Shown piece after piece: positions 1 through 64,000 of a stretch of DNA of 64,000 nt (positions within the stretch are counted from its first letter, which is position 1; the number at the start of each line of letters is the position of its first letter). The notes beneath the pieces were generated by a model. It worked only from the letters and a program-made list of their open reading frames with translations. It did no database searches and was not told the DNA's origin. Where the stretch lies: positions 1-64,000 of the forward strand of contig JAAWDZ010000029.1 of the NCBI GenBank assembly GCA_022794015.1, given 5' to 3'. Both the position numbers and the translations under genes were made by a program. Source of the DNA: Eubacterium sp. Its GTDB lineage: Bacteria; Bacillota; Clostridia; Lachnospirales; Lachnospiraceae.

Positions 1-12
1 ATGAATTTTATC

Positions 13-70
13 AAAATGCCAGAAGCCCGTAAAGGCTGGAACCCTTGCCTTGACTGGCTTCCGGCATTTT
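13..70. repeat. Imperfect palindrome (about 24-bp stem), hairpin copy 1
   Basis: aaaatgccagaagcccgtaaaggc / gccttgactggcttccggcatttt; aligns without gaps to the copy at 1751-1806. Confidence 0.75.
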
Positions 71-249
71 GAGCAAGGTAATCAAGCAGTTCAAAGGAAA
101 TTTTCAGACAACTTATTTACACAGATTTTATGACACAGCCAGTTTGAGAGGATATTTTATGAATAATATAGATGGTAAACCACATGGAAATGCCAGAAAA
201 ATGATAAAATGTTCTTTTATTGGAATAGCTGTAGTTTTGCCTGTAATTG

Positions 250-459
250 TTACAGGAACGACTGCTCTGTTTTGGCAGGAATGAATGTGTCGACTTTTTC
301 CGCCTTAGTCTTGCGAAGGTTATCCTTGCGCATAACTGAGGTTTTGACGGGTTCAACACACACGTTGTAATTACAGGCAACAAAGTATCTAATAAGGTTG
401 TTGCTATTGTGCGCCGTCGATTCAAGACCGATGATGCTGCCGCATGGGCCAGAAAGCAC
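250..459 (-). pseudogene. IS110-family transposase fragment (N-terminal DEDD region), decayed
   Basis: Minus-strand peptide IIGLESTAHNSNNLIRYFVACNYNVCVEPVKTSVMRKDNLRKTKAEKVDT resembles the IS110 DEDD_Tnp N-domain; no full-length ORF. Confidence 0.65.
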
Positions 460-654
460 AACCGGACGAGACGCTCCGGTTCATCCAGCAGATAAACAAT
501 TCAGATAAAGGCAGCGGCAATACACGCCTGTTAGGTAGTCAGGCCGCAGAAAAAATCAATTGCCCACAGTATCTGAGCTGTATTAAAATACGATATTAAA
601 AAGAAAGGAAGTTATGGTGTTTTAGCTTCTATAAACATCATACAAGAGATAATT

Positions 655-1512
655 ATGGTAAATTCTATTGATGAAACGGCAAGAAATTTGATTACGAAGA
701 AATTGCAGGATTTAGAAGACTATTTAAACGCAGATGTAATAGTATATTATGGAGAAATTTTTGATTCAGCTGAAGCTCAGATGAAAAAGGTTGTTGAAGA
801 CCTGCAAAGCGAAGCCAATTCCAAAACAACTTGTTATATTATGCTTACTACGCCCGGCGGGAGTTTAAATCCTGTGAATAGAATGGTTACTATTTTCAGA
901 CATTTTTATACGGAAGTATATTTTATTGTGCCTGATTTTGCATATAGTGCAGGGACTATTTTTTGTATGAGCGGGGATGATATCTATATGAATTATTATA
1001 GTGCATTAGGTCCGGTGGATCCTCAGGTGCAAAACAGGGATGGCAAATTAGTTGCTGCGCTGGGCTATTTAGACAAGATCAATGATTTGTTGGCCAAGGC
1101 ACAAAACAATACTATTTCACAAGCGGAGTTTTTAATTCTAAAAGATTTTGATCTGGCAGAATTGCGTGCATATGAACAGGCAAAAGAACTTGCTGTTGAT
1201 TTGATTCAAAAATGGCTGGTTAAATATAAATTTAAAAATTGGATGGTTCATTCTAATGGAACAAACGTTTCTTTGGAAGAGAAGAAACAACGTGCATATG
1301 ATATTGCAAATAAGTTGAGCAATAATAATATATGGAAATCGCATGGCAGAGCTATCAACCTGGAAGAATTAAGAGAAATGAATCTGAAAATTACAGATTA
1401 TGGAGAAGATGAAGAATTAAGCTGTAAAATAGACGGTTATTATGCTGTAATGCAAGACTATGTTGCTAAATATCATTTAGGTGTATTTGTTCATACAAGG
1501 AGGTTTTTATGA
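655..1512 (+). CDS. SDH-family Clp-fold serine protease-like protein
   Basis: ClpP/SppA-like motifs TTPGGSLNPV, YSAGTIFCMSGDDIYM, LGPVDPQV. Confidence 0.8.
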   Translation: MVNSIDETARNLITKKLQDLEDYLNADVIVYYGEIFDSAEAQMKKVVEDLQSEANSKTTCYIMLTTPGGSLNPVNRMVTIFRHFYTEVYFIVPDFAYSAGTIFCMSGDDIYMNYYSALGPVDPQVQNRDGKLVAALGYLDKINDLLAKAQNNTISQAEFLILKDFDLAELRAYEQAKELAVDLIQKWLVKYKFKNWMVHSNGTNVSLEEKKQRAYDIANKLSNNNIWKSHGRAINLEELREMNLKITDYGEDEELSCKIDGYYAVMQDYVAKYHLGVFVHTRRFL

Positions 1513-1691
1513 TGAGTATCGTTGATAAAATTCAATCACTCAATATAGAAGTGGATGAACAGTCTGATTCGTTGATCGAGGCTCTTGATATGTATCATTC
1601 TTTAATAGATAACAATGTAATACAGCCACGCGAGAACCAATTAAATAAAAGTGGTATGATTCCTCAAATTGTGCATTTTAATTCAAAATGA
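1509..1691 (+). CDS. Small hypothetical protein (60 aa) coupled to the upstream protease
   Basis: ATGA overlap with the stop codon of the preceding gene; short ORF without recognised domain. Confidence 0.5.
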   Translation: MMSIVDKIQSLNIEVDEQSDSLIEALDMYHSLIDNNVIQPRENQLNKSGMIPQIVHFNSK

Positions 1692-1750
1692 ATTTAGAAA
1701 GTGTCAAATAATCGTTGTAAATTGTCCGGACTGTAATTTTAAATTGATTG

Positions 1751-1806
1751 AATTGCCGAAATCCTGTAAAGGCACAGACACTTGCCTTGACAGGATTCCG
1801 GCAATT
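1751..1806. repeat. Imperfect palindrome, hairpin copy 2
   Basis: aattgccgaaatcctgtaaaggc / gccttgacaggattccggcaatt; same loop-proximal sequence as 13-70 with compensatory stem changes. Confidence 0.75.
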
Positions 1807-1885
1807 TGAGTCAGGACAATCTCAGACAATCAACGTGAATGTTCAGATAATATACCTGCACAGTTTTACTGAAAAAGCTGGCGCA

Positions 1886-3481
1886 CTACGGCATAGGTGG
1901 TTTATCTGTGAGTTTGGTCACAATAACGTCATTTATGATTTTTACAGAATTTTCCGAAGGAAAAATATCCATTTGTTTAAATTCGTCTGATTTTACGATT
2001 TCTTCATATCGCAGAGGGTCACAGAAGTTGAGGTTTTCTCCCTGATAAATTAAACAGAATTTTCTCCAGCACTCTACGCTTCCTGAATAATCTCCATGAA
2101 AAATGGGACCTTCTACTATATTGCAAATAGTATATCCCCTGTAAGCTTTGTCTCTTGGGAAATATTCATCTGTCAGGATTCCGGCAATGATGCAGGGCGT
2201 TTCTTTAGTATATCCATCTGTAGTCTGCATACGGCTTACGATCCTGTCTGCTGTGGCGCGCGCCTGGTGGTAGGATAATTCCAGATAAGAATAGGAGTAA
2301 TTTGCTGCCATATAATAAGTAAATAAAATTACTGTGCTGACGATCAGGCTGCTCCATTTTATGAATATGTACTTATTCATTTCAAACTCTTCTGTCAGTA
2401 AAAATAAGAATGGAAATACTAACATCAGCTGCATGGAAGTTAATGCGTATAAATCGGAATCCGGTACAATCAGAAAGACGGCGTTGATCCCTAATGGCAG
2501 AAGCAGCAGACAAATTGCCAAAAGGAATAGCCGTATTTTATTTTTGTATAGCTTCTTTTCTATGACAAGTCCTGTGATACATAAAATCAGCAGTATAAAA
2601 AAGATGATAAACATACGGTCGCGATGCCAGCTAAGATTAAAAACATAAGTGTCATGCAGGAAAAAATGTTTTATTTTTTTTAATGCTCCTATTGAAGAAT
2701 GACCCAGGGAGGCGAGGATTGTCAGGGGACTGAGCTCGTTTACACCATTGTATTTGTTGGGAGTAATGCCCTTTACAATGCACAGGATTCGGGTGCTTGC
2801 ATAGTACAAAACACATCCGGTTAGTATGGCTGCAAGCTTTTTTTGTCCATCCCGGATGATGGCTGTTATGGAAAGTGGTTCATGCAAAAGATTTTTTATG
2901 ATGATTATAATACAGGTTCCTGCCATAACGCCAATATAATTCTGGTAAATGGATAGCGAACCGCACAGGCAGAGGCCGGAAAGTACAATGGCGATAGGGG
3001 TATTTTTTATACGCTGTATACAATATACCGATAATACAGACAGGAAAAATGCGCATAAATAAGCATCGGAACAATATTCGTATAATAAAGTAAGAGTTAG
3101 CGCAGGCGATACCATAATTGCTGTTGAGGTTAGAACGACGGAAATTTTTTTTCTGAATTCCAGAACATCTGTCAGCAATACACATCCGAATGCTGCAAAA
3201 AACAGGCTGAACATAGAACTGACAGAAGAAACCGATTTGTTCGCCCGTATGCTGTCAATCAGATCGATACCCCAACGACCGATAGATGTTTCAAAATCAG
3301 AGGCAGAATAAACAATGGAGCAAACAATACCATCCGGGCTCATAAATAAATTTGACAAAAACCAGTAGTGTGTTACAAAACCGATAAATAGTGCGGAAAC
3401 AAATGCGAGTTTTCGCTCTTTTGTAAACCACTGTTCGAATTTATCCGTAAATTCATAGATATCTCTTCGCTTTAGTCTCAT
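1886..3481 (-). CDS. GtrII-like polytopic glucosyltransferase-domain membrane protein
   Basis: Multi-TM protein; N-terminus FVTHYWFLSNLFMSPDGIVCSI...SIGRWG typical of the GtrII family; likely start MRLKRRD. Confidence 0.65.
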   Translation of the reverse strand: MRLKRRDIYEFTDKFEQWFTKERKLAFVSALFIGFVTHYWFLSNLFMSPDGIVCSIVYSASDFETSIGRWGIDLIDSIRANKSVSSVSSMFSLFFAAFGCVLLTDVLEFRKKISVVLTSTAIMVSPALTLTLLYEYCSDAYLCAFFLSVLSVYCIQRIKNTPIAIVLSGLCLCGSLSIYQNYIGVMAGTCIIIIIKNLLHEPLSITAIIRDGQKKLAAILTGCVLYYASTRILCIVKGITPNKYNGVNELSPLTILASLGHSSIGALKKIKHFFLHDTYVFNLSWHRDRMFIIFFILLILCITGLVIEKKLYKNKIRLFLLAICLLLLPLGINAVFLIVPDSDLYALTSMQLMLVFPFLFLLTEEFEMNKYIFIKWSSLIVSTVILFTYYMAANYSYSYLELSYHQARATADRIVSRMQTTDGYTKETPCIIAGILTDEYFPRDKAYRGYTICNIVEGPIFHGDYSGSVECWRKFCLIYQGENLNFCDPLRYEEIVKSDEFKQMDIFPSENSVKIINDVIVTKLTDKPPMP

Positions 3482-3625
3482 AAGTTCTTTCTCCTTTGGT
3501 ACCCTTTGCCTACGGAGGGTACATTCCATTATTTTACTTTGAGTAATGTTCTGAGTATAGCATAAATATTTTTGGGTGAAAAGGAGAAGAAGTTGTTTTT
3601 TTCGAAAAAGTGGTGTCGACCAATG

Positions 3626-3654
3626 TTGACATCCTTCCCTGCGATTGTTACAAT
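3626..3654 (+). promoter_or_regulatory. Sigma-A type promoter for hybrid kinase
   Basis: TTGACA at 3626-3631, 17-nt spacer, TACAAT at 3649-3654. Confidence 0.6.
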
Positions 3655-3695
3655 AGAACTATATGCAAACTTGCAGAAAATGAGGAGGAAAAGGA

Positions 3696-6600
3696 ATGTA
3701 TCATTGCCATATTCATTTTTATTTAACCGGCCATGCGTGCAGGGTATTTGATCTTATAAAAGAATTAGCATCAATGGAGAACTATACCTACAGCTTCACT
3801 GAGAGTGAAAAGCCAGAAGGGGCCTTTATAGCCAGGGCGGATGTGATTTTAGCTAATTTACAGGATATGGATATAAAAGAAACATTACAGACGTTGTTAC
3901 GGGATAAGAACAGCGGTTCCGAACTCATTCTTCTGGCAGATAAGGAACAGGCTGCGGCTTTGGGAGACAGCCTTCTGGAAGTGAAGGATTTGTGGAGCAT
4001 GCCCATGTCAGATGCTGAAATACGTTTTCGGATTCTGCGATGGCAGCAGAACTATAAAATGAGTAAGGACTTCTGGCAGACAGAGCATTTTCTGACGGCT
4101 GCCATTGACAATACGCCGAATCTTATCTGGTATAAGGATAAGAATGGTATTCATGAGAAGGTGAATTTAAGCTTCTGCGAAACGGTGAATAAAACAAGAG
4201 AACAGGTGCAGGGGCGCGGGCACGCTTATATCTGGGATGTTGAGGAGGATGATCCGGCCTGCATAGAATCTGAACGGAAGGTCATGGATAACCAGAAAAC
4301 TTTTGTGTCTGAAGAGATGATTAAGACAGGAGAAGGCGATCGGCTGCTGGAAACATACAAGTCTCCCCTGTATGATCTTGACGGAAGTGTCATGGGGACG
4401 GTAGGTGTTGCGATTGACGTCACAAATGAGCGTAATTACAAACAGGAAATTATAAAAAAGAATCGGACGCTGGAAACGATTTTTACAACTATGGAATGCG
4501 GTGTGATGTGTCATTCGATGGACGGCTCCCGGATTTTGAGTATCAATCAGGCAGCGCTTAAGATATTGGGGTATGAATCTCTGGAAGAAATGATGGAACA
4601 GGGATTTGATATGGTTGCAGATTCTGTTGCAAAGGAAGATAAGGAGAAGCTGCGAGATGCGATACGGGAGCTTCAGAATGAAGGGGACAGCATCAGTGTG
4701 GAGTACCGCGTATGTCATAAGGATGGTTCGATACTGCATATCATGGGCAATGTCAAGCTGATCCGGGAGAATGGAGAATTGTTTTTTCAGCGGTTTCTTT
4801 TGGACTGTACTGCTAAGAAGCTGGAGGAGGAGAAGAATGAGCGGCATCAGATGGAGCTGATCCAGGCTCTTAGTATAGATTACCGCATGGTATGCTATTT
4901 TGATTTGAGTACAGGTATGGGGATGCCGCTTCAGATGGATGACAGGATCGGATCCGTATTGAAGGGGATTTTCTCCGGGGAAATATCGTTGGATGAGTGT
5001 ATGGGCCGGTATATACAGGAGCATGTCTACGGGGATGACAGGAAAATGCTGGAACAGGCTTTTTCCCAGGACAGATTAAAGGAAGAGCTGGCAGAGAAGA
5101 AAATCTATTATGTTAATTACCGCATTATAAAAAACGGTGAGATGGAATATTATCAGTTGAAAGCAGTACGTGCCGGAAACTGGGCGGATAACAGCGGCGT
5201 TGTAATCGGATTCCGGAGTGTGGACGAAGAGATTCGCAGTGAGATGAAGCAGAAAGGCCTGCTGGAGGACGCTCTTTTACAGGCAAATCGGGCTAATAAA
5301 GCAAAGAGTGTTTTTCTGTCAAATATGTCGCATGATATCCGCACACCAATGAATGCAATTGTTGGATTTACTGCATTGGCGATTACCCATATTGATCGCA
5401 AGGAGCAGGTAGAGGAATATTTGAAAAAGATTATGACATCAGGAAACCATCTGCTCAGCCTGATCAATGATGTGTTGGATATGAGCCGTATTGAAAGCGG
5501 CAAGATGCATCTGGAGGAGAACGCATGCTGTCTGTCGGATATTCTGCATGGGCTGCGCAATATTGTACAGGCGGATATACGCGCCAAGCAGTTGGAGCTT
5601 TATATTGATACGGTAGATGTGTTTAATGAAGAAATTTACTGCGATAAACTGCGTCTGAATCAGGTGCTTTTGAACCTGCTCAGTAATTCGATTAAATATA
5701 CGGGTGCGGGCGGTATCGTCAGTATGCGTATTACGGAAAAACCAGGGGCTCCTTCGGGTTTTGCCAATTATGAATTTTGTATCAAGGATAACGGAATTGG
5801 TATGAGCCAGGAATTTGTATCACATATTTTTGAGTCGTTTGAGCGTGAGAAGAATTCTACGATCAGCGGGATACAGGGAACCGGGCTTGGGATGGCGATT
5901 ACAAAGAATATTGTAAATATGATGAACGGTACGATAGAGGTGAAAAGCGAGCAGGGGGTGGGAACGGAATTTCTTGTTTCTCTGATGTTTCGCGTCAGCG
6001 CCAAGCCTGCCGAGCCGAAGGATATTCCGCAGCTGAAAAACTGCAGGGCGTTGGTTGTGGATGATGATTTTAACACCTGTGACAGCGTATCCTATATGCT
6101 GGGACAGATTGGGATGCGTGCGGAATGGACGTTATCGGGCAAGGAGGCGATACTTCGTACACGTCAGGCTTCCATGCGTGATGATAGTTACTGTGTATAC
6201 ATCATCGACTGGCTTTTGCCGGATATGAATGGAATTGAAGTCACCCGAAGGATTCGAAAAGAAATGGGTGATGATGTGCCGGTGATTGTTCTGACAGCGT
6301 ATGACTGGTCGGATATTGAGGAGGAGGCAAAGGAAGCCGGGGTTACAGCGTTTTGCAGTAAACCGCTGTTTTTGTCAGAGTTAAGAAGCTGTCTGTATTC
6401 TATTGTAAATGAAGAAGAGGATGTCATAGAAAAAGAAGATTTTCGTGACCGGGCAAAATTTCAGACCGGCCGTATTTTACTGGCGGAGGACAATGAACTG
6501 AATCAGGAGATCGCAACAGAGATTTTCAGGGATGCAGGATTTACTACGGAAATTGCACCGAACGGAAAAATTGCCATAGATATGCTGCAAAACTCTGAGC

Positions 6601-6842
6601 CGGGGTATTATCAGGTTATCTTGATGGATGTTCAGATGCCGGTAATGAATGGTTATGAGGCTGCAAGAAGGATACGTAAGCTGGAGGATCGCAGGCTTTC
6701 AGGCATACCAATACTGGCGATGACAGCCAATGCATTCGAGGAAGACAAACAGGAGGCTCTCAGAGCCGGAATGAACGGGCACATAGCGAAACCGATCGAT
6801 ATAGACAATTTATTCGACACCTTAAATGAGGTGCTTGCATAA
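3696..6842 (+). CDS. PAS-containing hybrid sensor histidine kinase with two receiver domains
   Basis: HisKA SNMSHDIRTPMNAIVGF, HATPase DNGIGMS/GTGLGMAI, REC domains (VVDDD...IIDWLLPDMNG; LLAEDNELNQEI...LMDVQMPVMNG). Confidence 0.9.
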   Translation: MYHCHIHFYLTGHACRVFDLIKELASMENYTYSFTESEKPEGAFIARADVILANLQDMDIKETLQTLLRDKNSGSELILLADKEQAAALGDSLLEVKDLWSMPMSDAEIRFRILRWQQNYKMSKDFWQTEHFLTAAIDNTPNLIWYKDKNGIHEKVNLSFCETVNKTREQVQGRGHAYIWDVEEDDPACIESERKVMDNQKTFVSEEMIKTGEGDRLLETYKSPLYDLDGSVMGTVGVAIDVTNERNYKQEIIKKNRTLETIFTTMECGVMCHSMDGSRILSINQAALKILGYESLEEMMEQGFDMVADSVAKEDKEKLRDAIRELQNEGDSISVEYRVCHKDGSILHIMGNVKLIRENGELFFQRFLLDCTAKKLEEEKNERHQMELIQALSIDYRMVCYFDLSTGMGMPLQMDDRIGSVLKGIFSGEISLDECMGRYIQEHVYGDDRKMLEQAFSQDRLKEELAEKKIYYVNYRIIKNGEMEYYQLKAVRAGNWADNSGVVIGFRSVDEEIRSEMKQKGLLEDALLQANRANKAKSVFLSNMSHDIRTPMNAIVGFTALAITHIDRKEQVEEYLKKIMTSGNHLLSLINDVLDMSRIESGKMHLEENACCLSDILHGLRNIVQADIRAKQLELYIDTVDVFNEEIYCDKLRLNQVLLNLLSNSIKYTGAGGIVSMRITEKPGAPSGFANYEFCIKDNGIGMSQEFVSHIFESFEREKNSTISGIQGTGLGMAITKNIVNMMNGTIEVKSEQGVGTEFLVSLMFRVSAKPAEPKDIPQLKNCRALVVDDDFNTCDSVSYMLGQIGMRAEWTLSGKEAILRTRQASMRDDSYCVYIIDWLLPDMNGIEVTRRIRKEMGDDVPVIVLTAYDWSDIEEEAKEAGVTAFCSKPLFLSELRSCLYSIVNEEEDVIEKEDFRDRAKFQTGRILLAEDNELNQEIATEIFRDAGFTTEIAPNGKIAIDMLQNSEPGYYQVILMDVQMPVMNGYEAARRIRKLEDRRLSGIPILAMTANAFEEDKQEALRAGMNGHIAKPIDIDNLFDTLNEVLA

Positions 6843-6862
6843 CGGGAGTTACAGGAGAATTT

Positions 6863-7714
6863 ATGATTCACAATATTGCGCCACATCACTATGACATCAC
6901 ATACCGTACTGCGCCTCCAAAGGCGTCGGATACCATATTGGCATACCAAAATGGGAGATTGTTGTGTAAAATAAAAGGCGAAAATATTATTTTTCCCACT
7001 GTAGAGGAAATTTCCGGAAGTTTTATGCCAATTTTTATAAAAGCCAGGTATTTTTTCGGTATAGACAACCAGAGCTATTATGGATTGCCGGATGAAGAAA
7101 TGGACAGGTTTGGGGATTGGGAGTATCTGCCGGTTGAAAAGCTGCGATATATTGGGCCGATGTGGAAAGCATACGCTGGAATCACCGGATATCAGATACA
7201 TAAGTTTTATTTACAAAACAGGTTTTGCGGCTGCTGCGGAGAGAAGATGCAGGCACACGGAGCGGAACGTGCCATGCGTTGTCCTTCCTGTGGCAGATTG
7301 AGTTATCCGCAGATATGTCCCAGCGTCATCGTAGGAATTACAAATGGCAGCCGGATCTTGCTGACGAAATATACACCCGGCCACAGCAGTTTTCGAAAAT
7401 ATGCATTGGTAGCAGGTTATGCGGAAATTGGTGAGAGTTTAGAGGACACAGTGCGCCGTGAGGTAATGGAAGAAGTGGGTCTTCGTGTCAGGAATATCCG
7501 TTATTATAAAAGCCAGCCCTGGTCATTTTCCGGAGCGTTATTAGCAGGGTTTTTCTGTGAAGCAGATGGGTGTGTCAGGATTACGATGGATCAGGATGAA
7601 TTGTCGGCAGCGGAATGGTTTGAAAGGGATAACCTTCCCGTAGAACGTTCAGAAGCCGGCATCAGCCTGACAGGAGAAATGATAGAGGCTTTTCGAAATG
7701 GACGGATGAAATAA
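6863..7714 (+). CDS. nudC: NAD(+) diphosphatase / NADH pyrophosphatase (Nudix, zinc ribbon)
   Basis: Zinc ribbon CGCCGEKM...CPSCGRLSYP; Nudix box GYAEIGESLEDTVRREVMEEVGL; SQPW motif. Confidence 0.88.
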   Translation: MIHNIAPHHYDITYRTAPPKASDTILAYQNGRLLCKIKGENIIFPTVEEISGSFMPIFIKARYFFGIDNQSYYGLPDEEMDRFGDWEYLPVEKLRYIGPMWKAYAGITGYQIHKFYLQNRFCGCCGEKMQAHGAERAMRCPSCGRLSYPQICPSVIVGITNGSRILLTKYTPGHSSFRKYALVAGYAEIGESLEDTVRREVMEEVGLRVRNIRYYKSQPWSFSGALLAGFFCEADGCVRITMDQDELSAAEWFERDNLPVERSEAGISLTGEMIEAFRNGRMK

Positions 7715-7758
7715 ACACCACCCTAAAGCTTGTGAAAGCACAAAGGGTGGTGTTTTTT
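7714..7758. terminator. Rho-independent terminator
   Basis: aacaccaccct...agggtggtgtt followed by T-run. Confidence 0.85.
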
Positions 7759-7760
7759 CG

Positions 7761-8072
7761 TTAACCAAAGTTGTCAGGTATTTTAGTCAGCAGGTCTAAC
7801 AGACCGTTGACAAAGAAAACAACAGACAGGACAAGAAATAACCAGGTATAATTAGTCGGCAGCAGCAGGATACCTAAAAATTTCTCCTTTCCTGTGTCGT
7901 ACCATCGGATTGGAAGGAAAATACCGAATATCATGGATACAATTATGCCTGACAGTAAAATGCATACTGATATCATGGAACCGTTAAATATTTGATCGCC
8001 GGCACAAAACAGGCAGAAGCTTATCAGTTGAATACCCAATGTAATTGCCAGTATTTTAAAATATGTTTTCAT
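7761..8072 (-). CDS. Small membrane protein, unknown function
   Basis: 103 aa with several hydrophobic segments. Confidence 0.55.
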   Translation of the reverse strand: MKTYFKILAITLGIQLISFCLFCAGDQIFNGSMISVCILLSGIIVSMIFGIFLPIRWYDTGKEKFLGILLLPTNYTWLFLVLSVVFFVNGLLDLLTKIPDNFG

Positions 8073-8117
8073 AATCCTCCTGTTATGTAAACAAATAGCA
8101 GTTTTTACGTATTTGGT

Positions 8118-11100
8118 TTACATAGAGTGTGTCAGTACATAATAAGTTGCCGGGGCATGGCCGTCGCCGACTAATGACTCGCTCAGCCGTCCCTCCGACC
8201 ACATTTGGATGACGTCGCTTATACCGCCGTCTTTTGTTAAGAACAGCAAAATTACACCTGTATATTTACTGTTCCACAGCTCTTTAATGAGGGATGAATC
8301 AACGTGCTGTCCTGAAATCGCTTCGGCGCCTAATTGAAAAATAAATGCTGTACTTGGATATAATTTATATCCCTGATGAAATCCGAAAAATTCGCGCTCT
8401 TCCAGCGAACAATAGCGCTTTGCCCTTCGGGAGATGGCATTGTACTGTTTGTCATTAATATTTTGCGCTCCTGCAAAGTCAAATACCGATGCCCATGTGG
8501 GACTGCAGGATTTTGCGATTCTGGCAGTTGCTATAGTGATAAGGCTCTGGTTTAAAGCGTTATAATCCGACGCGCCTGTCTGGGCTGTCCAGGTGTTTTT
8601 TAATCCGGAATTTTCAATACTGAGCGAATAGGTTATTCCGAATCTGCCGAAATTCCATTCTCTGAGCGGAACGTAAGTTACAAAGTCACTGGTATTGGCA
8701 AAGTTGAAAATAGAATTATACGCTGCCGCATCCCTGTGCGAACTGATTGTCGTAGAAGGAGTTGCAAATGTATAAGCAAATACAGTATTTCCATTATCAA
8801 TCAGTCTTGCTGCCAGAATGTTGGATATGGCAGCTCCTCTGGAATGCCCGGTAATCCAATAAGTGATATTTTCTTTTTCGCTTAGATATCTGTTGCAGTA
8901 CAATTCTATAAAATATTTGATACGTTCCTGTGTGATATAAAAGCCTTTATGGTAATCCGTTTTCCAGGAATCAGGGTCGCCCATATCAAAGTTACTGCTC
9001 CATTCCTCAACGGTTCCATTGGTTCCCCGGATTACAACGCCTACAACAGTTTTTGTAATGCCGCGGTATGTTACGTCGTGATAACCGATTCCAATTTCAG
9101 AAATATTATCATCTGCATATTCATCTATGTCGATTCCGTCTGAATGATATCCTTTTGCGAGTTTATAGTTGATTACTCTGTCAAAACCATGGTATTCCAT
9201 CAGAGTCTTTATGCTGGATATGTTAGAACTTGCTCCGGTTTTCTGTACTTTATTGTATTGGAACGAAGACCCGTCATAAATTGTATTCGCCAGAACCAAA
9301 GATGCAGAGCAGAGTTCTTTGCTGTACATGCTGCTGGATTGGAAGAAATTTCTGTAGTCTATCGTATATTTGGCAGATTTAACAGGGAGGTATCCATTCA
9401 TTACGCCTGTTTCCGCTCCATTTCTTGGCTCCCTGTCTTTATCATCCCTGATTCCATCGAAATCTGTATCTTCCAAAATGGGGTTGGATTTGTAGTCGTA
9501 TACTTCTAATTTATTTGGACCTGTGTACATTTCTTCTGGAATATCATATTTGCTTAATACCCAGGTAATGTATGGTGTGATGTCGGATTCCACTTTCTCT
9601 CCCAGTTCTTCCCGATCGGATAATCCGTCACCGTCGCTGTCCCCGTTTTCTTCCAAAGGCTGGCTGAGTTTAATAAATTGATAATCATTTAGGATGACCC
9701 AGGATCCATCGTTTACAACTTCCCCGATTTTATCTGCCAGTTGCATCAGCACATCACTGAAGTTTTCGTATATATTTGCAAAGAGTCCGTCGGTTGCCTG
9801 GTATAGTTCTTCATAAGCAGAATGTTGTCCGTTTGTTGTGATAACAGATGTAATGATTCCTGCATTTTTAAGGATAGAAGCCATTTCTGACATAGATGAA
9901 ATGCCATAGTTGTTTGTTATTTTATATCCGGCGTCCGTTACTAAAATAATAAACTTGTTGGCGTTCTCACGAAAGTCTAGCTGGCTTGCCATACCAAGTG
10001 CGTCAATGGCAGTTTCAGGATCATCCCCACCGCCGTTAACATAAATGCTGTTGATTTTATTTCTGTATGCAGATACATCGGTGAACCAATTAGAAGCGCC
10101 GTTCTTTATCAGTGTTGTCTCTTCTCCGTATTCGGTGATATCTTTATAATCGATCAGTGCAAAATTGGCATGAACAGAATAATTGGTGGTCAGTGTCGTT
10201 ACAAAAGCCTGAATGTTTGAAGCAACGTTATTAATCTCATCGGACATTGAACCGGTAGAATCTATTACAAATACGATATCTGCCTGTCCGGCGGCTTCTC
10301 TTAGAGCTGTTGTTTTTACAGTCGCAGATTCTTTGGGCTGTTCGAATACACGATTCAGTACATAATGATATGCGGAAGAGTTATTGTCATTGGAAACAGG
10401 ATTATTGTTTTCATCTGCCAGGGTGTAATTTTCCTGAATCCATTTTTCAGATACTTCATTGCCCATAGTATTCTGGGTTGCTTCATTGTCCATAGCAGCT
10501 CCAGTTGAATCCAAAGAAGCAAAAGATGCATCTTCCGCCTCGTCTGCAATATAGCTGTGAATGTCAATTCCAAGGCTAATTAACAGTGTTTCTGCGTCAA
10601 TTACAAAGTAGTCGCCAGTGGAAGCTTCTGTTTGTAAGACAGTTCCATTTACCGCCGTTTCACAGGGTACAATGGTATTGCCTTCATAACGGCAGATCAT
10701 CAGACTGTCTATTCGGTCTGTTTCAGGAGTGCAGTCGAAACGAAGCTGTAAATCATTTCCGTCTGTGTAATCGGTATCAATATGTACCTGTCTGCCTACG
10801 ACTGCCCTGTTATCATTCAATGCATGAATTGTGGTTTCTTCCAGTGCGGCATGTTCTTCAATGACGTCGGAAACGTTTCCCTGTAAAGATGGAACAGCGC
10901 TGTTCTCCTGGCTCAATGCGTTATCAGGTTCCAGTGTCTGAGGTATTTTCCGTTCTGCGTCCGGAGTAATTCCATCGCTGCATTTTTGTAATGGATTCAG
11001 CCCCAGGATGATTTCGTTGCCGTCAGTAATGCCATCATTGTCGGTATCTTTGTTCAGAGGATCTGTATGATATATTTCAACTTCCTCACAGTCTGAAAGT

Positions 11101-12149
11101 CCATCGTTGTCACTGTCAGCCTGCATTGGATTGGTTCCAAGCTCTACTTCCCTCAAATTGGATAAACCGTCTGAATCAGAATCGTCCTCGCCGTCATTAA
11201 TCCCGTTTCCATCTGTATCTTTAAGAACAGGATCTGTTCCTGTTAAATAGGCTTCCTGATAATCCGTCAGTCCGTCGCCGTCAGTATCCTCTAAATTCGG
11301 ATCTGTACCCAGCAGGCTTTCCAGTTCGGGTGATAGCACAGTTTTGTCTGCTGTCCAGTTGGCGTATAACGTAATATTACTGGTAATTGATGTATTGAAA
11401 TCAAATTTTTGCCCGCTGTCTGCTGCTGTATACCAGCCATCGAATATGTATCCTCTTCGGATTGGATCGGATGGCTGCCGGGCTTGCGTATTTGCTTTTA
11501 CAGACTGTGGTTCTACCGGGCTTCCGCCATTTGTGTCAAATGTAACAGTATAAAATAAGTTTGCATTATCAGAGCTGGCGGATGTTACGGTTGCTTTGCA
11601 GATGAGACGGTAGGTTTTCTTTGCTGTTTTAATTTTTACCTGAATGTCTGCAGTTCCCTCCGATTTAGCTTTCACTATACCGTTTTTATTTACGGTTGCA
11701 ACTTTGGAATTGCCTGATTTCCAGGTATATTTTGCTTTTTTGGGTTTGTTTTTGACAGATAGTTTTATCGTTTTTCCAGATTCCAAAGAGAGTTTTGTTT
11801 TGGATAATTTAGGTTTTCTGACAGTAACTTTACAGGTCAGTTTCGTTGTTTTGGAATGGTTTTTGATGGACACAGTTATTTTTGCAGTTCCACTCTTTAA
11901 CCCTTTTACCAGTCCTTTTTTTGATACGGAGGCAATATTCTTTTTGGCAGATTTATAAATAATCTGTGCATTGCCAGGTACATTTTTTACTTTGATTTTT
12001 GTGGTTGCGCCAACTGTAATGCTGGCGGATTTTTTTGCAAGCCGGGGCTTTGCAGCAGCTTCTGCTGTCATTTGTGTTGCAGGAAGTAATGATAAAATCA
12101 TCAGAAGAGACAGCAGTATTGCAATAAATCCTGTACATTTCTTTTTCAT
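8118..12149 (-). CDS. Large secreted multidomain protein: Big_2-like, InlB/Flg_new-type repeat, thrombospondin type-3-like Ca-binding repeats, vWA, class 3 lipase
   Basis: Signal peptide; VTFDTNGG...GYIFDGWYT; repeated [23 protein letters not shown]; lipase GHSRG elbow. Confidence 0.85.
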
Positions 12150-12582
12150 AAATTCTCAAATCCTTTCTGTGTGTTTAAATGAATATCTGAAAACCCGGCA
12201 GTTCTGTATTGATATTGGTATGCGGTAAGTCGTTTGGCTGTGATCCGGGTTCACCTCGCTTTTTCACCGTAATATGGATTCTTTTACGCATAGGTATCAG
12301 TAGTTATCTTTTTTTGACGGTATTTGTTATTACACTTTCCCAATAGTATAATAAAAAAATTTGCTTATCTCAAAAAGATTTTGTGGATTATCAGACATTT
12401 GCATGTTAATACTATCATGATCATACAAATGTTGCAATCTAAAAAGTGTTTTCTGTTATTTTTGCGGTGCCGTCCGTATTGTCCGCCCAAAAATACGGGG
12501 CAGTGTTCTGGAACCGCAGGATTAAAGCTTTGGTACGCTGCAAATTATTTCTATTGAATTTTGACAGATTAAACAATCCATC

Positions 12583-12610
12583 TTGCAACTTTTCTGAAAT
12601 ATGGTATGAT
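12583..12610 (+). promoter_or_regulatory. Putative promoter of the GGDEF-PRTase operon
   Basis: TTGCAA (12583-12588), 16-nt spacer, TATGAT (12605-12610). Confidence 0.45.
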
Positions 12611-12663
12611 AATTAGTAATAGATATCAGTTATACAATATAAGAAAAAGGACAGGGGAGTATT

Positions 12664-13743
12664 ATGAGAAAAATCTGGGAATATATTTCGGTGAGAGCAG
12701 AAAATGCACTGTCTATCAAGCAGGTTATGTCAGTGGCAATGTCAATGCTTGGCTTTTTTCATTTATGTCTGACGGTATTTTTTCTCTTTTTTAATATTTA
12801 TCCTATGGTTCTGATTGATCTGTTCAGCGTTGCGCTGTATATTTTTTGCTTTGTTCAGATACAGAAAGACAAAAGCCTTTTGTTCCTATTCAATTTATCT
12901 TATATGCAGATTGTGCTTCATTCGGTGATTGCGGCTCTTTTGCTCGGAACGGACAGTGGTTTTTCACTTTATATGATTGCGATTCTGCCAATCGGCTATT
13001 ATGCAGCCTACAATTTTAATATGAGAAAACAGGTAATCAATCCGATGTGCTATGTGATTATTGCCGGCGCGGCTTTTTGTTTCCTGCGGGCTGCCAGCAG
13101 TTATATGGGGCCGTATTATTTCTATGGTAATAAGATGGTTGACAGTGCGATTTATATGGTGAATTATTTCGTGGCCGTACTTTCGATTGTAATATTTATT
13201 ACCACCCTGTTAAATCAGATTCGGATTTTAGAGAACCTGCGCGTGCAGCAAAATAAACAGTTGGAGAAGCTTTCGAAAACGGATGCATTAACCGGCCTTG
13301 CAAACAGGCGGAGCATAGAAGAACGCTATGCCCAGTCCGAGGCATTAAACGAGGGTTATTCCATAGTAATCGGTGATATTGACGACTTTAAGGCTGTAAA
13401 TGACACTTATGGGCACAATGTGGGAGATACGGTGCTGCAGGCGGTGGCGGAAGTATTTAAGAGAACGGTGCGCAGCGAGGATATTGTCTGCCGCTGGGGC
13501 GGGGAGGAGTTTTTGATTTTTCTTCCCAAATGCATGGGGCATGATGCGGCGCATATTGCACATAGGATTTTGGAGAATGTGCGCATTACGGATATGGAGA
13601 CATCGGAGCAGGCTGTTTTCCACATTACCATGACGCTCGGCGTAGCGACGGCAGTACCTGGAATGGAATTTGCGCAGGTAGTAAAAGAAGCCGACGACAG
13701 GCTTTATCACGGCAAGCAAAACGGAAAGAACCAGGTAGTATAA
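12664..13743 (+). CDS. Membrane-bound diguanylate cyclase (GGDEF; GGEEF active site)
   Basis: N-terminal TM segments; KTDALTGLANRR...CRWGGEEFLIFLPK. Confidence 0.9.
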   Translation: MRKIWEYISVRAENALSIKQVMSVAMSMLGFFHLCLTVFFLFFNIYPMVLIDLFSVALYIFCFVQIQKDKSLLFLFNLSYMQIVLHSVIAALLLGTDSGFSLYMIAILPIGYYAAYNFNMRKQVINPMCYVIIAGAAFCFLRAASSYMGPYYFYGNKMVDSAIYMVNYFVAVLSIVIFITTLLNQIRILENLRVQQNKQLEKLSKTDALTGLANRRSIEERYAQSEALNEGYSIVIGDIDDFKAVNDTYGHNVGDTVLQAVAEVFKRTVRSEDIVCRWGGEEFLIFLPKCMGHDAAHIAHRILENVRITDMETSEQAVFHITMTLGVATAVPGMEFAQVVKEADDRLYHGKQNGKNQVV

Positions 13744-14862
13744 ATGAAATACATAGAGCATGAATTTGTTAGCGTTGCAAAACGTGAGAATAATCCTAAA
13801 AGGAATTATCTAGTGGTGAACCGGCTGCAGGGAAAGCATGTTCCCGCAGCTCCGGAGATTGTGTTTGAAATGTTTGATGCACTTGCAGACAGGCTGCAGG
13901 CGGCTTGCAAAAAGGAGCGGCTGCTTTTGGTTGGCTTTGCAGAAACCGCAACGGCAATCGGAGCACGTCTGGCAGTACGTCTGGGTTCTTATTACATACA
14001 GACAACCAGGGAGCAGATACCGAATGCAGAGTATCTGCTCTTTTCGGAATCACACAGCCATGCTACCGAACAGAAGCTGGTAAAAGACGATGTTGAGAGG
14101 ATTCTTCCAAAGGTGGATCGGGTTGTATTTGTAGAAGATGAAGTGACGACGGGCAACACCATTTTGAATATTATAAATATTCTGGAAAAAGAGTATCCGG
14201 ACAAAATGCGGTTTACCGTTGCATCTGTTTTAAACGGAATGGATGCTGAGGCAAAGGGCAGATACCGCGAAAGGCAGATTGGTCTTTTTTATCTGTGTGA
14301 AACAAATCACAGGCAGTATGCTGCAATTGCAGAAGGTTATAACGGGGACGGGGAATATATTTCTATGGATACGTCCTGTGCTGTCCCATCTGCCGTGTAC
14401 CGTCTGCACGGATATTTGAATTCCAGAAGGTGTGTACTGGGAGAAGCGTACAACAAGGCATGCGAAGCATTATGGGAGCAGATAAAGGCAGCAGTTCCAC
14501 TGGATAAAAAGCAGTCTGTTTTGATCCTTGGAACGGAAGAATTTATGTATCCGGCTTTATGGATCGGGGCGTGTCTGGAAAAATGCGGCCATGCGGTAAA
14601 ATGTCATGCAACAACCCGCAGTCCCATTGCCGTAAGCTGCGAAAGCGATTATCCGCTTTCCGTTCGGTATGAACTGGCAAGCTTTTATGAAGATGGCAGG
14701 AGAACCTTTATTTATGATTTGAAAAAATATGATAGTGTATGGATTTTGACCGATGCCATAAATCCGAAAGAGAATGGCGTCTGTTCTTTGATTCATGCCT
14801 TAGAAAGCTGCGGCAATGATGATATACGGCTGTTTTTCTGGGGAGATAATTGTGAGACGTAA
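13744..14862 (+). CDS. Phosphoribosyltransferase + TRSP-domain protein (Ter-associated biosynthetic module type)
   Basis: PRPP-loop-like VVFVEDEVTTGNTILNI; C-terminal ATTRSPIAVS segment. Confidence 0.8.
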   Translation: MKYIEHEFVSVAKRENNPKRNYLVVNRLQGKHVPAAPEIVFEMFDALADRLQAACKKERLLLVGFAETATAIGARLAVRLGSYYIQTTREQIPNAEYLLFSESHSHATEQKLVKDDVERILPKVDRVVFVEDEVTTGNTILNIINILEKEYPDKMRFTVASVLNGMDAEAKGRYRERQIGLFYLCETNHRQYAAIAEGYNGDGEYISMDTSCAVPSAVYRLHGYLNSRRCVLGEAYNKACEALWEQIKAAVPLDKKQSVLILGTEEFMYPALWIGACLEKCGHAVKCHATTRSPIAVSCESDYPLSVRYELASFYEDGRRTFIYDLKKYDSVWILTDAINPKENGVCSLIHALESCGNDDIRLFFWGDNCET

Positions 14863-14909
14863 AAGGATGACGTCAGATGAGAAAATTCCTGAAAACATTT
14901 TGAAACAGA

Positions 14910-15977
14910 ATGGGAGGGGGGGAGATCATGAAAAGCTCATATAAACCGGAGGACGTGCACCTGCTTTTAAAAGATATTTCAGGTATGGTAAAGCCGCAGG
15001 ACACCGAGGAACGGGAAAAGCTGATTCAGTCCGGAAAACATTACTGCGAAATGCTGCCTGTTGAATATATGCCGAGTCAGTTGTATATGGATGCCTATTA
15101 CGATGCCCTGGATAAGTTTGCAGGGCCGACAGCCCGCGCAGTTGGCAGACTTGCAGATAAGGTTGTAAAACAGAGGAGAAAAGATACTGTTCTGGTTTCA
15201 CTGGCAAGGGCGGGTATTCCAATCGGAATATTATTAAAGCATTATATTCTGCAAAAGTATGGAGTGGATATGCCGCATTATGCGCTGTCTATTATTCGGG
15301 GGCGCGGAATTGATCACAACGCCATGCAGTATCTTTTGGAACGCTTCGTGCCGGAGCAGCTTTTATTTGTAGACGGCTGGATTGGAAAAGGCGCGATTTT
15401 AAAAGAACTGCAAAAAGAAATTGCACATTACAAAGGAGTATCGGCAGAAATAGCAGTTCTTGCAGATCCGGCCAATGTGACGCAGCTTTGCGGTACGCAT
15501 GAGGATATTTTAATACCAAGCGCCTGTTTAAACTGCACGGTTTCAGGACTTATCAGCAGGACGTTTCTGCGCAGTGATATAATCGGTAAAACCGATTTTC
15601 ATGGGGCGGTATATTACGAAGAGCTGAAAGAAAAAGATTTGTCCTATGAATTTATTCATGCAATAGAAAGAGAGTTTTCCGCGGAAAATCTGGCAGAGGA
15701 AGAAGAGGCCAAAGGAAGCGGAGCCAGAGAAACGGCTGAAATTGCCAGACGGTTTGGAATAGACGATATGAATCTGGTGAAGCCTGGCATTGGTGAAACG
15801 ACCAGGGTGCTGCTTCGGCGCGTACCATGGAAGATTCTCATAGATACCAACCACAGGAACGATCCGGCTTTATTTCATATCATAAAGCTTGCGGGAGAGA
15901 AGGACGTGCCTGTGGAAGAATATCCGTTAAACCATTACAGGGCCTGCGGTATCATAAAGAAAATGCCGGATGCATAG
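14910..15977 (+). CDS. StiP-family (PRTase-like/cysteine protease StiP annotation) protein with C-terminal PELOTA-like domain
   Basis: VSLARAGIPIGILLKHY, SIIRGRGIDHNAM, FVDGWIGKGAI; C-terminal GIGETTRVLLRRVPWKILID. Confidence 0.78.
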   Translation: MGGGEIMKSSYKPEDVHLLLKDISGMVKPQDTEEREKLIQSGKHYCEMLPVEYMPSQLYMDAYYDALDKFAGPTARAVGRLADKVVKQRRKDTVLVSLARAGIPIGILLKHYILQKYGVDMPHYALSIIRGRGIDHNAMQYLLERFVPEQLLFVDGWIGKGAILKELQKEIAHYKGVSAEIAVLADPANVTQLCGTHEDILIPSACLNCTVSGLISRTFLRSDIIGKTDFHGAVYYEELKEKDLSYEFIHAIEREFSAENLAEEEEAKGSGARETAEIARRFGIDDMNLVKPGIGETTRVLLRRVPWKILIDTNHRNDPALFHIIKLAGEKDVPVEEYPLNHYRACGIIKKMPDA

Positions 15978-15983
15978 GACGTG

Positions 15984-16943
15984 TCATAATGTGCCGTAAA
16001 TTTCAGAAAGATATATGATTTTTCTGGCCCAGTTCGTATGGGTTTTGTATTCATTCATACGTTTTTTCCGGATGCTTCCGGACACAAAAGATGATGCATC
16101 TGTCTCCCATCCCAGGATATTTCGGGCATCCTCCAAATCTTCCTGCGTCACAGCGTATGCCTGGCGTATAAAAGGAATCTGATTGGGATGAATAGCTGTT
16201 TTCCCGACAAAACCACACAGCCGGTCTTCTGTCAGTTCCTGCATAAGACCTTCCTGCCAGCCGCTGCCGCCGTAGTATTCCCAGACCGGCCCGGAGATCA
16301 CATAATCCATGCCAAAAACCGTAATAATATCAGCAAAAATATTGGCGATTGGTAAAATCCGGTGAATGGATTCATTACAGCGCCTCCGAAAACCAAATAA
16401 ATGGCACAGATCATTTCCGCCTACACGGATATTCAGAATATATTTCTCAATTTCCTGCAGACGTTCTTTCATTTCATATAAAACCCCGGCCCTTCTGTCC
16501 GGCATTACAATTGAGGCGCTCTCCATAATCGGCATTACATAGAATGTTTTATTTTCTGGATTGTTTATTTGCAAAACCATTTGAATATACTCGTCTATAT
16601 TATGTAAATCCAGTTTTGGGATAATAAATCCGGATACAATGGCCTGCGCGCTTCCAAGGCGTTCCAGAAGATTTGACATCTGCGACGCTTTGCGGACGCG
16701 GATAAAAATTTCAGGCAAAAAAAATGTAAGGATTTTATGCGCCTTCCAAATCTGTTTCAAAGAACGGATCAAAATATCTTCCGCCTGCGCAACATGGCAG
16801 TCGCCAATGGTATCCTCCAGGCATAGTGCAAGAGAATACCCTGTCCCAAATCTTTCCTTCATAATAGAATCCACAACAGAAACACGGTTGGCCGGGCAGT
16901 ATAAAAGCGGGCCTGTGCTATAATAAACAGCTGCATTTTTCAT
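15984..16943 (-). CDS. HpcH/HpaI-like aldolase/citrate lyase family (C-C bond lyase) protein
   Basis: LEDTIGD, IPKLDL, MPIMES, IRVGGNDLCHLFG, GFVGKTAIHPNQI. Confidence 0.8.
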   Translation of the reverse strand: MKNAAVYYSTGPLLYCPANRVSVVDSIMKERFGTGYSLALCLEDTIGDCHVAQAEDILIRSLKQIWKAHKILTFFLPEIFIRVRKASQMSNLLERLGSAQAIVSGFIIPKLDLHNIDEYIQMVLQINNPENKTFYVMPIMESASIVMPDRRAGVLYEMKERLQEIEKYILNIRVGGNDLCHLFGFRRRCNESIHRILPIANIFADIITVFGMDYVISGPVWEYYGGSGWQEGLMQELTEDRLCGFVGKTAIHPNQIPFIRQAYAVTQEDLEDARNILGWETDASSFVSGSIRKKRMNEYKTHTNWARKIIYLSEIYGTL

Positions 16944-17034
16944 TGATAATCTCCTTGTTCAACATACTGTTTTCTATCATATCATATATTTCCAGATTTT
17001 ACCATATGACCAATAATCCCAAAGATGACTTTGT

Positions 17035-17227
17035 GTAACAGTTCAGCCCAGGACTTTGTTACTGTTCACACGCCACTGTTCCGCGAGGTGTTTTTGCACA
17101 TTTTGTGCGGAAATTCCGAATTTTTCAGCGCGAAATTGCATCTTTTTGCGATTTATGTGCATCGCGAATCGTGTTGCTGGTCGCGGAGTGAACAGTAACA
17201 CGACTTTAAATGAGCCGGAGCTGTTAC
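17035..17227. mobile_element. Composite MITE-like inverted-repeat element
   Basis: Outer left end GTAACAGTTCAGCCCAGGACTTTG shared exactly with the element at 40826; perfect inner inverted repeat GTTACTGTTCAC (17058-17069) / GTGAACAGTAAC (17188-17199). Confidence 0.65.
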
Positions 17228-17264
17228 GCGAAAATACTTCACATTTCTGAATAAATGTGATATA

Positions 17265-18323
17265 TTGGATAACATGGAAACGATAACTTATAAAATAGAC
17301 AATCATGCGATCGATCAGAATATCATAAAGCAGGCGGCGTCTGTTATTCAGGCAGGCGGCCTGGTTGCATTTCCGACCGAAACAGTATACGGCCTTGGTG
17401 CGGATGCGCTGAATCCGGAGGCGTCCGGGAAGATATACGCTGCCAAAGGCAGGCCGTCGGACAATCCTTTGATCGTGCATATCTGTGATTTCGCAGATAT
17501 GGCCCGCGTTGCGGCAGAAGTACCAAAGGAAGCGAAGAGGCTTGCAGATGCATTCTGGCCGGGCCCGTTGACGATGATTGTAGAAAAGAACGGAAACGTA
17601 CCTTATGAAACAACGGGCGGGCTGGATACCGTAGCGGTCCGCATGCCGAATCATCCGGCGGCTCTGGCATTGATCCGGGAGAGCGGCTGTATGATTGCAG
17701 CGCCCAGCGCCAACACATCGGGCCGTCCGAGTCCGACGCTTGCAGCGCATGTGGCGGCGGATTTAAATGGAAAGATTCCTGTGATTCTGGACGGGGGAGA
17801 GGTTGGTATCGGGATTGAATCTACAATTGTAGATTTGACAGAACAAATACCGCTGATTTTAAGGCCCGGATATATTACGGAAGCTATGCTCTGTGAAGTA
17901 ATTGGGCCGGTTCGGACGGATCCTGGCATTCTGGATGCGAACTCTGCCATGAGGCCCAAAGCGCCAGGTATGAAATACCGCCATTATGCGCCAGAGGCGG
18001 AACTGATTGTCGTAGATGGGGAAGAGAGAGCAGTAGTACAAAAGATCAATGCACTGGCTGAGAAAATGCAGGCGCAGGGGAAACGGGTCGGGGTTTTGGG
18101 AACAGATGAAACATCTGCGGCATATCGGGGAAATGTGTTTCGCAGTATGGGATCCCGCAGTGATGAGGGAGCAATAGCAAGGCATTTATATCGGGTTTTG
18201 AGGGAGTTTGACGAGGATCAGGTGGATATTATTTATTCGGAGAGCTTTGCCACGTCCAAAATGGGACAGGCTATTATGAATCGACTGCTTAAGGCGGCGG
18301 GACACCAGGTCCTTAAAGTTTAG
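17265..18323 (+). CDS. tsaC: L-threonylcarbamoyladenylate synthase (Sua5/YwlC)
   Basis: GGLVAFPTETVYGLGADA, KGRPSDNPLIVHI, SANTSGRPSPT; C-terminal Sua5 domain; TTG start. Confidence 0.92.
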   Translation: MDNMETITYKIDNHAIDQNIIKQAASVIQAGGLVAFPTETVYGLGADALNPEASGKIYAAKGRPSDNPLIVHICDFADMARVAAEVPKEAKRLADAFWPGPLTMIVEKNGNVPYETTGGLDTVAVRMPNHPAALALIRESGCMIAAPSANTSGRPSPTLAAHVAADLNGKIPVILDGGEVGIGIESTIVDLTEQIPLILRPGYITEAMLCEVIGPVRTDPGILDANSAMRPKAPGMKYRHYAPEAELIVVDGEERAVVQKINALAEKMQAQGKRVGVLGTDETSAAYRGNVFRSMGSRSDEGAIARHLYRVLREFDEDQVDIIYSESFATSKMGQAIMNRLLKAAGHQVLKV

Positions 18324-18380
18324 ATTGGACGGCAGAAGGCATTTAAGATGCTGTCAGATTAGAGCAGGGGGGATGCATAA

Positions 18381-18881
18381 TTGTATAACAGGATAGTATT
18401 TGTAGCGGAAAGCGGCGACTGCAGGGAGCCGATGGCAGCCGCTATCTTGGAAGATATCGGTTTAAAGCAGCCAGTCGAGATTTTGGCCAGAGGACTTGTG
18501 GTATTATTTCCGGAACCGATGAATCAGAAAGCAGAGGCGGTCATGATCAGTAATGGGCTGCCTGTGGAAGGATATATGTCGAGTTCGCTTACGGAAGAGG
18601 ATTTGGAAGGAGATACACTGGTGCTGACAATGGAAGAAAAACAGCGTCAGAAAGTGCTGGAAATGTTTGACGGGGCAGATCCGGCGCGTGTAAATGTACT
18701 GACAGAGTTTGTAGGAGACGAGCTTGAAATTGTAGATCCTTATGGAGGAACGTTACAGATGTACGGGCTCTGTTATGAAACTTTGCTTTCTTCCGTCAGA
18801 AAGCTGGCAAATATTTTAAACGAGGGGAGAACAGAAGATGTCAAAGGTGATAGTTATGGATCATCCTCTGATCCAGCATAA
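18381..18881 (+). CDS. Low-molecular-weight phosphatase-family protein with altered P-loop
   Basis: Syntenic with ywlE position; [14 protein letters not shown] in place of VCxGNxCRSPMA. Confidence 0.7.
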
Positions 18882-19467
18882 AATTGGATGGTTGCGAAGA
18901 ATTGAAACGGGCTCAAAGGATTTTAGGACACTGGTGAGTGAAATTGCAATGCTGATGTGCTTTGAAGCAACCAGGAATTTAAAACTTACAGATGTAGAAA
19001 TTGAAACGCCGATCTGTCATACCACCGTAAAAGAATTACGGGGCAAAAAGCTGGCAGTCATTCCTATTCTGCGTGCCGGACTTGGCATGGTAGACGGAAT
19101 GCTGAACCTGATACCGGCAGCAAAGGTAGGCCATATCGGACTTTACCGCGATCCGGATACCAAAGAACCGGTAGAATATTACTGCAAGCTGCCGGAGGAC
19201 TGTTCAGAGCGGGAGGCATTTGTAGTGGATCCAATGCTTGCAACAGGCGGTTCCGCAGCGGAAGCTATTCGGATGTTAAAAGACAAGGGTGTCAATAATA
19301 TTCAATTTATGTGCATTATAGCAGCGCCGGAAGGTGTAAAGAGAATGCAGGAGGAACATCCGGATGTAGATATTTATATTGGTGCGTTGGATGATCGTCT
19401 GAATGAGAACTGTTATATTGTGCCGGGCCTGGGGGATGCGGGAGATCGCATATTCGGCACGAAGTAA
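18838..19467 (+). CDS. upp: Uracil phosphoribosyltransferase
   Basis: [40 protein letters not shown]. Confidence 0.96.
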
Positions 19468-19508
19468 CAAAATTTTCAGAACATATTCAGTTTAAGGAGG
19501 AGAATGTT

Positions 19509-19994
19509 TTGGATGGCAAAAGACAGGATTATATCAGCTGGGACGAGTATTTTATGGGTGTGGCAATGTTGTCCGCCAAACGCTCAAAGGATCCGAACAC
19601 ACAAGTGGGAGCTTGTATTGTAAGCAAAGATAACAAGATTTTGTCGATGGGGTATAATGGCTTCCCGAAAGGATGTTCTGATGATGTATTTCCCTGGGGA
19701 AGGGAAGGGGAGCCGTTTGATAATAAGTATTTTTACAGCACCCATAGTGAATTGAATGCGATTTTAAATTATCGGGGAGGAAGTTTAGAGGGAGCTAAGA
19801 TCTATGTCTCTTTATTTCCGTGTAATGAGTGTGCAAAAGCAATTATTCAGGCAGGTATCGAAACGATTGTGTATGACAGCGACAAATATGCGGACATGCC
19901 GGCAGTACAGGCATCGAAGCGTATGTTGGATGCCGCGGGGGTGCGTTATTACAAATATGAGCATACCGGACGGCATATTGAGCTGGTTCTGTAA
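19509..19994 (+). CDS. dCMP deaminase family protein (ComEB-like)
   Basis: HSELNAILN and PCNECAKAI zinc motifs; TTG start. Confidence 0.88.
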   Translation: MDGKRQDYISWDEYFMGVAMLSAKRSKDPNTQVGACIVSKDNKILSMGYNGFPKGCSDDVFPWGREGEPFDNKYFYSTHSELNAILNYRGGSLEGAKIYVSLFPCNECAKAIIQAGIETIVYDSDKYADMPAVQASKRMLDAAGVRYYKYEHTGRHIELVL

Positions 19995-20013
19995 CGCAAA
20001 GGAGTAAGTCCCC

Positions 20014-20262
20014 ATGAAATATAAAAAAAATGTTTTTCAGTCTTTTACCATGGTGATGCAGTTTGGGATTAACATGATTGTCCCGATTTTGATGTGTACG
20101 CTGTTTGGGGTATATATTGGCAGGAAGTTCGATATGATGATTATTGTGGTGCCTCTTTTTATTATGGGTGCACTGGCGGGATTCAGCAATATTTATCGAA
20201 TGGCAAAGAAGATTTTTGAACAGGAAAGTGACAGGGATACGAAGCATGTTAAGAAGACTTAA
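20014..20262 (+). CDS. AtpZ/AtpI family protein
   Basis: Two-TM protein at the head of the atp operon. Confidence 0.75.
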   Translation: MKYKKNVFQSFTMVMQFGINMIVPILMCTLFGVYIGRKFDMMIIVVPLFIMGALAGFSNIYRMAKKIFEQESDRDTKHVKKT

Positions 20263-20668
20263 TAAAGTATTGCCGGAATTGATTGGGGCAATCCTGTTAT
20301 ATGGAATAATCGTATGGTTTGCCGGCATATGGTTTGTGGAGGATAAGTTTTTGTATTCTACCGGTGTATGGATTGGCGTCGGCCTGGCAGCAGGGATGGC
20401 AATTCATATGGCTGTCGTCATTGAGGATGCGGTCAGTATGGCCAGTAGCCAGGCAAAGCTGATTGCGATGTCGCTGCTGCGTTATGCCGTTGTGGTGCTG
20501 GTGTTTTCCTGCATCACCTATTTTCATTTGGGCGATCCGATTGCAGCCTTTATCGGGGTAATGGGATTAAAAATAGCTGCCTATCTACAGCCATTTTTTC
20601 ATAAAGTAATTATGAAATTACTAAGAAGGGAGGAATGTTCCACAGAGAACCAGAATGTGCGGGAATAA
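20246..20668 (+). CDS. ATP synthase subunit I-like membrane protein
   Basis: In-frame ATG inside ORF 20144..20668, four TM segments, position upstream of atpB. Confidence 0.65.
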   Translation: MLRRLNKVLPELIGAILLYGIIVWFAGIWFVEDKFLYSTGVWIGVGLAAGMAIHMAVVIEDAVSMASSQAKLIAMSLLRYAVVVLVFSCITYFHLGDPIAAFIGVMGLKIAAYLQPFFHKVIMKLLRREECSTENQNVRE

Positions 20669-20692
20669 CACAATAACAGAGGAGGTGAGAAT

Positions 20693-21412
20693 GTGAACAA
20701 TGCAATTTTAATGGCTTCTGGTGCAGATATCGATATTATGGTCCATGGGCTGATTTCCTACGAATTGTTTGGGCAGACCTGTTGGATTACGACGACGCAC
20801 GTATGTTTGCTGATTTTAATGATCGTTTTGATTGGTTTCTTTATTGCCGCCAATCGGAAAATCAAAAAAGCCAGTGAAGTGCCGGACGGGTTTCAGAATG
20901 TAATTGAATTAATTGTGGAAATGTTAGACAACATGGTCAAAGGTGTTATGGGTGTGAATTCTTCTAAATTTGCAAACTACATCAGTACCGTTTTCATTTT
21001 TATTTTGATGAGCAATATTTCCGGCATTATGGGACTGCGGCCGCCTACAGCGGACTATGGCGTGACGTTTGCGTTAGGTGTTATGACATTTTGTTTGATT
21101 CATTTCAACAAATTTAAACATCAGCATGTGTCTGGCGTGCTTAAGGGTCTGTGCGATCCATGGCCTATCTGGGCGCCGATTAATATCATCAGTGATTTTG
21201 CAGTGCCGATTTCCCTGTCGCTTCGTCTATTTGCGAACATTTTGTCAGGAACCATTATTATGGCGCTCGTCTATGGGCTGCTTGGCTGGATTGCAACCTT
21301 CTGGCCGTCCGTATTGCATGTGTATTTTGATTTGTTCTCCGGAGCAATTCAGACTTATGTATTCTGTATGTTGACCATGACATACATCAATCAGGCAATT
21401 GATTCAGAATAG
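20693..21412 (+). CDS. atpB: F0F1 ATP synthase subunit a
   Basis: SLRLFANILSG motif; operon context. Confidence 0.95.
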   Translation: MNNAILMASGADIDIMVHGLISYELFGQTCWITTTHVCLLILMIVLIGFFIAANRKIKKASEVPDGFQNVIELIVEMLDNMVKGVMGVNSSKFANYISTVFIFILMSNISGIMGLRPPTADYGVTFALGVMTFCLIHFNKFKHQHVSGVLKGLCDPWPIWAPINIISDFAVPISLSLRLFANILSGTIIMALVYGLLGWIATFWPSVLHVYFDLFSGAIQTYVFCMLTMTYINQAIDSE

Positions 21413-21436
21413 TTAGTTTAATTTAATTTTATTTAG

Positions 21437-21706
<270 letters not shown>

Positions 21707-21769
21707 ACCCACGGGCATACCTTTATGCAGAGGGACGAAAATATGGAAAGGAGGGTGAACTTCTAAATT

Positions 21770-22272
21770 ATGGACAGATTGTTTGGACTTGATATGCAGC
21801 TTTTGGTTGATGCAGTACAGTTTGGTGCGTCTGTGTTCGTATTGTTTCTTCTGGCGAGCTATCTTTTGTTTAACCCGGTTCGTAAGATGTTAAAAGACAG
21901 GCAGGAAGGCATTAAGAAGAATATCAATGATGCCCTTACCGACAAGGCAAGTGCTGCAAAACTCAAAGAGTTATACGAAGGGAAGCTGAAAAACATAGAC
22001 AAAGAAGCAGAACAGATCTTAAGCGAAGCCCGTCAGAAGGCGCTTAAGAATGAAGCCAAGATAATAGATGAGGCCAAGGCGGAAGCCGTCCGCATCATTC
22101 GAAGGGCAAATGAGGAAGCTTTGCTTGAGAAGAAGCGTGCAGCGGATGAAGTTAAACAGGAGATGATTACCATTGCATCCCTGATGGCACAGAAGGCAGT
22201 TGCTGCTTCGATTAATACAAACATTCAGAATTCGCTCGTAGAAGAGACTTTGAAAGAAATGGGTGATTCGAC

Positions 22273-22285
<13 letters not shown>
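21770..22285 (+). CDS. atpF: F0F1 ATP synthase subunit b
   Basis: N-terminal TM, long charged helix, operon position. Confidence 0.93.
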
Positions 22286-24341
<2,056 letters not shown>

Positions 24342-24356
24342 AGGCGGTGAAATCAT

Positions 24357-25211
24357 ATGGCGTCCATGAGGGACATTAAGCGAAGAAGAAGCAGCATACA
24401 GAGTACGCAGCAAATCACGAAAGCCATGAAGCTTGTTTCCACCGTTAAACTGCAGAAAGCCAAAAACCATGCGGAGGAGACGAACCCGTATTTTAACGCG
24501 ATGTACAAAACCGTATCATCCATGTTAAAACGTTCCGGTACGATTTCGCATCCGTTTTTAAAGCCGACTGGTTCTGACAAAAAAGCGGTTGTGGTCATTA
24601 CCTCAAACCGCGGCCTTGCGGGCGGCTACAATTCCAATGTCGTCAAGCTGGTGACCGAAAGCGGCTTTAAGAAAGAGGATGTTGTGATTTACGCAATCGG
24701 AAATAAAGGCCGGGAAGCTTTAGAACGCAGGGGCTATCAGATTGCGTCCGACGATTCGGGTATAATCGAAGCTCCGGTTTACGAAGACGCAGCAGAAGTT
24801 TGCGGCAAGGTGCTTACCGCATATAAAAACGAAGAAATCGGGGAAATCTATCTGGCTTATACTCATTTTAAGAATACGGTAAGCCACGAACCGACACTGA
24901 TGAAGCTGCTCCCGGTCGAGCTTAGCGGCGACGGGGACAAAGAGGATTCCAATATCCTGATGAATTATGAGCCAAACGACGAAGAAGCGCTTGACATGAT
25001 TATCCCGAAATATATCACAAGCTTATTCTACGGCGCATTGGTAGAAGCGGTTGCCAGCGAAAACGGCGCCAGAATGCAGGCCATGGATTCCGCGACAAGC
25101 AATGCAGAAGAAATGATTAGTGATTTGTCACTGAAATATAACCGTGCCCGTCAGGGTTCAATTACACAGGAATTAACAGAAATTATTGCAGGTGCATCGG
25201 CAATTTCCTAA
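24357..25211 (+). CDS. atpG: F0F1 ATP synthase subunit gamma
   Basis: MRDIKRRRSSIQSTQQITKAMKLV, conserved C-terminus. Confidence 0.96.
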   Translation: MASMRDIKRRRSSIQSTQQITKAMKLVSTVKLQKAKNHAEETNPYFNAMYKTVSSMLKRSGTISHPFLKPTGSDKKAVVVITSNRGLAGGYNSNVVKLVTESGFKKEDVVIYAIGNKGREALERRGYQIASDDSGIIEAPVYEDAAEVCGKVLTAYKNEEIGEIYLAYTHFKNTVSHEPTLMKLLPVELSGDGDKEDSNILMNYEPNDEEALDMIIPKYITSLFYGALVEAVASENGARMQAMDSATSNAEEMISDLSLKYNRARQGSITQELTEIIAGASAIS

Positions 25212-25292
25212 TTACTGCCGAATGGTATAAAGGGATGCCCGGAGGGTATTTCCAAATTACTGCCGTATGCATAAAACATTAAGGAGTGATAG

Positions 25293-26690
<1,398 letters not shown>

Positions 26691-26701
26691 GGGGTGATGG
26701 T

Positions 26702-27112
26702 ATGGCAGAAAATGAAAAAATGTTTCCTGTAAAGATTATTACGCCAGATCGGATTTTTTATACCGGAGAAGCGGACATGATTGAGTTTGCGACTTCCTCA
26801 GGGCAGATCGGCGTTTATAAAAATCATATTCCATTGACAACCGTACTCTCACCGGGAGCGGTTATCATTCATGAGGCAGGCGGTGAGAAGATTGCTGCCG
26901 TACATGCAGGCTTTGCGGAGGTGCTGTCAGATTCGGTGACACTTCTGGCTGAAATAGCGGAGTGGCCCGATGAAATAGATACCGCACGCGCCGAGGCTGC
27001 AAAGCAGAGAGCGGAGGATCGTTTGCAGGCGAAGGCTGCGGATGTAGATCTGGCACGCGCAGAATTTGCACTGCGCAAAGCTCTGGTAAGAATTGATGTT
27101 AAGGGAATGTAA
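26702..27112 (+). CDS. atpC: F0F1 ATP synthase subunit epsilon
   Basis: Position and typical epsilon N-terminal domain (IITPDRIFYTGEADMIE...GQIGVYKNHIPL). Confidence 0.94.
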   Translation: MAENEKMFPVKIITPDRIFYTGEADMIEFATSSGQIGVYKNHIPLTTVLSPGAVIIHEAGGEKIAAVHAGFAEVLSDSVTLLAEIAEWPDEIDTARAEAAKQRAEDRLQAKAADVDLARAEFALRKALVRIDVKGM

Positions 27113-27199
27113 AGTTTCTGAATCACACAGAATGAAACTTCATAAAGATAATTAATGTTCAGGGTTAACTGACCAATATATCAGTACCCAACATTAAGA

Positions 27200-27238
27200 A
27201 TACCCGGCCGTTTTATATGTATGGCCGGGTATTTTTTA
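27200..27238 (+). terminator. Rho-independent terminator of atp operon
   Basis: atacccggcc...ggccgggtat followed by TTTTTT. Confidence 0.9.
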
Positions 27239-27415
27239 TATATCTGTCGGGGTATGTATCTGAATGGTATCAATTGCGTATTTTGCTGGTCATGTCTAAA
27301 AAATGGTGTATGTTTACTAATTTATTTACTAGATTTTACATATAAAAAGGGATATTATACCAATAAAGTCGTTCAGATCAGCTTTGGCGCCAGGCTGATT
27401 TTGGACGGATTGTGA

Positions 27416-32353
<4,938 letters not shown>

Positions 32354-32379
32354 ATATTGTTTCTCATAATTCCTTCGAC

Positions 32380-32445
32380 ATAGGGACAGTCGGAAAATGT
32401 CCCTGGACAGGGACAGGTGTGACAGTCAGTGGCACCTGTCCCTAT
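32380..32445. repeat. Structured GGGACA/TGTCCC repeat element, probable terminator
   Basis: ATAGGGACAG...TGTCCCT..AGGGACAGGTG...CACCTGTCCCTAT followed by a T-rich stretch. Confidence 0.65.
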
Positions 32446-32551
32446 ATTTTTGTTTTATTAAATGACAGTACCGCAAATCTGCGGTGCAAAACCGTGCGTC
32501 CCTTTGTCCTCTGAGGTTAAAGCTGCAGAATGAGCGGTTACTATATTTGAA

Positions 32552-32592
32552 TTGACAACTGTCTTGTCAGTTATAGAAAACTGTGTTATAAT
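32552..32592 (+). promoter_or_regulatory. nad operon promoter with probable NiaR operator
   Basis: TGACAA-CTGTC-TTGTCA palindrome (32553-32569); -35 TTGTCA (32564-32569), 17-nt spacer, -10 TATAAT (32587-32592). Confidence 0.7.
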
Positions 32593-32669
32593 GCCAAAGA
32601 CAACAATTTTGGTAAAATACCAGAGAGCAGAGAGGGCAGCAAAAGCACATACTCTGTCAGGAGGATAAT

Positions 32670-33581
32670 ATGGATAATTACGAAAAGATTTGCAGGCTAA
32701 AAAAAGAAAAAGACGTTGTAATTTTAGCACATTACTATGTAGACGGTGCAGTACAGGAAGCCGCGGATTTTGTAGGCGATTCCTATGCTCTGGCAAAGAG
32801 GGCTGCAGAAGTTTCACAGCAGAATATTCTTTTTGCAGGGGTATCCTTTATGGGAGAGAGCGCGAAGCTTTTAAATCCGGATAAGCATGTGTATATGGTG
32901 GACCCTTGCGCCGGATGCAAGATGGCGGATATGGCGGATGCAGATAAGATACAGAGCATGAAGGAAAAATATCCGCAGGCAGCCGTAGTCTGTTATGTCA
33001 ATTCCACGGCGGCGGTAAAGGCGGTTTCGGATGTTTGTGTGACCTCTTCGAACGCCGTACGCGTCGTACAAAAGCTGCCGGAAAAACAGATTTATTTCGT
33101 GCCGGACGCACACCTGGCGCAGTTTGTGGCACAGGAAGTGCCAGAGAAGGATTTTATATTCCACGACGGGTACTGTCCGACGCATCAGAAGCTCCGGAAA
33201 GAGGATGTGCTCCGTGCAAAACAAAAGCATCCAAAAGCGCTTATGCTTTCTCATCCGGAATGTAAGCAAGAGGTGCTGGCGTTGTCTGATTTTGTGGGAA
33301 GTACGGCAGATATTATCCGGTTTGCAGGAGAGCATGCGGCAGAGGAATATCTGATTGCAACAGAAACAGGAGTATTTTATCAGCTGCAAAAGGAAAATCC
33401 GAACAGGCATTTTTATCCGGTCACAGCAGAACAGGTCTGTCCGGATATGAAACGGGTCACACTGGAAAAGACCTTGTCGGTATTGGAGCATTTGGAAGAA
33501 CAGGAAGAAATTGTGATAAGTAATGCACTAATGGAGCAGGCGAAGCTGCCGCTTGAGCGGATGCTTGCACTTGCAAAATAA
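32670..33581 (+). CDS. nadA: Quinolinate synthase
   Basis: LAHYYVDGAVQEAADFVGDSYALA; cysteine motifs; operon with nadB/nadC. Confidence 0.95.
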   Translation: MDNYEKICRLKKEKDVVILAHYYVDGAVQEAADFVGDSYALAKRAAEVSQQNILFAGVSFMGESAKLLNPDKHVYMVDPCAGCKMADMADADKIQSMKEKYPQAAVVCYVNSTAAVKAVSDVCVTSSNAVRVVQKLPEKQIYFVPDAHLAQFVAQEVPEKDFIFHDGYCPTHQKLRKEDVLRAKQKHPKALMLSHPECKQEVLALSDFVGSTADIIRFAGEHAAEEYLIATETGVFYQLQKENPNRHFYPVTAEQVCPDMKRVTLEKTLSVLEHLEEQEEIVISNALMEQAKLPLERMLALAK

Positions 33582-33594
33582 AGCGGTGGATGAG

Positions 33595-34893
33595 ATGAAA
33601 ACAGATGTATTAATCGCGGGCTGCGGCTGCGCAGGGTTGTATTGCGCCCTGCAGCTTCCCGAAAAAATGCGGATTTTGCTCCTTGCAAAAGGAGATGTAA
33701 CGCAAAGCGATTCGTTTTTGGCGCAGGGCGGTATCTGCATGTTAAGAGACGAGTCGGATTATGAGGGCTATTTTGAGGATACCATGCGGGCAGGGCATTA
33801 TGAGAATAACCCGGCTTCGGTAGAGATTATGATCCGATCGTCGCAGAATACGATAAAAGATTTGCTGGATTACGGAGTAAGATTTCACCGTGAAGCGGAT
33901 GGCAGCCTCAGTTTTACAAGAGAAGGCGGTCATTCGGCCAAGCGTATTTTATTCCACGAGGATATTACCGGAAAAGAAATAACGGAAAAGCTTCTCGAAC
34001 AGGCAAAAAAGCGGAAGAATATTACAATTCTGGAATATTGTACAATGATAGATATTGTGTGTAATGAGAATTCGTGCTGCGGTGCGGTGGTACGTGACAG
34101 TATGGGGAAACTCTCTGTAATTTATGCCAGGGATACTGTGTTAGCATGCGGCGGCATAGGGGGACTGTACCGTCATTCGACCAACTACAGACAGCTGACC
34201 GGGGACGGGGTAGCAATTGCACTGTCTCATGGGATTGCCGTAGAACACATCAATTATGTGCAGATACACCCGACGACACTCTACTGCGAACAGGCAGACG
34301 AGAGAAGCTTTTTGATTTCCGAATCAGTACGCGGCGAAGGGGCAGTTCTTTATAATGTAAAGAAAGAACGTTTTGTAGACGAGCTGCTTCCGCGGGATGT
34401 TCTGACCAGGAAAATCCATGAACAGATGGAAAAAGACAAAATGCCGTTTGTCTGGCTTTCCATGGAACATATTCCAAAGCAGGAAATTGAGGAGCACTTC
34501 CCGAATATTGTCAGGCACTGTCAAAAGAAGGGTTTTGACGTATTTCATGAGTGCATACCGGTCGTTCCGGCGCAGCATTATTTTATGGGCGGAGTACAGG
34601 CGGATTTGTCCGGCCATACTTCTATGGATCGGCTTTATGCGGTAGGGGAAACCGCCTGCAACGGCGTACATGGAAAAAACCGCCTGGCCAGCAATTCCCT
34701 GCTGGAAAGCCTGGTGTTTGCAAAACGGGCGGCAAAGGCAATTGCAGAAAGTCCTGCCAAAGCAGAACGGGTGATCGTATATCCGGATTTGGAAAGTTAT
34801 CAAAATGAGGCGGCTTTGGCCGCAAATTATAAGAAAAAAGTACTAAATGAGATTGCGAGGTTGAATAAAGAATGTTCGATGAAGTCACAATGA
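33595..34893 (+). CDS. nadB: L-aspartate oxidase
   Basis: VLIAGCGCAGLYCAL, flavoprotein motifs, RLASNSLLESLVF. Confidence 0.92.
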   Translation: MKTDVLIAGCGCAGLYCALQLPEKMRILLLAKGDVTQSDSFLAQGGICMLRDESDYEGYFEDTMRAGHYENNPASVEIMIRSSQNTIKDLLDYGVRFHREADGSLSFTREGGHSAKRILFHEDITGKEITEKLLEQAKKRKNITILEYCTMIDIVCNENSCCGAVVRDSMGKLSVIYARDTVLACGGIGGLYRHSTNYRQLTGDGVAIALSHGIAVEHINYVQIHPTTLYCEQADERSFLISESVRGEGAVLYNVKKERFVDELLPRDVLTRKIHEQMEKDKMPFVWLSMEHIPKQEIEEHFPNIVRHCQKKGFDVFHECIPVVPAQHYFMGGVQADLSGHTSMDRLYAVGETACNGVHGKNRLASNSLLESLVFAKRAAKAIAESPAKAERVIVYPDLESYQNEAALAANYKKKVLNEIARLNKECSMKSQ

Positions 34894-35729
34894 GATTAAA
34901 CGCAGACCCGCTTATTCTGAGCGCGTTAAAAGAAGATATTACCAGTGAAGATGTAACAACAAATGCAGTCATGCGCACAGCATGTCCGGGAGAAGTTGAT
35001 TTGATCTGCAAGGAGGACGGGATTATCTGCGGTCTTTCGGTATTTGCAAGGGTATTTACGCTTTTGGATGAAAAAACAGAGATTACTTTTCTGGTCAAAG
35101 ACGGTGATGCTGTCAAAGTGGGAGAGCTGATGGCAAAGGTAAAGGGAGATATCCGGATACTGCTGTCCGGAGAGCGTACCGCCTTAAATTATCTGCAGCG
35201 AATGAGCGGAATTGCTACGTATACCAATTCCATTGCAAAATTGTTAGAGGGTACGGGTATCCGGTTATTAGATACCAGGAAAACAAGCCCGAACAACCGC
35301 ATTTTTGAAAAATACGCGGTGCGGGTTGGCGGCGGACACAACCACCGCTACAATCTTACCGATGGCGTACTGCTCAAAGACAACCATATTGGAGCTGCGG
35401 GCGGTGTCAGTCAGGCAATTCAGATGGCAAAAGAATATGCGCCGTTCGTCCGTAAAATTGAAGTAGAAGTAGAAACACTTGATATGGTAAAAGAGGCGAT
35501 AGAGGCGAAAGCAGATATTATTATGCTCGACAATATGACGCCGGATGTGATGGCACAGGCCATTGAACTGATTGATGGACGTGCCGAAATTGAAATTTCC
35601 GGAAATGTGACAAGGGAAAATATTGAGCGCATTAAGGGACTTGGCGTAGATTATGTTTCCAGCGGCGCACTCACACATTCCGCACCAATTATGGATATTT
35701 CGTTGAAAAATTTACATGCGGTTTCATAA
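34872..35729 (+). CDS. nadC: Nicotinate-nucleotide pyrophosphorylase (carboxylating)
   Basis: GERTALNYLQRMSGIAT, DTRKTSPNNR, GGGHNHRYNLTDGVLLKDNH. Confidence 0.96.
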   Translation: MFDEVTMRLNADPLILSALKEDITSEDVTTNAVMRTACPGEVDLICKEDGIICGLSVFARVFTLLDEKTEITFLVKDGDAVKVGELMAKVKGDIRILLSGERTALNYLQRMSGIATYTNSIAKLLEGTGIRLLDTRKTSPNNRIFEKYAVRVGGGHNHRYNLTDGVLLKDNHIGAAGGVSQAIQMAKEYAPFVRKIEVEVETLDMVKEAIEAKADIIMLDNMTPDVMAQAIELIDGRAEIEISGNVTRENIERIKGLGVDYVSSGALTHSAPIMDISLKNLHAVS

Positions 35730-35776
35730 AAAATTTAAGTTTCTAAAGGGCTCTGGAACAAAAAGGAAGGGTGAAT

Positions 35777-36334
35777 ATGAGCGGAGAAGAACGAAGAGAA
35801 AAGATGCTTGCGATACTGCTTGCGGCCAGTCAGCCGATTTCGGGGACTTCGCTTGCAAAACAGCTTGGCGTCAGCCGTCAGGTTGTTGTCCAGGATATTG
35901 CGCTGCTTCGTGCAAAAAAACAGGATATTGTCAGCACATACCGGGGATATCTGATCAGAAATTCTCCGCTCTGCCAGAGAATTTTTAAGGTACACCATTC
36001 AGACGAGGAAATTGAAGCAGAATTAAACCTGTTTGTAGATTTTGGCGGAAAGGTGGAAGATGTCTTTATTTATCACAGGATTTATGATGTCATTCGCGTG
36101 GAAATGGGATTAAAATCGCGGCGTGATGTGCAGAGGTATCTTGACAGGCTGAAAAGCGGCGTATCCAAATCCCTGAAAAATATCACAGACGGTTACCATT
36201 ATCATACGATTACCGCAGAAACAGAAGAAATATTGGATCAAATTCAGCAGGAGCTTCAAAAGCACGGTTTTTTAGCAGAGCTCAGGGATTATGAGCCGGT
36301 AGATTTCTGGAAAAAGCTGCCGCAGGAAGAATAG
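35777..36334 (+). CDS. niaR: NiaR-family transcriptional repressor (HTH_11 + 3H domain)
   Basis: N-terminal wHTH; conserved histidines (VHHSDEE, YHRIYDVI, HYHTI); nad operon context. Confidence 0.88.
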   Translation: MSGEERREKMLAILLAASQPISGTSLAKQLGVSRQVVVQDIALLRAKKQDIVSTYRGYLIRNSPLCQRIFKVHHSDEEIEAELNLFVDFGGKVEDVFIYHRIYDVIRVEMGLKSRRDVQRYLDRLKSGVSKSLKNITDGYHYHTITAETEEILDQIQQELQKHGFLAELRDYEPVDFWKKLPQEE

Positions 36335-36364
36335 ATAAATGCGCTTCCTGCGGCAGTTCTTTTA
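36317..36364. terminator. Bidirectional terminator between niaR and convergent lipoprotein gene
   Basis: CTGCCGCAGGAAG...CTTCCTGCGGCAG with T-rich flanks on both strands. Confidence 0.8.
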
Positions 36365-37672
36365 AGGCGTTTCGGCTGTTTTATCGGGGGCACACAGAGT
36401 CAGATTGCCGTTAGAATTGTAGCAGACCTGCATCGTTTCATCGAAAATCCCGGCAATTTTGCCCTGATAGATCAGTTCCTTTTCCATATTGTACCGGAAG
36501 AAATGTGTGCAGCTTGCATCCGGTTTTTGCGGGTTCTGGTCTGTAACGGCAATTTCAATATACGGATCTCTGGGATCTACATCCATCAGATAATAAGCGT
36601 TTGTCAGGGGATCACGCATATACAGATTTTCAAATTCTCCTGAAAAATCCGTACCGTTAATGATTAGTGTGGGTCGTGGATTGGAGAAATTCTCATCCAT
36701 GGCAACGGAATAACAGATTTCATCTGTCGTACCGTTGCTGTTTAAATCGTGCTGAAGGGAAATGCCGGGAAAAATTTTCTGAATGTAATTGCCCTCGTAG
36801 ACGTATTCCTCCTTAAATCCATGCAGTTTTTCATAAGGGATATTAAACTCAAAGACTCCGGCTGCATACGGACCCAGCACATAAGGGTTGCTGATAAAGG
36901 ACAGTCCGCTGCGGTCGAGATACCAGCAGTGTGAGTCGATCAAAAAGGTTTCTTCCATGCTGGCGGCAATGTTTTTATCAATATAAATCTCATAAGCCGG
37001 AAGGGATGCCTGTGCCTCCAGTTCGTTTTGCAGCAACTGGAAGAAGGCGGCATTGTCGTTGCACAGTCCGCCCAGAAAGAGACGCTTTCCGGTTGTGGTA
37101 TCAAAGGTCATGCCATAGCTCCAGTAATTGTCGTGCGCTCCTCCGGTATAATCTGTTTGTGTAAACATAATCGACAGAATTTTATCATCACAACGCTTCA
37201 ACTGATAGGAAAAATCTGCGGTATACGGGTCCGGTGCAGAACCGTTAGTTTCCAGAAAAACCGCGCGGTTTTCTTCCGCATATCCGACATTTTCTTTTTC
37301 AAAGGTCCAGAAGGTATTAAGTTCCTGCGAGATGGAATCGTTTATCTTTTGTGCAGCCTCCGGTTTATTTTCAATGGACACTTTAGGATGGCAGGAAGAA
37401 ACGGTCAGCACACAGACCGAAGGGTCGTCTTTTGCATAAAAGGAAGAGGAATCTGCCTGATCCGTGATGGTGATGCCAGAGGAAGTATGAAACGTCTCCA
37501 GGTCTTTGTCTGTTTGTGACTGCACCTCATTCCCGGCAATAGATTCGGTTTCCGTTTCGGCTAAAAAGGCGGCGGATTCGTTGCTGTTTACCGGAAGCGA
37601 AGGCTTTGCGGCAGAGCAGCCGGTCAGGCAAAGGCTTAGGGCAAGCAGATGGGAGAAATAGTATTTTTGCAT
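36362..37672 (-). CDS. Lipoprotein with DUF3298/PdaC-RsiV-like domain
   Basis: MQKYYFSHLLALSLCLTGCSA lipobox; YTGGAHDNYWSYGMTFDTTTGKRLFLGGL motif. Confidence 0.72.
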   Translation of the reverse strand: MQKYYFSHLLALSLCLTGCSAAKPSLPVNSNESAAFLAETETESIAGNEVQSQTDKDLETFHTSSGITITDQADSSSFYAKDDPSVCVLTVSSCHPKVSIENKPEAAQKINDSISQELNTFWTFEKENVGYAEENRAVFLETNGSAPDPYTADFSYQLKRCDDKILSIMFTQTDYTGGAHDNYWSYGMTFDTTTGKRLFLGGLCNDNAAFFQLLQNELEAQASLPAYEIYIDKNIAASMEETFLIDSHCWYLDRSGLSFISNPYVLGPYAAGVFEFNIPYEKLHGFKEEYVYEGNYIQKIFPGISLQHDLNSNGTTDEICYSVAMDENFSNPRPTLIINGTDFSGEFENLYMRDPLTNAYYLMDVDPRDPYIEIAVTDQNPQKPDASCTHFFRYNMEKELIYQGKIAGIFDETMQVCYNSNGNLTLCAPDKTAETP

Positions 37673-37859
37673 AAGAAGACTCCTTTCCTGAATTGGTATT
37701 ATATGTATCATAACGCGGGGGAATTGAGATTGCAATGAAAAAATAATATTGCGAAGTCCGCCAATCCATTGTAAATACGGTAAAAACCTGACGAAATGAA
37801 TGGATTTGGCAGATTTTTTGCTTTTAAAAGGAGTCGCAAAAATGTATAAAATGCACCGT

Positions 37860-39314
37860 TCAGATGCCCTTTTTTCTTTTTCCTGAATTGTTATGCAGCT
37901 TTTGCGTAATTTCCTGCATCGTTTTTTTGTCCAGCGCATAATACCGCATGGAAATCAGTGAACAAATCCATCCCAGAATTGGCACGCCGCAATACAAAAA
38001 TAATGTTGTCCACTTCAGTGCAGGTGTCACATCATCTCCGATCTGCGGCAGCCTGCGGTTATATCCCATTACAAACATGACAATTCCCACAAAACCTGTC
38101 CCAAGCGCAGCAAATACCTTGTCTACAAATGAGAACAGCGCGCCCATCAGGCCCGGCACAAATTTGCCGCTGCGACAGCGTTCGTAGTCGGAGCAGTCTG
38201 CAATCATAGGGACAACCATGTTGTTTGTAATGGATTTGCACCCGTTTAACAGGACATAGGTTCCTACAAACCAGATTGTAATTGCGTTGATTTTTCCAGG
38301 GGTAAAGCTTACGGTACAGATGTTGTCCTGCATTAGAACAAAAGCCATAACGGTCTGAAAAAAGATACCAAGCGCAGTAAAAAGAACGAGTGATTTTTTC
38401 TGGCCCATTTTCTGCGCTACGCGGATGCCCGCGCTGACGACGAACAGGGTGGGAACGGCAGTTATAACGCCGATGAGGCCGGATATACCGTAGTCGTCCA
38501 TGAGAATGCCGTAGAGCATGACGACAACTGTGGTGTGGGCATAGACGGTTGCGGCAAATTTATCCGTACAGGCGGCGATAATCAGCATACGGATGGGTTT
38601 GTTGTTGCGGATAATTTCCCAATAATCCCGAATGAGGATGTTCTGGTGGGCAGCCTGCGGGGGAAGCTTCCCAGGCGCGTCCTTGGCGGCGATTCCTGCC
38701 ATGGCAAGCAGGGTGCAGACCAGAGAAAGCGAAGTAACCCAGAAAACATATTCCAAAAACAGGGTTTCGTTGGTGAAGCCGCCGTATTTGGGAACGAGAT
38801 AATTGCCGACAAAGAGAGCGGTGCCGCCGTATGCGGCCATAACGTAGAGGGAATCAAAGTAGGTGGATATGGGGCGCTGTCTGGGGTTGTCTGTTAAAAT
38901 GGACTGGCCGGATTTGGCGACAACAGTCTGAAATGTGTAGCCGATAATAAAAAGTCCGTAAACAATGATAAAATAGGGTGTGCGCAGACAGTGCGGAATT
39001 CTGTGGGTAGTGTGGTACAGAAGGATGGCGCTGGTTGCCATAATCAGGTTGCCGGTGAGCATAAACGGGCGGAATTTCCCAAAGCGGCCCTTTGTTTTGT
39101 CTAAAAGAAATCCTATGGCAGGATCAGTGACGGCATCAAACACATTTAATGCCGTTAAAAGTACAGAAATCAGGACGACACCAAATCCGGCAATGGAATT
39201 GGCGTAATAAGATACATATCCCATCAGTGCCAGATACAGGTTGGTGGCGGCATTGTTCAGGGAAAAAAAACCGATCTGCCAATAGGATGCGTTGTTGTAC
39301 CGTTCCTGTTTCAT
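37860..39314 (-). CDS. GPH-family sugar:cation symporter (MFS)
   Basis: Multi-TM; FDAVTDPAIGFLLDKTKGRFGKFRPFML motif. Confidence 0.88.
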   Translation of the reverse strand: MKQERYNNASYWQIGFFSLNNAATNLYLALMGYVSYYANSIAGFGVVLISVLLTALNVFDAVTDPAIGFLLDKTKGRFGKFRPFMLTGNLIMATSAILLYHTTHRIPHCLRTPYFIIVYGLFIIGYTFQTVVAKSGQSILTDNPRQRPISTYFDSLYVMAAYGGTALFVGNYLVPKYGGFTNETLFLEYVFWVTSLSLVCTLLAMAGIAAKDAPGKLPPQAAHQNILIRDYWEIIRNNKPIRMLIIAACTDKFAATVYAHTTVVVMLYGILMDDYGISGLIGVITAVPTLFVVSAGIRVAQKMGQKKSLVLFTALGIFFQTVMAFVLMQDNICTVSFTPGKINAITIWFVGTYVLLNGCKSITNNMVVPMIADCSDYERCRSGKFVPGLMGALFSFVDKVFAALGTGFVGIVMFVMGYNRRLPQIGDDVTPALKWTTLFLYCGVPILGWICSLISMRYYALDKKTMQEITQKLHNNSGKRKKGI

Positions 39315-39317
39315 GGG

Positions 39318-40193
39318 TTAGTCTCCTGTAGTATTGTTTTGCAAATACAGGCGCAGGGCGTGCATACTTTCCTTTGCCTGATAATAGCCTTCCTCGTAAA
39401 GTGTAATCAGTTTTTGGGGAGAGGATTCCGTTCGTCCGATGTTAAGGGTATCCTGAGGAGCCAGGACAAATACGCCACCTTTCTGTTCTTCCCGATATAA
39501 CTGCTGCAGACATCGGTTATAGGATTTTGGCCGGTTTTTTAAGGCTTTGACAAGCGCCGGATAATCATGGTAAATTTTTTCGGCCAACCGGATAGAGCGT
39601 TCCTGTTTTTTGATGTAATCTCTGGTGCGCGTTAAAATTACGATGACTTTGTCGCATCCCTTTTCAAACGCCCGGCGGTAGGGAATAGAGTCAGCCACGC
39701 CGCCGTCCAGATAATAATGCCTGCCGATTTTTACCGGCTGAAACAAAAACGGTAATGAGCAGCTAGCCACAATGACGCTAAAATCCTTATCGTCCCGCGG
39801 TACGGCAAGGTACTCTGCCCGTCCGGTGTGGATATTGGTTACAACAGCCTCTGCTTCACCAGGATAGGAAGCAAATGCTTCATAATCAAAAGGAAGGAGC
39901 TGATTGGGAATTTCACCAAATACAAAGGGGATGTTGTAAAACGATTTCATTTTTGGGTTTAACAGGTATTTCATGCCCATATAGCGTTTGTCCGCCATAT
40001 AGTTTTCGGTCAGCTTCCAGTTGCGCCCCCTTTGCTTCGAAAGGTAAGATACACCGTAGGCAATTCCGGCGGAAACGCCTGCAAAATAATCCGGCATCAG
40101 CCCTTCTTCCAAAAAACAATCCGTTACGCCGCAGGAAAATATGGTCCTGCTTGCACCGCCTTCCATAATAATTCCAAGTTTCATTACATTCAC
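39318..40193 (-). CDS. Patatin-like phospholipase family protein
   Basis: GVSAG nucleophile elbow; DGGVADS Asp motif. Confidence 0.88.
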   Translation of the reverse strand: MNVMKLGIIMEGGASRTIFSCGVTDCFLEEGLMPDYFAGVSAGIAYGVSYLSKQRGRNWKLTENYMADKRYMGMKYLLNPKMKSFYNIPFVFGEIPNQLLPFDYEAFASYPGEAEAVVTNIHTGRAEYLAVPRDDKDFSVIVASCSLPFLFQPVKIGRHYYLDGGVADSIPYRRAFEKGCDKVIVILTRTRDYIKKQERSIRLAEKIYHDYPALVKALKNRPKSYNRCLQQLYREEQKGGVFVLAPQDTLNIGRTESSPQKLITLYEEGYYQAKESMHALRLYLQNNTTGD

Positions 40194-40256
40194 TCCCAGT
40201 CATTTTAGTAAAATTCCGTAAGATTTCAGACAGACACTATCCTGTGAAGCTGTGAA

Positions 40257-40286
40257 GCGTACAGGGCAGCCTGTTTGAACTGCTAA
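40257..40286. repeat. Degenerate relative of the MITE-like element, at nfeD-like gene stop
   Basis: gcgtacagggcagcctgtttgaactgctaa versus gcgtaacagggcggctgtttgaacggttac at 41932-41961. Confidence 0.5.
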
Positions 40287-40732
40287 AGAATTTTGTCCTC
40301 TTCGGGGACTAAAATCAGTTTGACGCCTTCGACGGCAACGACCCTTGCCAGCGCTCCTTCCTGAAGCACGATATTGTCGTCCTGCATTCGCACTGTCCAT
40401 TCCAGTCCGTTTAAAACAGCGGTTCCGGTACTGTTTTTATTATTGACACACCTGGTGATTTTAACCGTTTTATCAATGGTATCCTCGTAATTTGTGCGAA
40501 TTTTTTGCGGGTTGATATACCGGACGGCAATGGGTCTTGTAAAAAACAAAAGAATTAAGGACACGGCGAAGAATAAAAGCGCCTGTACGGTAATTCCGGC
40601 GCCGAGCATCGAGGCAATCAGCGCAACCAGAGCGCCGGCGGCAAACCAGATGGTAGTGAGGCCGACGGTGATGGCCTCTATAATAAGTAAAAGTATCATA
40701 ATTCCAAGCCAGATCAGTACTTCCATAATCAT
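40283..40732 (-). CDS. NfeD family protein
   Basis: TM segments plus C-terminal OB-fold-like domain (GTAVLNGLEWTVRMQDDNIVLQEGALARVVAVEGVKLIL). Confidence 0.78.
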   Translation of the reverse strand: MIMEVLIWLGIMILLLIIEAITVGLTTIWFAAGALVALIASMLGAGITVQALLFFAVSLILLFFTRPIAVRYINPQKIRTNYEDTIDKTVKITRCVNNKNSTGTAVLNGLEWTVRMQDDNIVLQEGALARVVAVEGVKLILVPEEDKIL

Positions 40733-40825
40733 TTCCTCCTTGATGTTGGAATTTTGAATTCTGTGTATATCTTAACAGGTTTTTGGGCGTAATTCAACTT
40801 TTCCAAAGAAATTGTGCTATTCTGG

Positions 40826-40969
40826 GTAACAGTTCAGCCCAGGACTTTGCACCTGCTGCAAAGTCCGTGAGAATGCGTAAAGGCTTAAGTGGAATCCGCC
40901 CCTTTGCCGTATGGCAAACTTTAAATGGGCGGATTCCGTAACAGTGAAGCTGGAAGGCTGAACTGTTAC
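40826..40969. mobile_element. 144-bp MITE-like element with perfect 14-bp TIRs and 8-bp target duplication
   Basis: GTAACAGTTCAGCC/GGCTGAACTGTTAC termini; TATTCTGG at 40818-40825 and 40970-40977. Confidence 0.88.
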
Positions 40970-41850
40970 TATTCTGGAAGCTGTGCCAGTATAATTGCCG
41001 CAAACATCACCGCGCATCCCAATAGTTCCCGCCCGGTCAGCACCTGGCCTAAAATCAGCCAGCCAGCCAGGGCGGAAACCACCGATTCAAGGCTCATTAG
41101 AAGGGAGGCCACAACCGGATTTAAGCCTTTTTGTCCTACAATCTGCAAAGTATATGCCACGCCGGTGGACAATACGCCCGTATAAAGAACCGGAGCCCAT
41201 GCCGCACAGATGGAGGAAAAGGACGGTGTTTCCAGACACAGCATAAGAATTGCGGAGAGAACCCCGCAGATGAAAAACTGGATACAGGACAGCTTTACGC
41301 CGTCAACCTGTTCGGAAAAGTGGTCTACCGTCATAATATGTAAGGCAAACGCTACCGCGCACAAAAGCAGTAAAATATCTGCGGATTCTGGTGTCAGGCT
41401 GCCGGTTTTCATACAAAGCAGATACATCCCGATTACGGCGCACAATACTGCAATTATCAGTTTTTTCGCCGGACGTTTCCCGATAAAAATTCCAATTACA
41501 GGAACAATGACAATATAAAGCGCTGTCAAAAAGCCAGACTTGCCGACGCTGGTGTGAAGAATGGCAATCTGCTGTAAATTGACAGCTGTAAAAAGCAAAA
41601 TACCGCAGAGCAGTCCACATTTGAGCAGTACTGTTTTGTCCTCCTTTTGCCGGGATGCTCTGGTATTTTTTTGTTTTCCGAAAAACCAGATACAGGGAAG
41701 CAAAACGACGCTTCCGATAAAGGAACGAAGGGTACTGAAGGTAAACGGTTCAATATACTCCATTCCCACGCTTTGCGCTACAAATGCGCAGCCCCAGATG
41801 ACCGCGGCCAGAAACAGCAGGATGGAATTGCGGACTTGTAATTTACTCAT
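40969..41850 (-). CDS. EamA/DMT family transporter
   Basis: Ten-TM EamA architecture; RBS upstream of MSKLQVRNS. Confidence 0.88.
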   Translation of the reverse strand: MSKLQVRNSILLFLAAVIWGCAFVAQSVGMEYIEPFTFSTLRSFIGSVVLLPCIWFFGKQKNTRASRQKEDKTVLLKCGLLCGILLFTAVNLQQIAILHTSVGKSGFLTALYIVIVPVIGIFIGKRPAKKLIIAVLCAVIGMYLLCMKTGSLTPESADILLLLCAVAFALHIMTVDHFSEQVDGVKLSCIQFFICGVLSAILMLCLETPSFSSICAAWAPVLYTGVLSTGVAYTLQIVGQKGLNPVVASLLMSLESVVSALAGWLILGQVLTGRELLGCAVMFAAIILAQLPE

Positions 41851-41898
41851 GAGAGCTCTCTCCTTTTCTTTTGCAGATAGTTTCAAATGAGGACTTTT

Positions 41899-41961
41899 TT
41901 AACCGTTCAAACGGCTGCTATCTAAAAAAGTGCGTAACAGGGCGGCTGTTTGAACGGTTAC
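41899..41961. mobile_element. Short (63 bp) MITE-like inverted-repeat element
   Basis: TAACCGTTCAAACGGCTGC ... GGCGGCTGTTTGAACGGTTA. Confidence 0.6.
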
Positions 41962-41963
41962 AT

Positions 41964-43097
41964 TCATTTTTGAATCCGCCGGAAGGCGTTAAAGTCCCGC
42001 GCAATTTCTTTAAAGCACCAGATAATAGAATCAAAAGCGCCTGCCTGATAAAAATTGATTAACAGCATACCGACTGGAATGGCGATAATCATACCAAGCA
42101 CGCCGGAATACTGGTAGCCGACATACATAAAAAACAGTGTGGCGAATGTGTTCAGTCCGACCGACTGGCCAATGAGTTTAGGCTGGATTAACTGATGTAC
42201 TAAAAGAGATATGACATACAAAATCAACATACCTATGGCGGTTCCGTAGTTTCCGGAAAGGAATTTGACGATTGCCCAGGGCGTTAAAACGGTTCCTGTG
42301 CCAAAGACAGGCAGCATATCCAAAAATGCAATTCCAAACCCGATCAGCCATGCATATTCCACGTTTAGTAACATAAGCCCAATGGTAATAATTACATAAA
42401 TGACGCCCATGATTTTAAACTGCGCCTGAAAATAGCCGCCGACTGCTTTTAAAATATGGCTGTACATCTGAAACGTCTTATCTAAAAACGCGTCGGAAAG
42501 ATGAGAGGTTACCATTTTTTCTAATTTTTCCCGATCTGCAATAAAGAAATAAGTGGCCAGAAAGCCCATTACACTGTTGACTAAAAGGGACGGAAGGCTT
42601 TTGGCAAAGCCGCTGATAGCCGTTAAGGGCAGGCTGTTTTCGCCCGTCATCAGACTGCTTAAGGCTTCTGTGACGCTTTCCCCCAGCTGGCCGATATGGA
42701 CATTCTGGAAAATGGGAATTTTGTGAAGTACGGCCTGAAAGCGGTCGATTGCCGCTGTAATTTCTGCTCCTGCATTGGTGAACATGGTCGGCATATACTC
42801 AATAAATCCGCGCAGTCCGACGACCACAGCCATACCCACACCATAACACAAAAATACGACTGCTGCAATGACAAACACAATAATCAGCATTGTACCGTAT
42901 TTGCGCTTCATTTTCAATTTCTTTTCCAGAAACCGGACGAGGGGATTCGCAATGAGTGAGAGAATAAAGCCAATGACAAATGGCATAAAAAAGACTAAGA
43001 GTTTTGGCAAAAGAAATACAATCACAAGTAATACGGCGAGCGCCCATGCCAGATTGCAGAAAATTTTCAGGTATTTTGTCGATTGTTTCATTTGCAT
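41964..43097 (-). CDS. AI-2E family transporter
   Basis: Multi-TM, PxLGxxxxLNTxxxxxxxxxGYQYxGVxGMIxAxP-type C-terminal motif. Confidence 0.88.
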   Translation of the reverse strand: MQMKQSTKYLKIFCNLAWALAVLLVIVFLLPKLLVFFMPFVIGFILSLIANPLVRFLEKKLKMKRKYGTMLIIVFVIAAVVFLCYGVGMAVVVGLRGFIEYMPTMFTNAGAEITAAIDRFQAVLHKIPIFQNVHIGQLGESVTEALSSLMTGENSLPLTAISGFAKSLPSLLVNSVMGFLATYFFIADREKLEKMVTSHLSDAFLDKTFQMYSHILKAVGGYFQAQFKIMGVIYVIITIGLMLLNVEYAWLIGFGIAFLDMLPVFGTGTVLTPWAIVKFLSGNYGTAIGMLILYVISLLVHQLIQPKLIGQSVGLNTFATLFFMYVGYQYSGVLGMIIAIPVGMLLINFYQAGAFDSIIWCFKEIARDFNAFRRIQK

Positions 43098-43173
43098 CGC
43101 TTCCTTTCAGATTTTTGGGATGAGGTTTATTATACCGCAATTGTGAGGGAGACTCAAGGGGAAGATTGGTAAG

Positions 43174-43226
43174 AGGGTGTCTGCTTTGTACTGCGAAGCC
43201 AATGCACAAAGACAGACACCCTTTTT
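43174..43226. terminator. Probable terminator hairpin
   Basis: AGGGTGTCTG..TTTGT...ACAAAGACAGACACCCTTTTT. Confidence 0.6.
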
Positions 43227-43269
43227 CTGAATTACAATTCTTTAAATTCTGTACACAGGAACCCAAATA

Positions 43270-45666
43270 TCACTCCTGATATCGGATCCGCTCCACTAAA
43301 GATTCCTTTTTTACATTTTTGCTCAGCACAAACGCCAAAACAATTTGCAGCGCCAGTATTCCAACGATAAGTATGCAAAGCTCTAAAACAGGCACATGGT
43401 ATTCAAACAGTCCGATAATGCCTTCTTCTTTGCAGTAGCAAAACGCAAGGTATCCGAGCAGATTGCCCAGAAGCAGTGAAATGAAAAGCGTTCCTGTCGT
43501 AAACACCAGTCCTTCCAGCTGCAGCATCTGGTTTAACTGCCGGTTGCTCATGCCGATGGCCTGCAGAATTCCAAATTCCCGCTTCCTCGTCAGAATATTG
43601 GTCACCATGGTATTGGCCATGTTCATAAACCCAATCAGGGTTAAAATGATTAAAAAAGTATAACATCCGTTCCGTGTAAACGAAATAAAAAGGTTCGTGA
43701 GAGAAAGCGTATCGGAATAGGTGGTCATTTCGAGATGATCTGTTGCGGCTACAAGCTGTTCGAGCTGCTCTCTTACGGCCGCTTCGTTTCTTCTGTCACA
43801 GTCTACAAAGACAATGCTTGTCATATCCTCTGTGATACCGAGCTTTTCAAAGGTATCTTCTGTGATAGTGTAGGAGGCGTCGTTGGAGTGTCCGCAGCTT
43901 CCCGTAACAGGCGCCGAAAACGGAATTTTTCTGTCGCCGTCTAATAGTTCTCCGGAAAACGTATCGCCAATGCTGTATTCGCTGTCCATAAAGTGATCCC
44001 ACATATAAATGATGCCGTCCTGACTGGCCGTATTCTGATAATCTACGATACCGCGCTCGGCATTTCGCTCAAGCCAGGCGAACTCTTCCCTGGAAACGAC
44101 GACAATGCTGGTGTACAGGCTTTCTCCTGTGTTTTCGTTTGTTTCGTAAAAGGGAATTTGCTTTCTGGTCCGTACCTCGGTGACGCCTTCCATGGATTTT
44201 AACTGATTGAGGAAGGCTTCGTTCAGAGGATTTTGCTTCTGGATCTCGTTCATGTTGTTTTCCGGGTAGGTGGCGTCGTTTATAGCGCAGTCGAGCTCTA
44301 TACGGAACCTGCCATATTCCAAATCCTCCCTGGCCTGTCTGCCGGCATCCATGTTTCCGACGATATTAGCAATTATAACAAGGAGAACGCACGATAAGCC
44401 CATGGTGAGAATGGTAGTGACCGTCCTTTTTTTATGCAGGGTGAGGTTTGACATGGTAAGGGCAAATACCGTGACGGATGTATGGCCTTTTCGGGTATGC
44501 TCTCTGCCTCCGGCTTCGTAGCGGATGGCTTCAATGGGAGATGCCTTTGCTGCCAGCCGCAGCGGTTTTTGAATGGATATTAAAACTGTGCCAAGGGACA
44601 GAGCTGCCACGCCAAATGCCAGCGGCAGGGAAAATATCGGAGAGGTAATCCTCAGAAAGGTATGCAGCGCTATTTTTAAAAGTACGGCGCCAAGTGTGAT
44701 GCCGGCAGGGATCGAGAAAACGGAAAGCAAAAGCCCTTCCTTTATCACCAGCTGCTTTAGCTGCCGCCTGCCTGCGCCCAGCGCCTTTAAGCGTCCGTAT
44801 TCCCGGATTTTCTGGATGATGGCAACATGGAATATATTGTAAATGACCAGCGCGGAAACGATGACAATGATCAGGATGATGCAAAAGCCAAAGGCAAGCA
44901 CCTCCGTATCCGGATCCAGAGTCCATTTCAGGTAATTTGAGTTGATGCTTACCTGCGTTTCCTTAAAGCCAAGCTCTTCGGCGAGCATCTGGATTTTTTG
45001 TTCCATCTGACTGGCCCGTAAACCCTCTTCATTGATCACCTGAAAGCCGGCATAAATGTTCCGTTCGCCTGGGTCCGGAAGGTTCGCATCCAAAAACGCA
45101 TCTGAAACATAGGCGGAATAACGCCTGGCCAGCCGGTTGGATTCAGAGGAAGGTAAAAATCCACTGATGGTAAATTCCTGATTCAGAATTTTTCCTTCGC
45201 CGCCGATGCGCAGCGAAAGAGTGACGGTATCGCCGACATTCGGATCCGGAAAGCCCTGCGCCTGGAAAAAATCCCGTTGGGCGAGAATTTCGTTTTGGGC
45301 ATGGGGATACTGGCCGGATTCGATATTAAAATGAGACAGCTTACGCATGACCGAATCCGTGCAATAATAACTAAGGTGATAACCTTTTAAGCTTCCCTCT
45401 GCGGCGTAGGTCTGCAGGCCGATATTGTGAAACTGGGCGTGCAGCTTTAAAGCTTTTATCTGTTCCGGCGAGATGTGACTGAAAACGCCGTAATGCTCGC
45501 CGTAGTCCTCCGCGGCATGCGCCTTATTGTTCTGGATCATGGCATTGCAGCCAAAAAGAATGAGGGTGATGAGCGCCGTGGTCAGAAAAATAGCAATTCC
45601 GGACAAAAGGGCCCGGCTCTTATCTGTTTTTAAACTGCCAAATGCCAGCTTTGTCGTTGTTTTCAT
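43270..45666 (-). CDS. FtsX-like ABC transporter permease
   Basis: Two FtsX domains; adjacent ATPase and TCS. Confidence 0.9.
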   Translation of the reverse strand: MKTTTKLAFGSLKTDKSRALLSGIAIFLTTALITLILFGCNAMIQNNKAHAAEDYGEHYGVFSHISPEQIKALKLHAQFHNIGLQTYAAEGSLKGYHLSYYCTDSVMRKLSHFNIESGQYPHAQNEILAQRDFFQAQGFPDPNVGDTVTLSLRIGGEGKILNQEFTISGFLPSSESNRLARRYSAYVSDAFLDANLPDPGERNIYAGFQVINEEGLRASQMEQKIQMLAEELGFKETQVSINSNYLKWTLDPDTEVLAFGFCIILIIVIVSALVIYNIFHVAIIQKIREYGRLKALGAGRRQLKQLVIKEGLLLSVFSIPAGITLGAVLLKIALHTFLRITSPIFSLPLAFGVAALSLGTVLISIQKPLRLAAKASPIEAIRYEAGGREHTRKGHTSVTVFALTMSNLTLHKKRTVTTILTMGLSCVLLVIIANIVGNMDAGRQAREDLEYGRFRIELDCAINDATYPENNMNEIQKQNPLNEAFLNQLKSMEGVTEVRTRKQIPFYETNENTGESLYTSIVVVSREEFAWLERNAERGIVDYQNTASQDGIIYMWDHFMDSEYSIGDTFSGELLDGDRKIPFSAPVTGSCGHSNDASYTITEDTFEKLGITEDMTSIVFVDCDRRNEAAVREQLEQLVAATDHLEMTTYSDTLSLTNLFISFTRNGCYTFLIILTLIGFMNMANTMVTNILTRKREFGILQAIGMSNRQLNQMLQLEGLVFTTGTLFISLLLGNLLGYLAFCYCKEEGIIGLFEYHVPVLELCILIVGILALQIVLAFVLSKNVKKESLVERIRYQE

Positions 45667-46356
45667 TTAAGACACCGCCTTTCCACTGTCGCTTATGACA
45701 CGGCCGTCCTCAATCAGCAGAATACGGTCTGCCATTTGTGCCAGTTCCTCGTCATGTGTAATCATCATTAAGGTCTGGCCGTATTTTTTGACCGACGTTT
45801 TCAACAGGCTCATGACCTCTAAGCTGGTCTTGCTGTCCAGGTTTCCAGTCGGCTCGTCCGCTAAAATAATGTCCGGTTTGGCGGCCAGTGCCCGTGCAAT
45901 GGCCACTCGCTGCTGCTGCCCGCCGGAGAGGGTGTTGGGCATGCTGTTTCTTTTGTCTTTCAGGTTGAGAACGCGTAAAATGTCTTCCAGAAAGGGAATG
46001 TCTGCTTTGCGCCCGTCCAGTCCGAGCGGCAGCACAATATTTTCCCATACATTGATAGAGGTGATAAGGTTAAACGACTGGAAAACAAAGCCGATTTTGC
46101 GTCGGCGGAATGTGGCAAGCTGCTCTTCCTTTAATGAAAAAATATCTTTGCCGCCGATGATTACTTTTCCCTCAGTCGGGGAATCCAGTCCTCCGAGCAG
46201 GTGCAGAAGCGTAGATTTTCCGGAGCCGGATTTACCCACGACGGCGATAAATTCGCCCTGCTCCACGGTGATATTCGTATGATCTACGGCTTTTATCATA
46301 TTTTCGTTTTTGCCGTAATATTTACAAAGATTTTCTGTGTGTAAAATAGTCTGCAT
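45667..46356 (-). CDS. ABC transporter ATP-binding protein (LolD/MacB type)
   Basis: GKSGSGKSTLLHLLGG, LSGGQQQRVAIARAL, DEPTGNLDS; RBS upstream of MQTILHTEN. Confidence 0.94.
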   Translation of the reverse strand: MQTILHTENLCKYYGKNENMIKAVDHTNITVEQGEFIAVVGKSGSGKSTLLHLLGGLDSPTEGKVIIGGKDIFSLKEEQLATFRRRKIGFVFQSFNLITSINVWENIVLPLGLDGRKADIPFLEDILRVLNLKDKRNSMPNTLSGGQQQRVAIARALAAKPDIILADEPTGNLDSKTSLEVMSLLKTSVKKYGQTLMMITHDEELAQMADRILLIEDGRVISDSGKAVS

Positions 46357-46465
46357 GATGATACCTCCTGTTTGCTGATAAGATTCCTTTCGGTTTACTA
46401 TAAGAGATGAATCTTTCAAATGGCTTTCAGGAGAAAAAAGAAAGCTTACAGATTTGTAAGGGTGA

Positions 46466-47701
46466 TTACGCTTTTGGCAGCTGCAGTGAAAATACGCTGC
46501 CATGCTGCCTGCCTGTTTTGGAGCTCACAAAAATCGTCCCGTTTTGTTTCTCTACAATTTTCCTTGCCAGATAAAGACCGACGCCGGAGCCTTCCAAATC
46601 GCGCACGTCTCTGCCGCGGTAAAAACGTTTGAAAATCTTATGCCATTCGTCCTTTGGAATCCCAATGCCATTGTCTTCAATAGAAATACGGATATAGCTT
46701 GTCAGCTCGTCTGCACGGATAACGATTTTCGAATGTCTGCCGCTGTATTTGACGGCGTTGTCCAAAAGGTTTACCAGAACCTCGGCAGTCCACTTTTTAT
46801 CATGTAAAACGGGAACTGTTTCCGAACAGGTATCCTCGGTCATTTCAATGGAAATCTGTTTGTCTGCGGCTTTTTCATACAGGCGGCTGACTGCGGAAAG
46901 GATTGTCTCTTTGATCGGAGAGGGTTCTGGGTGAATTTGGATCATGCCTTTTTCCAAACGGGAAACGCCGACAAGCGATGCAGTCAGATTTTCCAGGCAG
47001 TCGAGCTGGTGCGTGCAGGCCGCAAAAAATTCCTGCCGCTCTGTATCGGCCATGTCCTCGCAGGACAGCAGCTCAATGCTTGTTTTTAAGGCGGCAACAG
47101 GGGTTTTTAACTGATGGGAAATGTCGGTCACCAGGGCTTTGGTGTGTTCCTTTTCCTGCTGCATCTGCAGGCGGTCAGCCTGAATTTGTTTTTGCAGGGA
47201 AACCATCCGGGCGTGTAACGCATCATTTAAGACAGGATCGGAAAAGTCCAAATCCGCAGCTTCTGTCGTCTGAAGACGGCACAGCATATGCTCCAGAGAG
47301 AAAATCCGGGCATTGTCCCGTTTGTTGTACAGAACGAAAAGCAGGCAGAGCAGGAACAGAATGAAGACGTCAAAGAGAATGGAGCCGGCAAGAATCCGGT
47401 TTTTTGCGGCAGAGTATTTCTGATCCCATATGGTTTGTGTCTGCGTGGTGTAGCCGTTTTCGGCCATACGGTCCGCGCCTGCCTTAAGAAAGGTTTCATC
47501 CGGGGATTCTTTCAGCCATTTTAAAAGAGCTTCCCCGGATTCGTTCCCGGCCGCAATGCCGGATATGATAATCTCTGTCTGGCTGTAGGCGTCATTTAGC
47601 TCTTCTAACAGAAGTTTGTCTGCCAAAACGGTAAGCAGGACAGAAAAGACGCCTGCCAGAAATAAATAACCGATTATACCTGTTCTGTTTCGTAATCCCA
47701 T
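46466..47701 (-). CDS. Sensor histidine kinase
   Basis: DISHQLKTPVAALK; N/G boxes; two TM segments. Confidence 0.93.
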   Translation of the reverse strand: MGLRNRTGIIGYLFLAGVFSVLLTVLADKLLLEELNDAYSQTEIIISGIAAGNESGEALLKWLKESPDETFLKAGADRMAENGYTTQTQTIWDQKYSAAKNRILAGSILFDVFILFLLCLLFVLYNKRDNARIFSLEHMLCRLQTTEAADLDFSDPVLNDALHARMVSLQKQIQADRLQMQQEKEHTKALVTDISHQLKTPVAALKTSIELLSCEDMADTERQEFFAACTHQLDCLENLTASLVGVSRLEKGMIQIHPEPSPIKETILSAVSRLYEKAADKQISIEMTEDTCSETVPVLHDKKWTAEVLVNLLDNAVKYSGRHSKIVIRADELTSYIRISIEDNGIGIPKDEWHKIFKRFYRGRDVRDLEGSGVGLYLARKIVEKQNGTIFVSSKTGRQHGSVFSLQLPKA

Positions 47702-48384
47702 ACATACCCCATTCCGCGGATGTTTTTAATTATGCGTTTTTCCGCTGTGTCGTTTATTTTTTCACGCAGACGCCGTATGTTTACGGCAACCGTATTATCA
47801 TCTACAAAATTTCCGTCCGAATCAAACATCTGCTCTAAAATCTGTTTTTTGGATAAAATCTGTTTGGGATGGCTCAAAAAAAGCTGCAGCAGGCGGTATT
47901 CGTTCCTGGTCAGCTCTACAGGCTGTCCGTCTACCAGAAGCTGCATCTCACCCGGACAATATGTAAGCCTGCCCGAACGGATAACGGCGGATTTTGCGTG
48001 CCTGGACAGGGAGAGGTTTTCAATGCGTTTGAAAACAGAATGAACTTTAGACATTAAAACGGCAAGGCTAAACGGTTTGGTGATGTAGTCGTCCGCACCT
48101 GTTTCATAGCCCATAACAATGTCCAGCTCCGTATCCATTGCCGTCAGGAATATAAATTGTACGCTGCTTTGCAGCTCTTCGCGAATGTATTTGCAGAAAT
48201 CCAGACCGCTGCCGTCGGGAAGCATAATGTCGCAGAGGATCAGGTGGACAGTCTGGGACAAAAACTTCCGGCTGGCATCGTGTATGGTGCTGCATGCAAT
48301 GACATGGTAGCCGTCTTTTTCCAGCTTGAACCGGATGCCGCGGCGCAGGGCATCTTCATCTTCTAATAATAGAATTGTGTACAT
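47674..48384 (-). CDS. OmpR-family response regulator
   Basis: LLEDEDALRRG, ICDIMLPDGSG; Trans_reg_C wHTH. Confidence 0.94.
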   Translation of the reverse strand: MYTILLLEDEDALRRGIRFKLEKDGYHVIACSTIHDASRKFLSQTVHLILCDIMLPDGSGLDFCKYIREELQSSVQFIFLTAMDTELDIVMGYETGADDYITKPFSLAVLMSKVHSVFKRIENLSLSRHAKSAVIRSGRLTYCPGEMQLLVDGQPVELTRNEYRLLQLFLSHPKQILSKKQILEQMFDSDGNFVDDNTVAVNIRRLREKINDTAEKRIIKNIRGMGYVWDYETEQV

Positions 48385-48557
48385 AAAAGCACTCCGTTTC
48401 GTATGATAGTGTGTGTAGATTCGGGCATTGATACTGTTTTGTACTTTTTACTGTTGTATTTTCTCGCTTATCACTTTCTGTTTACTAATGTCCTTAATTC
48501 ATATCAGTACATTTCCTCTTCCTATAAGTATATCCTTATGCCAAAAACCTGTCAAAT

Positions 48558-48720
48558 TCACACTGGTATGCTATCCTTCACACAAATCTCCATACCCGCC
48601 TGCGGATTGGGATATACGTCAAATCCCGGCAGTTCTTTCGCCCCTGCCTTAAATTTGTGAGCATTAAGAAGCGTGTACCAGAACAGCTTGTTTAAATTAT
48701 CGTACAAAATTGAAAAAGTT
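48558..48720 (-). pseudogene. Possible remnant of an AraC/GyrI-like effector-binding domain C-terminus
   Basis: Minus-strand peptide LLNAHKFKAGAKELPGFDVYPNPQAGMEI; no complete gene. Confidence 0.3.
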
Positions 48721-48733
48721 CTTATAATCCAAA

Positions 48734-48791
48734 AATAGTCCCAAAATACAAAATATATTTCATATTTTTTTGGAATATATTGCAGTATAAT
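48734..48791 (+). promoter_or_regulatory. Promoter of GH2 gene with shared AAAATARTCC element
   Basis: AATAGTCC at 48734; TATAAT at 48786-48791 (52 nt start-to-start). Confidence 0.6.
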
Positions 48792-48887
48792 AATATCCGG
48801 GCTGATAGTACATGGGTATATTTGTCCCAAAAGAGACAGATGTCCCATGCAGTCCCATAATATTAAAGAAGATGGAGGAAAGGAAAA

Positions 48888-51800
48888 ATGAGAACAAAAC
48901 AGGCAAAGCAAAAAATGCGTTCTGTGCTTTCCCTATTCATGGCAGTTTGCATGATGGTAAGCATGTTTCATGTTCCGGTTCGGGCGGCTGAAACAGAAAC
49001 GCAGGAGAATTCCGGAATGAGCGGCGCATACCGGCTCTACAGTCCGCAGGATGGTACGCAGAGAATGGCGCCGGGATCAGATAACGCATCATTGGGCAAC
49101 ACGCTCTGGCTGTGGGAAATGGGCGCTACTGCCCCATATGACTGCGAATTATTCTGGTTTGAAGATGCCGGAGAAGGAAAGTACTACTGGTATTGCAAAC
49201 AGAGCGATGAACTGGTTATGCAGGCAGATGCTAAAGCAGTGAGCATGCAGGGTAAAGATACGTCGAATGACGCACAGAAATGGGAACTGGAAAAAGTAGA
49301 AGGTACTGAGGATCAGTATTATATAAAGAATGGCGCCCGGTATGTAAGCGCCGCTACGGATTATCATACACAGATTATTATGTCAGATGCGCCAAAAGCA
49401 TGGCGGTTTGCAAAACTGGAAGCGTCGATGACGTTAAACTTAAGCGGATCAGCAGCCAGGGTTGGAGACAGTGTGACGGCTGAGGTTGCATGTATTGATG
49501 AGAACGGGAATATGGCAGATGCTGCCGACGCTGTTTTTACAAGCAGTGATCCGGCTGTAGCAGAAGTGGAAGGGAATACAGTTATTGCGCACAAAGCCGG
49601 AACGGTTACGATTAAAGCGGAGCTGAACGGCTCAGTGGCTGAGACTGAGTTTACGGTGCTGGAGCCTTCGGCTGAATGGGGGAAGCTTTACCGTATTGAC
49701 AGTGTGCTGTTTGAAGGGTATCTGTTAGAGCCGGGCGCAGACAATGTAAGTGAAGGAGTTAACCTCTATTTGTGGAATAAAGGGCTCCAGGCGTCGCGTA
49801 TGTGGGTATTTACAGATGCCGGCGACGGTTATGTATACTGGCATCCGAGAACCAATACCGGCCTTGTAATGCAGAGCGGTGATATTGGGGCAGATGTTAC
49901 GATGCGTTCCTTTACAGGCGATGATTCGCAGAAATGGAAAATTGAAAAGGACGAAGAGTCCGGCAATTACAGGCTGCAGAACAAGGCTTCCGGCAAATAC
50001 GTCGGAACGGAAAATAATGCAAACTGGCAGCTTGCCAAAATGAGTGAGAAGGATGCTCCGTCTGCGCTTTGGATTCTGAATGAGCTGGAAGCAACGGTTT
50101 CTATAGATTTGGAAAGCTCATTCCTGCAGGTTGGCAGTTCTATGCAGGCAGAAGTGGCCTTAAGAGATGCTTCGGGCGCGGCAATGAAACATGAGGTTAC
50201 CTTATCCAGCAGTGATGAAACGGTAGCTTCTGTTTCAGGAAAAACCATTACGGGCGTAAAGGAAGGTTCTGCTGAGGTTACCGCGCATGCGGTGGTAGAC
50301 GGCAAGGAATATGCTTCCAATCCGATCCGGATTACGGTTATGGGAGACGAACCTGTTTTTACCGGTCTGGAATGGTACAAGGATATTGAAGCGGCACAGA
50401 AAAACAGGGAGCCGTCCCATGCGGATTTCATTCCGTATCAGGACGCTGCGACTGCTGCAGCCAGCGAAAAGAGCGCGTTGGATGAGGATGGCGCGGAAAA
50501 GAGTAATTTCTATCAGCTTCTGACACAGAAAGAGTGGGATTTTGCACTGGTGCATAATCCGGAAGAAGCAGATGCAGCAGATGAAAAGGGTTATCTTGCG
50601 GCGGAACTGCCTGAGGAAGCAAAAGCAGATTTTGCAAAGGAGTTTGTGCCGCATACATGGCAGACCTACCGCGATGAAAACGGTAAGTTTAAATATTTTG
50701 ACGAAGCAATTTATACGAACAGTATTTATCCGTGGGGAAGCGTAGCGGGGAATTATATTGATTATGACGATCCGCAGGCTCCGCTTACCTACAATCCGAT
50801 TGGATATTACAGGACAGAGTTTGATACGCCGGCGGATTGGGACGGACGCGAGATCTTTATTTCTCTGCAGGCTGTAAAATCTGCATATTACCTGTATGTA
50901 AACGGCAAACAGGTGGGTTATACGGAGGACAGCCACAGTGCGCATGATTTTAATATCACTCCGTACTTAAATGCAGCAGGACAGAAAAATACGCTGGCTG
51001 TGAAGGTATACCGCTGGTGTACCGGAAGTTATCTGGAGAATCAGGATTATATTCAGCAGAGCGGTATTATGCGCGACGTTTATCTGTATTCAAAAGACAA
51101 GAAAGCGGAGATTCGCGATTTCTTTGTACAGACTTCTTTTGCAGACAGGACAGATAAAAACAGCGATGTGACAATGACGGTGGATGTAGACGTCAGGAAT
51201 CTGACCAGCGAGACTGTTTCCGATTCATATACGGTAGACGTCAAGCTGTTAGATGAAAACGGAAAAACTGTAGGAACAGATACGATTACATATGGGAGCT
51301 TAAAGGCGCTGCAGGGCAAAAGCGGTGCAGATAATCCGGACGCTGCAGCAGCAGACGGCGAGAAAAAATTAAACTTAGGCGATCGGAAAACAGCCACCAT
51401 TGAGGTGAAAAACCCGAAGAAATGGTTCCCGGATACGCCTAACCTGTATATGGTTACCATTGAACTGAAGGACAAAAACGGAAAAGTGATAGAAGCAGCG
51501 GCGGATCAGGTTGGTTTCCGCGAGATTTATAAAATTGATATCAATGAAGCCGGACAGGAATCTATGCAGATTACCGGACAGAAGATTATTTTCCGCGGTG
51601 TGAACCGCCACGATATGAGCCTTGAAAACGGCAGCGCCATAGCCAGGCAGGAAATTATTGACGACATGAAACTGATGAAGCAGTTTAACGTCAATGCAGT
51701 ACGTACTTCTCACTATCCCAATGACAAGCTGTTATATGATTTGGCGGACGAGCTTGGAATTTTTGTCTATGCCGAGGCGAATGTAGAATCGCATTACGGA

Positions 51801-54800
51801 GCGTACAACGATCATGAGGTGGCGATTCCAGGAGAAGATGAACGCTGGGTAACCCCTGTAGTAGACAGGAATATGAATATGGTAGAGCTGTTGAAGAACC
51901 ATCCGTCAGTCATTGGCTGGTCCTTCGGAAATGAGGCGACTTATACCAAAATTGACTGGAATGATAAATATTGCTTCTGGGCAGCTTCCATGGCGATTCT
52001 GTCGCGAGATGCAAGCAGGCTGCGTATGTACGAGAGAGAATCAGACGGCTATTACCATCGTTATCAGAAGGATAAGGGAGCAGATCCCTGGGGAATGGAA
52101 ACCAGGAGCCGCAATATTGTAGACGTACACAGCACGCAGTATCCGGAAGCCAGCGCAGTAAAAAGATATGCAGAAAATACAGGCTATAAAATGCCGTATT
52201 TTGAGCAGGAATATGCTCATGCTATGGGTCAGTCTTTCGGAAGCTTCAATGAATTCTGGAAATTAAACCGTACCTATGACAATGTTCAGGGCGGATTTAT
52301 CTGGGATTGGATTGATCAGTCCTTAGAGACAACCAGAGAAGACGGCAATACCTTCTGGGGCTACGGCGGCGACTGGATTGACGGCAGCTCCAATGCCGAC
52401 GCATTCTGCGGAAACGGCCTGTTCTACGCAGATCGTACGCCGAGTGCAAAAGCTGTACAGATGCGCTATGACCACCAGCAGGTGAACTTTGTTCTGGAAA
52501 ACGAGAACGCTTCCGTAACAGACAATGTAATTAATGTAAAAGTAATAAACGAACTGGAAAATACAGATTTGTCAGCTTTTGATATCAAGTGGAGCCTGAC
52601 AAAGGATGATAAAGTAATCGGAAAAGGAACGGCTGCATTATCAACTGAAGGCATGAAGGGAAGCAAATTCGGGGAAGAAATGATTTCCATTGAGCTTCCA
52701 AAGGTAACGCCGGCTGCAGGAGACGTATATATGCTGGAGTTCTCCGTAGAAAATAAGGTAAAACCGGATTGGGACACCGAGGCGGTTCCTTATGATAACG
52801 TAGTTGCACACGAGCAGTTTGACCTGACGCCGGAAGAAGGGGAAAGGACGCCGTTATATTATGATTTAATGAAAACCTTTACCAAAGCAGAGGATACCGC
52901 CGCCGCGCTCCTCATAGAAGGCGTGACGTCCGCTGGAAAATCTTATTCTATGGAAATTGACAAGACAAGCGGAATAATTAAAAACTATAAGGTGGATGGA
53001 AAAGTAGTATTGGAGAAAGGGCCTGTGCCAAGCTTCTGGCGTGCGCAGAATTACAATGACACTCCGGTAAAATACGATTCCAAAATGCGTAATGCAGACG
53101 ATAGCATGACGCTTGCAAATGCGCTTAAGATTACAAAAGATGGAAGCAATAAGCATATTCGAATTGAAGCTAACGTTTCACTTCCGGTAGACGCAGATCA
53201 GAGCCTGGTATATGATATCTACGGCAATGGCGAAATTGTAGTAAGCAGTACATTTGCGCCAAAGAGCAATTTTGCTCCGGGTACGGCAGGACAATATGCA
53301 CTGCCTAAGGTTGGCGTTCGTATGACAGTAGCGCCGGGCTATGAGAATTTAGAATACTTTGGCCGCGGACCGGAAGATAACTATACGGACAGGAAAACAT
53401 CAAATGACGTTGGCGTATATCGCAGCACGGTTACGCAGCAGTTTGATGTGAAGCAGTTAAAACCGCAGGAAAACGGAAACCATACGGATGTGCGCTGGAC
53501 TTCGCTGACAGATGCAGATGGAAACGGACTTATGGTTACGGCAGACGGTACAATGGAAACCTCTGCGCTCCATGTGAAAGCAGAGAATATTAACAAGTCC
53601 ACGTATGATTATCCATATAATGATCAGAAAATCCGCCATTCTACAGAAGTAGAAATGGATGAACAGTCTTATTGGTGTATTGACACCATGCAGCGCGGCG
53701 TAAGCAATACAGGCTTCTTTAACCATATTCCGTTAGAGGGCTTCTATCCGACTACAAAGCAGAATGCTGACGGCAGCTACCCGGTTTATGCCAAGACATT
53801 CCGTATTACACCAGTTACGGCGGAAACCAACAAGATGGAACAGGGCAAGCTTGGTTTTACTGCAGCAGATATGGAATTAAATGATCTGCTCTCCGAATTA
53901 GAGCGTATGAAAGAGCAGTATGGAAACCTTCAGGAGGCATTTGGCAGCTTAAAGGCAGAATCGGATAAGATTGCAGGAATTCAGCAGGAAATTAAAAATC
54001 TGCAGGATGAAGCTGAAAAAATTACAGATCTGGAAGAAAAGACAAAGAAAATTGCTGAATTAGAAAGAAAGCTTAATGAATTAAAGCTTGAAACAGACAA
54101 GATTTCCGAGATGGAGCAGGAAATTGGGAAGATTTCTAAACTGGAAAGCGAACTGGCAGGTTTGAAACAGGAAGCAGAAAAGCTTTTGGGATATGAAGAA
54201 CAGATTAAACAGATAGAAGGTATCCAAAAGGATCTGGCTGCCATGAAGGAAGAAGCAGATCGGCTGACGAAACTGGAAGAGGAAGTTTCTAAGATCGAAG
54301 AACTGGAAAATGATATCAGGCAGATGAAAGCGGAAGCGGAAAAGATTGCTGGTTTACAGGCGGAGATTGAGAAACTGAAAGCAGAAGCTGAAAAAATTGC
54401 AAAATTAGAAGCGGAAGCAGCAAAAGCCGCTCAGATGCAGGCACAGATTACAGCGTTGGAAAAAGCGAAAGCCGAACTGGAAGCCAATATGAACAAAATT
54501 TTGGCTGAACTGATGAAAGACAAAGTATCTGGCGCGGTAAAGAAGGGCGATACTGTTACGGTTGGCAGCGTGAAATACCGCGTGACAAATGCCGAAAAGA
54601 AACTTGCAGAAGCATATGCGCCAAAATCAAAGAGCGCACGTTCCATTACGGTTGCAGCTACTGTCACGGTTAAGGGTGAGAAGTTTGCGGTAACCAGTAT
54701 AGCAGCAGGCGCATTCAAAAATATGAAAAAGCTGAAGAAGGCAACGATTGGCAAGAATGTGACAGCAATTGGCAAACGGGCTTTCTCAGGCGATAAGAAG

Positions 54801-54959
54801 CTTGGCAAAATTGTAGTAAAAGGCAGTAAACTGAATAAAATCGGCAAATCTGCTTTTTCGGGCATTGCGTCCAAACCGGTGGTAACTGTTCCAAAGAATA
54901 TGAAAAAGACATATACAGTTCTTTTTCAGAAAAATAACAAATCCATAAAGGTAAAATAA
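48888..54959 (+). CDS. Secreted GH2 beta-galactosidase-like enzyme with ricin-lectin-like and Big_2-like modules, coiled-coil stalk, BspA-type LRR
   Basis: Signal peptide; GNEATYT and FEQEYAHAMG catalytic motifs; long EAEKIxxLExE repeats; LRR_5-like C-terminus. Confidence 0.9.
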   Translation: MRTKQAKQKMRSVLSLFMAVCMMVSMFHVPVRAAETETQENSGMSGAYRLYSPQDGTQRMAPGSDNASLGNTLWLWEMGATAPYDCELFWFEDAGEGKYYWYCKQSDELVMQADAKAVSMQGKDTSNDAQKWELEKVEGTEDQYYIKNGARYVSAATDYHTQIIMSDAPKAWRFAKLEASMTLNLSGSAARVGDSVTAEVACIDENGNMADAADAVFTSSDPAVAEVEGNTVIAHKAGTVTIKAELNGSVAETEFTVLEPSAEWGKLYRIDSVLFEGYLLEPGADNVSEGVNLYLWNKGLQASRMWVFTDAGDGYVYWHPRTNTGLVMQSGDIGADVTMRSFTGDDSQKWKIEKDEESGNYRLQNKASGKYVGTENNANWQLAKMSEKDAPSALWILNELEATVSIDLESSFLQVGSSMQAEVALRDASGAAMKHEVTLSSSDETVASVSGKTITGVKEGSAEVTAHAVVDGKEYASNPIRITVMGDEPVFTGLEWYKDIEAAQKNREPSHADFIPYQDAATAAASEKSALDEDGAEKSNFYQLLTQKEWDFALVHNPEEADAADEKGYLAAELPEEAKADFAKEFVPHTWQTYRDENGKFKYFDEAIYTNSIYPWGSVAGNYIDYDDPQAPLTYNPIGYYRTEFDTPADWDGREIFISLQAVKSAYYLYVNGKQVGYTEDSHSAHDFNITPYLNAAGQKNTLAVKVYRWCTGSYLENQDYIQQSGIMRDVYLYSKDKKAEIRDFFVQTSFADRTDKNSDVTMTVDVDVRNLTSETVSDSYTVDVKLLDENGKTVGTDTITYGSLKALQGKSGADNPDAAAADGEKKLNLGDRKTATIEVKNPKKWFPDTPNLYMVTIELKDKNGKVIEAAADQVGFREIYKIDINEAGQESMQITGQKIIFRGVNRHDMSLENGSAIARQEIIDDMKLMKQFNVNAVRTSHYPNDKLLYDLADELGIFVYAEANVESHYGAYNDHEVAIPGEDERWVTPVVDRNMNMVELLKNHPSVIGWSFGNEATYTKIDWNDKYCFWAASMAILSRDASRLRMYERESDGYYHRYQKDKGADPWGMETRSRNIVDVHSTQYPEASAVKRYAENTGYKMPYFEQEYAHAMGQSFGSFNEFWKLNRTYDNVQGGFIWDWIDQSLETTREDGNTFWGYGGDWIDGSSNADAFCGNGLFYADRTPSAKAVQMRYDHQQVNFVLENENASVTDNVINVKVINELENTDLSAFDIKWSLTKDDKVIGKGTAALSTEGMKGSKFGEEMISIELPKVTPAAGDVYMLEFSVENKVKPDWDTEAVPYDNVVAHEQFDLTPEEGERTPLYYDLMKTFTKAEDTAAALLIEGVTSAGKSYSMEIDKTSGIIKNYKVDGKVVLEKGPVPSFWRAQNYNDTPVKYDSKMRNADDSMTLANALKITKDGSNKHIRIEANVSLPVDADQSLVYDIYGNGEIVVSSTFAPKSNFAPGTAGQYALPKVGVRMTVAPGYENLEYFGRGPEDNYTDRKTSNDVGVYRSTVTQQFDVKQLKPQENGNHTDVRWTSLTDADGNGLMVTADGTMETSALHVKAENINKSTYDYPYNDQKIRHSTEVEMDEQSYWCIDTMQRGVSNTGFFNHIPLEGFYPTTKQNADGSYPVYAKTFRITPVTAETNKMEQGKLGFTAADMELNDLLSELERMKEQYGNLQEAFGSLKAESDKIAGIQQEIKNLQDEAEKITDLEEKTKKIAELERKLNELKLETDKISEMEQEIGKISKLESELAGLKQEAEKLLGYEEQIKQIEGIQKDLAAMKEEADRLTKLEEEVSKIEELENDIRQMKAEAEKIAGLQAEIEKLKAEAEKIAKLEAEAAKAAQMQAQITALEKAKAELEANMNKILAELMKDKVSGAVKKGDTVTVGSVKYRVTNAEKKLAEAYAPKSKSARSITVAATVTVKGEKFAVTSIAAGAFKNMKKLKKATIGKNVTAIGKRAFSGDKKLGKIVVKGSKLNKIGKSAFSGIASKPVVTVPKNMKKTYTVLFQKNNKSIKVK

Positions 54960-54977
54960 TGTATTGTCCGTAAGGAA

Positions 54978-55012
54978 AACGCCCCCGCAGACGAAGAGCT
55001 GCGGGGGCGTTT
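54978..55012 (+). terminator. Rho-independent terminator
   Basis: AACGCCCCCGCAG acgaaga gCTGCGGGGGCGTTT. Confidence 0.85.
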
Positions 55013-55147
55013 ACTGCGTGGTAAGGTTTCGTTAAATATGAATTTTGCAGAACAGAAACTTGCAAAATTTTTATTTTTTATAAATAAAATGAAAGAAAAT
55101 TAAGAAATAAAGAAAAAATGATTGCCAAATAATTCATTTTATACTAA

Positions 55148-56533
<1,386 letters not shown>

Positions 56534-56555
56534 AATTTGAAATATGGAATATGAA

Positions 56556-56591
56556 AAAATCCCCGCAGTCTGACAGCTGCGGGGATTTTTT
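56556..56591 (+). terminator. Rho-independent terminator of gdhA
   Basis: AAATCCCCGCAG...CTGCGGGGATTTTTT. Confidence 0.9.
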
Positions 56592-56608
56592 GACAGTCAG
56601 TGGTTAAA

Positions 56609-56666
56609 AATAATCCACTATTTTAAAAGAATAAACCTGTTGTATTTTTTCAGGAAATGTTATAAT
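56609..56666 (+). promoter_or_regulatory. SBP gene promoter with shared AAAATARTCC element
   Basis: AATAATCCACTATTTT at 56609; TATAAT at 56661 (52 nt start-to-start). Confidence 0.65.
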
Positions 56667-56740
56667 TTTTATGTAAAGTGTTTACTTATAATAATTGTGA
56701 AACACTGGTATCAGACAGATGAGAAGGAGTTGTGGCACGT

Positions 56741-58046
56741 TGTGAAACGGGGGACTTGCAGAGATATAAAAAGAAGAGCGGCTGCGGCTGTTTTTGGCCT
56801 GTGCGCTGTTTTTGTATTCACCGGGTGCGCAGGAGAGAACATGCCAGATGAAGCAGCAGAGGATCAGGTTACGCTTACGCTGTTTTCCAATCTGCCGGAT
56901 CGCAGAAATGGGCAGGGATTGGTAGAACAGATGATTATAGACGAATATATGAACCTGCATCCGGAGATTAAAATTGAAGTTGAAACATTAAATGATGAGG
57001 ATTACAAGACGAAATTCAGGGCATATGCCATTGAAGGAATGCCGGACATTGTAAGCGTCTGGGGGCTGTCGGCGTTTATGCTGGACGGGATTTTTGCGGA
57101 GCTGGATGAGGAGGATTACCGGGATTACGGATTTATGTCGGGGTCGCTGGACGGATTCCGGATAGACGGGAAATTATACGGCCTGCCCAGGAATACGGAT
57201 GTAATAGGGTTTTATTATAATAAAAAGCTGTTTGCGGAGCATGGGTGGGAGATACCGGAGACATACGGGCAGCTGCTGGAGCTTGCGTCGCACATACGGG
57301 CGGCAGGCTTTGCCCCGGTGGCAATGGACGGCCTGGACAGCTGGCCAGTGGCTGATTTTTATTCGAATATTCTTTATAAAATCACCGGAGGATATCAGGA
57401 AATGTTAAGCCAGGCAATTGCAGAGGCAGATTTTTCGGACCCGGCATTTGCAGAAGGGATCGGGCTGCTGCGGCAGGCGGTAGACGCAGGGCTGTTTCAG
57501 GATGGGTATGATTATCAGGATTATGGTATGGCAATGAATTTGTTTACCAGCGGTCAGGCCGCTATGTTTTATATGGGCAGCTGGGAAGCTTCTATGACAA
57601 AAAATGGGGATATACCGCAGGAGGTGCGTGATAATATTGGCATGTTTCTCATGCCCCGGCTGCCTGGCGAAAAAGCAGAAAGTACAGGTATTATGGCATG
57701 GAACGGAGGAGGATATGCGGTTTCAGCAGAGTCACGAAAACGCGAAGAAGCAGTGCGTTTTCTGAATTTTATGTATCAGCCTGACAAGTTGTCCAGATAT
57801 GGATGGGAGAACAGCATCGGCATGTCGGCGCAGGATCAGTCTGCGTATATTACCGGGGATGAAACCGAACTGCAGCTTGCGTTTGTAGAAGTTTTAAATG
57901 CTGCAAAGAGTATGTCCGGCACGCCTGTCAATGACGCCGGGAGCGCAGCGTTTAAGGCATGTATAGAAAGATATATTATAGAAGCAGCGAACAGCGCAAT
58001 GGAGATCGGAGATTTTTTGAAAAAACTTGAAGAGGCCTGCAGGTGA
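56741..58046 (+). CDS. Extracellular sugar-type solute-binding lipoprotein
   Basis: Lipobox FTGC; SBP_bac_1-type body; probable GTG start (ORF track extends upstream to 56640). Confidence 0.87.
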
Positions 58047-58061
58047 CAGGAGGAAGAACAG

Positions 58062-59861
58062 ATGAGGCGTGTACGGAATTTAAGCATCCGCGATAAAATC
58101 TTATATGGCAGCTATCTGATTATTATACCGGTTCTCCTTCTGATCGGCCTTGTGATGACAGGCTTCAGTTATTCCGCGGCACAGAGCAGCTATACCGGAC
58201 AGCAGGTTAGCAGTGCGGAAAATCTGGCTTCTTCATTGCGAATTCTGTTTCAGGATGTCAATGATCTCTCCCTGAGCATTGCGACAAATTCAGCCGTACT
58301 TGATATTTTGCATTCCAATCAGTCGGATGAACTGAATCTGGATTCTGAACTGTGGGTGCATCGGACGTCTGTACAGATGATTGAGGATATCGTGGCCTTA
58401 AAGGGGTATGTAAAAACGATGTCTGTATATCCGGAAAACGGTGTAGTCCCGTATCTGCGCTGTATGGATTCAAGCGCATATATATTTGACTTATCAGAAA
58501 TCCGCAAGTCTAAAGAATATAAAGATACGATAGCGCACCGTGGAAAGGGGCTGTGGGTAAAGTGCAGCAGGGGAAAGGGAACGCTGTTTGAGGCCAACAG
58601 AGAGGATAAACTGGTGCTTTGCAGAGGCGTGTGGGATGCAGAGAGGAAAAATCAGGTCGGCTTTCTGACCATAGGCGTCGCGGAACAGGAAATCAGAAAG
58701 CTCTGTGAAAATGCTGTTGAGGAAAAGGACGAGGGAATTCTGCTGTTAAATGCGACGGGGGAAATGATTGTAAGCTACGGAAAAGAGGTGAAGGGAGCAG
58801 CGGAATATATTGCGGAGCAGGAATTTTTAGGGCAGGAGAAGTGCAGAGGAAGCTTTAACGGAACCGAAATATACGGTTACGAAATACTGCCGGAAAATTG
58901 CTATGTATACAAGACGGTAAGAAAACGCACTTTTCTGGACTTTTTTTGCGATATTGTGTATCTGCCGCTGCTTTTTGCCGCCGGAATTATTCTTGGCCTG
59001 CTTCCGGTGCTGCTATTTGTTTCTTCGCTGGTCAGCGAGCCGATGGGGAAGGTCTGCGCAGCGATGGTGCAATTTCGGCAGGGAGATTTTGATCAGAGGC
59101 TGGAGGTGGTTTCCGGAGATGAAATTGGTCAGGTTGCAGAAGGCTTTAATCAGATGGTGGCGCATATAAAGGAACTGATTGATAAAAATTATATTATGGC
59201 GCTCAAGGAAAGAGAGAGCGAGCTTGCCCTGCTGCAGGCGCAGATTAATCCGCATTTTTTGTATAATGCTCTGGACAGTATTTACTGGCAGGCGGTAAAC
59301 GCGGATGATGAGGATACGGCAGAAAGCATTTATGGTCTTTCACAGCTGTTTCGGCTTGTACTCAGTCAGGGGAATCAGTTTGTAACGGTAGAAATGGAAA
59401 CGGAGCTGGTGGAGCGCTATCTGGAAATTCAGAAGATGAGATTTCTGCGTCAGATGGAGTATGAGATTCAGGTAGAGCCGGAGGTTTTATATGAAAAAAT
59501 TCCGAAGCTTATTTTACAGCCTTTTGTAGAAAATGCAGTAGTGCATGGGATAGAAAAAAAGGACATGGTCTGCACGATTTGTGTAACGGCAAAATGGGAA
59601 GGCAACGGGATTCTGTTTCAGATTTGCGATACGGGCGCGGGCATGTCCGCAGAGCAGCTGGAAAGCATCTGGGAGCAAGGGTCTGATCAGAAATTTTCCG
59701 GGCAGAGGATTGGCGGCTATGCCGTCAAAAATATAAGACAACGTCTAAAGCTGGTTTATGGCGGCGCATACCGTCTGGATATTCAAAGCGAAGAGGGAAA
59801 AGGTACGACAGTGACGATTTATATTCCAGGGGAAGAAAAGGAGGAGGAGCATGGTACTTAA
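58062..59861 (+). CDS. YesM-like sensor histidine kinase
   Basis: Large extracytoplasmic domain, HAMP, LQAQINPHFLYNALDSI, HATPase. Confidence 0.92.
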   Translation: MRRVRNLSIRDKILYGSYLIIIPVLLLIGLVMTGFSYSAAQSSYTGQQVSSAENLASSLRILFQDVNDLSLSIATNSAVLDILHSNQSDELNLDSELWVHRTSVQMIEDIVALKGYVKTMSVYPENGVVPYLRCMDSSAYIFDLSEIRKSKEYKDTIAHRGKGLWVKCSRGKGTLFEANREDKLVLCRGVWDAERKNQVGFLTIGVAEQEIRKLCENAVEEKDEGILLLNATGEMIVSYGKEVKGAAEYIAEQEFLGQEKCRGSFNGTEIYGYEILPENCYVYKTVRKRTFLDFFCDIVYLPLLFAAGIILGLLPVLLFVSSLVSEPMGKVCAAMVQFRQGDFDQRLEVVSGDEIGQVAEGFNQMVAHIKELIDKNYIMALKERESELALLQAQINPHFLYNALDSIYWQAVNADDEDTAESIYGLSQLFRLVLSQGNQFVTVEMETELVERYLEIQKMRFLRQMEYEIQVEPEVLYEKIPKLILQPFVENAVVHGIEKKDMVCTICVTAKWEGNGILFQICDTGAGMSAEQLESIWEQGSDQKFSGQRIGGYAVKNIRQRLKLVYGGAYRLDIQSEEGKGTTVTIYIPGEEKEEEHGT

Positions 59862-60582
59862 GCTGTTGATCGCAGAGGATGAGGATATTATACGCAATGG
59901 TATGGAAAAATATATCCGTCTGCATACGGAGCGTTTTACACAGATTTATACGGCAAAAAACGGAGGGGAGGCATTGGATCTGGTTTTTAAGCACCGGCCG
60001 GATATCCTGCTTTTGGATATGCAGATGCCGGTAAAAAATGGAATTGCAGTTATGCAGGAGATGAAAAGGGCACAGATTACGCCAGAGATAATTGTTTTAA
60101 GCGGTTTTGATGAATTCAGCTTTGCGCAGCAGGCTCTGCGGTTCGGCGTGAGGGATTATCTGCTAAAACCGGTTCGTTCGTCGGATATTTTAAAGCTTCT
60201 GCTTTTGGTGGCGGATGAAATTGAGGGCGTGGAGGCGGACGGCGGAAGACAGGAAGAAAAATCTTCGTTTCATATTGTAGACCGGGCGCGGGAATATGTG
60301 GAAGAGCATTATGGAGAAGAGCTTACATTACAGAAGGTGGCGGATGTTGTGGGGATATCCGCCGGGTACCTTTCGTCGCAATTTTCACAGCATCTGGATT
60401 GCGGGTTTATAGATTACCTGAACAAAATACGGGTGGAACATGCATGCGCTTATCTGAAGCAGAATTATTTTAAAACATATGAAATTGCTTATAAGGTGGG
60501 ATACCGGGATGAAAAGTATTTTTCGCGGGTATTTAAAAAGCTGACAGGGATGTCGCCAAGCGAATATAAGAGCCGGCCGTAG
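59851..60582 (+). CDS. YesN-like response regulator (REC + AraC HTH)
   Basis: LIAEDEDIIRNG, LLLDMQMPVKNG; AraC HTH EIAYKVGYRDEKYFSRVFKKLTGMSPSEYK. Confidence 0.94.
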   Translation: MVLKLLIAEDEDIIRNGMEKYIRLHTERFTQIYTAKNGGEALDLVFKHRPDILLLDMQMPVKNGIAVMQEMKRAQITPEIIVLSGFDEFSFAQQALRFGVRDYLLKPVRSSDILKLLLLVADEIEGVEADGGRQEEKSSFHIVDRAREYVEEHYGEELTLQKVADVVGISAGYLSSQFSQHLDCGFIDYLNKIRVEHACAYLKQNYFKTYEIAYKVGYRDEKYFSRVFKKLTGMSPSEYKSRP

Positions 60583-60608
60583 GGTTGATGACGGAAAAAG
60601 AATATGAA

Positions 60609-60667
60609 AATAGTCCACCATTTTGGAAAAATGGGTTCTGTTTTCATTTTTTTTGTGCTGTTATAAT
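60609..60667 (+). promoter_or_regulatory. Promoter of terminal CBM-like gene with shared AAAATARTCC element
   Basis: AATAGTCCACCATTTT at 60609; TATAAT at 60662 (53 nt start-to-start); CCATTTT-gga-AAAATGG palindrome overlaps. Confidence 0.65.
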
Positions 60668-60696
60668 AAAACTATCAAAATAACAGGAGGTATAAG

Positions 60697-63600
60697 ATGA
60701 AGGAAAAGTTTTTATCACTGTGTCTGTCGTTTGTAATGCTTCTGACGGCAGTGACAGGAGCAGTCCCTGCTGCGGCGGTGCGGGCTGCGCAGCTGCCGGA
60801 AACAATTGTGGTGAAAGGCAGCGCAGTGGAAGCCAAGTGGCTGACAGAAAATGGTACGGATACCTATGGAGATGGAAAAGAAGCGGAATACTTAAAGGTT
60901 TCAAGCGGTCAGTATGCAAACGGAGAATTTATGGCAGAGTTTGCAGAGGCGGGAATTTATCAGATGAGTTTTCTGGCTGCAGTAAAATCTGCCCCTACCA
61001 AATTTCACATTGAAGTACGTCCGGAAAGTGATGAAAATGCTTTTAAGACATTTTATGATGATGCATTTTTTGCCGTGACAGATGAAGGAGACAGTTATAA
61101 TACGTATACCGAATTTGGAAACGGCCCTTCCGTACAGATTCCAGCGGCAGGCAGTTATGTATTTAAAATCGGTTCCTGGGCACAAGGCGCTGATTTTAAA
61201 TTGGCTGAGATACGGTTTGATGCCACGGAAATCTTTGAACCGTATGATCCGCAGCGGGTGCATCCTGTAGCTGCAGACGGCGAAACAGAGCTGGTAATCG
61301 GAGATTTACGTAACGGCGTTCCGAAGGATACGGCGCGGGACTTTAAGCTGAATGTGGCCAAAGCCGGGAATTACACGATTACTTATACCCTGGGTCAAAA
61401 TAGCGGCACGCTTGCATCGGATTCGGAGGATGCGTTTGGGGTAACGGTAAATCCGGGAATGGAAACAGAGGAAAGTTATCCGGCAGTGACAATTACAAAG
61501 TATTATCAGGAGCTGCCGGTGAAACAGACGGTCAGTCTTGGCGCGGGAGAGCAGACGCTTCGTTTACAGACGCTTGTAGACGGCTTTACGATTACAAAAG
61601 TGGTTTTGAATCCGCAGACGGTTCATACGGCTGACGCAACGCAGGGCGGCGATGTCATTGACGCCTCGGCTTACAGCAGCGCGTCAGGCTTCCATGCGAT
61701 TGAAGCAGGCGGAAATATTGGTTATTCTGCGGAAGGGCTTAAAGTCGATTATGCCGTTTTGGTAGAAAAATCCGGCGTATATACGGTTTCTTATGAGTAT
61801 ATTTCACAGAATGAAGCATCTTTGATTACACAGATTGACGGAGTGCAGGTAGCGGAGAGTGAAACGGCAGCTTCTACAGCGCCGGGCAACTGGTATGAGG
61901 CAGATTATGCAGATACGGAAACAGATGGCGTTTCCTTCCGTCTGGAAAAAGGGCTTCATACGGTTAGCGTTGTATGGACAAAAGCAAATATTAATATGAA
62001 GTCGTTGAATCTGATCTGCATGACGCCGGATATGGGTGCTTATGTATTTGAAGTGGAAGGCGAGCTTGGACCTGACGGAACTGGCGCTTATCAGGTTTCC
62101 TCCGGAAAAGAAACCGATATAAACGGAAACGAGGTTGGCTATATGCAGGTTTCCTCTGCGCAGTATGCAAACGGCAGATGGATTGTAAATTTCCCGTATG
62201 CAGGTACATATAAGGTGCAGATGGTGATGGCAGTTCCTACTCTGACAAATAATGTGCATATGGAATGGACGCCAGCGCCAGCACAGAGCGACAATGATTT
62301 TACAGTGTTAAGCGAAAATATACCGGTAGAGCAGACTCAGCCGAATGAGTACAGGACATTTGGCGGACCGGAGCTTGCAGTAGAAGAAGCGGGCGAATAT
62401 GATATAAAATTCGGTTCCTGGGTGGCAGGCGCAAACTGGAAGCTGGACAAATTTATTTTTACCTGTGAAAATCCGGTTATGCCGCCGTCAACAGATGAAC
62501 CACTGATCGTGGAAAAAGGCAGTACATTGAACCTGCGGGAAGCTTTGGCGGCCAATAAAAAAGGAAGCCTCCGCGCGAATCCTTCTACTGGCGATTATGT
62601 GGATTATGTGATTGAAGTTAAAGAGGAAGGCGATTATATTCTGACCTATTCTGTAGGCGCAAACAACGGTGCGGTTGAGGATGCATTCCAGGTGCAGGTT
62701 GCGGAATACAAGGAAGAAGTAAGCGGTGATAATTTTACACAGAAGCTTGCGCCAGTGCAGATGACACGCTACTATGACGCTATTATGGAAAGGCAGGCAA
62801 TTCGCCTGAGGGCAGGTAAATTTGTGCTGAGGACAAAGGCGTTAAACAGTGGCTTTAGCCTTTCACGGTTTACGATTTCTGATCAGATTGTAACGGAAAT
62901 TCCGGGAGACGGCACAGCTGTTACGATTGATGCGGTAGATTTTAACGACAGCGACAATTATCATGCAATCCAGAGTGGCAGCGCAGGCGGTAAAGGAAAC
63001 ATCGGTTATTCTGCGCCGGGGCTTGGTCTGGATTATGCGGTGCAGACAGAAAAGAGCGGTATTTATAACATCAGCTACCATTATACGTCATCCGGTGACA
63101 GCAGCCTGACGACGCAGCGTCTGACAGGAGACGGCGTAGTAAGCCTGGGAACCAGTCAGATTTTAAAAGCAACCGGAACTGGAAACTGGTATGATGCGGA
63201 TTATGTTGACAGTGAGAATGTCCCTGTATTGCTGGCAGGAGGACAAAATACCCTGCGCGTGCGCTGGGATTCAGCAGACATCAACTTAAGATCTTTTACA
63301 CTGGCATATCAGGGAAGCGCAGTGGAGTATGTTAAAGAGCTGCTTGGCGCTCTTCCGTCGAAGGGAGATCTGACACTGGAAGACGAAGCTGCAGTGGAAA
63401 AGGCAAAGGCTTCCTATGAGGCACTTTCGGCAGAAGAGAAGGAGCAGATCGAAGCAGAGCTTGTAACGAAATTAAATGAGGCAATCGCACAGATTCCGGT
63501 TTTATGGCTTGCAAAAACAATTGCGGACAACAAAGAGAATCTGGAAAAAACATTCGGTACATATAACGAAGCAGACTACAGACCGGAAAAATGGACGCAG

Positions 63601-64000
63601 CTTGTAGCGGCAAAAAATGCCGGACTTGATGCGATTGGTAAAGCAACAACAATTGCCGAAGCGGATCGTGAATTAAGAATCGCAAAAGCGGCAATGGCAG
63701 CAGTGCAAAAGAAACTGAAATCCATTCAGCTGACTCCGAATAAATCCATTATGCTTGCACAGAGCAAGGCATACCGCAGAAACGGATTTTTAAATAGCCA
63801 GGTAAAGGTCGGAAACTATGTGGATTACTTTGTCGACGTAAAGGAAGCAGGCGAATATACTTTTACCTACGCGCTTTATGCGGACGAGGCTATAGAGGAT
63901 GCTTTTGCGATTAAATATGACGAGAATGAGTATCCGGATACATTAGCCGGAGAATATGCAAAGGTAAGCGTGCCGAAGATCGAAGTAGAAGGAAATCTTG
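60697..64000 (+). CDS. Large secreted protein with tandem CBM/galactose-binding-like modules and FIVAR-type linker, 3'-truncated by window end
   Basis: ATG with RBS (aggaggtataag); signal peptide MKEKFLSLCLSFVMLLTAVTGAVPAAAVRAA; open to the window edge (not in ORF track). Confidence 0.88.
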   Translation, partial: MKEKFLSLCLSFVMLLTAVTGAVPAAAVRAAQLPETIVVKGSAVEAKWLTENGTDTYGDGKEAEYLKVSSGQYANGEFMAEFAEAGIYQMSFLAAVKSAPTKFHIEVRPESDENAFKTFYDDAFFAVTDEGDSYNTYTEFGNGPSVQIPAAGSYVFKIGSWAQGADFKLAEIRFDATEIFEPYDPQRVHPVAADGETELVIGDLRNGVPKDTARDFKLNVAKAGNYTITYTLGQNSGTLASDSEDAFGVTVNPGMETEESYPAVTITKYYQELPVKQTVSLGAGEQTLRLQTLVDGFTITKVVLNPQTVHTADATQGGDVIDASAYSSASGFHAIEAGGNIGYSAEGLKVDYAVLVEKSGVYTVSYEYISQNEASLITQIDGVQVAESETAASTAPGNWYEADYADTETDGVSFRLEKGLHTVSVVWTKANINMKSLNLICMTPDMGAYVFEVEGELGPDGTGAYQVSSGKETDINGNEVGYMQVSSAQYANGRWIVNFPYAGTYKVQMVMAVPTLTNNVHMEWTPAPAQSDNDFTVLSENIPVEQTQPNEYRTFGGPELAVEEAGEYDIKFGSWVAGANWKLDKFIFTCENPVMPPSTDEPLIVEKGSTLNLREALAANKKGSLRANPSTGDYVDYVIEVKEEGDYILTYSVGANNGAVEDAFQVQVAEYKEEVSGDNFTQKLAPVQMTRYYDAIMERQAIRLRAGKFVLRTKALNSGFSLSRFTISDQIVTEIPGDGTAVTIDAVDFNDSDNYHAIQSGSAGGKGNIGYSAPGLGLDYAVQTEKSGIYNISYHYTSSGDSSLTTQRLTGDGVVSLGTSQILKATGTGNWYDADYVDSENVPVLLAGGQNTLRVRWDSADINLRSFTLAYQGSAVEYVKELLGALPSKGDLTLEDEAAVEKAKASYEALSAEEKEQIEAELVTKLNEAIAQIPVLWLAKTIADNKENLEKTFGTYNEADYRPEKWTQLVAAKNAGLDAIGKATTIAEADRELRIAKAAMAAVQKKLKSIQLTPNKSIMLAQSKAYRRNGFLNSQVKVGNYVDYFVDVKEAGEYTFTYALYADEAIEDAFAIKYDENEYPDTLAGEYAKVSVPKIEVEGNL

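Follow-up and report, generated by a model that had tools for sequence, protein, structure and literature searches.

The locus at positions 12664 to 16943 of the DNA analysed is best read as the known Ter metabolite module, to whose operon a lineage-specific membrane diguanylate cyclase has been added. The window, that is, the whole stretch of 64,000 nucleotides, comes from Eubacterium sp. (Lachnospiraceae; GCA_022794015.1, contig JAAWDZ010000029.1, positions 1 to 64,000, forward strand), a genome that is 86% complete and belongs to a genus of probable gut inhabitants.

Gene content of the locus

The features used below are the following. Domains were assigned by Pfam profile search, and every call given here exceeds its gathering cut-off.

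12583..12610, + strand: promoter-like site TTGCAA-16-TATGAT with TG before the -10, from a consensus scan; about 54 nt before the GGDEF ATG
12664..13743, + strand: predicted membrane diguanylate cyclase, 359 aa; Pfam GGDEF 1.8e-40, AlphaFold pLDDT 78.8, matches to diguanylate cyclases in the PDB
13471..13482, + strand: I-site RxxD (RSED), the product-inhibition motif; RxxD in 8/8 genus orthologues and in the outgroup G192
13498..13512, + strand: GGEEF active-site motif; GGEE[F/I] in all orthologues
13744..14862, + strand: PRTase_2 + TRSP protein, 372 aa; Pfam PRTase_2 1.1e-43, TRSP 5.1e-21
14928..15977, + strand: StiP + PELOTA_1 protein, 349 aa when started at the 14928 ATG; Pfam StiP 1.1e-101, PELOTA_1 6.1e-30
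15984..16943, - strand: C-C_Bond_Lyase, 319 aa, a convergent HpcH/HpaI/CitE-like TIM barrel; Pfam 3.8e-89

The gene order is thus GGDEF, PRTase_2+TRSP, StiP+PELOTA and the convergent lyase. The TAA stop of the GGDEF gene (13741-13743) is followed with zero gap by the TRSP ATG at 13744, and the end of StiP at 15977 lies 6 nt from the lyase stop at 15984. The sequence bears out these coordinates and junctions as given in an earlier sequence-only reading, and the Pfam matches uphold the PRTase+TRSP, StiP/PELOTA and C-C lyase identities proposed there.

The PRTase_2+TRSP protein contains the PRPP-binding motif VVFVEDEVTTGNT and gives weak matches to solved adenine phosphoribosyltransferases; its residues D132, E133, T136, G137 and T139 are at least 95% conserved among 56 sequences. 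For StiP, the start at 14928, behind GGGAGGGGGGGAG, is more likely than the alternative at 14910, which would give 355 aa. The StiP model (pLDDT 90) has type I phosphoribosyltransferases of the PyrR/HGPRT kind as its best Foldseek matches, and its core appears similar to these by fold, with modest E-values (best 7e-5). StiP differs from them in its additional N-terminal and PELOTA parts, the C-terminus bearing a weak likeness to L7Ae. It also carries an invariant, PRPP-loop-like DGWxGKG stretch. The Pfam label of StiP as a cysteine protease was rejected, since no Cys is invariant across 23-24 StiP sequences and the best-matching folds are phosphoribosyltransferases. The lyase gives weak CitE matches in the PDB, and most family loci have it conserved in the corresponding position; its convergent orientation is common in the family and nothing special here. 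Anti-phage annotation with PADLOC and PHROGs returned a single weak PRTase match and nothing else.

A split Ter system

A Ter-dependent stress response with a nucleoside-like metabolite module was described by Anantharaman, Iyer and Aravind in 2012 (Mol Biosyst 8:3142), according to the passages of PMC8115787 and PMC7824862 that cite it. The genome analysed here encodes the same set, namely PRTase_2+TRSP, StiP+PELOTA, C-C_Bond_Lyase and HAD together with TerD, TelA and YceG, and the annotated Ter locus of an Aromatoleum plasmid has the same genes. The Pfam matches, the family loci and the comparison with Aromatoleum show that the assignment to a Ter-type metabolite module was correct. Compared with the described system, the one here is spread over at least three contigs, has a convergent lyase and no ATP-grasp that could be found, includes a trypsin-YceG fusion and a Ca-ATPase in the ter operon, and has a GGDEF gene at the head of the TRSP operon.

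The ter operon lies on contig C34 and comprises YceG (8e-126; the trypsin fusion), TelA (9e-103), three TerD genes, the Ca-ATPase and HAD; a fourth TerD is found on contig C35. The fusion and the Ca-ATPase occur in other family members too. The HAD phosphatase, provided in trans (L021:13618-14562, Hydrolase_3 3.3e-10), resembles the HAD of the Aromatoleum Ter locus (3e-12). The earlier remark that no TerD is visible holds for the window, since the genome's four TerD genes are all on other contigs, but not for the genome as a whole, where TerD, TelA, YceG and HAD are present. A search for partners across the genome, as had been suggested, thus recovered TerD and HAD but not a dedicated ATP-grasp; the ATPgrasp_Ter profile matched solely ORFs of CarB size (about 1080 aa). 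ATP-grasp is recognised in only three family loci, so its absence from this genome is normal.

Since the TRSP block adjoins the ter operon in most relatives, the Ter system of this genome is split, and the TRSP block is one half of an otherwise nearly complete system. The description of the module as "reduced" is therefore wrong, the remaining Ter genes being on other contigs. That the block is a decaying remnant could be argued from the lack of TerD, ATP-grasp and HAD in its immediate neighbourhood and of a dedicated ATP-grasp in the 86% of the genome available. We regard this as extremely improbable, because the missing parts are encoded elsewhere in the same genome, ATP-grasp is normally absent in the family, the catalytic residues are retained, and StiP and TRSP are under evolutionary constraint.

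The cyclase and its pairing with TRSP

The GGDEF protein consists of six predicted N-terminal transmembrane helices, a signalling helix and the GGDEF domain. The nearest solved folds are SiaD, DosC, DgcR and PleD, and it shares the GGEEF motif, the RxxD I-site and the dimerising signalling helix with membrane GGDEF diguanylate cyclases. It differs from the known ones in that its six-helix N-terminal domain has no Pfam name and that a Ter-module operon context was not found for them in the literature searched. N246 and D255, which we take to be substrate-binding positions by comparison with PleD, are invariant among the orthologues, and D238 and D240 are also conserved. As far as can be judged from sequence, the GGEE[F/I] motif, the metal and substrate residues and the I-site of a diguanylate cyclase are all in place. 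Conservation of these residues is what an enzyme that makes c-di-GMP and is inhibited by its product would show, and cyclase activity is predicted. The dN/dS of about 0.03-0.12 (with Ks near saturation) is below that of TRSP in the available comparisons and points to strong purifying selection with the active site and the I-site kept.

A CTTGcAA...TATnaT site is found upstream of the GGDEF orthologues in eight genomes, including those with differing upstream genes, and the consensus scan detected no promoter-like site at the GGDEF/TRSP junction. Predicted co-expression of the cyclase with the TRSP operon is well supported by sequence; a single transcript would carry GGDEF, TRSP and StiP, and TRSP translation may be coupled to termination of the GGDEF gene. 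Control of the operon by a c-di-GMP riboswitch was also considered and rejected, there being no Rfam match at gathering scores in the window or the ter loci.

An orthologous GGDEF gene (51-84% identity) lies directly upstream of TRSP in seven of the nine TRSP-positive genomes of the genus, at gaps of -19 to +50 nt. The adjacency is thus not confined to one strain, a possibility that the sequence-only reading had left standing, and, recurring as it does across seven species of the genus, it is in that sense more than a chance arrangement. The GGDEF-TRSP-StiP-lyase block is constant while its flanks vary on both sides: several different contexts are found upstream, and downstream there is the ter operon in G202, G208 and G210, Sua5 in G000 and G201, and another gene in G205. 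G211 speaks against a link, its GGDEF orthologue and its TRSP gene being found on separate contigs, with other genes upstream of TRSP. The genus-wide adjacency probably reflects a single ancestral event. The Sua5 tree is too poorly resolved to place the loss of TRSP.

Outside the genus, the proposed survey of GGDEF genes ahead of TRSP gave none in the 48 TRSP loci whose upstream gene could be read, so that the pairing is limited to one genus and a widespread association, in family or phylum, is rejected. Five GGDEF genes occur elsewhere in these loci, outside the TRSP junction and not obviously above background. The gene ahead of TRSP is there usually unrelated or the lyase itself, indicating that this position tolerates arbitrary neighbours; within the family it is a random mix of GNAT, lumazine synthase, cation efflux, AraC, Uma2 and AIPR genes.

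A possible link between c-di-GMP and the Ter response

A c-di-GMP-Ter signalling link, as suggested by the sequence-only reading, is plausible. It is favoured by genus-wide conservation through rearrangement, the shared promoter-like site and the conserved catalytic residues; on the other hand, the pairing is confined to the genus and may amount to co-transcription alone. That the pairing survived genome rearrangement suggests that the two pathways may work together. In the account towards which we lean, with some reserve, the biosynthetic half of the Ter stress-response system, separated from the membrane/TerD half, has the six-helix cyclase as its promoter-proximal gene. The transmembrane domain would sense the state of the membrane or envelope, and c-di-GMP would be made alongside the Ter metabolite. 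Synthesis of this nucleoside-like metabolite would fall to the two proteins with a PRTase fold together with the C-C lyase and the HAD phosphatase, and the TerD/TelA proteins would perceive it. The genome has four GGDEF domains, no EAL and one PilZ, the latter being YcgR within a flagellar operon; this flagellar brake would be the likeliest output, slowing motility during the Ter envelope response. A YcgR output cannot be general, however, since the GGDEF-TRSP species G202, G205, G208 and G210 gave no PilZ match.

A possible explanation, which deserves weight although we do not prefer it, is that, in the ancestor of the genus, TRSP-StiP came to lie behind GGDEF and makes use of the promoter of that gene, c-di-GMP being irrelevant to the metabolite. 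The random mix of family genes ahead of TRSP and the lack of the adjacency in the 48 other loci agree with such hitchhiking, as does G192, a TRSP-less genome with a GGDEF orthologue (45%). However, GGDEF and TRSP were kept together despite the change of both outer flanks, and no GGDEF orthologue is found in the six TRSP-negative congeners. Promoter dependence explains the kept order but not the enzymatic competence seen in the purifying selection and the intact active site and I-site, although GGDEF could keep its competence for reasons of its own. It is improbable that the c-di-GMP (or other cyclic dinucleotide) made by the cyclase acts directly on TRSP, StiP-PELOTA, TerD or TelA as an allosteric switch. 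The zero-gap coupling would fit, and a genus branch devoid of EAL proteins and of nearly all PilZ proteins, some species having none, still keeps the cyclase; yet by Pfam none of the Ter proteins showed a known domain for binding c-di-GMP, and TRSP operates without an adjacent GGDEF in all other lineages. Likewise unlikely, if a little less so, is the idea that the membrane cyclase, retained in this lineage after the loss of EAL phosphodiesterases and of almost all PilZ receptors, is a dedicated input to the Ter pathway and governs directly, through its cyclic dinucleotide, how the nucleoside-like metabolite is made or sensed; if true, it would make Ter a c-di-GMP-gated stress response.

No study connecting c-di-GMP with Ter turned up in a literature search on the two, and a link would thus be new relative to the literature searched. 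To our knowledge, in the more than ten years since the pathway was proposed, the Ter metabolite has never been identified, nor has its trigger. The apparently "reduced" Ter block proves to be one half of a system that is split but for the rest almost complete. With the pathway placed behind a membrane diguanylate cyclase, this lineage gives experiments a way to approach the Ter trigger.

The four-gene block and its conservation

A check of the window sequence finds all four genes where the sequence-only reading had placed them. The features of the region are:

8118-12149, minus strand: 1343-aa predicted cell-surface or secreted protein (Big_2, Listeria-Bacteroides repeat, TSP3, VWA, lipase_3), divergent from the GGDEF operon
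12583-12610: promoter-like site TTGCAA-16-TATGAT (sequence scan)
12664-13743, plus strand: GGDEF gene
13744-14862, plus strand: PRTase_2 + TRSP gene (TRSP)
14928-15977, plus strand: StiP + PELOTA_1 gene
15984-16943, minus strand: C-C lyase gene

Pfam backs every domain named for the four genes (GGDEF; PRTase_2 and TRSP; StiP and PELOTA_1; C-C_Bond_Lyase), all far above the curated cut-offs, and both claimed junctions are seen in the sequence, the TAA of the GGDEF gene (13741-13743) abutting the TRSP ATG and 6 nt separating the StiP and lyase stops. The StiP start is probably 14928, which is preceded by a strong ribosome-binding site.

TRSP is present in 9 of 15 genomes of the genus. An orthologous GGDEF gene (51-84% identical, full length including the transmembrane part) lies directly 5′ of it in seven of the nine, namely our genome and congeners G201, G202, G205, G207, G208, and G210, at gaps of -19 to +50 nt, so that the adjacency is not confined to a single strain. 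In G212 a contig break falls inside TRSP. G211 gives no support for adjacency, because its GGDEF orthologue stops at a contig end and TRSP sits on a separate contig behind other genes; the terminal residues (RSEEHTSEL, L098:5439-5465 on contig C165) look like Illumina adapter, an assembly artefact hiding the 3′ neighbor. The orthologue is absent from all six congeners that lack TRSP. The four-gene block is kept while both of its flanks vary: downstream lie the ter operon (G202, G208, G210), Sua5 (our genome, G201), or other genes (G205), and upstream a NUDIX-type gene (G205, G207), the large VWA/lipase gene (our genome), or another cluster common to G201 and G202. The VWA/lipase_3 gene does not adjoin the operon in the congeners examined. 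On these comparisons GGDEF belongs with TRSP in one operon across the genus.

A site like TTGCAA-16-TATGAT is kept ~50 nt 5′ of GGDEF in eight orthologues, including those with differing upstream genes, and the same kind of scan found no promoter-like site at the GGDEF-TRSP junction. Co-transcription of GGDEF, TRSP, and StiP is likely. Among the four most closely related species, TRSP has a weak ribosome-binding sequence within the final GGDEF codons, which suggests that TRSP translation is coupled to that of GGDEF.

A Ter system split across contigs

The module had been described as reduced, but TerD, TelA, YceG, and HAD genes sit on other contigs of the same genome (2.78 Mb, 81 contigs, 86% complete). 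The genome search gave four TerD genes on two contigs. C34 carries, in a row, a trypsin-YceG fusion, YceG, TelA, three TerD, a Ca-type P-ATPase, and a HAD hydrolase, followed by apparent flagellar genes; the fourth TerD is on C35 with an AIM24-like gene. The C34 HAD is similar to that of the annotated Aromatoleum plasmid Ter locus (3e-12). Of the partners sought genome-wide, TerD and HAD were found and a Ter-type ATP-grasp was not, the matches being only ORFs of CarB size in this 86% complete assembly. ATP-grasp was recognized in just three Lachnospiraceae loci, one of them Pfam-confirmed. Because the ter operon with its HAD lies on C34, the fourth TerD lies on C35, and ATP-grasp is rare in the family, the Ter parts usual for the family are present in trans, and the module is split rather than reduced.

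In the published system, PRTases and HAD enzymes make a nucleoside-like signal, TerB/TerD sense it, and TerC/TelA act at the membrane (PMC7824862; PMC8115787). Most TRSP loci of other Lachnospiraceae genera have TRSP-StiP, a usually convergent C-C lyase, and a YceG-TelA-TerD-ATPase operon as neighbors. Other classes of Bacillota show lyase-TRSP-StiP-HAD in a single direction; the Aromatoleum locus has the same one-direction set plus ATP-grasp, with the lyase last.

In many loci of the family the ter operon opens with the YceG/trypsin-like protease fusion (L021:4079-5665, in the C34 ter operon, and homologues). Genes of another family, whose sampled member is a rhomboid protease, recur next to it. 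Structured RNAs of relatives (L056:13254-13422, L083:4687-4852, L027:9967-10132, L035:14007-14168) lie in or beside the C-C lyase/ter operon spacer, TwoAYGGAY in two loci and Clostridiales-1 in two, both of unassigned function; TwoAYGGAY is a proposed CsrA-binding sRNA (PMC4333381). Neither turned up in the window or in L021.

StiP and the predicted diguanylate cyclase

The StiP AlphaFold model (pLDDT 90) matches the type I phosphoribosyltransferases PyrR and HGPRT, an invariant DGWxGKG segment occupies the position expected for the PRPP loop, and the C-terminus bears a weak likeness to L7Ae. Given this fold and the lack of an invariant cysteine among the aligned sequences, the name "cysteine protease" in Pfam is probably wrong. 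The nucleoside-like pathway would be better served by reading StiP as another PRTase, one that carries an RNA-binding tail.

The modeled GGDEF protein has six transmembrane helices, a long signaling helix, and a GGDEF domain, and matches PDB diguanylate cyclases. Every orthologue keeps GGEE[F/I], the metal-binding Asp, N246, D255, and the RxxD I-site; dN/dS against congeners is lower for GGDEF (0.03-0.12) than for TRSP (0.13-0.24), with synonymous sites near saturation. Our genome has four GGDEF domains, one degenerate within a histidine kinase, one PilZ protein (YcgR, in a flagellar operon), and no EAL protein. EAL domains number 0 in all nine TRSP-positive congeners versus 8-12 in the six TRSP-negative ones; PilZ proteins, too, are fewer in the TRSP-positive species. 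By these counts the c-di-GMP network of the TRSP-positive branch appears small, which makes retention of the cyclase more noticeable.

Origin and meaning of the association

The GGDEF-before-TRSP arrangement recurs within the genus but not beyond it: no GGDEF adjoins TRSP in the loci elsewhere whose upstream gene is readable (29 or 30 of 31 in the family, all 19 in the phylum). Since, in addition, the gene upstream of TRSP in the family is mostly unrelated between species, and G192, of another genus, carries a GGDEF orthologue (45%) in a genome without TRSP, the association probably arose in one event and was then retained. For this reason hitchhiking of the TRSP operon behind GGDEF is a serious rival to a functional link. 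Separately, in G170 a different GGDEF gene lies ~240 nt 5′ of TerD, beside a StiP-TRSP-lyase block (L029:2883-4857), a proximity no greater than the background expectation for GGDEF genes.

The gene identities and the conservation of the operon are firm. The literature searched holds no link between c-di-GMP and the Ter system, and we consider the chances of a functional one evenly balanced. The Ter metabolite module itself is known; what is new is a variant of its operon in one genus, in which, on comparative grounds, the biosynthetic half of the divided Ter system and a predicted membrane diguanylate cyclase appear to share a conserved operon.
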